Shown here piece by piece: positions 1 through 64,000 of a DNA stretch of 64,000 nt. Every line of letters begins with the position of its first letter. Positions within the stretch are counted from its first letter, which is position 1. Position numbers and translations under genes: made by a program. Origin of the DNA: Gelidibacter japonicus (GTDB lineage: Bacteria > Bacteroidota > Bacteroidia > Flavobacteriales > Flavobacteriaceae). Location: contig NZ_BJKB01000014.1 in NCBI RefSeq assembly GCF_010725055.1, forward strand, positions 1 to 64,000. Reading direction: 5' to 3'. Below the pieces are notes generated by a model, which was not told the origin of the DNA, searched no databases, and saw only the letters and a list, made by a program, of their open reading frames with translations.

Positions 1-126
1 ATAGGTTGGCAGATTCATCTGGCAACAAAGCTATGTTTTCAAGTCCGTTCGGCTGACAAACCTCTATAACCAACTAAATTTCAAATATTTCAAAGAACAA
101 TTTTAAGTTTTAATGGGACAGTAATG

Positions 127-154
127 AATTAATTAATTAATTAATTAATTAATT
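127..154. repeat. AATT tetranucleotide microsatellite
   Basis: Seven uninterrupted copies of AATT, followed by AA. A simple tandem repeat of this kind can change length by slipped-strand replication. It lies next to sequence that looks like insertion-sequence debris and does not overlap a recognisable gene. Confidence 0.9.
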
Positions 155-159
155 AATAA

Positions 160-224
160 CGGTCAACTCTATTTAGGGAAGTACATTTTGAATAATAGCG
201 GTCAACACTAATCAGGGACGTACA
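160..224. repeat. 26-bp direct repeat pair, possible IS end
   Basis: Two 26-base units, at 160-185 and 199-224, agree at 22 positions. Both begin CGGTCAAC and end GTACA around an AGGGA core. Read on the minus strand each starts TGTAC and ends GTTGACCG. Paired direct repeats at an end are typical of IS21-family elements, so this could be the leftover end of such an element. No transposase gene is recognisable in the remaining 160 bases, so the assignment is inference only. Confidence 0.4.
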
Positions 225-269
225 AAGATCTACCCTCTCCATACTACCCTCTATCTACCTACTCTCGGC

Positions 270-1472
270 CTATTCCCCATCCACATAATCCTGTAGATAT
301 TCAAACCGTTTTGTGAGCTGACCATCTTTAGTGATTTTGGCGCGTTTAAGGATACCACGTTCATCGTCGTTGAAAAATGCAGGAATAACGTGCTCTAGAA
401 ACATTTCGCCAAACCCTTCACTGGCATCCTTTGGAAGTTCACAAGGTAAATTATCCACCGCCATGACGGTAATGGCATTTTTAGCATCAAATGCAACCTC
501 TTTTTCCGTTTGGGCATCATAGCCGTAAAAAGGATCAGCAATGGTTGAAGCCCTTATAGTAGATGCTACTGGTCCATCAATATCACAACTGATATCTGCC
601 ACAAGATTTATCTTGAAATCTGTTGATTTTGCATCCTCTCGAGTGAATAAATACGGTGCATTGTTTCCATAAAAATGTCCGGCAACAAACAGGTCTGTTT
701 CTTTGGCATAGGGCATGAAATTGCTTTCATAATCTTCTGGGTATTTATAAAACTTTAGCTTGGAGCCAACTTTACCGTCCTTACGTTTGTTATAATCCAT
801 AACATCAATCATACAGTACACGGGTTCCGTAAACTTTGAGGTCAGATAGAGTGCCGTGCTTATTTCTTTTATCTTTAAGTGATCTATGATTTCTTTGGCG
901 CCATAAGCGACTTTGCCTGTCCCAGAAAGCAATATCTTAATCGGCGGAATAGTTATTTTATCCAATTCTCTCTTCACAGCATTCAGATCGTCCAGCGTTT
1001 CCACTTTTGGCAAATTGAACAATCCATCTCTCAATCCCAAGGCTCTGAACCCATTGTAAGCTCCGACCAATCCAGCATATCTTCCAAAACCGATCAAGCG
1101 GGTTCCACTTTGTTTGACGATGGTTTCATGGTCGTACAATTCGATGTTCTTTTTCAAAATTGCTTGGAGCAAACTCCGATTATAGGACTGTTTCTTGATG
1201 GTATGTGAAAAAAAGAAATATTTTTTGTTCGGAATCAGGGCTTCAATCGGAACTTCCTTAACACCCAAAAACACATCTGCATCTGAGACATCATCAGTCA
1301 CTTCAAATCCCAATGCCCTGTAAGCCGAATCCGGGAAGACCCTGATATCACTCGACTCCACAATAAATTCAGCCTGTGGAAATCGAGTTTTGACATTTAA
1401 CAATTCCTCAGGAGAGAATACGACACGTCTGTCTGGTGGGTTTTTACGTTCTTTAATAAGGGCAAATTTCAT
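270..1472 (-). CDS. Saccharopine dehydrogenase-like NAD(P)-dependent oxidoreductase (Lys1/alanine dehydrogenase fold)
   Basis: A 400-residue cytosolic protein that begins MKFALIKERKNPPDRRV, the pattern of the alanine-dehydrogenase/transhydrogenase N-terminal domain. Motifs typical of the yeast Lys1 (saccharopine dehydrogenase, lysine-forming) branch follow: a KEVP segment near residue 72, FFFSHTIKKQ near 86, and RLIGFGRYAGLVG near 125. A nucleotide-binding LLSGTGKVAYGAKE segment lies near residue 182. The family oxidises saccharopine to lysine and 2-oxoglutarate with NAD+, but flavobacterial members have not all been tested, so the substrate is uncertain. Length is normal and the start follows an A-rich leader. 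The gene upstream on the same strand, the EamA transporter, is separated by a hairpin at 1491-1524, so this gene is probably transcribed on its own. Confidence 0.75.
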   Translation of the reverse strand: MKFALIKERKNPPDRRVVFSPEELLNVKTRFPQAEFIVESSDIRVFPDSAYRALGFEVTDDVSDADVFLGVKEVPIEALIPNKKYFFFSHTIKKQSYNRSLLQAILKKNIELYDHETIVKQSGTRLIGFGRYAGLVGAYNGFRALGLRDGLFNLPKVETLDDLNAVKRELDKITIPPIKILLSGTGKVAYGAKEIIDHLKIKEISTALYLTSKFTEPVYCMIDVMDYNKRKDGKVGSKLKFYKYPEDYESNFMPYAKETDLFVAGHFYGNNAPYLFTREDAKSTDFKINLVADISCDIDGPVASTIRASTIADPFYGYDAQTEKEVAFDAKNAITVMAVDNLPCELPKDASEGFGEMFLEHVIPAFFNDDERGILKRAKITKDGQLTKRFEYLQDYVDGE

Positions 1473-1490
1473 ATAAAAATGGAATTAGAC

Positions 1491-1524
1491 ATTCCCTTAA
1501 ATCCGATAGAGATCGGTAGGGAAT
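1491..1524 (-). terminator. Hairpin between the EamA transporter and the dehydrogenase gene
   Basis: ATTCCC (1491-1496) pairs with GGGAAT (1519-1524), and CCGAT pairs with ATCGG inside it around an AGAG loop. It lies 3' of the minus-strand transporter gene and just 5' of the dehydrogenase gene. There is no clean T-tract on the minus strand, so terminator function is only likely. Confidence 0.45.
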
Positions 1525-1753
1525 TTTATTAGTTTAGTCACTCCACGAAAATAAGTCGATTTGAAAGCTTTCGCAAGCATTCCCTAATTAAAATATTTAT
1601 GAGATTTAGTACATATCAATGTGCAGATGGACTTGCCAAGATCCCATGACCAGTTTACAAGTTGATCATTGAATAACTATCGTTCATTTTTATAAAAACG
1701 AGCCCATCCTGATCAAATAATTCAGGACAAATACATTTTAGTCCAAAGGTGAT

Positions 1754-2653
1754 TTATTTCTTTATGGCAAAGAACGGCTTCTCGTAAAAGGTCAGTCGAA
1801 TTCCGAAAAGCAGCACAATTCCCCCAATAACCATTTGTAGCGAAATTTGTTCATCGAGCAACCACCAAGCCAGAATTGACGCCAATACTGCCTGCCCCAA
1901 CAAACTCACAGACACTCGCGTGGCTCGCATATGCTTGGTCGCAAAACTGATAAGCAGCCATGCCAAAAGCTGACATACCACACCTTGTATTACCAATACC
2001 AACCAGCCTGCATTCGAAAAACCCCCGAAAGGCTCGCCCATAGCATAACTCAGTATCCCCAATGCTACCACCGAAGAAAGCAGACTAACCGTCATAAATG
2101 TCATGACCTCGAGCTCACCCAAAATCCGTTTGCTGGTCAACATGTAGATGGCATAGAGCATCCCGGATAAAATTCCGAAAATAAAGGCCAAATTAAAATC
2201 CAAGTTCAGAAATAAATCTAAACCCACCAAGAGTACCATACCTAGAATAGCCACCACGGTTCCAGTCCAAAAGTTCTGTTTTGGTTTATCCTTTAAAAAT
2301 AGAAATGCTCCTATCCCTACCCATACCGGTGATAAATTGGTCAATAGCGTAGCCTGCGTAGCAGTTGATTGTTGAATGGCAATATTCCAGACGCCAACAT
2401 CCAATCCAAAAACAACCCCACAAATGACTGAGAGCCAAAATGCCTTTCGTGACGTCACCTTAAACTGCTTCGTGATAATCACATAGGGCAAAAGGATGGC
2501 AGAAGCTACCGCCATTCTATAAAAAGCAGAAATAAGTCCGGGCGTCAAATTCAGCTTCACCAAAATTGGAAATATGGATATACAAATAATACCAATGGCT
2601 AGCGCAACTCTTGGTTTTGTCATGCTTTTAGGCTTTAAGTTTAAAGTGTGCAA
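1754..2653 (-). CDS. EamA/DMT-family inner-membrane exporter
   Basis: A 299-residue, very hydrophobic protein with about ten predicted membrane helices in two five-helix EamA repeats (roughly residues 15-145 and 160-288). This is the standard architecture of the drug/metabolite transporter superfamily. The second repeat starts with the usual small-residue stretch FIFGILSGMLYAIYML, and the protein ends in a short basic tail. Members export amino acids, purines or other metabolites, and nothing here identifies the cargo. No operon partner is evident, since the flanking intergenic regions are about 280 and 410 bases. Confidence 0.88.
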   Translation of the reverse strand: MHTLNLKPKSMTKPRVALAIGIICISIFPILVKLNLTPGLISAFYRMAVASAILLPYVIITKQFKVTSRKAFWLSVICGVVFGLDVGVWNIAIQQSTATQATLLTNLSPVWVGIGAFLFLKDKPKQNFWTGTVVAILGMVLLVGLDLFLNLDFNLAFIFGILSGMLYAIYMLTSKRILGELEVMTFMTVSLLSSVVALGILSYAMGEPFGGFSNAGWLVLVIQGVVCQLLAWLLISFATKHMRATRVSVSLLGQAVLASILAWWLLDEQISLQMVIGGIVLLFGIRLTFYEKPFFAIKK

Positions 2654-2863
2654 AAGTAGTCTTTAATGATCATTATTTCATTATACTAAATTAGCTATTT
2701 GCGATACTATATTATCCCACAAAATTTCCAATTTCATGATATATAAAGAAAATATCACCATTTTATTAGTCTGTTTTCTACGGTTTTAACGGTCAAGGTC
2801 ATTATGGCATGTTTCCGGACGAATAGTTCTGATGGCATAGTTTTTGAAATAAGTTGGATGAAG

Positions 2864-2897
2864 TTGTGAAGTTAGACAAAACTTTTTGGTAACTTTG
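2864..2897 (+). promoter_or_regulatory. Probable promoter upstream of the structured leader and ssrA
   Basis: TAACTTTG at 2890-2897 matches the Bacteroidetes -7 consensus TAnnTTTG exactly. A TTG at 2864-2866, 23 bases upstream, fits the -33 element. Transcription would begin near 2904 and run through a GC-richer structured stretch into the tmRNA gene. Confidence 0.5.
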
Positions 2898-2903
2898 CAC
2901 GCT

Positions 2904-3062
2904 GCGTTTGCGATAGTGGTTCCGAAGTATTTGGGACTTGAGTTCCTTGAAAAGAGCTACTGCCGAGAGCGTGACCCGAAAGGGAAGCTGCTTATGATTA
3001 GGCAAGCGCATAAATATTGAATATTATCTTTTTAATAAATAGATTCCTGCTTCCGCAGGAAT
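2904..3062 (+). ncRNA. Candidate structured non-coding RNA or ssrA 5' leader
   Basis: This stretch is richer in G and C than the sequence around it, has no convincing reading frame, and follows a good -7 motif. It can fold: TGCC (about 2961) pairs with GGCA (about 3001), enclosing a CCC-GAAA-GGG stem-loop. It ends in a perfect 8-bp hairpin, ATTCCTGC-TTCC-GCAGGAAT, at 3043-3062, just before the tmRNA 5' end. I do not recognise a known RNA family. It may be an independent small RNA ended by that hairpin, or the leader of the tmRNA precursor removed by processing. Confidence 0.4.
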
Positions 3063-3065
3063 TAT

Positions 3066-3458
3066 GGGGTCGACTGGTTTTGACAGCGAGATTTATTGAA
3101 CGGTAAGCACGTCGTGTAATGAAATTGAAACACGTAAAAGACTATTTCAAACTTTTAAACGGCGAGAATAACTACGCTTTAGCTGCGTAATCCGAATTAC
3201 AGTAGGATTTGCTAATCCCTACTAGGTAGGGAAGCTAAATGTCTCTTGAAAGCCCTGGTCAGCGGCGGTCAGCTTAGAGGCATCGTAAAAGTTGACATAG
3301 GGAGCAAAGTGCTTTGATTTGCTCCTGAAACTAAAGAAGCTAAGTTGTAAGTAGGTTGTCTTTAACCAGCTTGCAATCGAAAAAACAAGAAAAGAATAAA
3401 CGTGTAGAAAGCCCTTTGGTAACTTGTTTGGACGAGAGTTCGATTCTCTCCGACTCCA
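3066..3458 (+). ncRNA. ssrA: Transfer-messenger RNA (tmRNA)
   Basis: tmRNA rescues ribosomes stalled on broken messages: it is charged with alanine, enters with SmpB, and encodes a degradation tag. The 5' end GGGGTCG (3066-3072) pairs with CGACTCC (3451-3457) as a 7-bp acceptor stem containing one G-U pair. A T-arm with the GAGAGTTCGATTCTCTC stem-loop precedes it on the 3' side. The encoded tag is GENNYALAA followed by TAA at 3161-3190, the typical Bacteroidetes tag. After the discriminator base the sequence reads CAATT, so the terminal CCA must be added after transcription. Total length of about 393 nt is normal for a one-piece tmRNA. Confidence 0.97.
3161..3190 (+). other. tmRNA tag-peptide reading frame
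   Basis: Nine codons reading GENNYALAA and then TAA. The hydrophobic ALAA end is the signal recognised by ClpXP-type proteases. The resume codon is probably the GGC at 3161. Confidence 0.9.
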
Positions 3459-3463
3459 CAATT

Positions 3464-3484
3464 AAGCGTAACTTCGTTACGCTT
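3464..3484 (+). terminator. Hairpin directly after ssrA
   Basis: AAGCGTAAC pairs with GTTACGCTT across a TTC loop, starting six bases after the tmRNA 3' end. Its 3' arm is shared with a larger downstream palindrome (3479-3540), so the two structures compete. Either could end transcription or protect the precursor 3' end. Confidence 0.6.
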
Positions 3485-3540
3485 TAAAACATAAGAAGTG
3501 CAACAAGTTTACTTGATTGCACTTTGTTGTTTTAAAGCGT
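3479..3540. repeat. Nested 62-base palindrome downstream of ssrA
   Basis: Three stacked inverted repeats share one axis. ACGCTTTAAAAC (3479-3490) matches GTTTTAAAGCGT (3529-3540) over 12 of 12 bases. AAGTGCAA (3496-3503) matches TTGCACTT (3517-3524) over 8 of 8. CAAGT/ACTTG forms the tip. The outer arm overlaps the first terminator hairpin. From 3541 to 3819 nothing else is recognisable apart from scattered TTTTAAAG(C) words. Confidence 0.8.
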
Positions 3541-3819
3541 CTGGACTGCAAGGACAGGAAGTTACATTTACAGAATAGGAGTCATTTGAGAACAGCGAAG
3601 TTAATCACTCCGAATCAAAAACTCATCAAAACTATGATGTAATTTATATCATCGGTAGTTTTAAAGCATAGAAAACACAATTTTTGCATGATTCTATCTT
3701 TTAAGGTGTCGTTGTTTTAAAGTTCTTGAATTATCTTTCTTTAATTTATGACCCATTGTTTTCTTTAAATAGGCTCAATTTAAAACAGCCATTTTATTTT
3801 TTCATCTTCAAGGATCGTT

Positions 3820-4494
3820 ATGGTTTTATTTGTATTAAATTACGAATATGCTCTTAAAACACTTTATATGAGTTCAAATCCAACTACCTCCGACCAAAAT
3901 ATTTCAGTGACATTGCCAGTACGCATAGGCTTTGCTGCTATTGAAACCTTTCTGAAGAAAAAATTCATTGGCACCACTATCAGTAAAAATAACGCTAAGG
4001 GAAAGGCGTCTAATTATTTTAAGATACTGGATCTTAACCTATCTGAAAGTCAAACCGATCCGTATAATCTACAACTAAGGCTCAAGCTACAGACCCTCAC
4101 CCTTATATTCCACAAGAAAGACATTGAAGTGTCGGTTCTAGCGGATTTAAGGTTGGATGTCGAGACCCAACAATTATATGTCGACGCCTACAACATTAAC
4201 AGCAGCGGAAAAAGTTGGGTTGCAAACATTGTCCTGAAATCTATCCTCAACACCTTTATTTATAAAAAAATCATCAATACTTTAAGCATTGATTTACTGC
4301 CCATACTGCAGGAAAAAATCGATCTCCTCAATGCCAGGTTGGCATCAGAGCTCAAGGCCTCAAAAAACATTTCAATTATGGGGAATGCAGAATGCTTTAC
4401 TATTACTCATTTTAAGATCAAAAAAGATAAAATCTGGGTGCTCATCCAAACCAAAGGTTGGTGTGTTATTGCTATTGAAGATTTAGAGGTTTAG
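3820..4494 (+). CDS. Hypothetical protein, weakly DUF4403-like
   Basis: A 224-residue protein of unknown function. It has alternating short hydrophobic strands (VTLPVRIGFAAIETFL, then LQLRLKLQTLTLIF and IEVSVLADLRLDV) and a helical stretch near residues 135-180. That pattern recalls the DUF4403/lipid-binding beta-sandwich proteins of Bacteroidetes, but the resemblance is weak and the protein is about half the length of a full DUF4403 member. It has no signal peptide. The ATG at 3868 (MSSNPTTSDQ) is an equally good start and would drop 16 residues that look unlike the rest. It stands alone, with 414 bases of unannotated DNA after it. Confidence 0.5.
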   Translation: MVLFVLNYEYALKTLYMSSNPTTSDQNISVTLPVRIGFAAIETFLKKKFIGTTISKNNAKGKASNYFKILDLNLSESQTDPYNLQLRLKLQTLTLIFHKKDIEVSVLADLRLDVETQQLYVDAYNINSSGKSWVANIVLKSILNTFIYKKIINTLSIDLLPILQEKIDLLNARLASELKASKNISIMGNAECFTITHFKIKKDKIWVLIQTKGWCVIAIEDLEV

Positions 4495-4908
4495 GATGTT
4501 TTAATTACCAGCATGATATTATTTATACCAACGAAATTGGTCAAAGCGTTAAATTCGGTTGTGTAAATTAAATATCATGATTTTAACCTGATTCATTTTG
4601 ATTATTGAAAGCTAATATGCAATTACATATAAAAATCCTGTTTATAGCATTAACGGATGCCATAGAACCCATTTGATGTTACCTATTGAACGTTTTGAAA
4701 TCTCTATGTCCTGTGAGTTTATCTTTAAGTTCTGCAAATTAAGAATTATCATAAAGATGATACGGGCGATTTGGGATATTTAATAACCATAAAAGCTTTA
4801 GCAAGAGGTGAATTTGAGATATTATTAGTTATTTTTGAGATTGACCGCTTTCTAAAAATCAAACCTGTTCATTCCACCCTATTAATGGAGTGGGATCAAT
4901 AAACATTC
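4495..4908. other. Intergenic region, no gene seen
   Basis: 414 AT-rich bases between the hypothetical gene and the first phosphodiesterase. Only weak inverted repeats are visible, such as ACCAA-CGAAA-TTGGT near 4528. It presumably contains the promoter of the phosphodiesterase pair, but no exact -7 motif was found. Confidence 0.6.
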
Positions 4909-6135
4909 ATGATTAAAAATTATTTATTTGTACTGCTGAACCTCGCATTTATAACCACTGGATATTCACAAAAAGAACGGAAAGTGGTCTTCATTATCGC
5001 CGATGGCATTTCTGCCGATGTCATCGAGCAACATGATTTTCCCAACTTAACTAAACTCAAGGAAACGGGTTCTTACATTCGTGCTTTTCAGGGTGGCGAA
5101 AAAGGAAATTATAGCCAGTCCCCAACCATTTCAGCAGTTGGTTATAACAACGTACTTACTGGGGTTTGGTTCAACAAACACAATGTTCCGGACAATGCTA
5201 TAACAGATCCAAACTATAATTACCCAACGGTATTCCGTTTGCTGAAAGATGCCTATCCCAATAAAAAAATAGCGATATTTTCAAGTTGGGAAGACAATCG
5301 CACCAAACTGTTGGGCGAAGGGTTAAAGGAAACTGGCAAGCTCAAGCTCGACTTTGCCTTTGATGGTTATGAATTAGATACAGAGCGTTTTCCGCAGACC
5401 CATTATTCTTTTATGAATGACATCGACGCATTGGTTGCGGAAAAAGCTGCTCAAACCATCAGGGAAGAAGCTCCAGATCTGTCTTGGGTCTATTTTCAAT
5501 ATACCGATGATATGGGCCATCGTTTTGGGGATAGTCCAGAGTTTTTAGCTGCCATCCAGGATATGGACAGACGGGTTGGGACTATTTGGGAAGCAATCGA
5601 AGAACGCGAGAAAAACCATAATGAAGAGTGGCTCATTATCGTCACTACAGACCATGGTCGGGATGAAGGCAGTGGCAAAGGTCACGGTGGACAGTCGGAC
5701 CGACAACGTTCAGCTTGGATTTTTTCGAATAAAAAATTGAACGAGAGTACCCCGTGGAGGACGGCTTCCGTTGTGGATATTTTACCAAGTATCATTTCTT
5801 TTCTATCGATTGATATTCCGAGGGAGACGTTATTTGAGTTGGACGGCTATTCTTTAATCAGCGACTTATCGGTAATAGATCCAAAAGTGAATTACTTTCA
5901 GAACACCTTAGACATTACTTGGATACCCAATGATTCAAATGATGTAAAGATCTGGGGATCAGCTACCAATAATAAAAAGACTGGTGGCAAAGATACTTAC
6001 ACCTTACTTGGAACGTATCCCAATAGCGATGGGAGCGCCGTTATTCCTATAAATCAAAAAATAAATTTATTTTATAAAATCGTGATTGAAGGAACGAACA
6101 ATAGTATAAATCGATGGTTTATTAATAAAAAATAA
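4909..6135 (+). CDS. Secreted type I phosphodiesterase/nucleotide pyrophosphatase-like protein (first of pair)
   Basis: A 408-residue protein of the alkaline-phosphatase superfamily, most like type I phosphodiesterases, which cleave phosphodiester or phosphate monoester bonds with two metal ions. The N-terminus MIKNYLFVLLNLAFITTGYSQ is a Sec signal peptide. Metal-binding motifs run in the expected order: FIIADGIS near residue 29, SPTISAVGY near 68 with the likely Ser/Thr nucleophile, DDMGHRFG near 198, and TTDHGRDEGSGKGHGG near 246. A C-terminal extension of about 90 residues after the catalytic fold is probably a beta-domain. It lies six bases before a second, shorter paralogue, so the two form an operon. 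The substrate cannot be read from sequence; phosphate esters of lipids or glycans fit the neighbouring glycoside hydrolases. Confidence 0.82.
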   Translation: MIKNYLFVLLNLAFITTGYSQKERKVVFIIADGISADVIEQHDFPNLTKLKETGSYIRAFQGGEKGNYSQSPTISAVGYNNVLTGVWFNKHNVPDNAITDPNYNYPTVFRLLKDAYPNKKIAIFSSWEDNRTKLLGEGLKETGKLKLDFAFDGYELDTERFPQTHYSFMNDIDALVAEKAAQTIREEAPDLSWVYFQYTDDMGHRFGDSPEFLAAIQDMDRRVGTIWEAIEEREKNHNEEWLIIVTTDHGRDEGSGKGHGGQSDRQRSAWIFSNKKLNESTPWRTASVVDILPSIISFLSIDIPRETLFELDGYSLISDLSVIDPKVNYFQNTLDITWIPNDSNDVKIWGSATNNKKTGGKDTYTLLGTYPNSDGSAVIPINQKINLFYKIVIEGTNNSINRWFINKK

Positions 6136-6141
6136 AATACT

Positions 6142-7038
6142 ATGTATAGAATAAAGAATATAACTGCCCTCCTACTCCTTTTACTTTTGAGCAGCCAAAT
6201 GAACGCACAGTTAAAGGACGCTAAGCATGTCCTTCTTATTGGTGTGGATGGCTTAGGCGCGTACGCCATTCCACAAGCTGAGATGCCACATTTAAAAAGT
6301 TTAATGACGAAAGGCTCATCGAGTTTTGAAGCACGGTCGGTATTACCATCTTCGAGTGCAGTGAACTGGGCATCTATGTTGATGGGGGCAGGTCCAACCT
6401 TTCATGGCTATACAGAATGGGGAAGTCAAGTGCCTGAAATTCCTTCCATAGAAACCACAAAAAATAATTTGTTCCCGAGTATTTTCAGTTTAATTAAAAA
6501 TCAAGTGCCCGATGCAAAAACTGCAGCTATTTATAGTTGGGGTGGGATTGGCTATCTTCTGGAAAAAGACGTGATTGATTTTGTGATTCCTACCAAGGAC
6601 GATGAAACGCTTACCGTTTCAGAAGCTTCCCGAATCATTAAAGATCATCAACCATTATTTACTTTTGTCCACCTTAGCGAACCTGATAATGTTGGGCATG
6701 GCATAGGTCATGATACGCCCGAGTATTACGCAGAGTTAAAGAAGGTAGATGAGCGAATTGGAAAATTGATTGCAGCCGTAAAAGAAGCAGGCATTGAAAA
6801 TGAAACCATTATTATGGTAACGGCCGATCACGGCGGAATAGACAAAGGCCATGGCGGGAAGAGTTTAGTTGAAGTACAGATTCCGTGGATTATTGCAGGA
6901 CCCGGCATCATTCAAAACCAAAAGCTCGATAGTTCAATTGTCACTTATGATACGGCAGCAACCATTGCGTTTATTTTAGGGTTGGAAATGCCTCAAGTAT
7001 GGCGTGGACAAGCGATAAAAGAGGTGTTTAAACCTTAA
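6142..7038 (+). CDS. Secreted type I phosphodiesterase/alkaline phosphatase-like protein (second of pair)
   Basis: A 298-residue paralogue of the preceding gene without its C-terminal extension. The signal peptide MYRIKNITALLLLLLLSSQMNAQ is followed by LLIGVDGLG (first metal Asp), SSSAVNWASMLMG (nucleophile region), SEPDNVGHGIGHD (Asp/His ligands) and TADHGGIDKGHGGKS (Asp-His and second His). All expected metal ligands of the superfamily are therefore present. Six bases separate it from the upstream gene, and it converges on the GH20 remnant 27 bases away. A pair of such enzymes may act in sequence, one as diesterase and one as monoesterase; this is inference. Confidence 0.82.
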   Translation: MYRIKNITALLLLLLLSSQMNAQLKDAKHVLLIGVDGLGAYAIPQAEMPHLKSLMTKGSSSFEARSVLPSSSAVNWASMLMGAGPTFHGYTEWGSQVPEIPSIETTKNNLFPSIFSLIKNQVPDAKTAAIYSWGGIGYLLEKDVIDFVIPTKDDETLTVSEASRIIKDHQPLFTFVHLSEPDNVGHGIGHDTPEYYAELKKVDERIGKLIAAVKEAGIENETIIMVTADHGGIDKGHGGKSLVEVQIPWIIAGPGIIQNQKLDSSIVTYDTAATIAFILGLEMPQVWRGQAIKEVFKP

Positions 7039-7065
7039 AATACGCTATTGATGAAATTGCGAATT

Positions 7066-7530
7066 TTAATCGCTCTCAAAGACGTGCTTGGCATAATTCA
7101 ATCCCAAAGCGTCAAACCGTTCTCTCATTTTAGTCAACCGAACTTTAAAGTCTGACCAATCTCTATGTTCTTGTGAGGACCAGACCACTTCTGACAATGC
7201 AGTCATTCTTGGCAACACCATGTATTCAGCATGTTCAGGAGTTTTTATATATTCTGACCAGAGATTGGCTTGTGCCCCCAAAATATACTTGTGAAATTCT
7301 TTAGGAAGCGCCTCTGGAATGATATTTAAACCATATACCTTTTCTACGGAAGTGAAACCGCCAATGGCAAACTTTTCTTTTGCATGATCTTCTTCAGGAA
7401 CCTGATACGCGTCAAAATAGACATGTGATGCCGGGGTCATGATGATATTGTGACCGTTTTTAGCGGCTTCAATAATTTCATCCTCGCCAGTCCAAGATCT
7501 CCAGAACATCACGGCCACTTTGAAAGTTTG
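7066..7530 (-). pseudogene. GH20 beta-N-acetylhexosaminidase, C-terminal remnant
   Basis: Only the last 145 or so residues of a GH20 hexosaminidase survive: VAVMFWRSWTGEDEI, then NIIMTPASHVYFDAYQ, LGAQANLWSEYIKTPEHAEY and PRMTALSEVVW, the canonical end of the TIM barrel. The catalytic Asp-Glu pair and the whole N-terminal half are missing. The reading frame continues upstream into sequence that belongs to the GH5 gene in another frame, so the true homology begins near 7512. A deletion seems to have fused the two genes. No functional enzyme is expected from this piece. Confidence 0.85.
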
Positions 7531-9007
7531 GACAAATGAAGCACGTAAATAATTGTGGAACTTTGGTTGTTTCCTTCTTCTTCCCAACTTATTTCAAAAG
7601 ATTTTTGATCAAAATTATTTTTATAACTAAGTAATTTGCCATTTACCGCCACTGGATACGTCCGAATCAAAACCTCTTTAAAATAGCTCAAATCTTCAGT
7701 CCCTGGATCGTAAGACCAATAGACATTGCCCATTAGGTTCTCTTCAATCAATGAGATGGCATTTTTTGCTACGGGAATAACACTTTCTGAATTGCCGTAA
7801 AATGCACCCCATTCGCCCAGCCAAACTGGCATTCTTAACTGTTCGCCTTTACGTTTAATTTGATTATAAATATAGGCCACCCGCTCGTTTGAAGCGCTTG
7901 CCACCGCATCCGTATCTGTTACCAAATCGTAACCGTGTGGTGCATAGGCAACCAATGGATCAGGCGTTCCGTCAGGCAATGTCGTTCTTTCAATACTGCT
8001 GGCCACACCCGTATTTCCGTAATAACTATGCTCCAAAAACAAGATATGAGTGGTATCCACCTCGCGAATGGCATTCGCCACTTTTTGGTACATTTTCTGT
8101 AAATACTGAGTTTCGAACTGTTGGTTAAGTTCAAACAATTGGCTAAAAACAAAATGATAATTTTCTTTGTTGGACAATATCTGTAAAGCCTCCATCCTGC
8201 TCTTTTCATCTGCCCACATGGCTCCCAATTGCTCTTCATCCAAAACCTCACCAGTCAATTTGTAATGCAACTGTCCGTAGGCAGAGAGCAACACTAGTGT
8301 AGACTGTACTCCAGAAGATCCTGGAAAAGGTTCGTTCATCAAATCATAACCAATCACCGTGGTATTATTGGTGTAGCGTTTGGCAATGTGTTGCCAAAGT
8401 GCCGCATAACGATCTTGGATCCCGATGCCATCTGAGGCAGGTTTATTGAGCCAAAAATTATCAAAAGCGGTTTGGACGGCTTCGCTCAATAAATAGGAAT
8501 CGCTCCAAATGGCGCCTTCCGTATGGGGTTTACCTTCGTCTAAAGTGGCCCATTCAGGTGCCCCATCACTATATTTTACGCTGAAAAGATCTTGGTGCAT
8601 CTCCAACACCACGAAAAGGTTATTTTGTTCTGCCCATTGAATGCGCTCATCAATTTCCTTAAGATAGTCTTCATTATAAACCCCAGGCTCCGGCTCCAAC
8701 CGATCCCAAATAATTATAAATCGGATGCAATTGACGCCCCATTTTGAAGGTTTTCATAGAGTTCTGGACCACTCTGAAAAATATAACCTTCGGCTTTGTC
8801 CTTGCTGACAATATTGATGCCATTAAGGATGATTTCTCTCCCTTGATCATCTGTAAATTTGTCCCCTTGCACTGTTATAGTGGTAGGAAGAACCCTTTCT
8901 AAAGGCTCATCTTTCACACAAGAGACTAAGAAACTCATGCCCAATACAGTCGCAAGCAGATAGCTAAAAAATATGATTTTCTTGATTTTTATATGTTGTT
9001 TTTTCAT
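7509..9007 (-). pseudogene. Endoglycosylceramidase-like GH5 lipoprotein gene, frameshifted, altered 3' end
   Basis: This encodes a GH5 enzyme of the endoglycosylceramidase type, a class that removes whole glycans from glycosphingolipids. The first 97 codons (9007-8714) give a lipoprotein signal (SFLVSC) and the first strand, ILNGINIVSKDKA. The frame is then lost at the A-run 8742-8745. Adding one A restores QKWGVNCIRFIIIWDRLEPEPGV into the second frame (8699-7509). That part carries the hallmark LEMHQDLFSVKY, GAPEWA, the acid/base motif MNEPFPG and the nucleophile motif WLGEWGAFYG. The last residues run into the GH20 remnant, so the C-terminal beta-domain is probably cut short. The gene abuts the GH95 stop codon, so it was in one operon with it. 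The frameshift sits in a homopolymer and could be a sequencing error; the GH20 junction could not. Confidence 0.85.
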
Positions 9008-11368
9008 CTACTTCTTTCTTGAATACTTATAAACACCCTCAGCATTTAAGTGAAAAGTCAGTCTTTCATTATTGACTTTAAGTTCACCCGACTGGTTAGG
9101 TTTCCCTTTAATCTTGGCCTCCTCAACAAGACCATCTTTCCAAAAGATATCGATTTCAAACCCACCTCGGGCTTTTAGGCCTTTGACTTCTCCTGTTGGC
9201 CAGGCCTCGGGCAAAGAAGGCAACAATTCGATGATTCCTGATTGCGATTGGAGCAGCATTTCCACCATCCCGGAGGCGCCTCCCATATTGCCATCCAGTT
9301 GAAATGGCGGATGCGCACACAGCAAATTTGAATAAGTTCCACCAGCCGTTGACATCTCAACACTTGTATCAGAAACAGGTTTCAATAAATTTTTTAGCAT
9401 TTTGTGCGAACGATTCCCATCATTCAGACGTGCCCAAAAGTTCATTTTCCAGGCACGAGACCAGCCGGTGCCACTATCGCCACGAGCGTTTAAGGTCACT
9501 CTTGCTGCTTCGGCCAATTCTGGAGTTTGAGCCGTTGAGATTTGATTCCCAGGATGAACGGCAAACAAATGGGACACATGGCGATGATCGCTCTTTGGGT
9601 CATCCACATCTTCGGTCCATTCCTGTAGTTGTCCCCAAGAACCAATTTTAGGTTTTAAAATGGCGTCTCTGGTCAATTTTGCGTTCGCGGTGAATTCATC
9701 ATCGATTCCTAAAACCTCAGCCGCTTTGATACAGTTGTTCAAGATATCCCAAGCAATTTGATGGTCCATAGACGCACCTTCCGATATCCCGCCATGCTCG
9801 GGAGAATATGACGGGGTGGAAACTAAATTTCCGTTATCATCCTTGGTCAGATAATCTATCCAAAATAAAGCGGCTTCCTTCATCACGGGATAGGCGTTTT
9901 CCTTTAGATAGGTTTTATCTTGGGTAAAGTCATAATGGTCCCATAAATGTTGGGAAAACCAAGCCGCACCTGTAGGAAAGAAACCCCAATCCACACCCCA
10001 TCCCGGTGAGGTATAACCAAAGGCATTGGTCATGGTATTGGTCATCCAACCTCGGGTATTGAAAAATTCCTTCGCAGACAATTTCCCCGGTTCCACCAGA
10101 CTTTCTATAAAGTCCAAAAACGGCACGTGACATTCAGAAAGATTGGTCAACTCTGCGGGCCAATAGATCATTTCCAGATTGATATTGCTATGGTAATCGG
10201 CAGCCCATGGCGGATTGGTGGAATGGTTCCATTTGCCCTGTAAGTGCATGGACATCGTGTTGGGGCGACTTGCCGAAATCATTAAATATCGTGCGTATTG
10301 AAAGTAGAGACTTTCTAAAGCATTATCATCCGAGCCGTTGGCGTAAGCAACCAAGCGTTCGTTGGTAGGAAGGTCAACCTTCGGACTTTTGCCCAAATTC
10401 AAACTCACGCGATCAAACAAATTGGAATAATCGCCGACATGTTCATTTTTTAAATCATCATAAGTTGTGTTGTCCCACTTTTGCACTATCGCGTTATTGG
10501 CAGACTTATAATCATTGCCCTTATAGGTCGGATAATTTAAGGTGTAAGCTGTAGCCGAAGTGTTTAAGATGATGACATCCGTCGCACCCTTTATATAAAT
10601 AATCCCATCCTTGTAGCTTATTTTCCCATCTGATAATTTTAAAGACATTTTGGTTTCGAAGGGCATTCCGTTATCGGCGACTTTTCCTTCATAGGTGTAA
10701 ATGCCGTCACTAAATTCCTGTGCAACCATCACATGAGGCGTTTCAAATCTGATTTCATAATCTGTCTTTTTAGAGCTTTCAAACCGATAGACCATGGTAT
10801 TACTCGGATAATTTCCGAAATAGGTTCGATTGTAGGTCTCCTTCCCAATGCTGTATGCAACCTTGCCCAGAGCATTACTGATGTCAAGACCGCGTTTATA
10901 ATTGCTCACGTTTCCAGAGTGGCCTACCTTTATGAAGATATCTCCCATAGTTTGTTGGGCCCCATAATCTCCGAATTCTGCATTGTATTGCTTACCAGTA
11001 TCAATGATTCCGGTGAATTGCGATTGGGTAATTCTATGGGCCTCAGCCTTTTTTCCTTCTTTTAATAAAGCTCTTACCTTTGGCAAATGTTTATGAGCGT
11101 CTTTTCGGATTCCGAAATTGTAATCGGGATTGGAATCAGGCCCGCCAGACCATAGCGTGCCTTCTGAAAACTGAATCTGCTCTTCCTGTAGGCCTCCAAA
11201 AAACATGGCACCTACATAACCGTTGCCTATAGGCAAGGCCTGAGTCATCCAATTGGTAGCAGGCTCGTTATACCATAATTCCAATGTCGTTTTGTCTTGG
11301 GCACAAGATGAGATGGTCATTAAAATGATAGACGCGCCTAGTGCAAGCTTAATTTTTAATTTGGTCAT
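9008..11368 (-). CDS. GH95 alpha-L-fucosidase (1,2-alpha-L-fucosidase type)
   Basis: A 786-residue exported enzyme. N-terminal signal ALGASIILMTISSCAQ ends in a Cys, consistent with a lipoprotein. The N-terminal GH95 beta-sandwich carries LPIGNGYVGAMFFGG and TLWSGGPDSNP. The (alpha/alpha)6 barrel carries the HSNIN motif (His393, Asn395, Asn397) and QLDGNMGG with Asp692. In the studied bifidobacterial 1,2-alpha-L-fucosidase the two equivalent Asn residues and the Asp are catalytic. To my knowledge the equivalent His is kept in fucosidases and replaced in the alpha-L-galactosidase branch, so fucosidase is preferred. It would supply L-fucose to the pathway encoded at 54-60 kb. The gene lies between the remnant at 11376-11546 and the GH5 gene, and is itself intact. 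Confidence 0.9.
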   Translation of the reverse strand: MTKLKIKLALGASIILMTISSCAQDKTTLELWYNEPATNWMTQALPIGNGYVGAMFFGGLQEEQIQFSEGTLWSGGPDSNPDYNFGIRKDAHKHLPKVRALLKEGKKAEAHRITQSQFTGIIDTGKQYNAEFGDYGAQQTMGDIFIKVGHSGNVSNYKRGLDISNALGKVAYSIGKETYNRTYFGNYPSNTMVYRFESSKKTDYEIRFETPHVMVAQEFSDGIYTYEGKVADNGMPFETKMSLKLSDGKISYKDGIIYIKGATDVIILNTSATAYTLNYPTYKGNDYKSANNAIVQKWDNTTYDDLKNEHVGDYSNLFDRVSLNLGKSPKVDLPTNERLVAYANGSDDNALESLYFQYARYLMISASRPNTMSMHLQGKWNHSTNPPWAADYHSNINLEMIYWPAELTNLSECHVPFLDFIESLVEPGKLSAKEFFNTRGWMTNTMTNAFGYTSPGWGVDWGFFPTGAAWFSQHLWDHYDFTQDKTYLKENAYPVMKEAALFWIDYLTKDDNGNLVSTPSYSPEHGGISEGASMDHQIAWDILNNCIKAAEVLGIDDEFTANAKLTRDAILKPKIGSWGQLQEWTEDVDDPKSDHRHVSHLFAVHPGNQISTAQTPELAEAARVTLNARGDSGTGWSRAWKMNFWARLNDGNRSHKMLKNLLKPVSDTSVEMSTAGGTYSNLLCAHPPFQLDGNMGGASGMVEMLLQSQSGIIELLPSLPEAWPTGEVKGLKARGGFEIDIFWKDGLVEEAKIKGKPNQSGELKVNNERLTFHLNAEGVYKYSRKK

Positions 11369-11375
11369 TTATTTC

Positions 11376-11546
11376 TTAATATTTAGGGTTTGTCTGTTTT
11401 GAATTCTTTACCAGAATATCATTATAAGACATGTTTTTGGCGGTTATGGTTGCCAAATTGCTCATATCGATTTCTTTAATTTTGAAAGAACCATCGGTAC
11501 ATTCAATCTGTCATGTGGTATTGGCATTCTCCAAAGAAACTAAAAT
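11376..11546 (-). pseudogene. C-terminal remnant of an unidentified gene upstream of GH95
   Basis: Read on the minus strand this gives a protein-like tail, QIECTDGSFKIKEIDMSN followed by LATITAKNMSYNDILVKNS, ending in TAA eight bases before the GH95 start. One in-frame TGA occurs 45 codons before the end, where the pattern suggests a lost Trp codon. The repetitive strand pattern resembles the last coils of a beta-helix protein, but I cannot name the family. It marks a gene that once preceded GH95 in the operon. Confidence 0.5.
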
Positions 11547-12347
11547 TTAGCATATATTGAGAACCTAATTTCTCATATTTAATTTTTAAAACTCTTCGTT
11601 TAATCAATTATAAGATTTTCTTTGATCATTTCTCTATGGACAATCGGGAAAATCTCGCAATTGCTTATGGTTCTATCATTAATTTTTTAGAAAGAGGTGA
11701 AATGGCACTCAAGCCGAGGTGTTGTTCACACCAATAGATGGTGTTGCGTTTTGCAGTTTTTTAAAGGCATTAAAACACCCATCCCATCACGAGCAACATC
11801 CGAGGCCATTATTTCATGTTTTTTTCAATAGTTTTAGAAAATAAGGTCTGGCGGGATAGAATCATATATAACGATGATGGCCTCTATGCCGGTTGTGATG
11901 ATCATTCCCTTCTATGCACTTAAGCTTGGGATTAGGATGGTCTTTTCTTCTGTTTTTACCACTATAATTATGCAGTTCGATGGCTTTCGAAACTTTTGAA
12001 TTCAAAGACGATCATCGATTTCCACAATCCCTACAACCAACACCACATACAGCCTATAATTAAATATTTGCTTTCCTTAACTGTGCGAATCCTAAAGGTT
12101 TACTCATGTAGTTATAGTTAAATAAAGTGCCTGCAGGCAAAACAGGAATATTGATTTCTATGGGATAGAAATGGCAAATGCTTGAGAAAGATTTAAAAAG
12201 CTGATTTTTAAATTAAAAGATTACCAATAAACTATCAGCACTGCTCTGTAAGCACTTCTGATAGCTTTAAAATCCCTCTCAATAGTAGCGACTATTTTAT
12301 ATTGAAATTTACAATAAAGACTATTGCAATAAATATCATATCAAGCT
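11547..12347. other. Degenerate region with a second possible coding remnant
   Basis: About 800 bases without an intact gene. On the minus strand, 12060-12176 reads HFYPIEINIPVLPAGTLF and then NYNYMSKPLGFAQLRKANI before a stop. This is plausible protein sequence and may be another gene tail. The rest is interrupted by stops in all frames and looks like decayed coding DNA rather than regulatory sequence. Confidence 0.4.
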
Positions 12348-13934
12348 CTAATCCATTGGAATACCTGGTTGAGTTATTCTATAGCCTTTACTTTTTTTGT
12401 CTTTTCTGACCATTTCCTTGACATCGGACAATAGTTTTTTGGCATCATAAATAATGCCGTCCTTTATGGTGTATTTTACGCCTCCCACCCGAACGACCTC
12501 ATTGTTTTCAGTTATTCTTATAGCGCCTGTTCCATAAAGAGTTTGAAAGTTCACTAATGGATTTTCTTCCACAATGACAAAATCCGCCAATTTACCAACT
12601 TCAATAGATCCAATGTCATTTTCCATTCCCAATGCTTCTGCACCATTTAAGGTCGCTGCTTTTATGACCTCCAATGGATGAAATCCTGCTTCACGCAAAA
12701 GCTCCATTTCACGAGGGTATGAAAAGCCATAAAGTTGGTAAATAAAGCCTGCGTCAGTACCTACTGTTACTCTTCCACCCCTATTTTTATAATCATTGAC
12801 AAAATTCATCCAATGTTTATAATTGGTCTTCCACTCGATCTCTTGTTCAGTTCCCCAATTGAGCCAATATGAACCATGAGACTCACGGCTAGGGGCATAA
12901 AAATCCCATAAGCTTGGAAGCGTATATTCTTGATGCCATTCCACAAGACGTGCTCGGGTCAAATCTCTATTGGCTTCATAAATAACGAAGGTGGGTGTCA
13001 AAGTAAAATCAAGAGCCAGGAGTTCGTCCATAACATCATTATATTTTTTGCTATTAGGTGGCGCTGCTTGTTTCCACAACTGCCCAGCTTCGCCAAAACG
13101 ATCCTGCTCATTTTGATAATTGTAGTCCAATGAATAGTCTTGAACAGTTCTATCATGAAAAAGCGCCTCGGGCAAACCGTACCAGTGCTCCATAGAAGTT
13201 AGTCCAGACCTTGCACTATTCAACACGTTCCAGCTCCCCACATACGTTTGCGAATGATGCATTTTTGAGCGCAGCCCTAATTTCTTATTTTCATCCAATG
13301 CTGCAGCCATCACTACGGGTGTCGCTCCAAAGAATTTGATGCCATCGGCCCCAAGTTTGGCATTGCTCCGCACCCATTCTCTTGCCTGCTGATCGGTGGC
13401 AATAGGGCTTTTGCTATTCTGCCCAAATGACGTATAGGCTTTAATTCTTGGTGCCGTTATTTCATTTTTTTCACTTCTCCGCTTTTCATCAAGAGTCCAA
13501 GCGATTCCATTCCCGCTACTTGGATCCACAATGGTAGTAATTCCGTGGCCCATCCAAAGTTTATAAACATATTCTGCCGGTGTCCCCTGAGATCTTCCTC
13601 CAATATGGGCGTGACTGTCCACAAATCCAGGCATAATGTACATTCCTTCAGCATTTAATTCTTTTCCACCAGCTTTTAAAACTGGTCTCCTTCCTTCTTT
13701 AATCGGTACTCCAGGATATCCAACGACTCGGACATCTACGATACGATTGTTTTCTACAACAATATCTACAGGTCCCATTGGAGGCGCCAAGGTACCATTG
13801 ATTAGCGTTGCCCCTCTGATAATTAATTGTGACCAAGGGCCCTCCCCTTCCTCTCGATCAGGCGCTTTTTCAATTTGGGCGAACATCAGAGAGGATGACA
13901 AAACGGCAATAATCATTAGTATATTAAATTTCAT
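12348..13934 (-). CDS. Secreted amidohydrolase (imidazolonepropionase/prolidase-like)
   Basis: A 528-residue metal-dependent hydrolase of the amidohydrolase superfamily. MKFNILMIIAVLSSSLMFAQ is a signal peptide, so it acts in the periplasm or beyond. Ligands appear in order: DSHAHIGG (HxH) near residue 109, GIKFFGAT with the likely carboxylated Lys near 197, MHHSQ near 226, MEHWYG near 248, and VGTDAGF with the catalytic Asp near 391. The C-terminal beta-sandwich reads IGSIEVGKLADFVIVEENP. Related secreted members hydrolyse Xaa-Pro dipeptides or cyclic amides, and the true substrate is unknown. It is transcribed away from the tautomerase gene across a 494-base gap, and it opens the amino-acid island. 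Confidence 0.8.
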   Translation of the reverse strand: MKFNILMIIAVLSSSLMFAQIEKAPDREEGEGPWSQLIIRGATLINGTLAPPMGPVDIVVENNRIVDVRVVGYPGVPIKEGRRPVLKAGGKELNAEGMYIMPGFVDSHAHIGGRSQGTPAEYVYKLWMGHGITTIVDPSSGNGIAWTLDEKRRSEKNEITAPRIKAYTSFGQNSKSPIATDQQAREWVRSNAKLGADGIKFFGATPVVMAAALDENKKLGLRSKMHHSQTYVGSWNVLNSARSGLTSMEHWYGLPEALFHDRTVQDYSLDYNYQNEQDRFGEAGQLWKQAAPPNSKKYNDVMDELLALDFTLTPTFVIYEANRDLTRARLVEWHQEYTLPSLWDFYAPSRESHGSYWLNWGTEQEIEWKTNYKHWMNFVNDYKNRGGRVTVGTDAGFIYQLYGFSYPREMELLREAGFHPLEVIKAATLNGAEALGMENDIGSIEVGKLADFVIVEENPLVNFQTLYGTGAIRITENNEVVRVGGVKYTIKDGIIYDAKKLLSDVKEMVRKDKKSKGYRITQPGIPMD

Positions 13935-14428
13935 AGATCTAAAATTATAGATTTCAATGTTGAATCCTTGAATTTATCAAATACATGGCATTCTTAAAAG
14001 CTTCTTCAGGAAAAATCTTAAAATTACACTAATTCCATATTTTCCATTTTGGATAATTACTCCCCCAGTAAAGGTTTGACAAAAAAGTCTTTTCGTGAAT
14101 GGTGGCTAAAATCAACTTGGATTTTAAGAACACAGCCCTCATTTTTATTCCATTTACCCAAAAGTAAACAGAATGGTTAAAACGCTTCTTCCACTTCTTA
14201 TCTCGTTGTAATACTATGTTACTCTATCGGCCATACTTTTTACTTAATAGTTGTCATAATCTAATTGAAGAACATATATTAGCTATGCGATCTTTATTTC
14301 ATCTTGAACCGTCATGTTTAGTTTGATAATAAGGATCTATCATTTTTACTTATAGAAACAGGGAAGTTATTTTCAACCTGTTGTCAATTTTAAAATGGAA
14401 ACAGAATAAATATTTAAAAAACAAATAT
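13935..14428. other. Divergent intergenic region
   Basis: 494 AT-rich bases between the amidohydrolase (minus) and the tautomerase (plus). It must contain both promoters, but no exact TAnnTTTG motif, repeat or RNA structure stands out. Confidence 0.6.
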
Positions 14429-14824
14429 ATGCCAAGTGTTTTAATTGAGGTCCGAAAAGACTATAATGAGGAAGACGGGAAAAAAATCATAAATGCTGTC
14501 CATTCTGCATTACAAACCGCGTTCAAAATTATTCCAACAGATAAAGTTGTGCGATTGGTTGTCCATCCACCACATAGGTTTGCCTGCCCATCAAACCTTG
14601 ATAAACCAGAATTCTACACATACATAAACATTGATGCTTATAAGGGCCGTTCAATTGATGCGAAAAGAAGTTTATACAAAAACATTGTAAATAATCTAGA
14701 AGCTTTAGGCATCCCAAAAGATCATGTTCTCATCCTTTTGAGAGAAGCTCCTCAGGAAAATTGGGGCATAGACGGCGGTCAAGTGGCCAGTGAAGTCAAT
14801 CTTGGGTATAAGATTGACGTATGA
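14429..14824 (+). CDS. Tautomerase-superfamily protein
   Basis: A 131-residue protein from the start chosen here. Starting at 14429 gives Met-Pro-Ser-Val-Leu-Ile, which leaves Pro as the N-terminal residue after Met removal. N-terminal Pro is the catalytic base of the 4-oxalocrotonate tautomerase superfamily. The upstream in-frame ATG at 14381 would bury this Pro and is therefore rejected. Two beta-alpha-beta halves are visible: residues 1-55 with KKIINAVHSALQTAFKI, and residues 60-131 with AKRSLYKNIVNNLEALG. That matches the longer fused-repeat members. The reaction is probably enol-keto tautomerisation of a 2-oxo acid, a useful step after deamination of unusual amino acids, which fits the neighbouring cyclodeaminase-like and DapA-like genes. 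Confidence 0.75.
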   Translation: MPSVLIEVRKDYNEEDGKKIINAVHSALQTAFKIIPTDKVVRLVVHPPHRFACPSNLDKPEFYTYINIDAYKGRSIDAKRSLYKNIVNNLEALGIPKDHVLILLREAPQENWGIDGGQVASEVNLGYKIDV

Positions 14825-14994
14825 TGTGGGGATGTTTTCCTTCAGCGATTCCATCTGAAATAGAAAGCCATACTTTCAACAGTCGTGATACTTTAGGCCA
14901 AAGGAAAAGTCTCGACCAATTTAGGTTAATAAAACACCCATTTGGAACGAGACTTTTAGCACTTTATTTTTCCAGATTGACGTGGAGAACGCTC

Positions 14995-15951
14995 CTATTT
15001 CCCAAATAAATTGTAATAATGGGCGGCAGCTGCCAAATCTTCTAAGGCATGCCCTACGGATTTAAATAAAGTAATGTGCGCGTCGTCGCTTCTACCTGAA
15101 TGTTTTTTGGTGGCCATTGAAAACAAGTCGGCCTTAATATCTTGTTCCGTCAATATTCCGGTCTTTAATGGAATAACAATATCTCCACTTTCTTTTAATC
15201 CACCCGCATAAGTATCCACAAACACTTCCGATCGTCTTATGGCATCATCATCAGCCTCTCGCATATCGGGACGATAAGCTCCAACCAAATCGACATGTTG
15301 ACCTGGTCTTAAGTACTTGCCCAAAACAAGTGGTGTTGGTGAAAGGGTCGCGGAAGAAATGATATCGACTTCGCTAATTTTATCTTCAAGGTCCTCTATA
15401 GGAGTTATTTCGAATTTTTCCCCACTCAATGCCTCGCAAATAGCCTCCGCCTTATCAAAATTTCTACCCCAAACAAAAACTTGTTCAATGGGCCTAACAC
15501 TTGCATGAGCCTTAATAAGGTTTGGGGATAACGCTCCAGTCCCAATCATTAGCAGTGACTTGGAATTTTCTCTGCTCAGGTATTTTGAAGCTAAGGCCGA
15601 TGCTGCAGCCGTACGTTTTACCGTTAAACTTTTAGCTTCAATGATCGCTTTTATGGAGCCCTTTAAGGCATCCAAATAAATATAAATGGCCTGAATGGCA
15701 GGTAAATCGAATTTTCCATTTGCTGGACTGACCGTTGCTATTTTCACACCGGCTTCCTTCCCTGGATTCCATGCTGGCATCAATAATAGAGTGGATTCCA
15801 TTCCAACTTCCGGGTTAGGGAAATCATGATGATGCCGCATTGGAACCAAAAGCTCCTTGTTTGAAAACATTTTTTCCAGATCAGCGATTAAATTTGGGAA
15901 ATCTGTGTTTTTTTCTACAAAATCTGCATCAATTTGAATTATATTTTTCAT
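14995..15951 (-). CDS. Ornithine cyclodeaminase/mu-crystallin family protein
   Basis: A 318-residue NAD(P)-dependent enzyme. The start MKNIIQIDADFV (15951) is preferred over an upstream ATG at 15978 that adds nine unrelated residues. Features: VPMRHHHDF near residue 45, the substrate-binding K/R segment AIIEAKSLTVKRTAAASALA, and the Rossmann motif LLMIGTGALSPNLIKAH near residue 135. GQHVDLVGAYRPDMREAD near 222 contains the conserved Asp of the family. Many homologues are not cyclodeaminases but reduce cyclic imines such as pyrroline-2-carboxylate to proline. With an Xaa-Pro peptidase and a DapA-like lyase nearby, a role in proline or hydroxyproline metabolism is reasonable. A terminator hairpin at 16063-16105 separates it from the DapA-like gene. 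Confidence 0.85.
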   Translation of the reverse strand: MKNIIQIDADFVEKNTDFPNLIADLEKMFSNKELLVPMRHHHDFPNPEVGMESTLLLMPAWNPGKEAGVKIATVSPANGKFDLPAIQAIYIYLDALKGSIKAIIEAKSLTVKRTAAASALASKYLSRENSKSLLMIGTGALSPNLIKAHASVRPIEQVFVWGRNFDKAEAICEALSGEKFEITPIEDLEDKISEVDIISSATLSPTPLVLGKYLRPGQHVDLVGAYRPDMREADDDAIRRSEVFVDTYAGGLKESGDIVIPLKTGILTEQDIKADLFSMATKKHSGRSDDAHITLFKSVGHALEDLAAAAHYYNLFGK

Positions 15952-16062
15952 AAATTTTATGAGTTTAATGGTTAACAAGTATGTTTTACTCGTGTAAATC
16001 GTATAAATCCTTTCACTCTATAGGCCCACTTGAGGCTATTGAAACTATAGAAATAAAAAGCA

Positions 16063-16105
16063 AAGAAATCCCATTAACTAAGGTCGGTTAGTTAATGAGA
16101 TTCTT
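16063..16105 (-). terminator. Strong hairpin after the DapA-like gene
   Basis: Read on the minus strand, an arm ending ATTAACTAA pairs with TTAGTTAAT and onward to the AAGAA/TTCTT ends, about 17 bp with one bulge around a CCGACC loop. TGCTTTTTATTTC follows, so a T-tract is present. This is a good intrinsic terminator for the DapA-like gene that ends at 16159. Confidence 0.75.
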
Positions 16106-16158
16106 GGATATATTATAGTCATTGATATAGGATGACTATTAAACGAAGAATAGGTCTA

Positions 16159-17073
16159 CTAAAGATTTTTGTAATCTGGTAAAGTAGGCCTGGTTTTTAG
16201 ACAATCCTCAATTGTCTTTATAGCATATTTCCTTTCCTCTCCAATAAGTGGAAGGCGTGGTGCCCGTACGTTTTCAGTACCGAGTCCTGTATAGACCTCA
16301 GCCAGTTTTATGTTTTGAACCAATTCTGGAACAATATCCAATTCAAATAACGGCATAAACCATCTGTGAATGTCCAAGGCTTCCTTAATTCGTCCCGCTT
16401 TGATCAATTGGTACATGGCCACCGTTTCTTCTGGAAATGCACAGACCAGACCTGCTACCCAACCGTCAGCTCCTAAAACCATGCTCTCAAAAGCGATGGT
16501 GTCCACTCCGGTCATTATCTTCAATCTGTCTCCAAAACGATTTTTTATTCGGGTGATATTCATCGTATTTCGCGTCGATTCCTTTACCGCCTCTATATTG
16601 TCATGTTTTAATAATTCATCAAACATGTTATGGGTGATCTCTATTTTATAATCCACCGGATTATTGTACACCATTATTGGTAAAGACGTGTTTTTCGCCA
16701 CCGAGTTAAAAAACTCCAAAGTCTCTCTATCGGTAGACTTATATCGCATTGGAGGCAACATCATGAGGCCAGACGCTCCGTCTTCTTCCGCCATATTTGC
16801 AGCCTTTACCGCAGCTCTAGTCGACTGTTCCGCCAGGGTTATCATGACGGGCACTTTACCTTTAACCATGTCAACTGTAGTTTTTGTCAAACTACGTTTC
16901 TCTGCTTCTGTTAAAGTACTTGCTTCACCTAATGTACCCCCCAAAACAATACCGTGAACACCAGCATCAAGTTGTGCTTTAAGATTGGTTTCAAACATTG
17001 CAAAATCTAAAGTATCATCATCATTAAATTTTGTTGTGACTGCCGGCATAATGCCTTCCCATTTTACACCCAT
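16159..17073 (-). CDS. Dihydrodipicolinate synthase family aldolase/lyase
   Basis: A 304-residue class I aldolase of the DapA/N-acetylneuraminate lyase family. GGTLGEASTLTEAEKR (near residue 41) is the family GTTGE loop, LPIMVYNNPVDY near 130 holds the conserved Tyr, and IEAVKEST contains the Schiff-base Lys164. The conserved glycine pattern TGVDTIAFESMVLGADGWVAG follows. Family reactions include dihydrodipicolinate synthesis, sugar-acid cleavage, and deamination of pyrroline-4-hydroxy-2-carboxylate in hydroxyproline breakdown. Location outside a lysine operon, beside an OCD-like gene, an AraC regulator and an Xaa-Pro peptidase, argues for a catabolic role. It is divergent from the AraC gene, 245 bases away. 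Confidence 0.82.
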   Translation of the reverse strand: MGVKWEGIMPAVTTKFNDDDTLDFAMFETNLKAQLDAGVHGIVLGGTLGEASTLTEAEKRSLTKTTVDMVKGKVPVMITLAEQSTRAAVKAANMAEEDGASGLMMLPPMRYKSTDRETLEFFNSVAKNTSLPIMVYNNPVDYKIEITHNMFDELLKHDNIEAVKESTRNTMNITRIKNRFGDRLKIMTGVDTIAFESMVLGADGWVAGLVCAFPEETVAMYQLIKAGRIKEALDIHRWFMPLFELDIVPELVQNIKLAEVYTGLGTENVRAPRLPLIGEERKYAIKTIEDCLKTRPTLPDYKNL

Positions 17074-17108
17074 AGTTTTAAATTTTTATTCGTGTTATTA
17101 TTAATTAG

Positions 17109-17116
17109 CAAAGTTA
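17109..17116 (-). promoter_or_regulatory. -7 promoter motif of the DapA-like gene
   Basis: The minus strand reads TAACTTTG, an exact TAnnTTTG match, 36 bases before the start codon at 17073. No -33 TTG was found at the usual distance. The motif can occur by chance in AT-rich DNA, but its position is right. Confidence 0.45.
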
Positions 17117-17318
17117 GTTAAGAAAAGTATGGAGATATGGTTCTTATTTATCAACTATTGATACTATATTGCCCTACCTGTAGCAAATATTGTTTTTTTT
17201 GAGTAATATTAGGGTTGATTTTAGACAAAATTCCTAAAAAAAGAAATTCGTACTAAATCAAAACAGACCAAACCACTCAAGCCAACTTGTTCAAAAATCC
17301 CAAATAAGGTCAATCGTC

Positions 17319-18164
17319 ATGAAAGTACTGCCTTTTAAAATACCAAAACCAGAACATTATGCTTTGGTTTATCAAGAAGACATAGGAACCTCATTCTATG
17401 ATCAATTACACCAACATGAAGAGATCCAGTTGAGTTATATTATTGAAGGTGAGGGTAAGTTGATTGTTGGTGACACCATCAATTTCTATAAACCCGATGA
17501 CATTCTGGTGATTGGGAGCCACCTGCCCCATCTTCTAAAAAGTGACACCAGCGTTGGCGGGAAGTCGAAAATGCTGAGCTTGTTCTTTAGCAAAAAGGCC
17601 TTTGGAAGGAGGTTTTTTGAAATGGAAGAGACTAAGGCCTTACAGTCATTCTTCACCAGAGCCACGCATGGCTTTAAAGTAGTTTCTGAAAAGGAAGCAA
17701 TGATCCAATTATTCTTAAGATTAAAAACTTCTCAAAAATTGGATCAGTTTTTAATTTTGTTGGAATTACTAAAATTGGCATCGACATGTGAATATAAAAG
17801 TTTATCCTCTTTTATATACGACAAACAATATTCGGACTATGAAGGAAACAGAATGCGTAATATTTTTGAATTCACAATGAGCAATTTCAATACCAACATC
17901 ACTTTAGAAGCGGTATCGGAGAAGGCAAATATGACCAAAAATGCTTTCTGCAAATACTTTAAGAAACGTACCAATAAAACCTATTTTCAGTTTTTAACTG
18001 AGTTGCGCGTAGAACATGCCACTAAATTATTGCTTTCAAAAAACAAACTCACCGTTGCTGAAATAGCTTATGAATCGGGATTTAAAAACATCTCTAATTT
18101 TAACCGACAATTTAAAGACATCAAGAAAAGCACACCATCCGATTTTAGAAAAAAAAGAGTCTAA
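17319..18164 (+). CDS. AraC-family transcriptional regulator with cupin sensor domain
   Basis: A 281-residue regulator. The N-terminal half (residues 1-150) has the cupin pattern of AraC sugar or amino-acid sensors: HQHEEIQLSYIIEGEGKLIVGD and DILVIGSHLPHLL. The C-terminal 100 residues hold two helix-turn-helix motifs: ITLEAVSEKANMTKNAFCKYFK, and LTVAEIAYESGFKNISNFNRQF ending in KKSTPSDFRKKR. It resembles the AraC protein at 60611-61492 in layout and in the NFNRQF segment. It is divergent from the DapA-like gene and convergent with the M24 peptidase gene, so it probably controls this amino-acid island. The effector is unknown. Confidence 0.9.
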   Translation: MKVLPFKIPKPEHYALVYQEDIGTSFYDQLHQHEEIQLSYIIEGEGKLIVGDTINFYKPDDILVIGSHLPHLLKSDTSVGGKSKMLSLFFSKKAFGRRFFEMEETKALQSFFTRATHGFKVVSEKEAMIQLFLRLKTSQKLDQFLILLELLKLASTCEYKSLSSFIYDKQYSDYEGNRMRNIFEFTMSNFNTNITLEAVSEKANMTKNAFCKYFKKRTNKTYFQFLTELRVEHATKLLLSKNKLTVAEIAYESGFKNISNFNRQFKDIKKSTPSDFRKKRV

Positions 18165-18336
18165 TTCCTTTATAGTTATTATGGATTAACTGGTAAAAAT
18201 ATGTCTAAGAACACTCATTCCCTTTTGAACGGAACACGTCCACAGGTTAATAATCAGTGCCTATCCAAAAATCGACACTTCAATCTGTAAACCATTATTC
18301 TAGCTTAATCAATGAGATATCTCAATGAACTTGCAC

Positions 18337-19560
18337 CTAATATTTTACGCCAAAAGGGTCCTCAATAGACAACATAGGTTCCGTAAACCATTTTGGTCCT
18401 AGTTTGGTCATATAAACATGATCTTCATGGCGAATACCAAATTGGTCTGGCACACAGATCATAGGTTCGATACTAAAACACATTCCTGGTTCTATAACTG
18501 TCTCTTCATTCCTGACCACATAAGGCCATTCGTGAATATCCAGGCCAATTCCATGCCCAGTACGATGTGGCAGTCCAGGCAAAGCATAATCCGGCCCTAA
18601 ACCATGAGCCTCGATAACAACCCGCGATGCATCATCAATAGACGAAAACGTGTTTCCCAATTGAGCGGCATTAAAGGCTGCCTGTTGGGTTTCCTTTTCC
18701 AGGTTCCAAATTCGTCTTTGAAGGTCGCTTATGGCACCGAACACATAAGTGCGGGTAATATCTGAAAGATAACCATGCAATTCACAACCGGTATCGATCA
18801 AAACCACCTCTCCGTCTTCCAAATTCTTGGGTTCCTTGACTCCATGTGGAAATGAAGTATCCACCCCGAACAACACGATGCAAAAATAAGATCCTGAAGG
18901 AATACCATAACGCTTATGCGCTTCGTGAATAAAGTCAGTGACTTCTTTCGCGCTAATGCCCACATGTAGAATTCTCGCTACCGCTTTTTGAACTTCCATG
19001 GTAATGTTCATGGCATGCTGAATAATAGCAATTTCTGCTTCAGATTTTACCATTCTGCAACCCGCGGTGATCGGTTTAGAATTAACGAGTTCAAATTTCC
19101 GGTTTGCTTTTGCAATACCATCGCTAATAAAAAACGGAGTACTTTCATCAATTAGAACCACACCTTCATTCACACCATTTTGAGAACATATTTGGGCCAA
19201 CAACTGATAAGGACTTTCGTGTTCTTCCCAACAATGAATGGTCCCTTCAACCTCCATAAAATCTAAAATTGTTCCTTTTTCAAAACTTGGAGCGATATAG
19301 TGCAAGCTTCCATTTGGAAATAACAAAGCACCAACCATACGTTCACTCGAATTCCATTTGGTCCCGGTAAAATAGTACAGATTTGTCCCTGCATGTAGAT
19401 ACATGACTTTTCCGTTTTGATGTTGCATTAATTTGCAAGCCTTATCAATACGCGTATAAAATTCACTTTTTTGAATAGGTTTTACTACATGTGCATTAGG
19501 GACAATTGCATTTAATTCGGCTTTAATTGTACTCCCACCGATTCCGATTGTTTTCATAGT
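18337..19560 (-). CDS. M24-family Xaa-Pro dipeptidase
   Basis: A 407-residue metallopeptidase of the pita-bread fold, cleaving the bond before proline in small peptides. The start MKTIGIGGSTIKAE (19560) is chosen because the 16 residues of the longer version look unlike the family and extend through the untranslated leader. The creatinase-type N-domain covers about residues 1-165. The five metal ligands are present: LIDTG and SDITRTYVFG (two Asp), GHGIGLDIHE (His), FSIEPM (Glu) and GIRHEDHVYM (Glu). This sets it apart from the related ectoine hydrolases. No signal peptide, so it acts in the cytoplasm. It lies between the AraC gene and susC, pointing to import of small proline peptides. Confidence 0.87.
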   Translation of the reverse strand, partial: TMKTIGIGGSTIKAELNAIVPNAHVVKPIQKSEFYTRIDKACKLMQHQNGKVMYLHAGTNLYYFTGTKWNSSERMVGALLFPNGSLHYIAPSFEKGTILDFMEVEGTIHCWEEHESPYQLLAQICSQNGVNEGVVLIDESTPFFISDGIAKANRKFELVNSKPITAGCRMVKSEAEIAIIQHAMNITMEVQKAVARILHVGISAKEVTDFIHEAHKRYGIPSGSYFCIVLFGVDTSFPHGVKEPKNLEDGEVVLIDTGCELHGYLSDITRTYVFGAISDLQRRIWNLEKETQQAAFNAAQLGNTFSSIDDASRVVIEAHGLGPDYALPGLPHRTGHGIGLDIHEWPYVVRNEETVIEPGMCFSIEPMICVPDQFGIRHEDHVYMTKLGPKWFTEPMLSIEDPFGVKY

Positions 19561-20095
19561 TTTCTGTATTTTAAAAGGTTCTGTAGGGATGAAAAGAATA
19601 TTTAGCATTACCCATCTCCCAGCGCATCTTTTTATGTCTTTTTTGGATTGGACTTATCCGTTTCTTGATCAGAATGCACACGATACTTTTCTGATTGTAA
19701 TAATATCTACAAAGATAACTTTTTACTCAACATTGACCTTCTCATTCCATTGGTCAGAATAAATCCGTCGGCTCGATAAATTTTTCGATAGTTTTTATAG
19801 AGGTGACTTACCATATGCCCCCATACAATCACATTCATTTTTTCCATCAGATGATTGTTTGAGACAACTAGGTTGCAGCTTATTTTAACACATAAATTCA
19901 CCGAAAAACCAACATGAACATTTCAAATAACAACAAATTTAGATGGAACATGCTGGCTAGAATAATAGACGATTATCCATAACTAATACTATAGTATCGA
20001 GTTGTTAAAATTTTAACATATAGAGGGTTTGAAAAATTGTTTTATTTAAAAAAAAATACAATGTTTGATATACAAGAATTTAAATTAACAACATA
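19561..20095. other. Divergent regulatory region between the Xaa-Pro peptidase and susC
   Basis: 535 AT-rich bases that must hold both promoters. On the minus strand TATCTTTG (19710-19717) matches the -7 consensus and would give the peptidase gene a leader of about 140 bases. No exact motif precedes susC, although TATAGAGGGTTTG and TACAATGTTTG occur shortly before it. No convincing gene is seen. Confidence 0.5.
19710..19717 (-). promoter_or_regulatory. -7 motif for the Xaa-Pro peptidase gene
   Basis: CAAAGATA on the plus strand is TATCTTTG on the minus strand, an exact -7 consensus. The leader to the start at 19560 would be long (about 140 bases), and no -33 TTG lies at normal spacing, so confidence is modest. 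Confidence 0.35.
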
Positions 20096-23000
20096 ATGGA
20101 AAGAAAATTAAATGGAATTTTTACACTTTTTTTAGTGTGTTTGGCGCAACTCTGTTTTGCGCAACAAAAGACCGTTTCAGGGGCTGTTACTGATGAGGAA
20201 GGCTTGCCTCTTGTAGGTGTAACCGTACAAGTTCAGGGGACAACTGTTGGCGCTCTAACGGATTTCGACGGTAATTTTGCAATTCAGGCTTCCGAAGGTC
20301 AAGTTTTGGTCTTTAAGTATGTAGGATATGCAACGCAACTAATTACTGTCGGCAATTTAAATACTATAAACGTCACCATGCTCGTGGACACCGCAGCGTT
20401 GGAAGAGGTTATTGTAATGGGATACATATCAAAACGTAAGGATGATATGACTGGTTCTGCTGTACAATTAGGATCCGAAGAATTACAACAAACAACCACA
20501 GTTTCTGTTGATCAAGCTTTGCAAGGTAAAGTTGCTGGATTGAATGTTAGTACCACTTCAGGTACACCGGGGTCCACGGCCGATATTCGTATTAGAGGTA
20601 GAAGTTCAATTACTGCTGGCAACAGTCCTCTCTATGTGATCAACGGGGTACCAATTATCAATGAAAACGTGAGTGGCGCAGCTAGTGGTTCTTCCTTATC
20701 GGCATTGGCAAGTTTGAACACCAATGATATTGCAAGTATCACAGTTCTGAAAGATGCTTCTTCCACGTCCGCTTATGGGGCACGTGGAGCCAATGGAGTT
20801 ATTGTTATCACCACCAAAGATGGTGTGGCAGGCAAGACCACCTTTAATTTAAGTTCTTCTTACGGATTTGCCAACGATGCCATAGACGGACCGGAGGTTC
20901 TAACCGCCGCAGAAAGAGAGATGTTATTCTATGAATCGCTCTACAACTCTTATGGTACAGCTTATGGGTTTTCAAAGGATGGCGCTAAACAGTTTTATTT
21001 AGACAACTTAAATTCTTTTGGAAATGACTATGTGGTCTGGAATAACGCGGGAAGACCTGAAGGTAACTGGGCAAGTGTAATCACGAACAACAACGCGCCT
21101 ATTCAAGAACATAACATTTCGGCTACTGGAGGTGGAGACGGTCATAGTTTCTATGCTTCACTTGGGTATTTTGATCAGGAAGCAACCGTAATTGGTTCAG
21201 ATTTCCAACGAATTTCAGGTTCTTTGAATTTTACCAAACAATTTAATGATAAACTATCATTTAGTACGTCTAATACGGCATCTCACAGTTACCAGGATGG
21301 TACTTTAGAAGGAAGTGCCTATTTCTCCAATCCACGTTCCGTCAAGTTTTTTATGCCTCCAACTTACCAGCCATATAATAATGATGGGACCATAAATTTA
21401 GACACCAATTTACCCAATCCATTGTGGATTTCTCAAAATGATATTGATGAAAATAGGCTAACCAGAATTCTTTCAAATAACTCTGCAACATGGCAGACGC
21501 CTATCGAAAATCTATCATTTAGCACAAGAGCATCGATAGATTATCGGATTAGCAATTACAAGAGATACCGAAACAGGATATCCGGCGATGGCGACAATAC
21601 CAATGGCTATGGATATCAATCGCACAATAGCTCTACAAGTTATGTGTTCCAAAACAGATTGGATTACAATTGGATGTCTGGGCATCATTCTTTAGACCTT
21701 ACCTTATTGCAAGAATACCAAAAAAACAGAAACTATTTTTTAGCAGCAGATGCTGAAGAATTTGGGACTGATGGGTTAACCAACCTTGCATCCGCGGGTT
21801 CACCAACGCTTGCAACTTCTTCATTCACGGACTGGGCAGTAGCTTCATATATGCTAACCGCTTCTTACTCTTTCGATAAAACCTACGTATTAAACGGAAC
21901 TTATAGAAGAGAAGGAAATTCGAGGTTTAGCCCTGAAAATCGATGGGGTGATTTTTATTCCATAGGTGCTGCCTATAATTTACACAGAGCAAACTTTTTT
22001 GCAGATAATGAAAATATAAACATGCTAAAGTTACGTGCTTCTTACGGCGTCACGGGTAATGCCAATATCAATTTAAATAATTATCAGGTTCTTTACGGAT
22101 ATAGTGCCAATTACGGGGGAACTTCAGCTGCATTCCCTTCACAGTATGGAAACAGTGATTTAACTTGGGAAACGAGCCATACACTCGATCTTGGTCTCGA
22201 TTTCGCATTCTTTCAAAACAGACTGGATGGATCTATAGCCTACTACTCCAGAGAATCCAAAGATCTTCTTTTGGATGTGCCATTATCGTTCACGACAGGG
22301 TTTAATCAGCAAACAAGGAATATTGGAAGAATGAGCAATAAAGGATTTGAGGCCGAATTGAATTACGCTATTATCAGATCTGATGATTTTAATCTAAGTT
22401 TAGGAGGTAATTTGGCATTCAACAAGAACGAAGTGCTAGAATTAGCTAAAGATGCCGCAGGGAAGGATATCACCATTACCACAGTTACACAACGGGTAGA
22501 AGTTGGACAACCTGCCTATGCCTGGTATATGCCAACATGGTCGGGTGTTAATCCTGAAACCGGAAATGATGAATGGTATCTCAATGGTAAGGACGGAGAA
22601 ACAACTACTAATTTTAATCAAGCTGCTAAAGCTTTCCAAGGGGGCAGCGCGCTTCCAGAGCTGACCGCAGGGCTGAATTTACATGTGGACTATAAAGGGT
22701 TCTTTATTGACGCAAGCGGATTTTACCAAGGTGGACATAAAGTTTACGAATCATGGCATCTCTATACCCATCAAGGGAATGCCTATTCTCTAAATTTATA
22801 CCATGGAATCAACACAGTTTTAGACAGATGGCAAAAGCCGGGCGATATTACCAGATATGCCAAAGTAAAGGATAGCTATGAGCCATGGAGGTACAATTCC
22901 AAATTCCTTTTTGACGGTGCCTTTGCCAGACTAAGAAACGTAACCTTTGGATATGATTTTTCTGATCAAATAAATAAGGCTGCGGGAATACACAGTGGAA

Positions 23001-23146
23001 GAATCTACATCCGCGGAACAAACCTATTGACATGGGTAAAGGATGACAACCTCGTTTGGGATCCGGAGGTAAATGCTTCAGGTTTCACAGATATGTTCAC
23101 CCCACCTACTAAATCCATAATTCTAGGTGTTAACTTTAATTTTTAA
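20096..23146 (+). CDS. SusC/RagA-family TonB-dependent outer-membrane importer
   Basis: A 1016-residue outer-membrane protein. After the signal peptide (LFLVCLAQLCFAQQ) comes a carboxypeptidase-like regulatory domain, VSGAVTDEEGLPLVGVTVQV. Then comes the TonB-box-like IVMGYISKRKDD and the plug domain with ADIRIRGRSSI, SPLYVINGVPI and YGARGANGVIVITTK. A 22-strand barrel ends in SIILGVNFNF with a C-terminal Phe. SusC forms a pair with the SusD lipoprotein and imports oligomers with TonB energy. All surrounding genes act on peptides or amino acids rather than sugars, so its cargo is more likely a peptide than a glycan; this is inferred from context. It is followed by susD after six bases. Confidence 0.95.
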   Translation: MERKLNGIFTLFLVCLAQLCFAQQKTVSGAVTDEEGLPLVGVTVQVQGTTVGALTDFDGNFAIQASEGQVLVFKYVGYATQLITVGNLNTINVTMLVDTAALEEVIVMGYISKRKDDMTGSAVQLGSEELQQTTTVSVDQALQGKVAGLNVSTTSGTPGSTADIRIRGRSSITAGNSPLYVINGVPIINENVSGAASGSSLSALASLNTNDIASITVLKDASSTSAYGARGANGVIVITTKDGVAGKTTFNLSSSYGFANDAIDGPEVLTAAEREMLFYESLYNSYGTAYGFSKDGAKQFYLDNLNSFGNDYVVWNNAGRPEGNWASVITNNNAPIQEHNISATGGGDGHSFYASLGYFDQEATVIGSDFQRISGSLNFTKQFNDKLSFSTSNTASHSYQDGTLEGSAYFSNPRSVKFFMPPTYQPYNNDGTINLDTNLPNPLWISQNDIDENRLTRILSNNSATWQTPIENLSFSTRASIDYRISNYKRYRNRISGDGDNTNGYGYQSHNSSTSYVFQNRLDYNWMSGHHSLDLTLLQEYQKNRNYFLAADAEEFGTDGLTNLASAGSPTLATSSFTDWAVASYMLTASYSFDKTYVLNGTYRREGNSRFSPENRWGDFYSIGAAYNLHRANFFADNENINMLKLRASYGVTGNANINLNNYQVLYGYSANYGGTSAAFPSQYGNSDLTWETSHTLDLGLDFAFFQNRLDGSIAYYSRESKDLLLDVPLSFTTGFNQQTRNIGRMSNKGFEAELNYAIIRSDDFNLSLGGNLAFNKNEVLELAKDAAGKDITITTVTQRVEVGQPAYAWYMPTWSGVNPETGNDEWYLNGKDGETTTNFNQAAKAFQGGSALPELTAGLNLHVDYKGFFIDASGFYQGGHKVYESWHLYTHQGNAYSLNLYHGINTVLDRWQKPGDITRYAKVKDSYEPWRYNSKFLFDGAFARLRNVTFGYDFSDQINKAAGIHSGRIYIRGTNLLTWVKDDNLVWDPEVNASGFTDMFTPPTKSIILGVNFNF

Positions 23147-23152
23147 GATATT

Positions 23153-24544
23153 ATGAAAAAAATAATCAATAGAATCGTATTTACCTTACTCATAACTGCT
23201 TCTGTGCTGATGGGCTCATGTACCACCGAGGATCTCAACCCTTCACTGGAGCAAAATAAGGAAGGAAGCGAAGCAATTATTACAACTGCAGATCTTGAAG
23301 GAATCCTTAAAGGGGCCTATAACAGAATGACCAGTTTTGAATATTATGGTCGTGACTATATTGTAACAAACGAAGTAAGAACTCCAAATACCTGGGCAAA
23401 CGGAAGGTCTGGCCGTTTTACTACAGAAGCGGGGTTCGCTTATAACGCAAATAGCACATATATTTGGGACAATGCATATGCAGTTATTGCAAGTGCAAAC
23501 ATTATTATTAATGCCGATATTGAAAGTCTCAAAGATTTTGCATCAAATGGAGACTACGCAAAGCATCTTCAGGGACAGGCCTATGCCATCAGGGCATTAG
23601 CACATTTTGATCTGGTAAAGGTTTACGGACAACAACATGTTGATGGCGGATCTGGATTGGGTGTGCCATATCTATTGGAATTCAAAGGTGGCGATGGAAT
23701 TCCTCCTCGCGGAACCATTGCAGATAATAAAACGCAGTTATTTATCGATGTTAAAAATGCCTTTGATTATATGAGCGATGATTTTTTCGATGGATCAAAA
23801 GTGTTTATCTCTAAGTATACTTCAAAAGCTTTGGAATCTAGAATGGCTGTGTGGTTTGAAATGTGGGACGTTGCAAGAGATGCTTCGATTGCAGTCATGA
23901 ATTCGAATTTATATTCCATCGTTCCTGCTGATCAATTTGTCAACTCTTTTGCCATCGATGGTCCACAAAATTCACTTTTCGGATTGGCATTTGACAGCAC
24001 TGATAACGAAGGGATCAATGGGTTGGAATTTATTTATAGAGGAACGACCTATGGAGATATTTCTGTGACTCCAAATGCTTATTACGATCTTTATGACCAA
24101 GGAGATGTGAGAACCGAAATTTTGGGCACCGAGCAAGTTGGCTCTAACTTAAGATTGAGAAATCTTAAAAAATACCCTGAGAGAAGTTCAGACGTCACTT
24201 TATTCCGTTATGAGGAGGTGATTTTGAATTTGGCAGAGGCACAAATGCATCTCAATGAACCAACAATCGCGCTTGGCTATTTGAATATGATTCCCGAAAA
24301 CAGAAATGCAGATCCTTATACTGAGGCAACAATTGCCAATATCTTGGAGGAAAGAAGAAAAGAATTTCTTTTTGAAGGATTATATTATTGGGACTTACAG
24401 AGATTAGGGATGGACATTGTAAAAATTGATTCTGAACAAAATATCAATCAAACAATTCCGTACGGAGATCATAGAAGAATTCATCCGATACCTCGAGCTG
24501 AACTCGATGCCAATTCAAACATAGTTCAAAACCCTGGGTACTAA
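23153..24544 (+). CDS. SusD/RagB-family surface lipoprotein
   Basis: A 463-residue lipoprotein with lipobox VLMGSC and then TTEDLNPS. It forms the lid over the preceding SusC barrel and captures substrate at the cell surface. The helical TPR-like core is recognisable from AYAIRALAHFDLVKVYGQ near residue 142 and RYEEVILNLAEAQMHLNEPT near 352. The conserved end NILEERRKEFLFEGLYYWDL follows, then HPIPRAELDANSNIVQNPGY. It is shorter than many SusD proteins (around 520), mostly through shorter surface loops. It is followed by paired hairpins at 24558-24686. Confidence 0.94.
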   Translation: MKKIINRIVFTLLITASVLMGSCTTEDLNPSLEQNKEGSEAIITTADLEGILKGAYNRMTSFEYYGRDYIVTNEVRTPNTWANGRSGRFTTEAGFAYNANSTYIWDNAYAVIASANIIINADIESLKDFASNGDYAKHLQGQAYAIRALAHFDLVKVYGQQHVDGGSGLGVPYLLEFKGGDGIPPRGTIADNKTQLFIDVKNAFDYMSDDFFDGSKVFISKYTSKALESRMAVWFEMWDVARDASIAVMNSNLYSIVPADQFVNSFAIDGPQNSLFGLAFDSTDNEGINGLEFIYRGTTYGDISVTPNAYYDLYDQGDVRTEILGTEQVGSNLRLRNLKKYPERSSDVTLFRYEEVILNLAEAQMHLNEPTIALGYLNMIPENRNADPYTEATIANILEERRKEFLFEGLYYWDLQRLGMDIVKIDSEQNINQTIPYGDHRRIHPIPRAELDANSNIVQNPGY

Positions 24545-24557
24545 ATATAATTCAAAA

Positions 24558-24686
24558 AAAATCCTCCTTTTGAGTTAGCGTCTTCAGAACTATATTATTC
24601 TCACTAAGAATATAGTTTCGATATTAGAGGATTTTACAAATAAGCGGTTGTTGAATAGAGATAATTCTATTCTCAATCGCTTATTT
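24558..24686 (+). terminator. Tandem hairpins after susD
   Basis: First structure: AAAATCCTC (24558-24566) pairs with GAGGATTTT (24627-24635), with an inner AACTATATT/AATATAGTT stem (24588-24596, 24609-24617). Second: AAATAAGCGGTTG pairs with CAATCGCTTATTT, with an inner GAATAGA/TCTATTC stem (24638-24686). It runs into TCATTTAATG. Together they form an elaborate 3' end for the susCD message. Confidence 0.75.
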
Positions 24687-25122
24687 TCATTTAATGCCGG
24701 TCCAATACTTAAACTTTCTTTTAACTAAAAAAACTGTTTCTTAAAGAATATTTTACAGAAAAGCTTTTGATTGGAAAAAGAACCTGTTTCAAAATGGTCA
24801 TTTTATAGGAAATTGAGACTAACACTTAAAGAAAAATGACTGTTTTATCAATAAGGAAGCTTTAGCTCCAATTTCCAATGGTCTTTATTTTAGTTTTTTA
24901 AACTTGGATACATTTATCTCTGATTTTAATCCATTAATGGTAAGCGTCACTTTAAACTATGTTCCTCTCATCTGTTTGAGGTATTTCCTTGCCCTATTGA
25001 TCAAAGGATGGTTCTTTTTGGTTAAAGTCTCAGATGACATTAAAGGTTTCACAAGCATTAATTATAAAAATTAAGAGCGAAAAAATTAATACCTTTAATG
25101 TCTCTCTATTAAAATCATTTTC
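24687..25122. other. Intergenic region with at most a tiny ORF
   Basis: 436 bases. A 27-codon minus-strand frame at 24957-25040 (MSSETLTKKNHPLINRARKY and a few more) is the only protein-like piece and is too short to trust. No RNA structure beyond the preceding hairpins was recognised. The promoter of the serine hydrolase gene should lie here. Confidence 0.45.
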
Positions 25123-26691
25123 ATGAAGTCACTTATTTATAAAAAACTATGCCTTACGGCGCTCTTCCTTTCCATCAATTTTTCAATAAATGCCCAGGCT
25201 TTGAGCGGCCCGCAGATTGACAGCTTAGTCCAAAAAACGATGACTACTTTTGATGTTCCTGGAATGGCTGTGGCGGTTTTGAAGGATGGCCAGATTTATC
25301 ATAAGAACACGTATGGTGTCAGGTCAATAAAATCAAATGTGAAAGTTGATGAAAACACACTTTTTGGTGTAGCTTCAAATACCAAAGCATTTACAACGGC
25401 AGCTATGGGTCAACTTGTAGATCAGGGCAAACTTTCTTGGGACACTAAAGTCATAGACGTCATCCCAGAATTTCAGCTTTACGATCCTTACGTGACACGT
25501 GAATTCACGGTTCGCGACCTCGTCACCCACCGCAGCGGCCTGGGTCTTGGCGCTGGAGATCTGATGGTTTTTCCCGCTTCAAATACAACCACCAAGGCTG
25601 AAATGATCCATAATCTTAGATATTTAAAACCTGTATCCTCTTTCAGAAGTAAATTTGATTATGACAACTTGCTCTATATCGTCGCAGGGGAGGTCATTTC
25701 AAGAATTTCAAAACAGCCATTTGACGATTATATTTCAAAAAACTTCTTTGAGCCATTAAAGATGAATCGCTCCCTTCTTTCATTAGCTGAAATAAAAGCA
25801 GACCATAATAGAATTGATGGTCATGCACCCGTAAATGGAAAACTCGAATTGACAGCAGATACCTTCACTCAGATATCGACTCCTGCAGCTGGAATTTTTG
25901 CCTCCATTAATGATATGTCCACCTGGGTAAAAGCATTATTAAACGAAGGGAAATACGGCGAAAAACTAAATGACAGTCTTTTCAGTACAAAAACCCTCAA
26001 CGAAATGTGGACCCCGCAAACACTTATAAAAACTAGTAAAGGGCCGTATAATACGCATTTCTTAGCTTATGGCCTGGGGTGGTTTTTGAGTGATGTCAAC
26101 GGCTATTTTCAAGTGACACACACGGGTGGATTGATCGGGATTGTGAGTCAGGTAACTCTTATTCCAGAAATGGATTTGGGAATCATTGTGCTCACCAATC
26201 AACAGAGCGGTGCGGCGTTTAACTCTGTTACAAATTCCATCAAGGACGCGTACTTTGGCATCAAAGACAAAGACAGAATACATCAATACAACGAACGTCG
26301 ATTGGCAGGTGAGCAAGAAGAAGACAGTATCGTTTCTGCTTTGGAAAAAAGCATTGCCACACAACTTAAAAACAAAACCCAAAAACCTAACCCTGCGGAT
26401 TATACCGGAACATATATAGATAACTGGTTTGGAAAAGTGGCCATCACCAATCAGAATGGCAGTCTTCATTTTAAAGCTTTAAAATCCTCGGACTTAACCG
26501 GAACCATGGCTTTTTATAAAGGCACAACCTATGTAGTACGCTGGAATGATGCCTCGCTTAAAGCCGATGCTTTTGTGAATTTCAGTTTGGACACCGAAGG
26601 TAAAGCGAATGGGTTTAAAATGAGCCCAATTTCACCATTGACTGATTTTAGTTTTGATTTTCAGGATTTGGATTTTAGGAAAGAGGACTGA
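25123..26691 (+). CDS. Secreted serine hydrolase, class C beta-lactamase/D-aminopeptidase fold
   Basis: A 522-residue exported protein (signal LCLTALFLSINFSINAQ). The penicillin-recognising fold spans residues 25-370: ASNTK contains nucleophile Ser85 and Lys88, YDNLLY supplies the Tyr-x-Asn motif, and HTGGLIG is the third motif. A C-terminal beta-barrel of about 100 residues (NPADYTGTYIDNWFGKVAIT) resembles DUF3471, often attached to such proteins. Members hydrolyse D-amino-acid amides or peptides, esters or beta-lactams. The next gene is D-serine ammonia-lyase, and a DmpA peptidase follows, so a D-stereospecific peptidase or esterase is the best guess. An antibiotic-resistance role is not supported by context. 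Confidence 0.82.
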   Translation: MKSLIYKKLCLTALFLSINFSINAQALSGPQIDSLVQKTMTTFDVPGMAVAVLKDGQIYHKNTYGVRSIKSNVKVDENTLFGVASNTKAFTTAAMGQLVDQGKLSWDTKVIDVIPEFQLYDPYVTREFTVRDLVTHRSGLGLGAGDLMVFPASNTTTKAEMIHNLRYLKPVSSFRSKFDYDNLLYIVAGEVISRISKQPFDDYISKNFFEPLKMNRSLLSLAEIKADHNRIDGHAPVNGKLELTADTFTQISTPAAGIFASINDMSTWVKALLNEGKYGEKLNDSLFSTKTLNEMWTPQTLIKTSKGPYNTHFLAYGLGWFLSDVNGYFQVTHTGGLIGIVSQVTLIPEMDLGIIVLTNQQSGAAFNSVTNSIKDAYFGIKDKDRIHQYNERRLAGEQEEDSIVSALEKSIATQLKNKTQKPNPADYTGTYIDNWFGKVAITNQNGSLHFKALKSSDLTGTMAFYKGTTYVVRWNDASLKADAFVNFSLDTEGKANGFKMSPISPLTDFSFDFQDLDFRKED

Positions 26692-26926
26692 TCTAAATAC
26701 CGTTAGTGTCAAAGAATGTCAAACAAAATTGGGATCAAACCTGATTGTTGTCCTTGCCTATTTTATCGGTCTTTTCCTGGATCTTGTTTTTAATCTCAAA
26801 TGACTCAATTCATCCACTTTCATTCCATATAAAATTTAACTTCAACTCGGAAACAAATCGAAAATATATCCTTATTTTTATTCATTCTAAATAATAATGT
26901 GTTTTTACCGATATAATTTCGAAATT

Positions 26927-28258
26927 ATGTATTCAAAACATCAAATAAAAGCCTTTATAGAAGTCGCTCCCATTCTTGAGGAGATCATAAAGACAAAACC
27001 TGTTTCTTGGATAAATCCCGACTTACAGTCTGTACAGCACGCGCCTAAATTCCCCATAGCCATGAATGATATGAGAGCAGCCGAGCAATTATGGACGCGT
27101 TTTGCACCATTTTTCGTAAAAGCTTTTCCCGAAACCGAAGAAAGTCGCGGAATTTTAGAATCTCCTCTCCTTGAAATCCCAAATATGAAATCGCTTTTAA
27201 ATGATAACAAAGAAGATATTAAGGGACGACTGTTTTTAAAATGTGACAATGCACTACCTATTTGCGGGTCTATCAAAGCTCGTGGCGGATTTTTTGAAAT
27301 CATGACCTACGCAGAAACATTAGCTCTCGAATCGGGCCTATTGAAAAAAGAGGACAATTACAGTATTTTGACCGCTCCTAAATTCCAGGAATTTTTCAGC
27401 AAACATCAGATTGGTGTAGCGTCAACTGGTAACCTCGGACTCAGTATTGGTATTATCAGTGCGAAATTGGGTTTTCAAGTGACAGTATATATGTCTGCCG
27501 ATGCCAAACAGTGGAAAAAAGAGTTGTTACGTATGGCTGGAGTGACCGTCGTCGAGTTCGATGGCGATTTTAGCGAGGCCATTTCTGTAGGACGAGAAAA
27601 AACTAAGTCAGATCCGAATGCCCACTTTGTTGATGATGAAGATTCACACGATTTATTTCTTGGTTATACCGTAGGTGCATTACGGATAGCGGAACAATTA
27701 AAATCGCAACATATCAAGGTTGATGCAGATCATCCATTAATTGTCTATTCCCCTTGTGGCGTGGGTGGCTCTCCAGGCGGAACCGCTTTCGGATTAAAGC
27801 AAATTTATGGCGATCATGTGCATTGCTTTTTTATTGAACCTACCCATTCGCCCGCGGTCCTGACAGGATTGGTTACTGGTGAGATGAGCCAAATCAGTGT
27901 TCAGGATATTGGTCTTGACAATACCACAGATGCGGATGGCCTGGCTGTGGGCCGACCCTCCCATTTTGCTACAGAAATCAGTCAATCTTTAGTCAGCGGT
28001 ATTTTCACGGTAGAAGATGACGAGCTGTTTCAACTTTTAACCCAATTAAAAGATACCGAAAACATCTTTCTCGAGCCTTCAGCTACTGCTGGTTTAATTG
28101 GACCTCAACGGCTACAAACAACAGATTATGCAAAAACACATCAACTCAACCTAAAGAACGCAACGCATGTTGTATGGGCCACTGGCGGTCTTCTCGTTCC
28201 TGAATTCCAAAGGAAAAAATTTTATGAAAGAGGACGGCAACTACTGGAGAAGTCATAA
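26927..28258 (+). CDS. dsdA: D-serine ammonia-lyase (D-serine dehydratase)
   Basis: A PLP enzyme that converts D-serine to pyruvate and ammonia. From the start MYSKHQIKAF the protein has 443 residues, against 442 in E. coli DsdA. An upstream ATG at 26897 adds ten residues of unrelated sequence and is not preferred. PICGSIKARGG carries Lys117, the PLP-binding lysine, and ASTGNLGLSIGI is the substrate/PLP loop. SPCGVGGSPGGTAFGLK is the phosphate-binding glycine loop, and GLAVGRPS and LEPSATAGL follow. No dsdX permease or dsdC regulator is adjacent. Instead it sits behind a D-peptidase-like gene and faces the DmpA/racemase pair, which suggests D-serine arises from peptide breakdown inside the cell. 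Confidence 0.9.
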   Translation: MYSKHQIKAFIEVAPILEEIIKTKPVSWINPDLQSVQHAPKFPIAMNDMRAAEQLWTRFAPFFVKAFPETEESRGILESPLLEIPNMKSLLNDNKEDIKGRLFLKCDNALPICGSIKARGGFFEIMTYAETLALESGLLKKEDNYSILTAPKFQEFFSKHQIGVASTGNLGLSIGIISAKLGFQVTVYMSADAKQWKKELLRMAGVTVVEFDGDFSEAISVGREKTKSDPNAHFVDDEDSHDLFLGYTVGALRIAEQLKSQHIKVDADHPLIVYSPCGVGGSPGGTAFGLKQIYGDHVHCFFIEPTHSPAVLTGLVTGEMSQISVQDIGLDNTTDADGLAVGRPSHFATEISQSLVSGIFTVEDDELFQLLTQLKDTENIFLEPSATAGLIGPQRLQTTDYAKTHQLNLKNATHVVWATGGLLVPEFQRKKFYERGRQLLEKS

Positions 28259-28365
28259 ATCACCCATAAAATTAATCGTCAACAGACTTGACACCATATC
28301 TGTATCGGCATTATACCTCACGGAAGCAAACACGACATTAAAAAATAAATTGGTATTATATCTGG

Positions 28366-29505
28366 TTAGTTTTCACGTGCCTTGTATTTATCCAATATCT
28401 CCAAGGTTTCTTTTATGGGCAGCGCTTTCATTTGTCTTCCTTTTTGACCCACAATATCTTCAGCCATAAACATGGAATTATAAATGGCTTCTTCAGTAGC
28501 TTCAAAGACAGCCAAAAACAAAGGCGACATAAAATCATTTAGGACTTCTGGACTGTTTGTTTCAATAGCTTCAGGTTCATGTGGGATTCTGACATCTTTA
28601 TGGGTGCTAAAGGCAATGCTGTAGTCGCCACTTCCGTTTGACGAGAAGGATCCGACCGCACCAAAAGCTAAAAATGAACGCCGTGCCAAGCGTTGTAAGT
28701 TTCTACTTGAAAGCGGAGCGTCAGTGGCAATAATAATCATACATGACCCATCTACTTGATATGGGACCTCGTTAGCCATATAATAATTATTCAATTCTTT
28801 GCCTACAGGAGCTCCGTTAATCCGCAAAATGCCACCAAAATTTGTCTGTACCAATACGCCTACGGTATATCCACCTTTAGACTTAGGAAGTACTCGGGAA
28901 GACGATCCGATGCCTCCTTTAAAACCAAGCGTATTCGTACCGGTACCAGCCCCAATATTACCTTCGAACACTTCTTTGGTCGAAGCCGTATTGATGGCTT
29001 CAAAAACATCAGAAGTGGTCACATGACGGCCTCTAATATCATTCAACCAACCATCATTGGTTTCTCCAACAATGGGATTGACCGACCTAATTCCAGAGTT
29101 TTCGGGAATGCTCAATGTGTAATCAACAAGTGCATTCGCTACCAAAAAAGCGTTCAGGGTATTTGTTAAGGCTATCGGTGATTCAATATTTCCCAATTCC
29201 TCAATTTGTGTGGTTCCAATCGACTTCCCAAAGCCATTGCCTACAAAAATACCAGCAGGGACTTTCTCTTTAAACAGATTGCCCTGATGTGGTAAAATAA
29301 CGGTTACGCCCGTCCGAATGGAATCGCCGATATTTAAGGTTTTTTGGCCCACAGAAACACCAGCTACATCAGTAATGGCGTTGTACTTTCCAGGCGTCAA
29401 AATTCCTGGTTTAATACCTAAATCACGAGCACGTTGTCGTTCTTGAGCACTATTTTGAAACGGTAGACTAACCAAGAGTATGCATACCAAAATTATTCTT
29501 GTCAT
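28366..29505 (-). CDS. P1-family (DmpA-like) aminopeptidase
   Basis: A 379-residue exported member of the DmpA/BapA N-terminal-nucleophile family, self-cleaving aminopeptidases that accept L-amino-acid amides, D-alanine esters or beta-alanyl peptides. The N-terminus MTRIILVCILLVSLPFQNSAQ is a signal peptide. RARDLGIKPGILTPGKYNAITDVAGVSVGQ is split across the usual family start at residues 25-55. VDGSCMIIIATDAPL contains the Gly-Ser cleavage site, making Ser254 the new N-terminal nucleophile. The tail DIVGQKGRQMKALP is also typical. It lies three bases after the racemase stop, so the two are co-transcribed. Its secretion places peptide cleavage in the periplasm. Confidence 0.88.
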   Translation of the reverse strand: MTRIILVCILLVSLPFQNSAQERQRARDLGIKPGILTPGKYNAITDVAGVSVGQKTLNIGDSIRTGVTVILPHQGNLFKEKVPAGIFVGNGFGKSIGTTQIEELGNIESPIALTNTLNAFLVANALVDYTLSIPENSGIRSVNPIVGETNDGWLNDIRGRHVTTSDVFEAINTASTKEVFEGNIGAGTGTNTLGFKGGIGSSSRVLPKSKGGYTVGVLVQTNFGGILRINGAPVGKELNNYYMANEVPYQVDGSCMIIIATDAPLSSRNLQRLARRSFLAFGAVGSFSSNGSGDYSIAFSTHKDVRIPHEPEAIETNSPEVLNDFMSPLFLAVFEATEEAIYNSMFMAEDIVGQKGRQMKALPIKETLEILDKYKAREN

Positions 29506-29508
29506 CAG

Positions 29509-30261
29509 TTATAAAGGTTTTAGTTTTTCGGGATTTATTTTGTGAATTAATTTTCTTGCCAAAACATTGGTAGGATTGATTGCAATCATACCACTGACTT
29601 CCTTGGTGGTGATTACCAATGGGATTTCAGTGCAACCTAAAATCACAGCTCCTGCGCCGTTTTTTTTAAGATAATTCATGGCAGTCTCCAAATTTTTCTT
29701 GGCATCTGGATGAAAAGGATTCGACTTTGATTTAATGCCATATTCTGGATGGTAAATGGCTGGGTGAACGCATCTTTCCTGCATCTCCAAAGTAGGCACA
29801 ACAGCTTCGAAACCATGGTCTTTTAGAGCATTTGAATAAATTTTTTGCCTATAGGTTCCCGTTGTAGAAAGCACACCTATTTTAGAAACGTGTGGATAAT
29901 TTACTTTAATGAAGTCGATCGTCTCATTGATCATATGTAGTAATTCAATGCGACTGTCTTGTTTTTGTAATTCTTCTTCGACCAAAGAAAAAATCTCAGG
30001 TGCATGTGCCGTATTACAAGGTATACCAACGACAGTAGCACCCGATTTTTCTAAGTCGGAAATTATTTTTGCAATAGAATAGCCTGGATTTTCATCGACT
30101 TCTCCTAAGAGGTATTCCGTCCTATCCTTGATCTTGGACGGTAAAGAAAACAACATTGCATCCAAATGGTCCTGATCCCTTTTGGCCAGAGTGTTATCGA
30201 AAATATTCTTTAATAAGTCAATTCCTGCATAAGGTCCTACACCTCCCACGATTCCAATCAT
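29509..30261 (-). CDS. Aspartate/glutamate racemase family protein
   Basis: A 250-residue cytosolic enzyme from the start MIGIVGGVGPYAG; the two extra N-terminal residues of a longer version are not needed. Two catalytic cysteines are present in the family motifs VVGIPCNTAHAPE (near residue 82) and VILGCTEIPLVI (near 192). These enzymes swap L and D forms of Asp, Glu or other amino acids by two-base proton transfer without cofactor. Co-transcribed with the DmpA-like aminopeptidase, it probably converts a released D-amino acid to the L form, or the reverse. It is not the cell-wall glutamate racemase MurI, judged by its aspartate-racemase type start. Confidence 0.85.
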   Translation of the reverse strand: MIGIVGGVGPYAGIDLLKNIFDNTLAKRDQDHLDAMLFSLPSKIKDRTEYLLGEVDENPGYSIAKIISDLEKSGATVVGIPCNTAHAPEIFSLVEEELQKQDSRIELLHMINETIDFIKVNYPHVSKIGVLSTTGTYRQKIYSNALKDHGFEAVVPTLEMQERCVHPAIYHPEYGIKSKSNPFHPDAKKNLETAMNYLKKNGAGAVILGCTEIPLVITTKEVSGMIAINPTNVLARKLIHKINPEKLKPL

Positions 30262-30384
30262 AAACACATGTTTTTCTATTTAGAGCGGTATAATTCTACG
30301 CTATACAACATGCGAACTAAGATACAGACATTTTTTATAACATGATCAAAAACTGATTTTTTAGAAGTCTTTTTAGATATGGGA

Positions 30385-32712
30385 CTATGGCACCACATTA
30401 AAACTCGCTTTCAATTTTGTAGTAGAATCCCCACCTATCCATACATTGAAAGCACCAGGCTCTACTTCCCATTTATTATTTGCAGTATAAAATTGTAACA
30501 GTTCAGCGTTAATCGTAAAACTAACCGTCTTGGAATCTCCAGCTTTCAATGAAATTTTTTCAAAGCCTTTCAATTCTTTGATTGGACGCACCAAACTTCC
30601 CACCAGGTCTCTGATGTACATCTGCACCACTTCTTCACCATCAACATTGCCCGTATTTTTAACAGTTACGGATACCTTGATCTCACCATCGGCAGCCATT
30701 TCAGTTTGATCCAATTTGAGATCAGCATACTCAAATGTGGTATAACTCAAGCCAAATCCGAAAGGATACAAGGCGCCCTTAGGAGCATCCCGATAGCCAG
30801 AAAAGGTGACATGATTTTGACTAAATGGTCGTCCCGTATTTTTTTGGTTGTAGTACAAAGGCTCTTGACCCACATGGTGCGGAAAGGATACTGGCAATTT
30901 CCCCGAAGGATTATAATCTCCAAACAGCACATCGGCAATGGCATTACCAGATTCAGAGCCCAAATGCCAACACTCTAAAATAGAAGGGACAATTTCAGAG
31001 GCACGACTAAGATCCATTGGTCGCCCGTTCATCAGCACAATAACCACATTTTTATTTGCCTTATAGATCGCTTCCAAAAGTTCATTTTGAAGTCCAGCAA
31101 AACCAATATCTACCTGACTTCTCCCCTCTCCGGTTTGATAGGCGTTTTCACCAATTGCCAGCAACACGACATCTGCTTTTTTTGCTGCGGCAACAGCAGC
31201 AGGAATGCCTAAAGCATCGGTAGTATTAAATTTTAAAGGATGTAGAAACTGATTGGCCCCTGGTTCAACAGTTGGTATGGTCAAATCGACACCTTTTTCA
31301 TAATAGACTTTGGTGTTTTTACCAACCACCCCTTTTACGCCTTCCAATAGAGACACGGCAGAATTGTATTCGCCTTTTCCTCTCCAATTGCCCAATGGGG
31401 AATCCTTATCATTGGCCAAAGGTCCAATAACAGCAATGCTTTTGATATCTTTTGACAATGGTAGAATTTTGTTGTCATTCTTAAGTAGTACGATGGACTT
31501 TTTTGCAACTTCTCTTGCAAAGGCTAAATTTTCTGGGGTATATACTTCGTTCTTTTCACGTTCTTCATCACAATATTTATAAGGGTCATCAAACAATCCC
31601 AACTCAAACTTCAACCGTAGCACACGTCTAACGGCATCATCTATATGTTCTATCGAAATCTTATCCTCATTCAACAAAGCCTCTAAATGTGCTTCATAAG
31701 CATAAGACTCCATATCCATGTCGCTGCCTGCATTTAAGGCGATTTCTGCGGCGTGTTTCTTATCCCTCGCATAGCCGTGAGCAATCATCTCACCAATAGA
31801 TCCCCAATCTGATACCATTAGTCCGCTCCAATTCCATTCTCCTTTCAAAAGATCGCGTTGTAAAACTTTATCCCCAGTTGCAGGAATACCATCAATATCA
31901 TTAAACGAATTCATAAAAGTGGCAACCCCTGCTTCTGCAGCAGCTTTAAATGGTGGTAAAATCGTATTGTGCAATTCATGGACCCCGATGTTCACGGTGT
32001 TATAATCTCGTCCAGCCTCTCCAAATCCATATCCGGCAAAATGTTTTGCACATGCAGCAATTGTAAATTCAGACGACAGATCATCGCCTTGAAATCCTTT
32101 GATACGCGCCACCCCAATTTTTGAATTCAAGAATGGATCCTCCCCGGCACCTTCCATTACGCGACCCCAACGTGCATCTCGGGATACATCTATCATTGGC
32201 GCAAACGTCCAGTGCAAACCAGAAGCAGCAGATTCCTTAGCGGCAATTTCTGCCGATTTTTGCATCAGTTCCAAATCCCAACTAGCGCTTTCACCCAACG
32301 GAATTGGGAAAATAGTTTTATAGCCATGAATCACATCGTAGGCAAAAATCAAAGGAATCTTCAGACGGCTATTGTCCATAACAATCTTTTGCGTTTCCCT
32401 GATACTTGCTACAGAGGTGACATTCAACATTGAGCCGACTTCGCCCCTTTTCAGTTTTTCCAATTTATGCTGATCACCTTGCGAAGATGTCGGACCTGTT
32501 GCATCCCATCCCCCACTATATTGTACCAATTGCCCAATCTTTTCATTGAGACGCATTAAGGCCAAAACAGAATCTACTTTTTGTTCGATGTCATTAGTTG
32601 AAGACGACGGTTTTACATTGGGATTATTGACAGTTGAAGAAAACAATAATGCAATTAATGAAAGCTTTAAACTTACAATGGCTGTATAAAAAATAGTAGT
32701 GGAAATTTTCAT
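30385..32712 (-). CDS. GH3 beta-glucosidase (BglX-type)
   Basis: A 775-residue exported exo-glycosidase. After a signal segment (LKLSLIALLFSSTV), the N-terminal GH3 barrel includes LKIPLIFAYDVIHGYKT and AACAKHFAGYGF. The nucleophile Asp is in GLMVSDWGSIG near residue 304. The second domain has VKKSIVLLKNDNKILPL and the usual VLLAIGENAYQTGEG segment, and a C-terminal fibronectin-type domain starts near YPFGFGLSYTTFEY. Length and order match periplasmic BglX. It removes glucose from the non-reducing end of beta-gluco-oligosaccharides. It is the last gene of the beta-glucan operon, 14 bases after the EEP gene. Confidence 0.92.
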   Translation of the reverse strand: MKISTTIFYTAIVSLKLSLIALLFSSTVNNPNVKPSSSTNDIEQKVDSVLALMRLNEKIGQLVQYSGGWDATGPTSSQGDQHKLEKLKRGEVGSMLNVTSVASIRETQKIVMDNSRLKIPLIFAYDVIHGYKTIFPIPLGESASWDLELMQKSAEIAAKESAASGLHWTFAPMIDVSRDARWGRVMEGAGEDPFLNSKIGVARIKGFQGDDLSSEFTIAACAKHFAGYGFGEAGRDYNTVNIGVHELHNTILPPFKAAAEAGVATFMNSFNDIDGIPATGDKVLQRDLLKGEWNWSGLMVSDWGSIGEMIAHGYARDKKHAAEIALNAGSDMDMESYAYEAHLEALLNEDKISIEHIDDAVRRVLRLKFELGLFDDPYKYCDEEREKNEVYTPENLAFAREVAKKSIVLLKNDNKILPLSKDIKSIAVIGPLANDKDSPLGNWRGKGEYNSAVSLLEGVKGVVGKNTKVYYEKGVDLTIPTVEPGANQFLHPLKFNTTDALGIPAAVAAAKKADVVLLAIGENAYQTGEGRSQVDIGFAGLQNELLEAIYKANKNVVIVLMNGRPMDLSRASEIVPSILECWHLGSESGNAIADVLFGDYNPSGKLPVSFPHHVGQEPLYYNQKNTGRPFSQNHVTFSGYRDAPKGALYPFGFGLSYTTFEYADLKLDQTEMAADGEIKVSVTVKNTGNVDGEEVVQMYIRDLVGSLVRPIKELKGFEKISLKAGDSKTVSFTINAELLQFYTANNKWEVEPGAFNVWIGGDSTTKLKASFNVVP

Positions 32713-32726
32713 TCGGTTAATTTATT

Positions 32727-33584
32727 TTATTTAACTATGAGTTTGACAAAAACCGGAAAGTGATCCGAAGGAAATCTAAAGTCTATAGAGCTTGAAAGCG
32801 TCGCATATTTTTCAACATTAATCCCATCGGAAACCATGATATAATCAATTCTTCTGGTTACAGGCTCATCATATTTAAAAGCATTAAATGTACCTTCGGG
32901 TCCAAAAACAACCTCAGCTTTTTCTCGAGAGTCTGAAAGTTGGTTTTTCAAAATTGTCACCACCTCGGAATTGGGTTCTACGTTGAAATCGCCCATAATG
33001 ATTACCGGATACTTCTGGGTGTTCACCTCATTAATCTTATCCAAAATAAGCAGCATACCCTCTTTTTGGGCCACCTTTCCAACATGATCTAAATGGGTAT
33101 TAAACACCCATATTTTTAGTTTACTTTCTTTAAATGTAAATAATCCATAAGTGCAAACCCTTGGATAGGCGGCATCCCAACCCTTGGAAACAACGTCAGG
33201 AGTTTCGGAAAGCCAAAATGTATGTTCTTTTTCAACACTTAATTTGTTGCTATTGTAATAAATTCCCGCATGCTCACCTTCCTGACCGCCGTCACGACCT
33301 TTACCAATAAATTCGTAATCTTTTAGGGATTCCTTTAAGTCTTCCACCTGATTTGGCCTTGCTTCCTGAACTCCAAGAATATCAGGTTCCAAAAACAGGA
33401 TTTGAGAACTTAGAAAGTTCTTTCTATTGGGCCATGCATTTTCTTTGTCAGATGCAATATCCAGACGCAAATTATAAGTCATGACCTCAAGGTCGTTTTC
33501 TAAATTCACTTGAACCTGATTTAAACTCTTACAACCTGTTAGAGTTAAGGTCGCGATAAGCAATCCTATTATAAACTGTTTCAT
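32727..33584 (-). CDS. Lipoprotein of the endonuclease/exonuclease/phosphatase (EEP) family
   Basis: A 285-residue lipoprotein (LTLTGCKS) with a complete EEP fold: VMTYNLRLD, LGVQEARPNQ (metal Glu), FNTHLDHVG (catalytic His), MGDFNVEP (Asp/Asn pair) and PSDHFPVFV. The superfamily cleaves phosphodiester or phosphomonoester bonds, in nucleic acids but also in sphingolipids and phosphoinositides. Being surface or periplasmic and inside a glucan operon, it more likely acts on phosphate esters of a glycan or lipid than on DNA. It abuts the GDPD-GH16 gene with no gap, so the two are translated from one message. Confidence 0.87.
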   Translation of the reverse strand: MKQFIIGLLIATLTLTGCKSLNQVQVNLENDLEVMTYNLRLDIASDKENAWPNRKNFLSSQILFLEPDILGVQEARPNQVEDLKESLKDYEFIGKGRDGGQEGEHAGIYYNSNKLSVEKEHTFWLSETPDVVSKGWDAAYPRVCTYGLFTFKESKLKIWVFNTHLDHVGKVAQKEGMLLILDKINEVNTQKYPVIIMGDFNVEPNSEVVTILKNQLSDSREKAEVVFGPEGTFNAFKYDEPVTRRIDYIMVSDGINVEKYATLSSSIDFRFPSDHFPVFVKLIVK

Positions 33585-35174
33585 TTATTGATCTTTAGAT
33601 TTTTGTTGAAAAACCCTGACGTAATCTACGGTCATTCTCTGCGGAAAAATCGATTCATCAATTCCCTGTCTACCTCCCCACATGCCACCTACAGCCACAT
33701 TTAAGATGAGATGGAATTTTTTGTCAAAAGGCCATTCTGCAGTCGTTTTATGTTCGTTTGCTATGTGGTTATAAACAACACCATCCAACAAAAAATCTAT
33801 TTTCTCTGGGGTCCATTCTATGGCAAAAACATGAAAAGTGTCGTTTGGACGATCAATAAAAATAGTTTTACCTTTTTGGGTTCCTTTTAAATGATTATAA
33901 GCTTTAGTATGGATGGTACCATGAATGGTATCATTGTCATAGCCAACATGTTCCATAATATCAATTTCACCACTTTCGGGCCAACCCAATTCTTTTCTGT
34001 CTTCGCTTAACATCCATATAGCGGGCCACATGCCACGGCCTTTTGGCAGTTTTGCACTGACTTCAATACGTCCGTATTTCCACTCAGCCAAACCTTCAGT
34101 AGTTAATCTTGCCGATGAATATTGGGCAGAATCAATTTCCTTTTTGTATTGAGCCCAAGGTTTTAGATTAGGATTGTTGAAGTCTTTGTTCGCGAGTTTT
34201 TCTTTATGCGCCTCAATGATCAGATGCCCGTTTTCCACTCTTGCATTTTTTAAGCTATCGGTATAATATTGCTTTTCTTCATTGGCGATAAATCCGTAAC
34301 TATAGGTCCATTTTGTAGCATCTGGTTTTCCGTTATAATTGAATTCATCACTCCAGACCAATTCATAGTCTGTGTTATAAGTAGCGCTGTTTCTAATACG
34401 CTCAAATAAAAGTTCTGGTTCATCTGTGGTGATATAATCAAAACCATTTGCCAAAAGCAAATCTAAATCTTCAGCTTTATTGACGGTCCAAGCATTCAAT
34501 TTTAAGTTGTGTGCTTTGGCACTCTCTATCCATTCTGGCTTTCGTTTAAAAATATGGATAGCATAATCCAATCCAGAAACCCCATCATCCCTTAGTGTTT
34601 CAGGCGACTTTGAGCCATCTAAATATTGAGTTTTGGCATTCGGGTTTATTTCTATGATTCTCTTTAATAACTCATAGCTAAAACTGATGTAATAGGAGAT
34701 ATACTTTTCTGCCTTAAGTTCATCAACGAGTTCCAATACTTTTTCTGCCATAAGCACATTTCGACCTTCAGTTTTTGAAGGTTTGATCTCACAAACCAAG
34801 CCTGTACCTGGATTGTTTTCCATTCCTGCAAGCAGATAATCTCTTAAGGTGGGCAAAACCTCACCATTGGACAATTTGTGTTTTGACAATTCTGAATAAG
34901 TGGTCTCCTCAATAAACAAACCATTATAGTCTGGATCATGGTTCACCACCAACACATTGTCTGAAGTCATTCGAACGTCAAATTCTGAACCGGTGCAGCC
35001 CAACTCTATTGCATGTTTTAGGGATGCAATAGAGTTTTGGGGAAGATTTAGAGCCTTCCATGCACCTCTGTGGGCAATCACTGGATTCTCAGCAAATGCA
35101 AACGCACTCTCGGCTTTAGTTGATTTACAAGCATTAAAAGTTAAAAAGGCTAAAACAATAAATATGAAACGCAT
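33585..35174 (-). CDS. GDPD-GH16 fusion lipoprotein: glycerophosphodiesterase plus beta-glucanase
   Basis: A 529-residue two-domain lipoprotein from the start MRFIFIVLAFLTFNAC, where Cys16 is the lipid anchor. A longer start at 35210 would hide the signal. Domain 1 (residues 25-265) is a glycerophosphodiester phosphodiesterase: IAHRG (His35, Arg36), SEFDV (Glu64, Asp66), VVNHD (His79) and CEIKPS (metal Glu). The usual PENT is PQNS. Domain 2 (residues 275-525) is GH16: ELVWSDEFNYNGKPD, the catalytic ESGEIDIMEHVG (ExDxxE), and LNVAVGGMWGG. The linker is about ten residues and the frame is unbroken. The pair would remove glycerophosphate groups and cut internal beta-1,3/1,4-glucosidic bonds on one molecule. 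It is co-transcribed with susCD, EEP and GH3. Confidence 0.9.
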   Translation of the reverse strand: MRFIFIVLAFLTFNACKSTKAESAFAFAENPVIAHRGAWKALNLPQNSIASLKHAIELGCTGSEFDVRMTSDNVLVVNHDPDYNGLFIEETTYSELSKHKLSNGEVLPTLRDYLLAGMENNPGTGLVCEIKPSKTEGRNVLMAEKVLELVDELKAEKYISYYISFSYELLKRIIEINPNAKTQYLDGSKSPETLRDDGVSGLDYAIHIFKRKPEWIESAKAHNLKLNAWTVNKAEDLDLLLANGFDYITTDEPELLFERIRNSATYNTDYELVWSDEFNYNGKPDATKWTYSYGFIANEEKQYYTDSLKNARVENGHLIIEAHKEKLANKDFNNPNLKPWAQYKKEIDSAQYSSARLTTEGLAEWKYGRIEVSAKLPKGRGMWPAIWMLSEDRKELGWPESGEIDIMEHVGYDNDTIHGTIHTKAYNHLKGTQKGKTIFIDRPNDTFHVFAIEWTPEKIDFLLDGVVYNHIANEHKTTAEWPFDKKFHLILNVAVGGMWGGRQGIDESIFPQRMTVDYVRVFQQKSKDQ

Positions 35175-35268
35175 AATGTAATCTTTAAAAGCATTGAAGC
35201 ATATAACCATCTGAAAAAGAGTCCCTGCTACTAATCTTAAGTTGTAACTTGTTTATAGAAATTTGGTT

Positions 35269-36873
35269 TTAATATCCTGTATTTTGAGGGTAATTTGGTC
35301 CTAATAAATCTAAATCAATCTGTGCAATCGGAAAATTGATATAATGAGGTCTCCAATTTTCTCTTGGGTCTTTCTCTCCTAAATTAACAGGGAAATACTC
35401 ACCATCCCCAGCATAACTAGTAATCTGTCTGTCAATAACACTCTGCCCCATTCTTTTTAAAGTAAACCAACGTTGGCCTTCAAAAGCAAGTTCCCTGGCC
35501 CGCTCATCCAAAATCGCTTGCTCATCGACACTGGTCAACGGTGCGGCTTTTGCTCTAGTTCTTACAGCATTTATATACGGTAAAGGATCTCCTGAAGATC
35601 TCATAATTGCCTCTGCAGCAATCAAATAAGTTTCAGCCAATCGATAGACCATAATATTACTTCTGTTCAGGTAAGAATCTGGATTATCGTCCTCTTGGGC
35701 GAATTTTATACAAGACGGATGAAGATTTTGATAGTACTTCTGATAAGTCTTGCTCGGATTATCCAAATCTGTTATGGGTTGATAAATAGTAATTTCCTGA
35801 CCAACATTTGGACCTGAAGTATAATAATATTTCAATCTGAAATACGTGTTGTCATCTCTGGTATCATTTGGATCTTCCGCTAAAAGATTCAATAAATATA
35901 AGTTTGGCAAAACTCGTGAGAATCCTCTACCACCTTGTTCTACGTTAGCCTCAATACCCGCAATATGAAAATACTGGGTCACATAATTGGCGTTCATCAT
36001 TGTATTCTCTCCGCCGCCCAATAAGTCATCTTTGGACTGGATTACAAATAAGGCCTCAGCGTGATTTCTATCGCCAGAAAAAACATCCGCAGTGGTTGGC
36101 ATCAAACTGTGTGGGCCTTCCTCAATTAGAGAAACCGCCTGATATTTAGCTTCTTCCCAATTTCCTTCCCACATGGCCACCTTAGCTTTTAGATGTTTGG
36201 CCGTTCCTTTGGTGACGCGTCCCGCAGCATCCGTCCATCCCAAATGATCTATGGAAAAACTAAGGTCATTATTTAATAATGTAAAGATTTCTTCTTTTGA
36301 GGATCTATCATTAACTACGTCAAACGCATTTTCCACGGTTACCGTTTCAGTACTTATATAAATATTGTTAAACATTCTGTATAAATAGAAATAAGCTTCA
36401 GCTCTAAAAAATTTGGCCTCCGCTATAATCTGATTTTTCGCATTCTCATTTACACCTTCAACCTCCTCTGCCGCATTTATAATTGCAGTAGCTTTATTAG
36501 CCAGGTTATAGTAATGTTTCCAGAAAATCCCAGAGACAAAATTGGCTCCTTGATCAACTGGAGAAACACCTCTTTCATACCTTCCCATTAATCCTGTATA
36601 ACCTGTTCTACTAAATGCCAGGTCACTTCTGGAAGACATCAAAACGGTACCCATAAAATCTTCCGTCCCATTATTATAACGATCTCTATTTATCTTATAT
36701 AAACTAACAACACCAGACTTTAAGCCCTCTTCTGTAGTATATATGTAATCTGAGTCAATAAGTGTGCTCGGTTGCTCTTCTAGGAAATCTTGACAAGAGG
36801 CTAAGAAAAAGAATAGCGCTATGGAAAGTAAGATACTAATTTTTATTTCCAAATTAAAAAACTTCGTTTTCAT
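35269..36873 (-). CDS. SusD/RagB-family surface glycan-binding lipoprotein
   Basis: A 534-residue lipoprotein (ALFFFLASCQDFLEEQPS). SusD features include ATAIINAAEEVEG, FRAEAYFYLYRMFNNIYI near residue 153 and VYRLAETYLIAAEAIMRSSG near 411. The end reads ILDERARELAFEGQRWFTLKR and then NYPQNTGY. It pairs with the SusC gene 18 bases upstream to bind and import oligosaccharides at the surface. The downstream GH16 and GH3 genes suggest a beta-glucan such as laminarin, or a phosphoglycerol-substituted glucan. Normal length, no oddities. Confidence 0.95.
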   Translation of the reverse strand: MKTKFFNLEIKISILLSIALFFFLASCQDFLEEQPSTLIDSDYIYTTEEGLKSGVVSLYKINRDRYNNGTEDFMGTVLMSSRSDLAFSRTGYTGLMGRYERGVSPVDQGANFVSGIFWKHYYNLANKATAIINAAEEVEGVNENAKNQIIAEAKFFRAEAYFYLYRMFNNIYISTETVTVENAFDVVNDRSSKEEIFTLLNNDLSFSIDHLGWTDAAGRVTKGTAKHLKAKVAMWEGNWEEAKYQAVSLIEEGPHSLMPTTADVFSGDRNHAEALFVIQSKDDLLGGGENTMMNANYVTQYFHIAGIEANVEQGGRGFSRVLPNLYLLNLLAEDPNDTRDDNTYFRLKYYYTSGPNVGQEITIYQPITDLDNPSKTYQKYYQNLHPSCIKFAQEDDNPDSYLNRSNIMVYRLAETYLIAAEAIMRSSGDPLPYINAVRTRAKAAPLTSVDEQAILDERARELAFEGQRWFTLKRMGQSVIDRQITSYAGDGEYFPVNLGEKDPRENWRPHYINFPIAQIDLDLLGPNYPQNTGY

Positions 36874-36891
36874 AATATTATTTTTTTTAAA

Positions 36892-39800
36892 TTAAAATTT
36901 AACTCTTACGCCAAAGGTGAAACTCCTTGAATCCGGATAACCAGTATCTGCATTTGAAAACGTATTTCTAATATTTACTTCTGGACTATATCCAATATAA
37001 TCAGTATTTGTAAATAAATTTGTGCCTGTCAGATAAAATCTAATTTGATCTAATCCCAATTGTTTGTTGACTTCATCCGATAATGTGTACCCCAAACTTA
37101 CTGTTCTAAGTCTCACATAGGAAGCGTCTCTAACAGCTAACGCATTTAGATATAAAGGTGTAGAGTCAAAATTAGGTCTTGGGAATTCAGTAGAAGGATT
37201 TTCAGGTGTATAATAATTTACTTTTACCCCATTGACCTTACCTTGGATGGTACCCCCATTATTAAAATCTGATAAAAACGGATTGACTTTGGTAGCCCCC
37301 TCAACAATATAGAAATCTACAAACAAATCGAATCCCTTATATGCCAATGTTGTTGATATCGAGCCAAACCAATCAGGATTTGGATCTTTAAACACACGAT
37401 CTTCCTGCGTGATTTTACCATCAGGAACACCGGTTGCATTTCCGTTGGCATCAACCCCATTGGTATCGGCAATTTTTATATCTCCTGGTCTTAAATTACT
37501 TTGTGTTAATGCTGAATCTGGGTTTGCTTGTGGCGCATTGGCAAAGTCATCGCCTTCTTGCCAGATTCCATCAAATTGATATTGGTAAATCACACCAACT
37601 GGCTGACCTACATAATAATTGTAAGTATCATCTGCCAATATTGGGTTTCCATCACCATCATCATATAATTCTATCAATTTGTTTTTGTTATTTGACCAAT
37701 TTGTTGAAACCGACCATCTAAAATCGTCCGTATTGATAATATTGGCTGTTAAGCTCAATTCAACACCTGTGTTTTGTAATTCACCCGCATTAAAATAAGT
37801 ATAGCGATATCCAGTAGTGGACGGTACACCACGTCTTAATAGCAGATCAGTGGTTCTTGCATCGTACCAGTTAAAATTACCTACCAATACTCTGTTGAAA
37901 ACCGAAAAATCCAAACCAAGGTTAGCCGTTGTTATTCTTTCAAACTTTAAATTCGTATTTGGTAAAATAACAGAAGGTGAATATCCAGAAGCAGATTGAT
38001 CATCAAAAATATAATTTTGGCCTTCCGCTGTAAAAAGTGACGTATATGCACGCCCTAAATCATTTACTAAAGAACCGTAACTGGCTCTAAACTTCAATTC
38101 CTGAATTGAATTGACATCTTTCAAAAAGCCTTCCTTATGAATTTGCCAGGCGAATGAGGCTGCAGGATTAAAGCTCCACTTATTATCTGCAGAGTTGACA
38201 GAGGCGCCATCGGCTCTACCAGTTATTTCAAACAAGTATCTATTCATAAAATTATATCGGGCTCTCGCCATAAAAGAAGCCAATCTCTGCTGATTTTTAT
38301 CGCGTTCTACCGTAACATTTCCAATCGCATTTGTAATTCCATCATATCCAAGGCTTTCATTAGTAAAACCTTGTCCTTCTGTAAATGTTCTGCTAAACTT
38401 ATTTTCTTGTGCAGACTGAACCAGGGTCACGTTAAGTTGATTATTATCATTGAACTCTTTATCCCAGGTTAAGATATTTTCAATTAAATAGGATTCTCTC
38501 AATTGATTATCAATTCTAGCAATTCCATTAACATCATCGCCTGCAGAACTAAGCGATGATTGATATTGACCTCTTTCAGAAGTTCTTCTGGTCATATTGG
38601 TTTTCAATTGATACTGTAGATCTTTTGTAATTTGCCAAATAGGGGTGATATTAATAACATAATCATTGCCTTTTTCATCGTGTTGCTGTTGGCGAAGATT
38701 AAATATTGGGTTTATCGGTGATGATTCCTCGCCGCTCGGAAAACGAGTAAGGTTACCATTCTCATCATAGGCTCTTCCCAATGGTGAAAATGTAATGACG
38801 TTAACATTAGCCGGTCGTTCTGTGTCATCATTCAATAAATTGACATCAAAGTTGACTGAAAATTTATCGCTGATTTTTTGATCCACATTCAAACGGAACG
38901 TTTTTCTGGTATAACTCGATGTTGGTATGATTCCGTCTTCTCTAAAATAGTTAAGACTTCCAAAAACCTTGGTCATATCCGTTCCACCACTGACACTTAT
39001 GGCTTGACTGTTTACAAGTCCCTTTTTCAGCAATTCATCCTCCCAATTTACAAATTGATTATTCGCTATGGACTCCAATTCTATCTCAGAGAAGATGGTT
39101 GAATCGTCCGGATAAACATCACCTGCATTGGTAGACCTCACTGCTTCTCTTCTTAATTGGGCAAATTCCTGACCACTATATACGTCAAAATTTCGTTCCA
39201 ATGTTTTGGTCGTCACGTAACCATGATAACTTATGCTCATTTTATTGGCCTTTCCACGCTTGGTCGTAATTAAGACAACCCCATTTGCACCTCTGGATCC
39301 ATAAATAGCCTGTGCAGAGGCATCTTTCAAGAACTCAATAGATTCAATATCATCAGAATCAATATCTTCAATGCCGCCATCTCTAATAATACCGTCAACC
39401 ACATATATGGCACTGACACTTCCTTCAATAGAGCCTCGTCCTCTGAAAATAATATCAGATGTACCGCCTGGTCTCAAGGTTCCACCCCCTACATTAACCT
39501 GTAAACCAGCAATTCTACCTCTCAACATTTCGTTTACGTCGGAGGTTGGTGATAGTGTGGCCTCCTCTAAGTCAACGGTAGCAACCGAATTCACGATATC
39601 ACTTTTCCTTTGAGTCCCATATCCCACAACAACGACTTCATCCAATGCACTTGCATCCGTTTGCAGTACAATAGTTATAGGGTCGGTTGATGCTTTCACT
39701 TCTTGGGTTTTAAATCCGACGTATGAAACCACTAAAAGTGAATTAATACTCGCAATATCAAAAGTGAATTTACCATCAAAATCTGTTGATGTCCCATTTC

Positions 39801-39969
39801 TTGTGCCTTTTTCTATCACAGTAGCACCTGCCAATGGCATGTTGTCATCTGCCGAAATCACAGTACCGCTTACCGACGTTTGCGCCTGAGAGGCAACTGT
39901 AAAAATGCAAGACATAAAGAGTAACGCGCCGAGCATTCTTATTTTTTGATTAAATAATTTTAATTTCAT
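36892..39969 (-). CDS. SusC/RagA-family TonB-dependent glycan importer
   Basis: A 1025-residue outer-membrane protein. The signal peptide ends near ASQAQT. Next comes the carboxypeptidase-like domain VSGTVISADDNMPLAGATVI, then the TonB box DEVVVVGYGTQRKSD. The plug has RGRGSIEGSVSAIYVVDGI and IYGSRGANGVVLITTK. The barrel ends RSFTFGVRVKF with a terminal Phe. It is the first gene of the operon and would be driven from the 305-base gap at 39970-40274, which contains phased TGTNGTGGT repeats. The adjacent LuxR-type sensor is the natural regulator. Confidence 0.95.
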   Translation of the reverse strand: MKLKLFNQKIRMLGALLFMSCIFTVASQAQTSVSGTVISADDNMPLAGATVIEKGTRNGTSTDFDGKFTFDIASINSLLVVSYVGFKTQEVKASTDPITIVLQTDASALDEVVVVGYGTQRKSDIVNSVATVDLEEATLSPTSDVNEMLRGRIAGLQVNVGGGTLRPGGTSDIIFRGRGSIEGSVSAIYVVDGIIRDGGIEDIDSDDIESIEFLKDASAQAIYGSRGANGVVLITTKRGKANKMSISYHGYVTTKTLERNFDVYSGQEFAQLRREAVRSTNAGDVYPDDSTIFSEIELESIANNQFVNWEDELLKKGLVNSQAISVSGGTDMTKVFGSLNYFREDGIIPTSSYTRKTFRLNVDQKISDKFSVNFDVNLLNDDTERPANVNVITFSPLGRAYDENGNLTRFPSGEESSPINPIFNLRQQQHDEKGNDYVINITPIWQITKDLQYQLKTNMTRRTSERGQYQSSLSSAGDDVNGIARIDNQLRESYLIENILTWDKEFNDNNQLNVTLVQSAQENKFSRTFTEGQGFTNESLGYDGITNAIGNVTVERDKNQQRLASFMARARYNFMNRYLFEITGRADGASVNSADNKWSFNPAASFAWQIHKEGFLKDVNSIQELKFRASYGSLVNDLGRAYTSLFTAEGQNYIFDDQSASGYSPSVILPNTNLKFERITTANLGLDFSVFNRVLVGNFNWYDARTTDLLLRRGVPSTTGYRYTYFNAGELQNTGVELSLTANIINTDDFRWSVSTNWSNNKNKLIELYDDGDGNPILADDTYNYYVGQPVGVIYQYQFDGIWQEGDDFANAPQANPDSALTQSNLRPGDIKIADTNGVDANGNATGVPDGKITQEDRVFKDPNPDWFGSISTTLAYKGFDLFVDFYIVEGATKVNPFLSDFNNGGTIQGKVNGVKVNYYTPENPSTEFPRPNFDSTPLYLNALAVRDASYVRLRTVSLGYTLSDEVNKQLGLDQIRFYLTGTNLFTNTDYIGYSPEVNIRNTFSNADTGYPDSRSFTFGVRVKF

Positions 39970-40274
39970 GAAAATTGGTTTTTGTTAAAATTATATTTTA
40001 TGTTCTTGTAATTATGAATGAATCATGTAAGCCTCCCTCCAGGTTCGGCTCTTGTAAATTTAAACCCAAAAAAAGATTTAAGTGAGAAATTGTACCTCGA
40101 TAAAAAACGAACAACTCAATTTGTTTAAGAAAACATTAACAAAGCAGGCATTGTATTACGCATAAACACTAAGAAACCTCCTTTTATACAATTTTGATAA
40201 AAAATTGACTTAAGACACTGTATATTAGCTCCTGTAGTGGTTTTGTCGTGGTAAAAAAAACGCTTGTAGTGGTA
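39970..40274. other. Regulatory gap upstream of the beta-glucan operon
   Basis: 305 AT-rich bases between the sensor-regulator gene stop and susC. It holds the direct repeats described at 40233-40273. No exact -7 motif for susC was seen; the closest is TAATTTTA on the minus strand about 30 bases before the start codon. Confidence 0.55.
40233..40273. promoter_or_regulatory. Three phased TGTNGTGGT direct repeats, candidate operator
   Basis: TGTAGTGGT at 40233-40241, TGTCGTGGT at 40244-40252 and TGTAGTGGT at 40265-40273. The starts are 11 and 21 bases apart, one and two helical turns, as expected for a protein binding one DNA face. They lie about 265-305 bases before the susC start and end two bases from the regulator stop codon. 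Confidence 0.5.
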
Positions 40275-43046
40275 TTAAAAATTTAGGATGTACTCAACAA
40301 GTCCATCGTTGTGCTCTAATTTCAATCGTTTTCGGAGACGATAACGTTTTGTTTCCACACTTTTTGTAGAGATGTTTAGTAAAGGTGCGATTTCTTTGGA
40401 AGATAAGTTCAATCTGAGATAGGCACAAAATCGCAAATCATTAGGAGTGAGATCAGGGTGTGCTTGTTTGATTTTATCTAGAAAATCTTTATCGGCATTA
40501 TTAAAGGCTTGTTCAAAAAATTGCCAATCTTTGGTATTATTTAAATTTTTATCAATCAGTTTTAATGCTGATCGATTTTCTTCAGTTGGTTTTCCTTTTC
40601 TTAATTCTTTTTTAATACTGTTGAGCACTTCATTTTTCTTAATGATACTCATGGTAGATATTGCCAACTCCCGGTTTTTACTTTCTATTTCCTGATTCAA
40701 CTTTTCATTTTTGATCTTCATGATCGTTTGCTCATTCTCCAATTGCTCATGTTTCATTTTTTTACTGTAATAGCGCTTATAGGTTTTGTGGGTGACAAAT
40801 CCTAAAAACACGAGCAGCAAAGTATATAGGATGATGGCCAAATTACTAAGGTACCAAGGTCTATTGATAGTAAAAGAATAGCTTTCCAAATTTTCTGACG
40901 GTTCATTGCCAATCAAGGCCCGTACTTCAAAACTGTAATCGCCAAAGGAAAGATTTTCAAAACTAGTTCGAGATTCATTGGACCATTTGCTCCACTTTTC
41001 AGAAAGCCCATTTAATCGGTATTGATATTTTACTTCGAGAAATTTATCAAATTCAGGTACTGAATATTCAAAGCTGATAATACCTTTTTTATAATTAAGA
41101 TCACCTTTTGCACCAACCTCTAACCTTTCAACCTGCTCGTCAAGCCCCTCGAGTGTCACTGAATTCAAATAAACATAATAATTTTGTGTGTACTCAATTT
41201 GCGAAAGATCAATGGTAATATATCCATTGGCTGTTCCCAACAGATACCTATCGCCATTAATTAGGGTGATGTTTTCATAGCCCAATGGTCCCTTTCTTAA
41301 ATAAGATGGAATAGAAATGGTATTGATCTTTGGTTTATTGGTCACATCATCTGTGGTGACATAAACGATATTGTCTTTTGTAAATGCCCATAACTTATTC
41401 GTTTTATCAACTATGAGCTTTCCTGAAATATAATTATCTTCCGTAAACAGGACACTTAGGATCGGATCTCTTTCAAAACTATCCTTTTTGGGATCAAAAT
41501 TAAAAACGCCGTCTTCTGAGGCAAAAACAATCTGATTGTTGTAGGCTACCAAACTCGAGTTTTTGCCTACCGAGAGTGTCTTTTCCATTTTAAGTTCTTC
41601 CACTTTAGTATATTGTTCATTCAGTTTTAAACGGAACACCCCTTTGTACTCATGGTTCACCCAAACCTGATTACTATTATCAATTGTAAAATAACGTGAT
41701 GAGTTTTTAAATCCTTCAATTTTGTTTCTTACCTGCCAATGACCATTAATTTGTTCTAAAATGATCAAGCCACTATAATTGCCTTGGAGCAGTAATTGGT
41801 TATTATCTGGAATCTGCTTAAAATCCCAAGTCCCCAGAACCGTACTGATGTGTTGTGCTTTTTCTCCTTCAATCAAGAAGGTTCCAAGATGATGTCCACA
41901 AAATAAAGTTTCATTGTTATGATTATAAAGGCTCCAAACTTGTCCCTCAGTACCCTTAATTGGTTTAAAAATGGCATTATTATCCTTCCATTTTCTATAA
42001 AAAAGACCTTGATTGGTTCCAATATAAAGATGGTCCTTAAAAACCTGCGATGCATATACGGTTCCTATGACACCTTCATAGTCAAATAAGGTTTTGATGG
42101 CCGATTTAACATTGACACAGTCTATTCCATTATCCAACCCCGCCCACACATTTTGGGCTTTATCTTCAAAAAGTGACAACACCGTATTGTTGCTCAACCC
42201 TCTTTTTTGGGTGATTTGATAATCGAGTTCACCGTCTTTGGTGATATGTAACAATCCATTTGAAATTGTTCCAACCATAAAGGACCCATCCTTTAGCTGG
42301 ATTCCGGTGAAAACACTCGTGTTATTCAGTATGGAATCAGCAGCAATGTCCCATTTTCGGAGTTTCTCATCTTCATAAATAAAAAAACCGCGATTTCTCG
42401 TGATCAACCTCAACTGATTATCCACTTCAAACACATTGACTACTCGCCCCTTCTTAACAATATCCGCTTCAATTATGAGGTTGGGCTCACCCCCATCAAT
42501 GCGATACAAGCCCTCATTGGCCACGTGAAAATAAATGTGACTGTTAACCTTAAACAGTTTGTAAATAATATTTTCAACCTCAATGATTTTGAATTTTTCG
42601 GTTTCGCTATTGTAAAAATAGATATGGTCATTGGTTTGAAATAGCACCCATTCATCATAATCAATAATATTCCACACTTGCTCGTCCTCTACCATTTTCA
42701 TTTCGAGTTTTGGTACTAAGGACATATATTCCAAAATGCCAAATTGATCAGCAGTCCAATATCCAAATTCAGCATAACAACCCGTATAAATTTTATTTCC
42801 AATAACGTTCACGGCACGCATGACCGTATTATTTGGCGAATTGTACAACCTCCAGCTGGCACCGTCAAACTCAAGAAGCCCACGATTATTTGCTACGTAG
42901 ATAAAATTATTTGAAGCTTGAGACAACATCCAGTTTTGATTGTCACCTCGATATTCTTCAGTAGAAAATCTTTCAATCGGAGGCATTTCCTGGCCGATAA
43001 CTGTCAAGTTAAAAAGTAAAAAAGCAAGAAGAAGAAAACGTCCCAT
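40275..43046 (-). CDS. One-protein sensor-regulator: propeller, Y_Y_Y domain, transmembrane helix, LuxR-type HTH
   Basis: A 923-residue protein from the start MGRFLLLAFLLFNLTVIGQ, which gives a proper signal peptide; the longer start at 43121 does not. Residues 20-640 form repeated beta-propeller blades (NNRGLLEFDGASWRLY, NTVLSLFEDKAQNVWAGLDN). A triple-tyrosine domain follows (KYQYRLNGLSEKWSKW, FGDYSFEVRA), then one membrane helix (LAIILYTLLLVFLGFV). A cytoplasmic coiled coil precedes a C-terminal LuxR/GerE helix-turn-helix (LRFCAYLRLNLSSKEIAPLL, TKSVETKRYRLRKRLKL). It resembles the hybrid two-component sensors of polysaccharide loci but lacks kinase and receiver domains, so sensing and DNA binding would occur in one chain. 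It probably controls the adjacent susC operon. Confidence 0.9.
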   Translation of the reverse strand: MGRFLLLAFLLFNLTVIGQEMPPIERFSTEEYRGDNQNWMLSQASNNFIYVANNRGLLEFDGASWRLYNSPNNTVMRAVNVIGNKIYTGCYAEFGYWTADQFGILEYMSLVPKLEMKMVEDEQVWNIIDYDEWVLFQTNDHIYFYNSETEKFKIIEVENIIYKLFKVNSHIYFHVANEGLYRIDGGEPNLIIEADIVKKGRVVNVFEVDNQLRLITRNRGFFIYEDEKLRKWDIAADSILNNTSVFTGIQLKDGSFMVGTISNGLLHITKDGELDYQITQKRGLSNNTVLSLFEDKAQNVWAGLDNGIDCVNVKSAIKTLFDYEGVIGTVYASQVFKDHLYIGTNQGLFYRKWKDNNAIFKPIKGTEGQVWSLYNHNNETLFCGHHLGTFLIEGEKAQHISTVLGTWDFKQIPDNNQLLLQGNYSGLIILEQINGHWQVRNKIEGFKNSSRYFTIDNSNQVWVNHEYKGVFRLKLNEQYTKVEELKMEKTLSVGKNSSLVAYNNQIVFASEDGVFNFDPKKDSFERDPILSVLFTEDNYISGKLIVDKTNKLWAFTKDNIVYVTTDDVTNKPKINTISIPSYLRKGPLGYENITLINGDRYLLGTANGYITIDLSQIEYTQNYYVYLNSVTLEGLDEQVERLEVGAKGDLNYKKGIISFEYSVPEFDKFLEVKYQYRLNGLSEKWSKWSNESRTSFENLSFGDYSFEVRALIGNEPSENLESYSFTINRPWYLSNLAIILYTLLLVFLGFVTHKTYKRYYSKKMKHEQLENEQTIMKIKNEKLNQEIESKNRELAISTMSIIKKNEVLNSIKKELRKGKPTEENRSALKLIDKNLNNTKDWQFFEQAFNNADKDFLDKIKQAHPDLTPNDLRFCAYLRLNLSSKEIAPLLNISTKSVETKRYRLRKRLKLEHNDGLVEYILNF

Positions 43047-43171
43047 GGAATATGAAGGTTGCGACAAATAAGACTTATATAAAGCCGAGCCTAAAGATAG
43101 TTTTTGAAAATGACTAAACAAAATGATATGCTTTCACGAAAAATCAGTAAACTATCTCATATATTATGACG

Positions 43172-43900
43172 TCAAGATAGTACCAACATCAACAAGGCCG
43201 CTAAACAAGCACCTACAATTGGTCCCACAATAGGAATCCATGCATAGCCCCAATCGCTGGCAGCTTTATTTTTTATGGGCAACATGGCATGCATTATTCT
43301 TGGCCCTAAATCACGGGCAGGATTTATGGCATAACCCGTTGTGCCACCCAAAGACAAACCTATTGACCATACAACAAACGCTACGGGTAAAGCGCCCAAA
43401 GAACCTAAGCCAATTACGGTTTCAGGTTCGGTTAAGGTAGCATCGGTGAAATAAAGCACCGAAAAGATCAATACGAAGGTGCCAATTGTTTCACTCATAA
43501 AATTGGCAAAAGTGTTTCTGATTGCTGGAGCAGTGCAAAACACAGCCTTCTTTAATTGAGAGTCTTCCGTAGCTATAAAATGTTGCTTATACACTATCCA
43601 TACAGTTCCCGATCCAATCATTGCGCCAATCATTTGTGCCAGAATATAGGTCGGAACTTCACTCCAAGGAAATTTTGCAGCAACTGCCAAACCTATACTT
43701 ACCGCTGGATTTAAATGTGCACCGCTGTATGGCGATGAAACAATCACTCCAACATAAACCGCTAATGCCCATCCCGTCGTTATAACGATCCAACCACCAC
43801 TATTGCCAATGGTTTTACTCAATACAACATTGGCTACAACGCCACCTCCCAAAAGGATTAAAAGTGCTGTCCCTATAATTTCTGATATAAATGGTGTCAT
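43172..43900 (-). CDS. glpF: Glycerol facilitator (aquaglyceroporin)
   Basis: A 242-residue MIP-family channel with six membrane helices and two half-helices. Both NPA motifs are present: GAHLNPAVSIG near residue 62 and GYAINPARDLGPR near 193. The Asp directly after the second NPAR is typical of glycerol-permeable members rather than strict water channels. It lets glycerol cross the inner membrane by facilitated diffusion, and the kinase encoded just upstream traps it. It is the last gene of glpD-glpK-glpF, 63 bases after glpK. Confidence 0.93.
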   Translation of the reverse strand: MTPFISEIIGTALLILLGGGVVANVVLSKTIGNSGGWIVITTGWALAVYVGVIVSSPYSGAHLNPAVSIGLAVAAKFPWSEVPTYILAQMIGAMIGSGTVWIVYKQHFIATEDSQLKKAVFCTAPAIRNTFANFMSETIGTFVLIFSVLYFTDATLTEPETVIGLGSLGALPVAFVVWSIGLSLGGTTGYAINPARDLGPRIMHAMLPIKNKAASDWGYAWIPIVGPIVGACLAALLMLVLS

Positions 43901-43963
43901 CTTAGTTATTGATTATTATTGTTTATTGGTCATTTTCAATCTTTATTGGCCTAGCAGATAGCA

Positions 43964-45460
43964 CTAATTATTCTTTGACCAATATTCTAAGGCATCGATT
44001 GCTCTGTACCAGCCTTTGATGTCCTTTTCAATTGCTGTTCTGTCTTTTTTTGGTGAAAATCGTCTATCGGTTTGCCAAATCTGTTGGATTTCTTCAGGAT
44101 TCTCCCAAAACCCAACCGCCAGACCGGCTAAAAACGCAGCACCCATGGCTGTGGTCTCCACTATTTTAGGTCGCACGGTTTCCGTATTTAGCACATCCGC
44201 CTGAAATTGCATCAACATATTGTTGATGGTAGCACCGCCATCCACACGTAATTCTTTTATTGAGATTCCAGAATCTGCCTCCATGGCCTTAAGGATGTCC
44301 ATGGTTTGATAGGCAATTGATTCTACGGCAGCACGAGCAATATGCGCATCTGAACTACCGCGGCTCAATCCGAAAATGGTGCCTTGGGCATGCTGATTCC
44401 AATGAGGCGCACCTAAACCAACAAAAGCAGGCACAAAATAAACCCCTTCCGAACTTTCCACAGAAGCGGCTAAGTTTTCAACATCATTGGAGGTTCTAAT
44501 AATTTTTAAACTATCGCGAAGCCATTGAACCACAGCGCCGGCGATAAAGATACTGCCTTCAAAAGCATAAGTGGTTTTACCATTGATTTTCCAAGCCACC
44601 GTAGTCAATAGATTGTTTTTTGACACCACAGGTTTATCTCCAATGTTCATCAACATAAAACAACCAGTGCCATAGGTGTTCTTCACCATTCCTGGCTTGG
44701 TACACATTTGGCCAAATAAGGCTGCCTGTTGGTCTCCCGCAATTCCGGCAATGGGAATTTTGGAATCATAAAATGTAGATTTTGTATGCCCATAAACCTC
44801 ACTCGATGCTTTTACTTGGGGCAGCATACTTCTCGGGATGGTCAATAACTTCAACAATTCATCATCCCAATCCATGGTATTGATATTGAAGAGCATAGTT
44901 CTGGAGGCATTGGTCACATCTGTAATGTGCTGCTCTCCCTTTGTGAAATTCCAAATCAACCACGTGTCAATGGTTCCTAAAATAAGATCTCCGGCCTCTG
45001 CCTTTTTCCGTACACCTTCCACATGGTCCAAAATCCATTTCACTTTGGTGCCAGAAAAATAAGAATCGATGACAAGGCCTGTCTTTTCCCTGATCAGATC
45101 ATTCTTGCCCTGTTTTTTCAAGTCGTCACAATACACAGAAGTTCTTTTATCCTGCCAAACAATGGCATTGTAAACAGGTTTTCCCGTTTTCCTATCCCAT
45201 ACCACAACAGTTTCACGCTGATTGGTAATTCCTATGGCAGCAATATCTCCTACATCCAAGCCTTTTTTTGCAATGGCTTCTGCAGCGACTCCTGCTTGTG
45301 TTGACCAGATTTCCAGAGGGTCATGTTCCACCCAACCCGGTTTTGGGAAATGTTGGGCAAACTCCTTTTGCGCTACCGAAACGATATTGCCCTTTTTGTT
45401 AAAAACGATAGCTCTTGAACTCGTAGTACCCTGATCTAAAGCGAGAATATAATTTGCCAT
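43964..45460 (-). CDS. glpK: Glycerol kinase
   Basis: A 498-residue FGGY-family kinase that phosphorylates glycerol to sn-glycerol-3-phosphate with [17 protein letters not shown] starts the first actin-like domain. [19 protein letters not shown] and AIVWQDKRT follow, then the glycerol-binding [17 protein letters not shown] and [23 protein letters not shown] and [17 protein letters not shown] are in the second domain. Length matches the family. It lies between glpD and glpF and is very likely induced with them when GlpR is released. Confidence 0.96.
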
Positions 45461-45524
45461 ATTGTAGTTTTTTATGTTTAAAAATAAAATAAAATCAGGT
45501 CTTTATAAGTAAGAACGGCCCCAT

Positions 45525-47087
45525 TTATATGATATATTGATCTGCCAATTGGGTGAATTCCTCAATCTGGGATTGTTTCCAAGCCTCGTCCTTATCTAAA
45601 TACTCTGCTAATATCTCAGCCACTTGTGGCGCGACGTCTTGCGAAGCCTTCGCATCCAAGAATAGGATACGCACGCGTCTTGCCAAGACATCTTCTACCG
45701 ATAGGGCCATTTCATTTTTTACAGCCCAAACCACTTCGGCCTTTAAAAATTCCAATCTGGGATGCAACTTTTCACCAAGCTCTGGCGACCCCTTAATCAG
45801 TTCCTCAATGGCTCTTTGATCTGTGCCATAAATATACAGGTGGTCGTCATCATCCGCTGAACCGTCGGCTCCATGAATACTCAGATGCTTTGTTTGACAT
45901 TTCTCACGAGGCAATTTTCCCAACGCAATCACCTTGTTTATGGTGTCTTGGGCCATTCTTCTATAGGTGGTCCATTTGCCGCCGGTAATGGTAATCAAAT
46001 CGGACGATGACACAATTATCTTATGACTTCTTGAAATTTCCTTGGTTTTTTCTGAAGGATCTTTTGGTGCAGCCAGCGGTCTTAATCCTGCAAAGATGCT
46101 CAATACATCAGCCCTGGACACGTGTTTATTCAAATAGGCGTTGGCAGTTTCCAAAATAAAGTCAATCTCCTCTTCCAGAGGTTTAGGTTCCAAGCTATGG
46201 CTATCGAGCAGCGTATCGGTAGTACCAACCACCACTCTATGATGCCAAGGCACCAAAAAAAGCACTCTCCCATCAGCTGTTTTAGGAATCATAATAGCAT
46301 CGTTGCCCGGCAGAAAGGAGCCGTCCAGCACCAAATGGATACCCTGGCTGGGCCTAACTGTGTTTTTGGCGCCAGCAGTATCCATTTGCAAAATCTCATC
46401 GGTAAACACGCCAGTTGCGTTGATCACTACCTTGGCATTAAAATTATATTCCCTATGTGAGTCTTGGTCAATTGCGGTAACACCACTGACTTTTCCGTCA
46501 GTATCTTTTTGCAATCGGATGACTTTAAAATGATTCAAAAGTGACGCCCCCTGTTCAATTGCAGTCTGAGCAATATTGACTGCCAATCGCGCATCATCAA
46601 ATTGCCCATCATGATATACCACTCCACCTTTAAGATGCTCTGTTTTGATGGTTGAAAGTCTCCGAGAGGTTTCTTTTTTAGAAATTCTTATCGATTTACC
46701 AAAACTTAATTTTCCTGCCAGAAAATCATAGACTTTCAATCCCACAGTGTAAACAATAGCATCCCACCATTTATAGTTAGGAATGATAAACGATTGATTC
46801 TTGACCAAATGTGATGCGTTTTTTAGCATCAGACCACGCTCGTACAAAGCTTCCTGGACCAAATCAATATTGCCTTGCGCCAAATAGCGTACACCTCCAT
46901 GCACCAATTTGGTACTTCTACTGGAAGTCCCCTTTGCAAAATCTGATTGTTCCAAGAGCAGGGTCTTGTAACCTCTGGTGACACTATCCAGCGCTACTCC
47001 CAGCCCTGTTGCCCCACCTCCAATAATAATAACATCCCAATCTGGATTGTTATCTAAGGGTTTTAATAAAGATTTCCTATCGAACAA
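45525..47087 (-). CDS. glpD: Glycerol-3-phosphate dehydrogenase, FAD-dependent
   Basis: An aerobic respiratory dehydrogenase oxidising sn-glycerol-3-phosphate to dihydroxyacetone phosphate at the inner membrane. DWDVIIIGGGATGLGVALD is the FAD-binding start. LEQSDFAKGTSSRSTKLVHG and GVRYLAQGN are family signatures, RPSQGIHLVLD and FLVPWHHRVVVGTTDT follow, and ITGGKWTTYRRMAQD is near the end. No ATG exists before the FAD motif. The frame opens at a TTG at 47129, but that codon lies inside a perfect -7 motif (47127-47134), so I prefer the TTG at 47087, giving 520 residues beginning LFDRKSLLKPL. The exact start is uncertain. First gene of the glp operon. Confidence 0.93.
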   Translation of the reverse strand: MFDRKSLLKPLDNNPDWDVIIIGGGATGLGVALDSVTRGYKTLLLEQSDFAKGTSSRSTKLVHGGVRYLAQGNIDLVQEALYERGLMLKNASHLVKNQSFIIPNYKWWDAIVYTVGLKVYDFLAGKLSFGKSIRISKKETSRRLSTIKTEHLKGGVVYHDGQFDDARLAVNIAQTAIEQGASLLNHFKVIRLQKDTDGKVSGVTAIDQDSHREYNFNAKVVINATGVFTDEILQMDTAGAKNTVRPSQGIHLVLDGSFLPGNDAIMIPKTADGRVLFLVPWHHRVVVGTTDTLLDSHSLEPKPLEEEIDFILETANAYLNKHVSRADVLSIFAGLRPLAAPKDPSEKTKEISRSHKIIVSSSDLITITGGKWTTYRRMAQDTINKVIALGKLPREKCQTKHLSIHGADGSADDDDHLYIYGTDQRAIEELIKGSPELGEKLHPRLEFLKAEVVWAVKNEMALSVEDVLARRVRILFLDAKASQDVAPQVAEILAEYLDKDEAWKQSQIEEFTQLADQYII

Positions 47088-47126
47088 AGTGTATTGATTG
47101 TTATTATTATTCCTTTTATTTGGTTT

Positions 47127-47134
47127 CAAATATA
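47127..47134 (-). promoter_or_regulatory. -7 promoter motif of glpD-glpK-glpF
   Basis: Minus strand reads TATATTTG, an exact consensus match. On the minus strand a TTG (47158-47160) lies 23 bases upstream as a possible -33 element, inside the GAAAC repeat cluster. It predicts transcription starting near 47120. Confidence 0.6.
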
Positions 47135-47153
47135 ATTATTATTTTTTCTAAAT

Positions 47154-47188
47154 GAAACAAAACGAAACTTTTTTACATATATCGAAAC
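47154..47188. promoter_or_regulatory. Phased GAAAC repeats, candidate GlpR operator
   Basis: GAAAC occurs at 47154, 47164 and 47184, that is 10 and 20 bases apart, with AAAAC at 47159 between the first two. An inverted GTTTC lies at 47123. DeoR-family repressors often bind phased direct repeats of this kind. The cluster covers the presumed glpD -33 element and sits 40-75 bases upstream of the glpR -7 motif. Confidence 0.5.
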
Positions 47189-47227
47189 TAAAAACAAGTT
47201 ACATGTATTCGTTCTCTTTCATTTGCT

Positions 47228-47235
47228 TATATTTG
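47228..47235 (+). promoter_or_regulatory. -7 promoter motif of glpR
   Basis: TATATTTG, the same eight bases as the divergent glpD motif, ends 12 bases before the glpR start codon. Transcription would start almost at the ATG, giving a very short leader. No TTG is found at the -33 distance. Confidence 0.5.
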
Positions 47236-47247
47236 TGATGCAGCATT

Positions 47248-48000
47248 ATGAAAAGACATCAAATCATATTAGAAAAATTGGCCAAGGAGAAACATCTTGA
47301 GGTCTTGGATCTCTGTGACCTACTTCAGGTTTCAGCAGTTACCATCCGTAAGGATTTGAGGTTGCTTGAAGAAAAGGGCTTGTTGTTTCGAACCCATGGA
47401 GGAGCATCCTTGGACAATCCCTATATCAATGAAAAGGCCATTGGCGAAAAGGAGAAAATTTCTGTAGAAGAAAAAAACGGCATTGCAGAATGCGCTGCCC
47501 AATTAATAGATGAAAATGACTCCATCCTGATTGCTTCAGGTACTACGGTTCAGGCCTTATCCAAATTTATCAAGCCCAAAAACAAACTGACGGTCATCAC
47601 GTCCTCACTTTACGTTGTCATGCATTTGATTCATGATAAGAGTATAGAAATTCTGCAACTTGGAGGCTATATTCGTCACTCCTCTGGCTCGGTTATCGGC
47701 TCATACGCCGAACATATTTTGGCAAATGTTTCCTGTAGTAAACTGTTTTTAGGAGTTGACGGACTCGATATTGATTATGGTCTATCCACCACCAATCTGG
47801 AAGAAGCACAACTCAACAGAAAAATGTTAGCCTCTGCACAGCGAATTATTGTATTGGCTGATTCTTCCAAATTTGGTAAAAAGAGTTTTGCTAAAATCTG
47901 CGATTTGGATCAGATTAACGAATTGATTACCGACAAGGGGATTTCAGCCAGTTTGAAAAAGAAATTTGAAGAAAAAGGAATTAAAGTTACCATAGCCTAA
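47248..48000 (+). CDS. glpR: DeoR-family repressor, probably GlpR
   Basis: A 250-residue regulator. The N-terminal helix-turn-helix reads EKHLEVLDLCDLLQVSAVT, followed by IRKDLRLLEEKGLLFRTHGG, the DeoR signature. The C-terminal sugar-phosphate sensor domain (residues 75-250) includes DSILIASGTTVQALSKFI and KLFLGVDGLDIDYGLSTTN. It ends in VLADSSKFGKKSFAKICDLD. Divergence from glpD, with phased repeats between them, supports a repressor of glycerol genes relieved by glycerol-3-phosphate. That effector is by analogy with E. coli GlpR. Confidence 0.88.
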   Translation: MKRHQIILEKLAKEKHLEVLDLCDLLQVSAVTIRKDLRLLEEKGLLFRTHGGASLDNPYINEKAIGEKEKISVEEKNGIAECAAQLIDENDSILIASGTTVQALSKFIKPKNKLTVITSSLYVVMHLIHDKSIEILQLGGYIRHSSGSVIGSYAEHILANVSCSKLFLGVDGLDIDYGLSTTNLEEAQLNRKMLASAQRIIVLADSSKFGKKSFAKICDLDQINELITDKGISASLKKKFEEKGIKVTIA

Positions 48001-48071
48001 GAAATACCATTGAATCTATAATTAATTCTCTCAGGTTATTTCCACAGATCGTCATAGTCTAAGCAAAGAAT

Positions 48072-49541
48072 CTACTTCATTACATTCGCCTCAATCCAGG
48101 CCTTATAAGCATCCTCTAATTCTTTTACCTTTTCAGGATGCTCAGCCGACAAATCGATACGCTCTCCTGGATCTTTAAAAAGATCGAACAATTTAAGTGA
48201 CAAATCGTCCCTTATGGGTTTGATGTATTGTGCAGAAGGTTCACTCTTCCAGTGGTTTTCATTAGTATTGGTCAGTTTCCAATCACCCTTTCTGACCGCC
48301 CAAGTTTTTTGCCATTTCCAAACCAACAAACGGTCTGGTTCTGGCCTGAATAGGCTGATGCCATCAATTGTAGGGTCTGTAATTTTTGATCCTGTAATCT
48401 CCACTAAAGTTGGCACGATATCTAGTGCCGATACGTAATCGTTTTGTACTTTTCCGGCAGCTATCGTTCCAGGCCAACTTATGGCCAATGGTACGCGAAT
48501 ACCGCCTTCCCATAAGGAATATTTCCCACCGGTCAATGGCCTATTATTAGCACCTGTAAGCGGAGAGCCACCGTTATCTGAAATAAACACAATCAACGTT
48601 TCCCTCTCTAAACCTTGCTCTTTTAAAGCATCCAATACTCGTCCGATATTATCATCCAAACAATTCAGATTCGCTAAATAATATTTTCTTAAATCCTCAT
48701 GCTGAATGGCACCAATACGGGAATATTTATCATAATACGCAGAATAGGATCCTGGTTTGTGTTTTCCAAAAGCCTCCATATTGTCAGGATCGTAATTAGG
48801 AATTTCCTTCACGTCATATTTGTCCAAATATTTCTTTGGAACTTCATGAATTAAATGGTGTACGGCACTATAAGACAAGGTCAGGAAGAATGGTCGATCT
48901 CTTTCTTGTTTGATATAGTCAATCGATTCATCCGTAAAAATATCGGTCAGATAACCTTCCTCATAACTCTTTTCGCCCATATTGTGCATCAATGGTCCCA
49001 AAAGCGCACTCGTTCCATAAGGATCAGGGGTTCTATCCTTTATTTCTTGAGAGTTTAACCAATAATCATGAGCGTGTGCACTGAATCCCAAAAACTCATC
49101 ATAACCATGTTTTAAGGGGTATTCACGAACATCATTTTTGTGAAAGTTTCGTCCCAAATCATTTTTACCTATGCGCGCTGTAGCATAACCCGCCTCTTTC
49201 AAATACTCAGCGATGGTTTTGACGCTGTCAGGAAGTCCAGGCCCCCAGCTTGCCGGCTTATCCCACCTGAACTGGTTCTTTCCCGTAAGCAAGCCAGCTC
49301 GCGACGGACTGCAAACGGGTGCTGTCACATAGGCCTGTGTAAAAACCGTGCCTGACTCGCCTAAGCGTGTAATGTTTGGGGTCGAAATACTCCGGTCATA
49401 ATCAGCAAATGGAGAAAAATCGGCATATCCCAAATCGTCAATAACGATCAATAATATATTTGGTTTGGTTTCTTTCTTTTGAACCCCAGTTTTACAAGAG
49501 AATAAAAAACTGAGCAATAATAATCCGATAATATTTTTCAT
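48072..49541 (-). CDS. Lipoprotein sulfatase (S1 family)
   Basis: A 489-residue sulfatase from the start MKNIIGLLLLSFLFSCKTG, which provides the lipobox; the upstream ATG at 49574 would mask it. PVCSPSRAGLLTG contains Cys77, which must be oxidised to formylglycine by a maturase not encoded here. Other motifs are NILLIVIDDLGYADF (metal Asp pair), IGKNDLGR, LSYSAVHH, FISDNGGSP (Asp/Asn ligands) and LTGGKYSLWEGGIRVP. It removes sulfate esters from a glycan, and the fucose pathway nearby makes sulfated fucan or mucin-like glycans possible, though unproven. It converges with glpR. Confidence 0.9.
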   Translation of the reverse strand: MKNIIGLLLLSFLFSCKTGVQKKETKPNILLIVIDDLGYADFSPFADYDRSISTPNITRLGESGTVFTQAYVTAPVCSPSRAGLLTGKNQFRWDKPASWGPGLPDSVKTIAEYLKEAGYATARIGKNDLGRNFHKNDVREYPLKHGYDEFLGFSAHAHDYWLNSQEIKDRTPDPYGTSALLGPLMHNMGEKSYEEGYLTDIFTDESIDYIKQERDRPFFLTLSYSAVHHLIHEVPKKYLDKYDVKEIPNYDPDNMEAFGKHKPGSYSAYYDKYSRIGAIQHEDLRKYYLANLNCLDDNIGRVLDALKEQGLERETLIVFISDNGGSPLTGANNRPLTGGKYSLWEGGIRVPLAISWPGTIAAGKVQNDYVSALDIVPTLVEITGSKITDPTIDGISLFRPEPDRLLVWKWQKTWAVRKGDWKLTNTNENHWKSEPSAQYIKPIRDDLSLKLFDLFKDPGERIDLSAEHPEKVKELEDAYKAWIEANVMK

Positions 49542-49614
49542 GATTTTTAGAGACTCTATAGAGCTTGACATCACAACTACATAACTAGGTGGATTTTTGA
49601 TGTGTGTATTAGTT

Positions 49615-49622
49615 CAAAGATA
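49615..49622 (-). promoter_or_regulatory. -7 promoter motif of the sulfatase gene
   Basis: Minus strand TATCTTTG, an exact consensus match about 75 bases before the preferred start codon at 49541. No -33 TTG at the expected distance. Confidence 0.45.
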
Positions 49623-49830
49623 GAATGTTTGAGATTATATTCATAAAATTTAGTAGTAAAGATATATAGTAATTGCCTTAATACAGCGTTTCACATCAGA
49701 CTTGAAGTTATTATAAACCTAAATAAATAGCATTCCAATGACCAAACTCCAACCAAATTTTGACTATCAGGAATCCATTATTTATGTACTAAATTGAAAA
49801 TCAAAACCTATAATTCACTATATTTAGTGT

Positions 49831-50793
49831 ATGATCACCATCACTGACATACCACCTTCTGAAGTTCAAGACAATCTAAATATGTTAAAAGCAGATTTGG
49901 ACTCTAAGATTCCTTCTAAAAGATTAGATAAAAATCTCCTTATTGCCACCTGGAATATTCGTGCCTTCGGAAATTTAACGCGCAAATGGGATTCTGATAA
50001 TGAGGATTCTCCAAAACGTGATTTGCATTCTGTTTTGTGCATTGCTGAAATCATCAGTCGTTTTGATGTTATTGCCATTCAGGAAGTCAAAGACAATATA
50101 AGAGCGCTCCGAGACACTTTAAAAGTATTGGGTAAAAACTGGTCCTTTATCCTCACCGATGTCAATAAGGGCAAAGTGGGCAATGGTGAACGCATGGCCT
50201 ATTTATTTGATACCCGAAGAGTACATTTATCAGGATTGGCAGGAGAATTGGTGGTTCCCGAAGAATGGGAAGAAAATATCGGAGAGCACGCCCTATCCAA
50301 ACAATTTGTCAGATCACCTTATGCCGTAAGTTTTCAATCCAACAAACACACCTTTATACTAGTGACGTTACATATTCTTTATGGGAATAGTCCACAAAGC
50401 CGAATTGAGGAACTTAGAGGCATTGCCAAATGGCTCTATAGTTGGGCTGACAGTATCAATGCCTACCATCAGGATTTTATAGCCTTGGGCGATTTTAATA
50501 TAGATGAACGAGGTGATCTATTAGAAGAGACTTTTCTTTCCGAAGGCTTGTACATTCCTCCACAGCTCCAGAACGAGGATATCACCCGGTCAATTTTTAA
50601 TGCCACCAAATACTACGATCAGATTGCTTGGTTCAACAGTCAGGGAAATGGACCAAAATTGTCCATGGAATTTATAAATGGCGGCAATTATGACTTTGTC
50701 CCTTATGCCCTGGCCAATCGAAATTTAACCAAACAAAGCCTGTCTTGGCTGATTTCCGACCATTATCCGTTGTGGGCCGAATTTAAGGTGTAA
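49831..50793 (+). CDS. Endonuclease/exonuclease/phosphatase (EEP) family protein, cytosolic
   Basis: A 320-residue EEP-fold protein without signal peptide or lipobox, unlike the one at 32727-33584. LLIATWNIRAFG, DVIAIQEVKDN (metal Glu), LVTLHILYG in place of the usual T-H-L-D segment, LGDFNIDERGD (Asp-x-Asn) and ISDHYPLWAEF are the fold signatures. A nuclease or phosphodiesterase acting inside the cell is likely, and DNA or RNA is the default guess. It stands alone between the sulfatase (divergent) and aminopeptidase P (convergent). Confidence 0.78.
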   Translation: MITITDIPPSEVQDNLNMLKADLDSKIPSKRLDKNLLIATWNIRAFGNLTRKWDSDNEDSPKRDLHSVLCIAEIISRFDVIAIQEVKDNIRALRDTLKVLGKNWSFILTDVNKGKVGNGERMAYLFDTRRVHLSGLAGELVVPEEWEENIGEHALSKQFVRSPYAVSFQSNKHTFILVTLHILYGNSPQSRIEELRGIAKWLYSWADSINAYHQDFIALGDFNIDERGDLLEETFLSEGLYIPPQLQNEDITRSIFNATKYYDQIAWFNSQGNGPKLSMEFINGGNYDFVPYALANRNLTKQSLSWLISDHYPLWAEFKV

Positions 50794-50867
50794 CCATTTG
50801 CTCATAAATTCTCCTCTACGGAAACCTTGGATTAGAACAGTCTTGCTGTTTTAGGTCGTTATCTATT

Positions 50868-52637
50868 TTATAAGGGCGTTACCAAACTCTCAAACCATGT
50901 TTTCACTTCGCCGTTTAAATGGGGTCCGAGTTTTTCACTGACCATGCGATGATAGTTATTGATCCAGTCAATCTCCTCTTGAGAAAGCATGTCTTTAACG
51001 ATGATACTTTTAAAGAAAGGACATAAGGTTAACGTCTCAAATTCGTAAAAGGTATTCCATTCGGTGGTCATCCAGGTTTTGATCAAAATGAGATTCTCAT
51101 GACGGATGCCATATTTCCCTTCCAAATAATAACCAGGTTCATTGGACATCACCATGCCAGCCTCCAATTCCACCGGATTCAATTCCTTACGAATACTTTG
51201 TGGCCCTTCATGGACATTCAAAAAACTGCCCACGCCATGACCGGTACCATGATTAAAATCTTTCCCCTCCTTCCACAATGGCATTCGCGCCAACGCATCA
51301 AGATGTACGCCTTTGGTTCCTTTAGGAAACCTTGCCAAAGTTAACTGAATCAGACCTTGAAGCGCCGTAGTGGCATCTTTCTTAAATTCATCAGATACTG
51401 TTCCCAACGCAAACGTACGGGTAATATCTGTGGTGCCTTCCAAATACTGACCTCCAGAATCAATCAAAATACTACCGTCATTCGTGACTTTGGCGCTTCC
51501 TTCCGATTTCGCCGAATAATGCATAATGGCGCCATTGTCTTTATATCCGACAATACTGCCAAAGCTATTGCCAATAAAATTCTTTTGCTCAGCACGAAAC
51601 CCATATAGCTTTTTACCAATACTATATTCGTCGAGATCCTCTTTACCTACTGTGTGGATCAGCCAATGGAGAAATTTCACCATCGCCACACCATCACGTA
51701 CCATGACCGTTTCAAAACCTTTTTGTTCTGTTTCGTTTTTGATCGCCTTCATTAAGTTTCCAGGGACTGGTTTTTCAATGATGGTGTTATCAGTTTTTAC
51801 TGCCTCAAAAATAGATTGGTTACTATTGGGAGCAATTAAAATTGAAGTGTTTTTTAAATTAGATAGGTGATCGAAAAACGCATCATAAGGTTTTAACGTC
51901 ACATTCGACTTTTTCATAAGTTGGATTGCGTCATCATCCAATTTATCTACATCGACAAAGAGATAACACGTCTCAAGCGTCAATAATACATAAGCCATAA
52001 AGACAGGATTACACTCTACATCACTTCCGCGCAGATTAAGTGTCCACGCCACATCATCCAAGCTTGAAATAACATGTGCCGTTGCACCTTCTGCCTTCAT
52101 TTTCTCACGAATAGCCGCAATTTTATCGGTTACCGATTGTCCTGCGTATGCCATGGGATGCTCAAAAACACGATTCTTACTTGGTACAGGCCGCCTCGTC
52201 CATACAGTATTCAACAAAGGCAAATCTTTAAGATGGCGTTTGTGCTTGGTCAATTTCGTGTTCAAATCCACCCAATTCGCGTGAGAAGTTGCCAGGCCGT
52301 TTACGGCTATGGTTGCGCCTTCTGGAGTTTCAGAGATGATCCAATCGATATAATTAGGAGTGCCTGCAATGCCATCCTTAAACAAATCAATCCCCGATCC
52401 TTTTAATTCTTTGGGAGCTTGGGTAAAATAACGTCCGTCCGTCCAAAGACCTGCTTTATCTGAGGTAACGACCACAAATCCGGCCGAACCGGTAAATCCG
52501 GTAAGCCAAGTGCGTTCCTGCCACTCGGCCGGAAGATATTCGCCCATATGTGGATCTGCGGAAAACACAATAAAGACATCAATATCGTTCTTCTTCATTT
52601 CAGTTCTCAATAAGGCTACTTTTTCTTTGGCGGTCAT
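50868..52637 (-). CDS. Xaa-Pro aminopeptidase (aminopeptidase P, M24B)
   Basis: A 589-residue cytosolic metallopeptidase that removes the N-terminal residue from peptides with proline in second position. The start MTAKEKVALLR is chosen because an exact -7 motif at 52659-52666 overlaps the alternative ATG at 52661. Two creatinase-type N-domains (about residues 1-300) precede the catalytic fold. It carries ILIDSGGQYLEGTTDITRTF (two Asp), GTGHGVGSFLNVHEG (His), MVMSNEPGYY (Glu) and YGIRHENL (Glu). A short M24 C-terminal domain, the usual end of the large eukaryote-like type, follows. It adds to the proline-peptide capacity of this window but is not clustered with the island at 12-30 kb. Confidence 0.92.
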   Translation of the reverse strand: MTAKEKVALLRTEMKKNDIDVFIVFSADPHMGEYLPAEWQERTWLTGFTGSAGFVVVTSDKAGLWTDGRYFTQAPKELKGSGIDLFKDGIAGTPNYIDWIISETPEGATIAVNGLATSHANWVDLNTKLTKHKRHLKDLPLLNTVWTRRPVPSKNRVFEHPMAYAGQSVTDKIAAIREKMKAEGATAHVISSLDDVAWTLNLRGSDVECNPVFMAYVLLTLETCYLFVDVDKLDDDAIQLMKKSNVTLKPYDAFFDHLSNLKNTSILIAPNSNQSIFEAVKTDNTIIEKPVPGNLMKAIKNETEQKGFETVMVRDGVAMVKFLHWLIHTVGKEDLDEYSIGKKLYGFRAEQKNFIGNSFGSIVGYKDNGAIMHYSAKSEGSAKVTNDGSILIDSGGQYLEGTTDITRTFALGTVSDEFKKDATTALQGLIQLTLARFPKGTKGVHLDALARMPLWKEGKDFNHGTGHGVGSFLNVHEGPQSIRKELNPVELEAGMVMSNEPGYYLEGKYGIRHENLILIKTWMTTEWNTFYEFETLTLCPFFKSIIVKDMLSQEEIDWINNYHRMVSEKLGPHLNGEVKTWFESLVTPL

Positions 52638-52658
52638 GGCTATAAAATTTTTGTAGGC

Positions 52659-52666
52659 CAAAGTTA
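52659..52666 (-). promoter_or_regulatory. -7 promoter motif of the aminopeptidase P gene
   Basis: Minus strand TAACTTTG. A transcript starting about seven bases downstream would have a leader of about 15 bases to the ATG at 52637, which decides the start choice. Confidence 0.5.
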
Positions 52667-52996
52667 GGGAAACTATGGCAAATCTGAAATATTGAAGGCC
52701 ATTATAAACCTATTCCATCTGCTAAATAACAGATGAAAATCATGGCACAGTTTCAATTTATGGATTGAATTCTATTATCTCAGATACAATAGTGGTTAGG
52801 GTTTTGTGTATTTCGTTTATATTTAACGTCGAATCAGGAAAACTTTGAGTTAAAAAGCTTCAAAATTCCAAATCATTTCAATTCCTTTTGACTTGAGTAT
52901 CTGCAGCTGTTAGTTGTAATCTATACTTTATTATCTTCTCACCTTCCCTAACATCAATTGGTCAGATTTGAAACAAGCTAAAAATTATAAGACTCT
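52667..52996. other. Intergenic region after lldD
   Basis: 330 bases between the L-lactate dehydrogenase stop and the aminopeptidase P promoter. A small inverted repeat, CATCTG/CAGATG (52716-52735), is the only visible structure, and it lacks a T-tract. No gene seen. Confidence 0.5.
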
Positions 52997-54145
52997 TCAT
53001 TTCACTAGAAATTGAGGCAAATCTTTCACCTTTTCACAACAGATCTGTTCCATAACTTGTTGGAATTCTCTTTTCATCAAAGAAATGGTATGGTTGCCAC
53101 CTTCTTTTCCTAGGGCGCCAACGCCATACATAAAACTGCGGCCCATAAACGTAAACTCGGCGCCACTTGCCATGGCCCTTGCGATATCCGGTCCCCCACG
53201 TAAACCAGAGTCAACCATGATTTTTATCTGACCTCTGAACTTTTCGGCTAAATGTGCCATCGGGACAATCGATGATTGACCAGCATCCAGTTGACGTCCG
53301 CCGTGATTGGAAACGATTAATCCATCCACACCAAGGCCAATTGCTTTCTCTGCATCTTCCTCACTCACAACGCCTTTAATCACCAATTTGCCTTTCCATT
53401 GCTCTCTTATCGATGCGATGCGATCGGTATTTAAACGTCCAGAAAAAGTGATGTCCATCAACTCTCCCAACTTCGCTAAATCCAATCCTTTTGGCATGTA
53501 CGGCTCCATAGTTTTAAAAGCTGGTTTCCCATGAATTAAGGTTTGAATGGCCCAATCGGGTTTCGTAAATATCTCAAGAATATTTTTCATGCTCATTTTA
53601 GGCGGCATGGCCAATCCGTTTCGAATATCACGCGGGCGGAATCCAAAAGTGGGCACATCGGCTAAGATCACTAACACATTGGTACCGGCGTTGGCAGCCC
53701 TATCTAATATATCCCGTTTAATTTTTTCATCCGTTGGATGATAGAGTTGAAACCATGATTTCCCTTCTGTTAACTCCGCAATCCGTTCAATGCTTGATGT
53801 GGTAACGGTGCTCAGAATGAAAGGGATATTATGGGCAAATGCAGCCTTTGCCAAAATCTCTGGGGAATTAGGCCACATCAGGCCCTGAAGTCCGACGGGT
53901 GCAATCCCAAAAGGCGCATCGTAAATGTGCCCAAACAATTCGGTTCTAGTATCCGACTTATCAAACTTGGATAAGTATTGTGGCATCAATTCCACTTTCT
54001 GAAGATCGGTGCGGTTTTTATCCAAGTTAATATCCTCATTACAACCGCCATCCAAATACTCAAAAGCAAACTTTGGCATTTTTACCATGGCTCTGTTCCG
54101 TAAATCGGTTACAGAGGGATATTTCGGGTTTATTGTTATTTCCAT
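52997..54145 (-). CDS. lldD: FMN-dependent L-lactate dehydrogenase (alpha-hydroxy-acid oxidase family)
   Basis: A 382-residue member of the alpha-hydroxy-acid dehydrogenase family, which oxidises L-lactate or related 2-hydroxy acids to 2-oxo acids with FMN. PKFAFEYLDGGCNEDINLDKN starts the barrel within residues 25-45. PFGIAPVGLQGLMWP, QLYHPTDEK and VIKGVVSEEDAEKAI (FMN Lys) follow. IVSNHGGRQLD contains the catalytic His, and VDSGLRGGPDIARA binds FMN phosphate. It is the last gene of the fucose operon, four bases after the mutarotase remnant. The pathway ends in pyruvate plus L-lactate, so this enzyme completes it. A membrane-bound respiratory acceptor is typical of the family. Confidence 0.88.
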   Translation of the reverse strand: MEITINPKYPSVTDLRNRAMVKMPKFAFEYLDGGCNEDINLDKNRTDLQKVELMPQYLSKFDKSDTRTELFGHIYDAPFGIAPVGLQGLMWPNSPEILAKAAFAHNIPFILSTVTTSSIERIAELTEGKSWFQLYHPTDEKIKRDILDRAANAGTNVLVILADVPTFGFRPRDIRNGLAMPPKMSMKNILEIFTKPDWAIQTLIHGKPAFKTMEPYMPKGLDLAKLGELMDITFSGRLNTDRIASIREQWKGKLVIKGVVSEEDAEKAIGLGVDGLIVSNHGGRQLDAGQSSIVPMAHLAEKFRGQIKIMVDSGLRGGPDIARAMASGAEFTFMGRSFMYGVGALGKEGGNHTISLMKREFQQVMEQICCEKVKDLPQFLVK

Positions 54146-54149
54146 GTGA

Positions 54150-54492
54150 TTAGGCTTTTAATTGGTATATCTGATCCATCAACAACCACTTTTCACCGTC
54201 TTTTGCCGTTGGCAGTGCTTGTTGGTATTTCCACATGAGGGTTTCCCATTCTTGAACTTTAGGGTTGTTGGCATCCATTTCATCCTTCTTTTCAAAAGAA
54301 AAGGAATCGTTAACCTCCATAATCATAAACAGTCGATTTTATGACCAAATAAATTTCCAAGTTGACAATGCCACTATCAGTGATACTTTTAACAATTTCT
54401 GGCCATACGTTCTTATGATGTTTTTTATAGGCCGAAATAAGTTCCACATCATTTATCAAATCGAGCGCAAAACAGTGTCTATGTGTTTTCAT
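54150..54492 (-). pseudogene. L-fucose/L-rhamnose mutarotase (RhaM/YiiL family), frameshifted
   Basis: The first 50 codons read MKTHRHCFALDLINDVELI, then NVWPEIVKSITDSGIVNLEI, the start of the small mutarotase family that interconverts the alpha and beta forms of deoxyhexoses. After YLV the frame ends early at TAA near 54310. Removing one A from the AAAA run (54337-54340 on the plus strand as TTTT) restores NRLFMIMEVNDSFSFEKKDE and an end MWKYQQALP...MDQIYQLKA. Total would be 113 residues, the family size. The start overlaps the permease gene by 14 bases. Either a recent frameshift or a homopolymer sequencing error. Sugar mutarotation also occurs spontaneously, so the pathway could still work. 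Confidence 0.85.
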
Positions 54493-55810
54493 TCTTCATG
54501 GTTTTATATCCGAAAAGTGCTACCACTGCCAAGCAGATCAACGGTAGGATAAAAGAGAAATTCACTTCAGGAATGTACCCCAGGATTTTTGCGTCGGCAA
54601 AACCTGGTCCGCCAATATCTAAAATACTACCTTGTAAAACCGGCAATAAAGCACCACCAACAATGGCCATCACCAATCCGGCAGAACCAATTTTAGCTTC
54701 ATCTCCCATATTATTTAAAGCAATCCCATAAATAGTTGGGAACATAATACTCATAAAAAGCGAGATCACTACCAGGCTGTACAAGCCTAAATGTCCACCA
54801 ACAAAAACCGTGATTAGAGTGGTCATTACACCACCAATTCCAAAAATAAACAATAATTTGGAAGGGCCAATCCGTTTCATCGAGAGTGTTCCCAGCCATC
54901 TTCCGGTAAGAAACAGCAGCATTGCCGCTACATTATACCAAGTTGCTGTGAGTTGTTCGTTATCTGGTAAAGAGGCATTCAAATTATCTACATATTGAAA
55001 AATGAAGGTCCAGCACATGATTTGGGCTCCTACGTAGAACATTTGGGCCACTACACCCGTGACATAAGTTTTGTTCTTAACCAGGATTTTAAAGGTATTA
55101 GAAAGTGCAATTTTTGAATGCGCTTCCACCTTCGGGAATTTCACCATCATGATGGCCATCATGATAATCAAAACCAAAATACCCAAAGCAATATACGGTA
55201 TACTGATGACGCTCAAATCGTTTTCACGAATAGCAGACTTTTCTATAGTAGACAGTGCTTGATATGTTTCCTCTGTAAAGTCAACTGAACGTAAGGCATC
55301 AATGATAAATACCTGTGCAATGATCATTCCCGTTAAAGAACCTATCGGATTAAATGCCTGTGCTAAATTGAGACGTTGGGTTGCGGTTTCTTTGGGACCC
55401 AATGCCAGAATCAACGGATTTGATGTGGTTTCTAAAAATGCCAATCCGCAGGTCATGACCCAAAGAGAAATTAGGAAGTAATTAAAAGTCTCAAACTTCG
55501 CGGCCGGAAAAAATAAAAACGCACCAATGGCATACAACGATAATCCCACAAGGATTCCAGATTTATAACTGTATTTTCTGATAAACAATGCTGCCGGCAA
55601 AGCCATAAAGAAGTAGCCGAAATAAAAAGCAAACTGCACCAACGAGGCTTGCGTATTTGAAAGCTCTGGCATGACTTTTTTAAATGCAGAAACCATCGGG
55701 TTAGTAAGATCATTCGCAATTCCCCACAGTGCAAATAAGGAAGTAATCAATATAAAAGGCAATAATATGTTTCGAGAAACGAGTGGTTGTTTTATGGCGT
55801 TTTTCATCAT
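54479..55810 (-). CDS. fucP: L-fucose:proton symporter (FucP-type MFS permease)
   Basis: A 443-residue major-facilitator protein with 12 predicted helices. SLFALWGIANDLTNPMVSAFKK near residue 22 and the FYFGYFFMALPAALFIRKYSYKSG loop (between helices 2 and 3) are typical of FucP. LETTSNPLILALGPKETATQRL, NLAQAFNPIGSLTGM and the late MFPTIYGIALNNMGDEAKIGS are also typical. It carries L-fucose across the inner membrane with protons. Its ATG shares one base with the stop codon of the upstream dehydrogenase gene, so translation is probably coupled. Confidence 0.92.
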   Translation of the reverse strand: MMKNAIKQPLVSRNILLPFILITSLFALWGIANDLTNPMVSAFKKVMPELSNTQASLVQFAFYFGYFFMALPAALFIRKYSYKSGILVGLSLYAIGAFLFFPAAKFETFNYFLISLWVMTCGLAFLETTSNPLILALGPKETATQRLNLAQAFNPIGSLTGMIIAQVFIIDALRSVDFTEETYQALSTIEKSAIRENDLSVISIPYIALGILVLIIMMAIMMVKFPKVEAHSKIALSNTFKILVKNKTYVTGVVAQMFYVGAQIMCWTFIFQYVDNLNASLPDNEQLTATWYNVAAMLLFLTGRWLGTLSMKRIGPSKLLFIFGIGGVMTTLITVFVGGHLGLYSLVVISLFMSIMFPTIYGIALNNMGDEAKIGSAGLVMAIVGGALLPVLQGSILDIGGPGFADAKILGYIPEVNFSFILPLICLAVVALFGYKTMKNENT

Positions 55811-56589
55811 TATAAAGAGCGGTCTAAATGGGTGTAACCTCCATCAACAAACAAGAGTTGTCCGGTGGTATGGCTTGAGACTTCAGATAACAAAAATGCA
55901 ACGGTATTTGCAATTTCGATATCAGTCGTCATTCGGTTTCCTAAAGGAATATGTTTGGTAATACTTGCTAATTTTTCTTCCGGATTTGGGAAGGTATCTA
56001 ACCATTTCTTATATAATGGTGTGTAACATTCGGCCACAATTACGGCATTTACTCGAATACTGTAGGGCAATAATTCCACAGCCCACTCTCGGGTCAATGC
56101 ATTTCTGGCACCATTCGCAGCAGCATAACCTGAAGTGCCCCCTTGACCAGTCACCGAAGTTTTTGATCCAATATTGACGATAGCGCCTTTAGTCTTCTTG
56201 AGCTCGGGCAAGGCATGATGTGCCATCGCGTAATAATGGGCGACATTGCGTTGAATGGACCTCATAAAATCGTCATAATTTCCATGTTCAAGACCCACAT
56301 TATCGTTAACACCTGCATTATTGACCAAACCATCAATACGACCAAATTCCTTGATCACACTATCCATTGCATTTTTACAGGCAACCTGATCGGTTAATTC
56401 TGCCAATGCGTAAAATGCCTGTCCGCCGTTGTCTTTTATGGTGTTCACCGCCTTTATAACATCCTGCTCATTTCGACCTATAATTACAGGAATGGCACCC
56501 TCTTGGACCAATACTTTGCAAATGCCATTACCAATACCTTTTGAGCCGCCGGTCACAACAATCACTTTATCTTTTAGTTTTAAATCCAT
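55810..56589 (-). CDS. Short-chain dehydrogenase, probable L-fucose dehydrogenase with Asn for the catalytic Lys
   Basis: A 259-residue SDR. VIVVTGGSKGIGNGI is the cofactor-binding TGxxxGxG motif, LVNNAGVND supplies NNAG, VNIGSKTS the catalytic Ser, and the family end GQLLFVDGGYTHLD is normal. The catalytic YxxxK box reads YAAANG: Tyr155 is kept but position 159 is Asn instead of Lys. Its place in the operon fits oxidation of L-fucose to L-fucono-1,5-lactone, the first step, and its sequence is unlike the other SDR (58344-59120). The Lys-to-Asn change could lower activity, or mark a subfamily. It is co-transcribed, four bases after the lactonase gene. Confidence 0.8.
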   Translation of the reverse strand: MDLKLKDKVIVVTGGSKGIGNGICKVLVQEGAIPVIIGRNEQDVIKAVNTIKDNGGQAFYALAELTDQVACKNAMDSVIKEFGRIDGLVNNAGVNDNVGLEHGNYDDFMRSIQRNVAHYYAMAHHALPELKKTKGAIVNIGSKTSVTGQGGTSGYAAANGARNALTREWAVELLPYSIRVNAVIVAECYTPLYKKWLDTFPNPEEKLASITKHIPLGNRMTTDIEIANTVAFLLSEVSSHTTGQLLFVDGGYTHLDRSL

Positions 56590-56593
56590 ACGT

Positions 56594-57424
56594 TTAATCT
56601 TCTAAATGGTACCAGGTTTTGGCATTCAAGCCCATAATTTGCTGTTGTTCGGTTTCTGAAAATTTCGAAATATAAGCTTCAACAAGAGTGATTATTTCGG
56701 CATAAGTCCCCGCCAATAAACTTACGGGCCAGTCGCTGCCAAAAAGTGTCCTTTTGGTCCCGAAGGCATTAAAAATCACCTCAAGATAAGGTTGCATACT
56801 TGTTTTGTCCCAAGTGTTCCAATCTGCTTCTGTTGTTAATCCTGAAACCTTACAGGCCACATTTTCAAAACCTGCCAGTGTTTCCATCTGGCTTTTCCAC
56901 GGCTCTATTTTCCCGACTTTGATATAAGGTTTTGCACCATGGTCCAGTATGAATTTTTGCTTCGGAAATGTTTTGACGAATTCAATGGCTTCTTCCAATT
57001 GATGCGGAAAAATAAGGATATCATAAGTCAGATTGTATTTTTCCAAAGCTGCTATGCCCCGTTTAAAATCCTTGCGAAGCAAAAAGCCATCAGGTTCTGC
57101 CTGAACAATGTGTCGCAGGCCCTTTAGTTTTTTATATTGTGAAAAATGTTCTAAACGATCATCGATAGTGTCACTACATAAATCCAACCAGCCCACAACT
57201 CCTTTAATAAAAGGATGTTGATCGGCCAACTCCAAAATGAACTTGGTTTCCTTTTCTGAAGTGTCCGCTTGCACGGCGATACAACCATCCAATTGATGCT
57301 GTTGCAATAATGGCTGCAAATCCCCAGGCAAGAAATCACGTTGGATTACGGACATATCGTTCGTAATCCATGCGTCTCTTTGCGGATCAAATCTCCAAAA
57401 ATGTTGATGTGTATCTATCCGCAT
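56594..57424 (-). CDS. L-fuconolactonase (amidohydrolase family)
   Basis: A 276-residue metal-dependent hydrolase of the amidohydrolase_2 family. RIDTHQHFWRFDPQRD holds the HxH motif at residues 6-8. GCIAVQADTSEKE, GLRHIVQAEPDGFLL and FPKQKFILDHGAKP follow, and LFGSDWPVSLL carries the catalytic Asp near residue 243. Bacterial fuconolactonases of this family open L-fucono-1,5-lactone (and 1,4-lactone) to L-fuconate. It directly abuts the preceding FAH-family gene, with stop and start side by side. The pathway position makes this assignment firmer than sequence alone would. Confidence 0.88.
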   Translation of the reverse strand: MRIDTHQHFWRFDPQRDAWITNDMSVIQRDFLPGDLQPLLQQHQLDGCIAVQADTSEKETKFILELADQHPFIKGVVGWLDLCSDTIDDRLEHFSQYKKLKGLRHIVQAEPDGFLLRKDFKRGIAALEKYNLTYDILIFPHQLEEAIEFVKTFPKQKFILDHGAKPYIKVGKIEPWKSQMETLAGFENVACKVSGLTTEADWNTWDKTSMQPYLEVIFNAFGTKRTLFGSDWPVSLLAGTYAEIITLVEAYISKFSETEQQQIMGLNAKTWYHLED

Positions 57425-58276
57425 TTATTTGTAGGCTACTGCTGTTTGTTCCTGTACCCCTAAACCTTCAATTCCTAAGCGCATGACGTCTCCAGGCTTT
57501 AAATATCGTGGCGGGTTAAAACCTAATCCCACGCCAAAAGGGGTTCCCGTTGAAATGACATCGCCTGGCAATAAAGTCATAAATTGGCTGATGTACGACA
57601 CACAATGTTGGATATTGAAAATAAAATCGGAGGTTGATGAATCCTGCAAACGCTCACCATTGACCTCCAACCAGAGGTGTAGATTGTTTCCATCTTTTAC
57701 TTCATCCTTTGTGGCCATAAATGGTCCTAAGGGTGCGAACGTGTCACAACCTTTTCCTTTACACCATTGGCCTTCTTTCTCAATTTGAAAAGCACGTTCA
57801 GACACATCATTATGCAAGACATAACCTGCGATATGATCATCTGCTTCTTCTACAGATATGTAGGAAGCTTTCTTACCAATAACAATGGCCAATTCCACTT
57901 CCCAATCGGTTTTCACACTGTTCTTCGGAATGATGACATTATCATTCGGACCCACGATAGCCGTAGTTGATTTGAAGAACAACACTGGTTCGGATGGTAC
58001 TTTAGCTCCCGTTTCAGCGGCGTGTTGGGCATAATTTAACCCGACACAAACCAATTTGGAAGGCCTGCCTATTGGTGATCCCAATCGCACAGCATCATCA
58101 ACGGTTGGACAATTGGCTTGGTTGGTTTTCAACCAGTCCTTTAAACGCTCCAAGCCATTGGACTCGAAGAATTTTTCGTCGAAATCCTCGCCAAAGGCGC
58201 TGACGTCTATACGTTTGTTTTCTAATTGAAGTCCTGGTTTTTCTTGGCCTTCCGACCCAAATCTTATGAGTTTCAT
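57425..58276 (-). CDS. 2,4-diketo-3-deoxy-L-fuconate hydrolase (FAH family)
   Basis: A 283-residue fumarylacetoacetate-hydrolase-fold protein. LVCVGLNYAQHAAETGA, EPVLFFKSTTAIVGPNDNV and DWEVELAIVIGKKASY (metal Glu and acidic residues) come in order. GYVLHNDVSERAFQIEK, GKGCDTFAPLGPF and ISTGTPFGVGLG complete the family pattern. In the non-phosphorylating L-fucose pathway this enzyme cleaves 2,4-diketo-3-deoxy-L-fuconate to pyruvate and L-lactate, using Mg2+. The lldD gene four genes later supports L-lactate as product. It lies 67 bases after the preceding SDR gene, the longest gap in the operon. Confidence 0.88.
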   Translation of the reverse strand: MKLIRFGSEGQEKPGLQLENKRIDVSAFGEDFDEKFFESNGLERLKDWLKTNQANCPTVDDAVRLGSPIGRPSKLVCVGLNYAQHAAETGAKVPSEPVLFFKSTTAIVGPNDNVIIPKNSVKTDWEVELAIVIGKKASYISVEEADDHIAGYVLHNDVSERAFQIEKEGQWCKGKGCDTFAPLGPFMATKDEVKDGNNLHLWLEVNGERLQDSSTSDFIFNIQHCVSYISQFMTLLPGDVISTGTPFGVGLGFNPPRYLKPGDVMRLGIEGLGVQEQTAVAYK

Positions 58277-58343
58277 TTTAAACTATTATTTATTTTTTAT
58301 TATTTTATTTTATTGGTGCAATCACTATCGGGAAGGATGGAAA

Positions 58344-59120
58344 TTACCCATTCAACTTAATAAAACCACCATCAATAGGGAAATCAGTTCCTGTTATGAA
58401 CGACGCTTCATCACTACACAAATACAGTGCTAAATTCGCAATTTCTTCAGGCTTCCCCATGCGTCCGATAGGCTGTGTTTTTGAGAGATTCTCAAACATT
58501 TCCGCTTGATTGTCAGGATAATTCTTGGCTATAAATCCATCTACAAACGGTGTGTGCACACGCGCTGGCGATATGCAATTGCATCGGATGCCTTCCGCAA
58601 CATAATCTTTTGCCACCGAATAGGTCATGGTCAACACTGCGCCTTTCGTCATGGAATACGCAAATCGATCAGAAATCCCGACTGAAGAGGCAATGGACGC
58701 CATATTGACGATCACTCCTTTTTTATGCTTCTTAAAATATGGGATGGCGGCTCTCATGCCGTTATAAACCCCTTTGATGTTCACGTTGTACAAACGATCT
58801 AAGTCATCAGAATTGGTGTTTTCAATATTTCCAACATGGGCAATACCAGCGTTATTCACCAAAATATCGATGGCATTGTTTTTAGCAATCTCGCTAAAAA
58901 TGCTCTCCATTTGTTCTTGATTGGCCACATCACATTTGTAAAAACTTGCGGTTCCCTGCTCAGTTTCTATTTCTGAAACAGTCGACGCACCATTATCTGC
59001 ATTAAAATCCAAAACACAAACATGGGCGCCCTGTTTTGCAAATGTAGTGGCAATGGCCTTTCCTATCCCGCTTCCGCCACCGGTGATGATGGCTGTTTTT
59101 CCCTTTAAACTGAATACCAT
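58344..59120 (-). CDS. 2-keto-3-deoxy-L-fuconate dehydrogenase (SDR)
   Basis: A 258-residue SDR. TAIITGGGSGIGKAIATTFA binds NAD, with Asp in VCVLDFNAD favouring NAD over NADP. NNAGIAHVG, VNMASIASSVG (Ser), YSMTK (complete YxxxK) and RCNCISPARVHTPF follow, then FITGTDFPIDGGF. In this pathway it oxidises the 4-hydroxyl of 2-keto-3-deoxy-L-fuconate to the 2,4-diketo acid. The family resemblance to the human BDH2/Xanthomonas type is recalled, not computed. The start is two bases after the fuconate dehydratase stop, so the two are co-transcribed. Confidence 0.87.
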   Translation of the reverse strand: MVFSLKGKTAIITGGGSGIGKAIATTFAKQGAHVCVLDFNADNGASTVSEIETEQGTASFYKCDVANQEQMESIFSEIAKNNAIDILVNNAGIAHVGNIENTNSDDLDRLYNVNIKGVYNGMRAAIPYFKKHKKGVIVNMASIASSVGISDRFAYSMTKGAVLTMTYSVAKDYVAEGIRCNCISPARVHTPFVDGFIAKNYPDNQAEMFENLSKTQPIGRMGKPEEIANLALYLCSDEASFITGTDFPIDGGFIKLNG

Positions 59121-59122
59121 AA

Positions 59123-60442
59123 TTATGCTTTTTGTAATTTTTTAGTCCAAACTTCTCCGTTTGGAAAACTATAGGTTTCTAATGATTCTGGTTTCATGGT
59201 GATGCTATATCCCGGAAGTTGTGGTGGCATATAAGCACCATTATTGATCACTACGGGGTCAAAGAAATGTTCATGTAAATGATCGACATATTCAATAATT
59301 CGATCTTCCATAGTGGCACTGATACAAATATAATCGATCATGGATAAATGCTGTACATATTCGCACAGACCAACACCTCCAGCATGCGGACATACAGGAA
59401 CTTTATATTTTGCAGCCATCAATAAAATGGCTAAAATCTCATTGACACCACCAACACGGCAGCTATCAATCTGACATATTTGCAAAGCGTCGGCCATAAT
59501 CAATTGTTTGAACATGACACGGTTTTGGCAATGTTCTCCCGTGGCAACTTTTATAGGTGCGACGGCCCTTGCAATTTTGGCGTGGCCTAAAATATCGTCT
59601 GGACTAGTAGGCTCTTCAATCCAATACGGATTAAATTTCTTTAACGAGGCCATGTTTTCTATCGCCTCATCCACATCCCATTTTTGATTGGCATCCATCA
59701 TCAATTGCAGATCGTCTCCAATTTCCTCTCGTATAATTTGTGCCCTGCGCATATCATCCTGCAAATCAGATCCGACTTTAATTTTCATGTGTTTAAAACC
59801 TTCCGCTTTTGCTTCCTGGCATAATCTACGCATTTTATCATCGCTATAACCCAACCAACCTGCAGAGGTTGTATAGGCAGGATAGCCATCTTTTAGTAAA
59901 ATATCAATCCGTTCTTGCTTGGTGGCCTCATTACTTTTAAGAAGTTCGAGCGCTTCCTCTGGGGTAATAGCGTCTGTGATATAAGTAAAGTCAACACATC
60001 TCACAAATTCTTCCGGAGACATGTCGGCAATCAATTTCCAAAGTGGCTTGCCTTCAACCTTCGCATATAAATCCCAAACGGCATTCACAACGGCGCCCGT
60101 GGCTAAGTGGATGACTCCTTTTTCAGGACCCAACCAACGCAATTGGCTATCGCCAGTGATCATCTTCCAGAAATCACCCATGTTTTGAGTGAATGATTCC
60201 AAGGTTTTACCAATGATCAAATGTGAAAGCGACTCAATGGCTGCGACACACAATTCGTTGCCGCGACCAATGGTAAACGTTAAGCCATGGCCTTCAAATT
60301 CTGGGTGGTTGGTTTTTAAAATGACATAGGCTGCGGAATAATCCGGATCTGGATTCATGGCATCAGAACCGTCCAAATCATCACTTGTGGGAAAACGAAC
60401 GTCTTTGGTCAGGACTTCGGTTATGGTAATTGGTTTTTTCAT
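59123..60442 (-). CDS. L-fuconate dehydratase (enolase superfamily)
   Basis: A 439-residue dehydratase of the mandelate-racemase group of enolases. AMNPDPDYSAAYVILKT is typical of the fuconate branch. HMKIKVG (KxK bases) lies near residue 220. LMMDANQKWDVDEAIE, YWIEEPTSPDD and KVATGEHCQN supply the three Mg ligands, and PVCPHAGGVGLCEYVQH contains the catalytic His. It removes water from L-fuconate to give 2-keto-3-deoxy-L-fuconate. It is the first major gene of the operon. Its ATG overlaps the stop of a 24-codon upstream frame (60439-60513), so its translation may be coupled. Confidence 0.93.
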   Translation of the reverse strand: MKKPITITEVLTKDVRFPTSDDLDGSDAMNPDPDYSAAYVILKTNHPEFEGHGLTFTIGRGNELCVAAIESLSHLIIGKTLESFTQNMGDFWKMITGDSQLRWLGPEKGVIHLATGAVVNAVWDLYAKVEGKPLWKLIADMSPEEFVRCVDFTYITDAITPEEALELLKSNEATKQERIDILLKDGYPAYTTSAGWLGYSDDKMRRLCQEAKAEGFKHMKIKVGSDLQDDMRRAQIIREEIGDDLQLMMDANQKWDVDEAIENMASLKKFNPYWIEEPTSPDDILGHAKIARAVAPIKVATGEHCQNRVMFKQLIMADALQICQIDSCRVGGVNEILAILLMAAKYKVPVCPHAGGVGLCEYVQHLSMIDYICISATMEDRIIEYVDHLHEHFFDPVVINNGAYMPPQLPGYSITMKPESLETYSFPNGEVWTKKLQKA

Positions 60443-60513
60443 TTGTTGATACGTATTGTTTTAGGTCGTCGGCTGCAATTGGGGTCGATTTGAATCTCTC
60501 CTACCCAATCCAT
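60439..60513 (-). CDS. Upstream leader ORF with strong ribosome-binding site
   Basis: 24 codons starting MDWVGEIQIDPNCSR and ending TIRINK, preceded at four bases by AAGGAGG (60518-60524), a full Shine-Dalgarno sequence that is unusual in Bacteroidetes. Its TGA overlaps the ATG of the fuconate dehydratase gene as ATGA. This arrangement suggests that ribosomes loaded at the leader restart on the dehydratase gene. No function of the peptide itself is recognised, and its translation is unproven. Confidence 0.45.
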   Translation of the reverse strand: MDWVGEIQIDPNCSRRPKTIRINK

Positions 60514-60534
60514 GAAACCTCCTTGATAATCTTC

Positions 60535-60542
60535 CAAAGCTA
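60535..60542 (-). promoter_or_regulatory. -7 promoter motif of the fucose operon
   Basis: Minus strand TAGCTTTG, an exact TAnnTTTG match, 22 bases before the leader ORF start. No -33 TTG at normal distance, which would fit dependence on the AraC activator encoded just upstream. Confidence 0.5.
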
Positions 60543-60610
60543 TACTATGAATTTTATTAAATCCACTAATAATTACACCACAACTAATACTATTTTTGCA
60601 TTAGAGTACA

Positions 60611-61492
60611 TTATATCGACTCTTTTGTATATTTACTATGCTTTCTCAAATAGGCCGATGGTGACATATTCTTGATCATTTTAAACTGCCGGTTGAAATT
60701 TGAAAGATTGTTAAATCCAGATTCGTCTGCAATTGCTGCAACATTCAATTCATTCTCAATAAGTAGTTTACATGCATAACCGATTCTAATTTCATTGACA
60801 TATTTTGAAAATGTTTTCCGATGCACACGTTTAAACGAACGGCTGAATGCCGATGGATTCATTTTCACAATATCAGCGACTGTATTGAGATCAATATCCT
60901 TGTTAAAGTTATTAAAAATAAATGCAATGACTTTATTCGATAGGTCTGATTCCTCCAGTCTTAAAGAGGCCACATAGCCCGAACTGGCCAAGAGATTGAA
61001 GTCATCGTGCAAAGCCAATTGATGGAGAATGCCAATAAACTGATGTGTTTTATTAAAATCGGTTTCGTCATTTAACTTTACAATGGTCTGCAGTAAATCT
61101 CCTGGCAGATTCCTAAACTGAATCCCTTGCTCCGCTTTTTTAAAAAGGGCAACAATAGGTTTTATTTCAGGTAATTGTAAAAATGTGCTTCCCAAAAAAT
61201 CCTCTTTGAAATGAATAGCCACAGCCTCCGCCCTTAAGTTTTTATCTTCCTGAAAATATTTTGGGTCATTCAACCACATATGCGGCAAATTTTTACCAAT
61301 AAGCACGACATCTTTGGGCTGAAATTTCTTAATGCTATCGCCAATAAAACGCGTGCCCTTACTTTTAAGAACAACCACCAATTCCAATTCGGGATGGTAG
61401 TGCCAAATTTTAAGAAAATTGGCGTAACTATTTTTTCTTACAGATATCGCAGATGCAGTATGGCTACGGTCTAATAAATATAATTTCATCAC
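60611..61492 (-). CDS. AraC-family regulator of the fucose operon
   Basis: A 293-residue regulator with an N-terminal cupin sensor (residues 1-170: WHYHPELELVVVLKSKGTRF, DVVLIGKNLPHMW). Two C-terminal helix-turn-helices follow: IDLNTVADIVKMNPSAFSRSF, and LNVAAIADESGFNNLSNFNRQF ending in SPSAYLRKHSK. A second Met directly follows the first, so the start may shift by one codon. It is transcribed toward the fucose operon from 168 bases upstream and is its likely activator, with L-fucose or an intermediate as effector (inferred). It is similar in build to the AraC protein at 17319-18164. Confidence 0.9.
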   Translation of the reverse strand: MMKLYLLDRSHTASAISVRKNSYANFLKIWHYHPELELVVVLKSKGTRFIGDSIKKFQPKDVVLIGKNLPHMWLNDPKYFQEDKNLRAEAVAIHFKEDFLGSTFLQLPEIKPIVALFKKAEQGIQFRNLPGDLLQTIVKLNDETDFNKTHQFIGILHQLALHDDFNLLASSGYVASLRLEESDLSNKVIAFIFNNFNKDIDLNTVADIVKMNPSAFSRSFKRVHRKTFSKYVNEIRIGYACKLLIENELNVAAIADESGFNNLSNFNRQFKMIKNMSPSAYLRKHSKYTKESI

Positions 61493-61754
61493 TATGAAAA
61501 TAGCATTTTTTAGCTAATTTGAAACGCTTTGTGCAATAAAAGTATTACTTGAGAATCATAGGGATATTTTGAAATGCTAAAAACAAGCGCCTATATTATG
61601 GAATTGCTCTTAGTAACCATTTAAAAAGCAATCGACCAAGGTCTACCAAAACTAAAATGATACGTCAACTAAGTCCAATTTTAAATTTTTGCCGGAATGG
61701 ACAAATCATAGATTTTTAGGAAACTCACAGTTTCCATTCGAATATTCCAATATT

Positions 61755-63482
61755 TTATTCGATGCCCATTGCCCAATCGTCGCCTCTTGGATCTGCTGCG
61801 CCTTCCAACGAACCATCAGGTCTTACCAAGATGGCATCCACCCGTCCAATTGAACTTCGCTCTTTTATGACATGGCCCATAGCCTCCAGCTCAGCACGTA
61901 CGGCGTCATCAAAAGCACCTTTTTCAATAGAGATCCAATCAGGTTTCCACTGATGATGCACTCTTTTTTCTGAAACTGCCTCGCTCATGGTCATGCCATG
62001 ATCAATAACATTAAGTATGGTTTGATAAACAGAGGTGATGATGGTTGAGCCTCCTGGCGTTCCAACAACCATAAACAACTGCCCATCCTTTTCAATAATT
62101 GTTGGCGTCATGGCGCTCAGCATTCGTTTTTCAGGTTGAATTGAATTGGCCGCACCTCCCAATAATCCGTAGACATTAGGCACGCCTGGTTTGGCACTGA
62201 AATCATCCATTTCATTGTTCATTAAGAACCCCGCACCTTCCACAAAAACTTTTGACCCATAAGCCGAATTGATGGTGGTAGTCAATGAAATGGCATTCCC
62301 CATATTATCGACGATTGAATAATGGGTAGTCTCCTCACCTTCGACAATATTATCAAGCTCCATAGCACGGACCTCCCCACTATCGGTGGCTTTTGAAGGA
62401 TCTATTTGCGCGACCCTTTCAGCAATATAATCATCATCAAGGAGTGCTTTAACAGGTACATCCCAAAAATCAGAATCGCCTAAATGCTCGGCTCTATCGG
62501 CATAAACACGGCGTTCCATTTCAGTCATCAAATGAACTGTTTTTGCTGTCTTTGAGCCATACTCAGACAATGGAAAATGTTCCGACAATTTCAGAAGTTG
62601 TACCAGTGCAATACCCCCGCTGCTTGATGGCGCCATACTGTAGACCTTATAGCCTCTAAAGTTTCCTGTGATAGGCGTTCGCCATGCAGAATTGTAGTTT
62701 TCAAGATCTTCTAAGGTAATGATGCCATTTCCGGCGTTCATTTCTGCAACAATAAGTTCTGCGGTTTTACCTTGGTAGAACCCAGATCTTCCGTTTTGCT
62801 TGATCCGCTCTAAGGTTTCGGCCAAGTCCTTTTGCACCAATAAATCACCTTCCTCCCATTGGCCTTCCTTAATTAAAGTAACTTTTTTTGGGTTGCGGTT
62901 ATTCTTTATAAAATCGTCTTTAAAATAATTGTAGTTACGAGCCTGTTTGGAAGTAATACGAAACCCTTTCTTTGCCAACTTAATGGACGGTTCAATTAAA
63001 GTGGCAAGTGGTAAAGAGCCGAATTTTTCATGAGCTTTGAGCATGCCATCAACTGAACCGGGAACACCGGAAGCCTTTTGCCCGTATAAACTCTCTCCTG
63101 GGATCACGTCTCCATTCTCATCCAAATACATGTCTTCATAGGCATTGCCTGGAGCCTTCTCCCTAAAATCCAAAGAGAACAGTTCACCATCGTTTTTTCT
63201 ATACATCATAAAACCGCCGCCGCCAAGATTCCCGGCAGAAGGATAGACAACAGCTAAGGCAAAATGTACGCCCACCATAGCGTCAACCGCATTTCCACCC
63301 TGTTTAAGGATGTCCATGCCAACTTTGGTAGCCTCAGGATGCGCGGTTACCACCATACCGTTATTGGCGACAGCTGTTTTACCAGAGGTTGGAGAAGTTT
63401 CAAACTCCGTCTTGCTTCCACCACAGGTTAGGAAAAGCACGGAAATGAGTGTTAAACTCAATAATTTTAAATGATGTTTCAT
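61755..63482 (-). CDS. ggt: Gamma-glutamyltransferase, lipoprotein
   Basis: A 575-residue periplasmic Ntn-hydrolase that removes or transfers the gamma-glutamyl group of glutathione and related peptides. SVLFLTCGGSK is a lipobox. The large subunit carries VVTAHPEATKVGMDILKQGGNAVDA (split over residues 44-70), YPSAGNLGGGGFMMYR and LDFREKAPGNAYEDMY. Self-cleavage occurs before Thr385 in GEETTHYSIVD. The small subunit has SLTTTINSAYGSKVFVEGAG, NNEMDDFS and GTPGGSTIITSV. All catalytic features are present. It is monocistronic, with 262 bases before the AraC gene. Confidence 0.95.
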   Translation of the reverse strand: MKHHLKLLSLTLISVLFLTCGGSKTEFETSPTSGKTAVANNGMVVTAHPEATKVGMDILKQGGNAVDAMVGVHFALAVVYPSAGNLGGGGFMMYRKNDGELFSLDFREKAPGNAYEDMYLDENGDVIPGESLYGQKASGVPGSVDGMLKAHEKFGSLPLATLIEPSIKLAKKGFRITSKQARNYNYFKDDFIKNNRNPKKVTLIKEGQWEEGDLLVQKDLAETLERIKQNGRSGFYQGKTAELIVAEMNAGNGIITLEDLENYNSAWRTPITGNFRGYKVYSMAPSSSGGIALVQLLKLSEHFPLSEYGSKTAKTVHLMTEMERRVYADRAEHLGDSDFWDVPVKALLDDDYIAERVAQIDPSKATDSGEVRAMELDNIVEGEETTHYSIVDNMGNAISLTTTINSAYGSKVFVEGAGFLMNNEMDDFSAKPGVPNVYGLLGGAANSIQPEKRMLSAMTPTIIEKDGQLFMVVGTPGGSTIITSVYQTILNVIDHGMTMSEAVSEKRVHHQWKPDWISIEKGAFDDAVRAELEAMGHVIKERSSIGRVDAILVRPDGSLEGAADPRGDDWAMGIE

Positions 63483-63533
63483 AATATCTTAATGTTATTT
63501 TTTAATTGGAAGTTTAAGGCAACTTGTTCTTAT

Positions 63534-64000
63534 TTACTGAATTCTTTCGGATTGATCCAAATACCGAGTTTTAGCATTGGATTTGTTGAAAGTCTCGATC
63601 AGCTCATAAGTTTCAGGGATTGATTTTTTAAATCGATCTAAGGTTTCTTCTGAAATATTACTTTTACTGAATGGGACCATTTTTACATATTCCTGAATAT
63701 CGTTCTCCGTTCTTCCGTATTTGTAGTCGTATGGAAAACGACCGTTATCATCGATCTTCACCTTTGGATTTGCAGAATTTGGTACACTAATAAAGAATTC
63801 ACTATCCATTATATCCCCAGAAGGGTTAAAAAGATTCTTTTCTTTCATATAGACATATAACTCTTCGGCAACATTTACGGCAGGATCCACAATAGCAATA
63901 TCCTCAGTCATAAAGTCGCGATAAACGTATTTTCCATCCTTCTTATAATTATATAATTCGGCCAAAACCTCATTGATCTCCTCCGTCAAATAAGGATAGT
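63534..64000 (-). CDS. Unidentified protein, 3' part only (runs off the window)
   Basis: The reading frame stays open to the window edge (YPYLTEEINEVL at its start), so only about the last 155 residues are visible. The apparent start TTG near 63989 is just an internal Leu codon. The fragment is charged and helical, with DFMTEDIAIVDPAVNVAEEL, FFISVPNSANPKVKIDDNGR and ETYELIETFNKSNAKTRYL. I do not recognise a domain. It ends 51 bases before ggt, on the same strand. Confidence 0.55.
   Translation of the reverse strand, partial: YPYLTEEINEVLAELYNYKKDGKYVYRDFMTEDIAIVDPAVNVAEELYVYMKEKNLFNPSGDIMDSEFFISVPNSANPKVKIDDNGRFPYDYKYGRTENDIQEYVKMVPFSKSNISEETLDRFKKSIPETYELIETFNKSNAKTRYLDQSERIQ

Follow-up and report, generated by a model that had tools for sequence, protein, structure and literature searches.

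A direct-repeat triad and a phased inverted element form the probable operator of a kinase-less, membrane-anchored LuxR-type regulator before a Gelidibacter susC operon

Our analysis of a 64,000-nucleotide stretch of Gelidibacter japonicus DNA (hereafter the window) indicated that three short repeats lying between a regulator gene and susC are very probably the distal operator of that adjacent, membrane-anchored LuxR-type regulator, and that they would act together with a phased inverted element to activate the susC operon. Comparison of sequences established that the site is conserved and exactly spaced and that it covaries with the recognition helix; it also established that the inverted pair keeps a constant distance to a TAnnTTT element and that the gap between the two halves of the site varies in steps of roughly one helical turn.

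The regulator open reading frame ends at 40275 and susC starts at 39969, both genes being on the minus strand, and the 305-bp gap between them holds three copies of TGTNGTGGT (plus-strand letters) at 40233-40241, 40244-40252 and 40265-40273. These positions bear out exactly the starts at 40233, 40244 and 40265 and the start-to-start spacing of 11 and 21 bases that had been given in the original prediction. The copies and the spacing therefore stand, whereas the direction in which they had been read does not, as both flanking genes run on the minus strand and the site is better read there, as direct repeats of ACCACNACA directed towards susC. In gene sense the site is ACCACTACA-N12-ACCACGACA-NN-ACCACTACA, with 1 nt between it and the regulator stop codon: box 1 of the distal direct-repeat triad (ACCACTACA; 40265..40273, minus strand) is followed 21 bp later by box 2 (ACCACGACA; 40244..40252, minus strand) and 11 bp after that by box 3 (ACCACTACA; 40233..40241, minus strand).

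As a single motif TGTNGTGGT is not rare, since its 4 matches in the 64-kb window (shuffle mean 1.31) were also reached by 6 of 100 shuffles; the fourth copy, at 45201 within the glpK open reading frame, is the only one outside the site. By a naive estimate, three copies inside 41 bp would be expected about 5e-7 times per window, and across the 4.67-Mb genome pairs of TGTNGTGGT separated by 0-30 bp occurred at the window site only (2 overlapping matches; reversed control 0). A chance origin of the repeats was rejected by the shuffles, the genome-wide pair search, the naive expectation and the free-spacing test described below. When the same genome was searched for the 11-bp pair, the window site was the best match with 0 mismatches, and the site of a paralogous regulator with 48% identity was among three matches with 2 mismatches. 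No regulon was found in this genome beyond these two regulator-adjacent sites at up to 3 mismatches, and the weak matches represent background, because the reversed pattern gave more matches (73) than the pattern itself (46 in total).

The neighbouring regulator is a protein of 923 amino acids (40275..43046, minus strand; likely ATG at 43046), characterized through Pfam, a structure model, Foldseek and sequence matches, in which a signal peptide, two beta-propellers, a Y_Y_Y domain, a predicted membrane helix, a coiled coil and a LuxR-type HTH follow one another. Its periplasmic sensor (40863..42989, minus strand) is of the HTCS type, comprising the propellers and Y_Y_Y according to Pfam, the model and Foldseek, and the best Foldseek matches of this part were 3ott, 3va6, 4a2m/4a2l and 3v9f, with TMt values up to 0.75. 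The likely membrane helix (40776..40850, minus strand) was placed from the sequence and the secondary structure of the model, where a hydrophobic stretch opens a long helix at residues 735-815. The modelled C-terminal part consists of one long helix and then a small helical domain, with four helices at residues 868-921, and residues 834-850 were modelled at low confidence (pLDDT below 50) and are possibly flexible. The LuxR-type HTH (40281..40451, minus strand) contains the recognition helix STKSVETKRYRLRKRL at 40323-40370 with Ser896 as its class residue, and its GerE match (PF00196; E 1.9e-4, 21.4 bits) falls just under the cut-off of 23.5. No kinase or receiver was found in the regulator by Pfam at E <= 0.001, where Y_Y_Y and this sub-cut-off GerE match were the only hits, in agreement with the earlier description of a kinase-less sensor with a LuxR-type domain of its own. 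Judged from sequence and model, the regulator looks like an HTCS whose kinase part has been replaced by a coiled coil and a LuxR-type HTH, and it has the features of a membrane-integrated one-component regulator, with sensor, predicted membrane helix and DNA-binding domain in one chain and no kinase.

Regions behind homologues of this regulator were fetched (114, of which 95 were distinct); a scan of named genomes yielded 4 loci, and the nearest named relatives were Gelidibacter. The three-box model scored above 9 in 84 of the 95 distinct regions, and 77 had the exact 21/11 spacing. As this model was trained on the same data, the test was repeated with a matrix built from the window consensus only, with spacing left free over 1024 combinations and with L001 and L003 left out. 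Of these 93 loci 54 chose 21/11, the next best spacing was chosen by 3, and 279 shuffles showed no preferred spacing (maximum 3). The motif thus recurs at related loci, which was the check that the original prediction had set for itself. Scores were also raised at spacings of 18/11 and 24/11, which we tentatively attribute to a 3-bp self-similarity of the box. Among the 11 regions under the triad score, L019, L032 and L085 keep a recognisable pair, L003 has a different box sequence and L087 has the motif 725 bp downstream. At L024/L057 (G047) the regulator is immediately followed by an open reading frame that looks foreign (transposase-like by eye), and the operator and PUL genes were not found there.

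A 20-bp pattern, ACCHMDACANNACCACDACA, was searched in 397 genomes of Flavobacteriaceae, the family of the window, giving 115 matches in 84 genomes and 1 match for the same pattern backwards. With presence of the regulator defined as a match at E <= 1e-150, 221 of the 397 genomes were positive, and all 84 motif-bearing genomes fell among them (P ~7e-26). Sixty of the 115 motif matches were located within 100 bp behind a listed regulator and 31 within 45 kb on the same contig; the remaining 24 lay at other places or belonged to genomes for which no regulator position was listed.

The proposed half-site of the regulator has the 9-bp form AC[C/T]ACN[A/T]CA. In our covariation count A and T were weighted equally at position 7, and a clear pair was present in 150 of 187 distinct loci; the 37 loci under the pair score (29 Ser-class, 6 Gly-class and 2 with another helix) were excluded from the count. 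Regulators with a Ser-class helix (SVExK/R) were accompanied by A at box position 7 in 156/156 boxes and those with a Gly-class helix (GVExH/Q/R) by T in 139/144, and in three SR loci and one GR locus the box follows the Ser/Gly residue. This covariation strongly suggests that the boxes belong to the neighbouring regulator, but it reflects few independent changes, at clade level. Paralogues of the regulator beside other susC genes show a similar layout with altered boxes, TTACTACGTCATTACTACGTCA in the L003 clade and ACTACATCATTACTACATCA in the L131 clade, and within the window's own genome the Gly-class pattern gave one match, an L003-type site (2 mismatches; reversed control 0). Both the 84 of 84 motif genomes that hold the regulator and a box sequence that tracks the recognition helix uphold the original assignment of the repeats to the neighbouring regulator type.

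Promoters of PULs can also carry sites for global factors, and binding by the regulator itself is something that we infer. The boxes might instead be the target of a different protein, such as a global cytoplasmic regulator, and stand behind the regulator gene by coincidence. This would leave unexplained why position 7 varies with the recognition helix encoded by the gene immediately adjacent, why no motif-bearing genome lacks the regulator and why paralogues at other susC genes carry a box variant of their own in a similar layout, and we consider it improbable. Two loci, L258 (G403, SVDVSR) and L148 (G417, SVEMSR), have another recognition helix, their boxes were not found, and they are candidates for further specificity classes. 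At L257, which is the same as L141 (G403, another family), the direct pair ACCACAACATTACCACAACA is directly followed by an inverted copy, giving a compact two-part site.

Nearer to susC, the window contains an inverted element (GTTGTTCGTTTTTTATCGAGGTAC; 40092..40115, minus strand; core TGTTCGTTTTTTATCGAGGT at 40094-40113) in which two half-sites of opposite orientation lie about 11 bp apart, as is seen when the element is read on the opposite strand. Its agreement with the boxes is partial (ATCGAGGT against TGTCGTGGT). A putative susC -7 element of the TAnnTTT type (TAAATTTA; 40055..40062, minus strand) lies 51 bp beyond the point where the inverted core begins; TAnnTTT is the -7 box of Bacteroidetes. 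The predicted transcription start is a few bases past 40055 on the minus strand. Behind the regulator homologues the inverted element (consensus GATGTATGTTTTTTGTTGAGGTAA) scored above 6 in 87 of the 95 loci. By class, it carried TGT in the Ser class and TGA in 57 of the 61 Gly-class loci picked with TG[AT]NGT[AG], where its form was TGA[T/C]GTA...ATGTA, and in this comparison the inverted element changes together with the boxes. Among Ser-class loci, 62 of 69 had TAnnTTK at +50 from the first half of the inverted element (other offsets averaged 0.44 each); in the Gly class it was weaker, with 26 of 61 loci at +50/51 (other offsets averaging about 0.4). The Gly-class distances in this class comparison were taken only within a preset 90-120 bp from the pair start; a wider Gly-class list (60 to about 220 bp) placed 54 of 59 at 101-106 bp and the others at 67, 97, 98, 115 and 116, with 13 loci without a match. 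The reading of the repeats as an operator stands as far as a conserved, regulator-linked site is concerned and needs to be amended in its extent, as the triad appears to be the distal half only and the inverted pair to complete the site.

The architecture was also followed at sites away from the regulator. Of 55 motif matches not adjoining a listed regulator 40 were fetched, and leaving out L284, for which the wrong orientation had been taken, gave a distal set of 39. Inverted elements were accepted here at a score above 12 with a matrix trained on the adjacent set, many of those promoters being related to each other, and were present in 36 of the 39 sites, at distances of 99-102 (7), 110-114 (13), 120-125 (10), 129-134 (5) and 151 (1); all 36 had a -7-like element at 50/51. 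In two distal sites, L294 and L299, the inverted element was not found, and these look like chance matches; the third failure, L297 (G189), had an inverted element score of 11.4. The box pair of L297 stands in front of the regulator gene itself and is a possible autoregulatory site. Box 1 seems optional, because it scores above 6 in only 21 of the 39 distal sites. Ten distal products assigned by Pfam comprised two SusC, a GH16 with PKD, a GH81, a GH2-type match, four proteins with a sorting tail and the L297 regulator.

Behind the regulator, box 1 started 1 nt after the stop codon in 54 of the 84 scoring loci and at an offset of -2 to +4 in 82 of them. Such a position could be expected of an RNA or terminator feature at the 3' end of the regulator mRNA, an explanation that we regard as extremely unlikely, since like sites with the same downstream elements lie thousands of bases from the regulator or on other contigs. 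The close placement of the triad behind the stop codon also raises the possibility that the regulator gene, the operator and susC travel as one unit.

Between box 3 and the inverted element, 81 loci gave distances of 100-103 bp (6), 109-115 (32), 121-127 (33) and 132-138 (8), with single values of 146 and 161; in the window the distance is 126. The half-to-half distances cluster near 101, 112, 124 and 135 bp, with a step of about 11.2 bp. Over periods of 10-12 the maximum R was 0.73 for the 81 loci, compared with a mean of 0.13 and a maximum of 0.34 in 1000 draws from a smoothed null, and with one vote per sequence cluster the observed value was reached by 0 of 500 null draws (41 clusters), 1 of 500 (13 clusters) and 1 of 500 (9 clusters). 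The step per rung was 11.4 bp in the adjacent set, 10.8 bp in the distal set and 11.2 bp together, and the best single period varied (11.75, 10.65 and 11.65, respectively). The distances from the regulator stop codon to the inverted element and to the -7 element formed clusters similar to this ladder.

A ladder of this kind could arise spuriously, through shared ancestry or through a slip of 11 bp in register, given that both halves contain units spaced by 11 bp and that orthologues share lengths. A register slip of the motif finder was excluded, as in each of the 81 loci the inverted element scored more than 32 bits better than any shift of 9-13 bp. With regard to descent, the ladder persists with one vote per cluster and at the 36 of 39 other sites, distances taken from the stop codon, or to the -7-like element, form similar clusters, and 40 disjoint nearest-neighbour pairs differed in distance by 0-3 bp (24 pairs) or 9-13 bp (10) and less often by 4-8 bp (5), with one pair differing by 29 bp. 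We therefore hold an artefact to be very unlikely. In these sequences the ladder of about 11.2-bp steps implies helical phasing of the two halves, and from this phase a contact between the halves would follow.

In the mechanism that we propose, a glucan oligosaccharide would meet the HTCS-type sensor, and the HTH of the regulator, anchored in the inner membrane, would bind the triad and the inverted pair simultaneously. The triad would offer three direct half-sites (21 + 11 bp) on one helix face, right behind the regulator gene, and two further half-sites, inverted, would be met some 100-150 bp further downstream, immediately before the susC core promoter. The DNA of about 100-150 bp between the halves would be bent, giving at the membrane either a short loop or a complex along one face of the helix, and the susCD-GDPD/GH16-GH3 operon would be switched on. 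Because the site precedes the core promoter, activation is preferred over repression; that the regulator sits in the membrane, binds this DNA and activates the operon is what we infer from sequence. In a more general form, kinase-less HTCS-like membrane regulators, widespread in a single bacterial family, would activate glucan-uptake promoters by keeping the distal direct repeats and the promoter-proximal inverted pair together in one stereospecific loop at the inner membrane, with selection keeping whole helical turns (about 9 to 13), a proposal for which we judge the chances to be evenly balanced. If true, comparing genomes would directly reveal the twist of DNA in vivo (about 11.2 bp per turn).

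The main rival for the loop step is phasing without a loop, in which the HTHs hang from one membrane plane, the half-sites must face the membrane and the ladder records this common face. Spacings of 11, 21 and about 101/112/124/135 bp would all keep roughly one face, and in the model the HTH shares its chain with a likely membrane helix; both points suit such a requirement. Flexibility at the low-confidence residues 834-850 would blur it, and a recruitment-type system tolerated a 5-bp insertion according to the available part of PMC11856585. A common face set by the membrane can be interpreted as a tentative but substantial possibility, to be weighed seriously beside the loop.

The likely target operon starts with susC (36892..39969) and continues with susD (35269..36873), a GDPD + GH16 fusion enzyme (33585..35210), an endonuclease/exonuclease/phosphatase-family protein (EEP; 32727..33584) and a GH3 beta-glucosidase-type enzyme (30385..32712), all on the minus strand. 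Glycerol genes, encoding an aquaglyceroporin, a glycerol kinase and a glycerol-3-phosphate dehydrogenase, are located at 43172-47129, upstream of the PUL. The locus is conserved. Gene content was examined in 17 distinct loci with a regulator identity of at least 53%, of which 15 had the GDPD part (L061 had a GH16 match only and L057 neither) and 6 had the glycerol trio. In the same genome, the 48% paralogue stands before susCD with two GH16 matches and a GH3 and has no GDPD match, a gene set of laminarin type. Because the GDPD + GH16 fusion and the glycerol genes occur at the window locus, and the laminarin-type set of the paralogue is without GDPD, the window locus may serve a beta-glucan decorated with glycerophosphate. 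LuxR-annotated first genes have been noted in laminarin clusters in the accessible part of PMC13188888.

For a regulator family that is widespread (match in 221 of the 397 genomes), these results provide an operator code that can be tested, including a rule that links helix to box. The loci of this regulator carry beta-glucan enzymes, and laminarin-type glucans represent a large marine carbon flux. Target genes should be predictable from sequence, as the whole promoter architecture was present at 36 of the 39 distal matches, and through the ladder it becomes directly testable how a membrane-tethered regulator deals with its DNA and whether it depends on phase. Membrane-integrated one-component regulators and direct-repeat PUL operators are kinds already known; open-licence searches gave no description of the present variant, in which a kinase-less HTCS/LuxR protein is joined with a triad, a phased inverted partner and a specificity rule. 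Likewise, no earlier description of the operator was found among the matches listed in the open-licence literature, although an account in a subscription journal is possible, and PMC12125979, in the part available, concerns another regulator, while a term search of PMC11345257 gave no match.

The sensor fold and the sequence matches of the window regulator are common to HTCS of Bacteroides PULs (BT4663, BT3049 and BT4673), whose periplasmic two-propeller and Y_Y_Y sensor it shares. An HTCS has a histidine kinase, a receiver and an AraC-type HTH in one chain (in part after the available text of PMC3878776), a combination that was not found in the window regulator. In the same partial source, the motifs predicted for HTCS are direct repeats with an average of 21 bp, whereas the window system has a LuxR-type HTH, three direct boxes and a phased inverted pair. 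SusR-like regulators (BT3705 and paralogues), likened here by description, are likewise membrane proteins with a periplasmic sensor and a cytoplasmic DNA-binding domain and are linked to susCD. The accessible portion of PMC3878776 gives them predicted direct-repeat sites at an integral-turn spacing of 67 or 77 bp and reports no significant similarity of the SusR DNA-binding domain to known ones. The tandem 67/77-bp spacing is not seen in the window system, where the direct boxes are 21 and 11 bp apart and the halves mostly 101-135 bp apart, and where an inverted promoter-proximal pair is added.

CadC, ToxR, TcpP and ChiS/TfoS also combine a sensor, a membrane anchor and a DNA-binding domain in one chain, in comparison to which the window regulator has a C-terminal LuxR-type HTH; CadC, ToxR and TcpP have a different DNA-binding fold. 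CadC needs two sites, Cad1 and Cad2, according to the part of PMC5430869 that is available. For ChiS/TfoS of V. cholerae, insertions between the sites showed little phase requirement and phasing was not critical (available part of PMC11856585), and it is for this reason that the ladder observed here is notable.

In LacR loops separated sites are joined and helical phase matters, as is proposed for the window system. AraC forms a short DNA loop in which spacing matters by helical phase. For lac looping in E. coli the accessible part of PMC1762422 gives fitted repeats of 11.60 and 11.08 bp, above 10.5 owing to supercoiling, and the range of 11.08-11.60 bp contains the 11.2 bp per rung of the window system. 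LacR and AraC are soluble regulators whose periodicity was obtained from engineered spacers, whereas the regulator of the window system is predicted to be membrane-anchored and its periodicity was read from natural variation.
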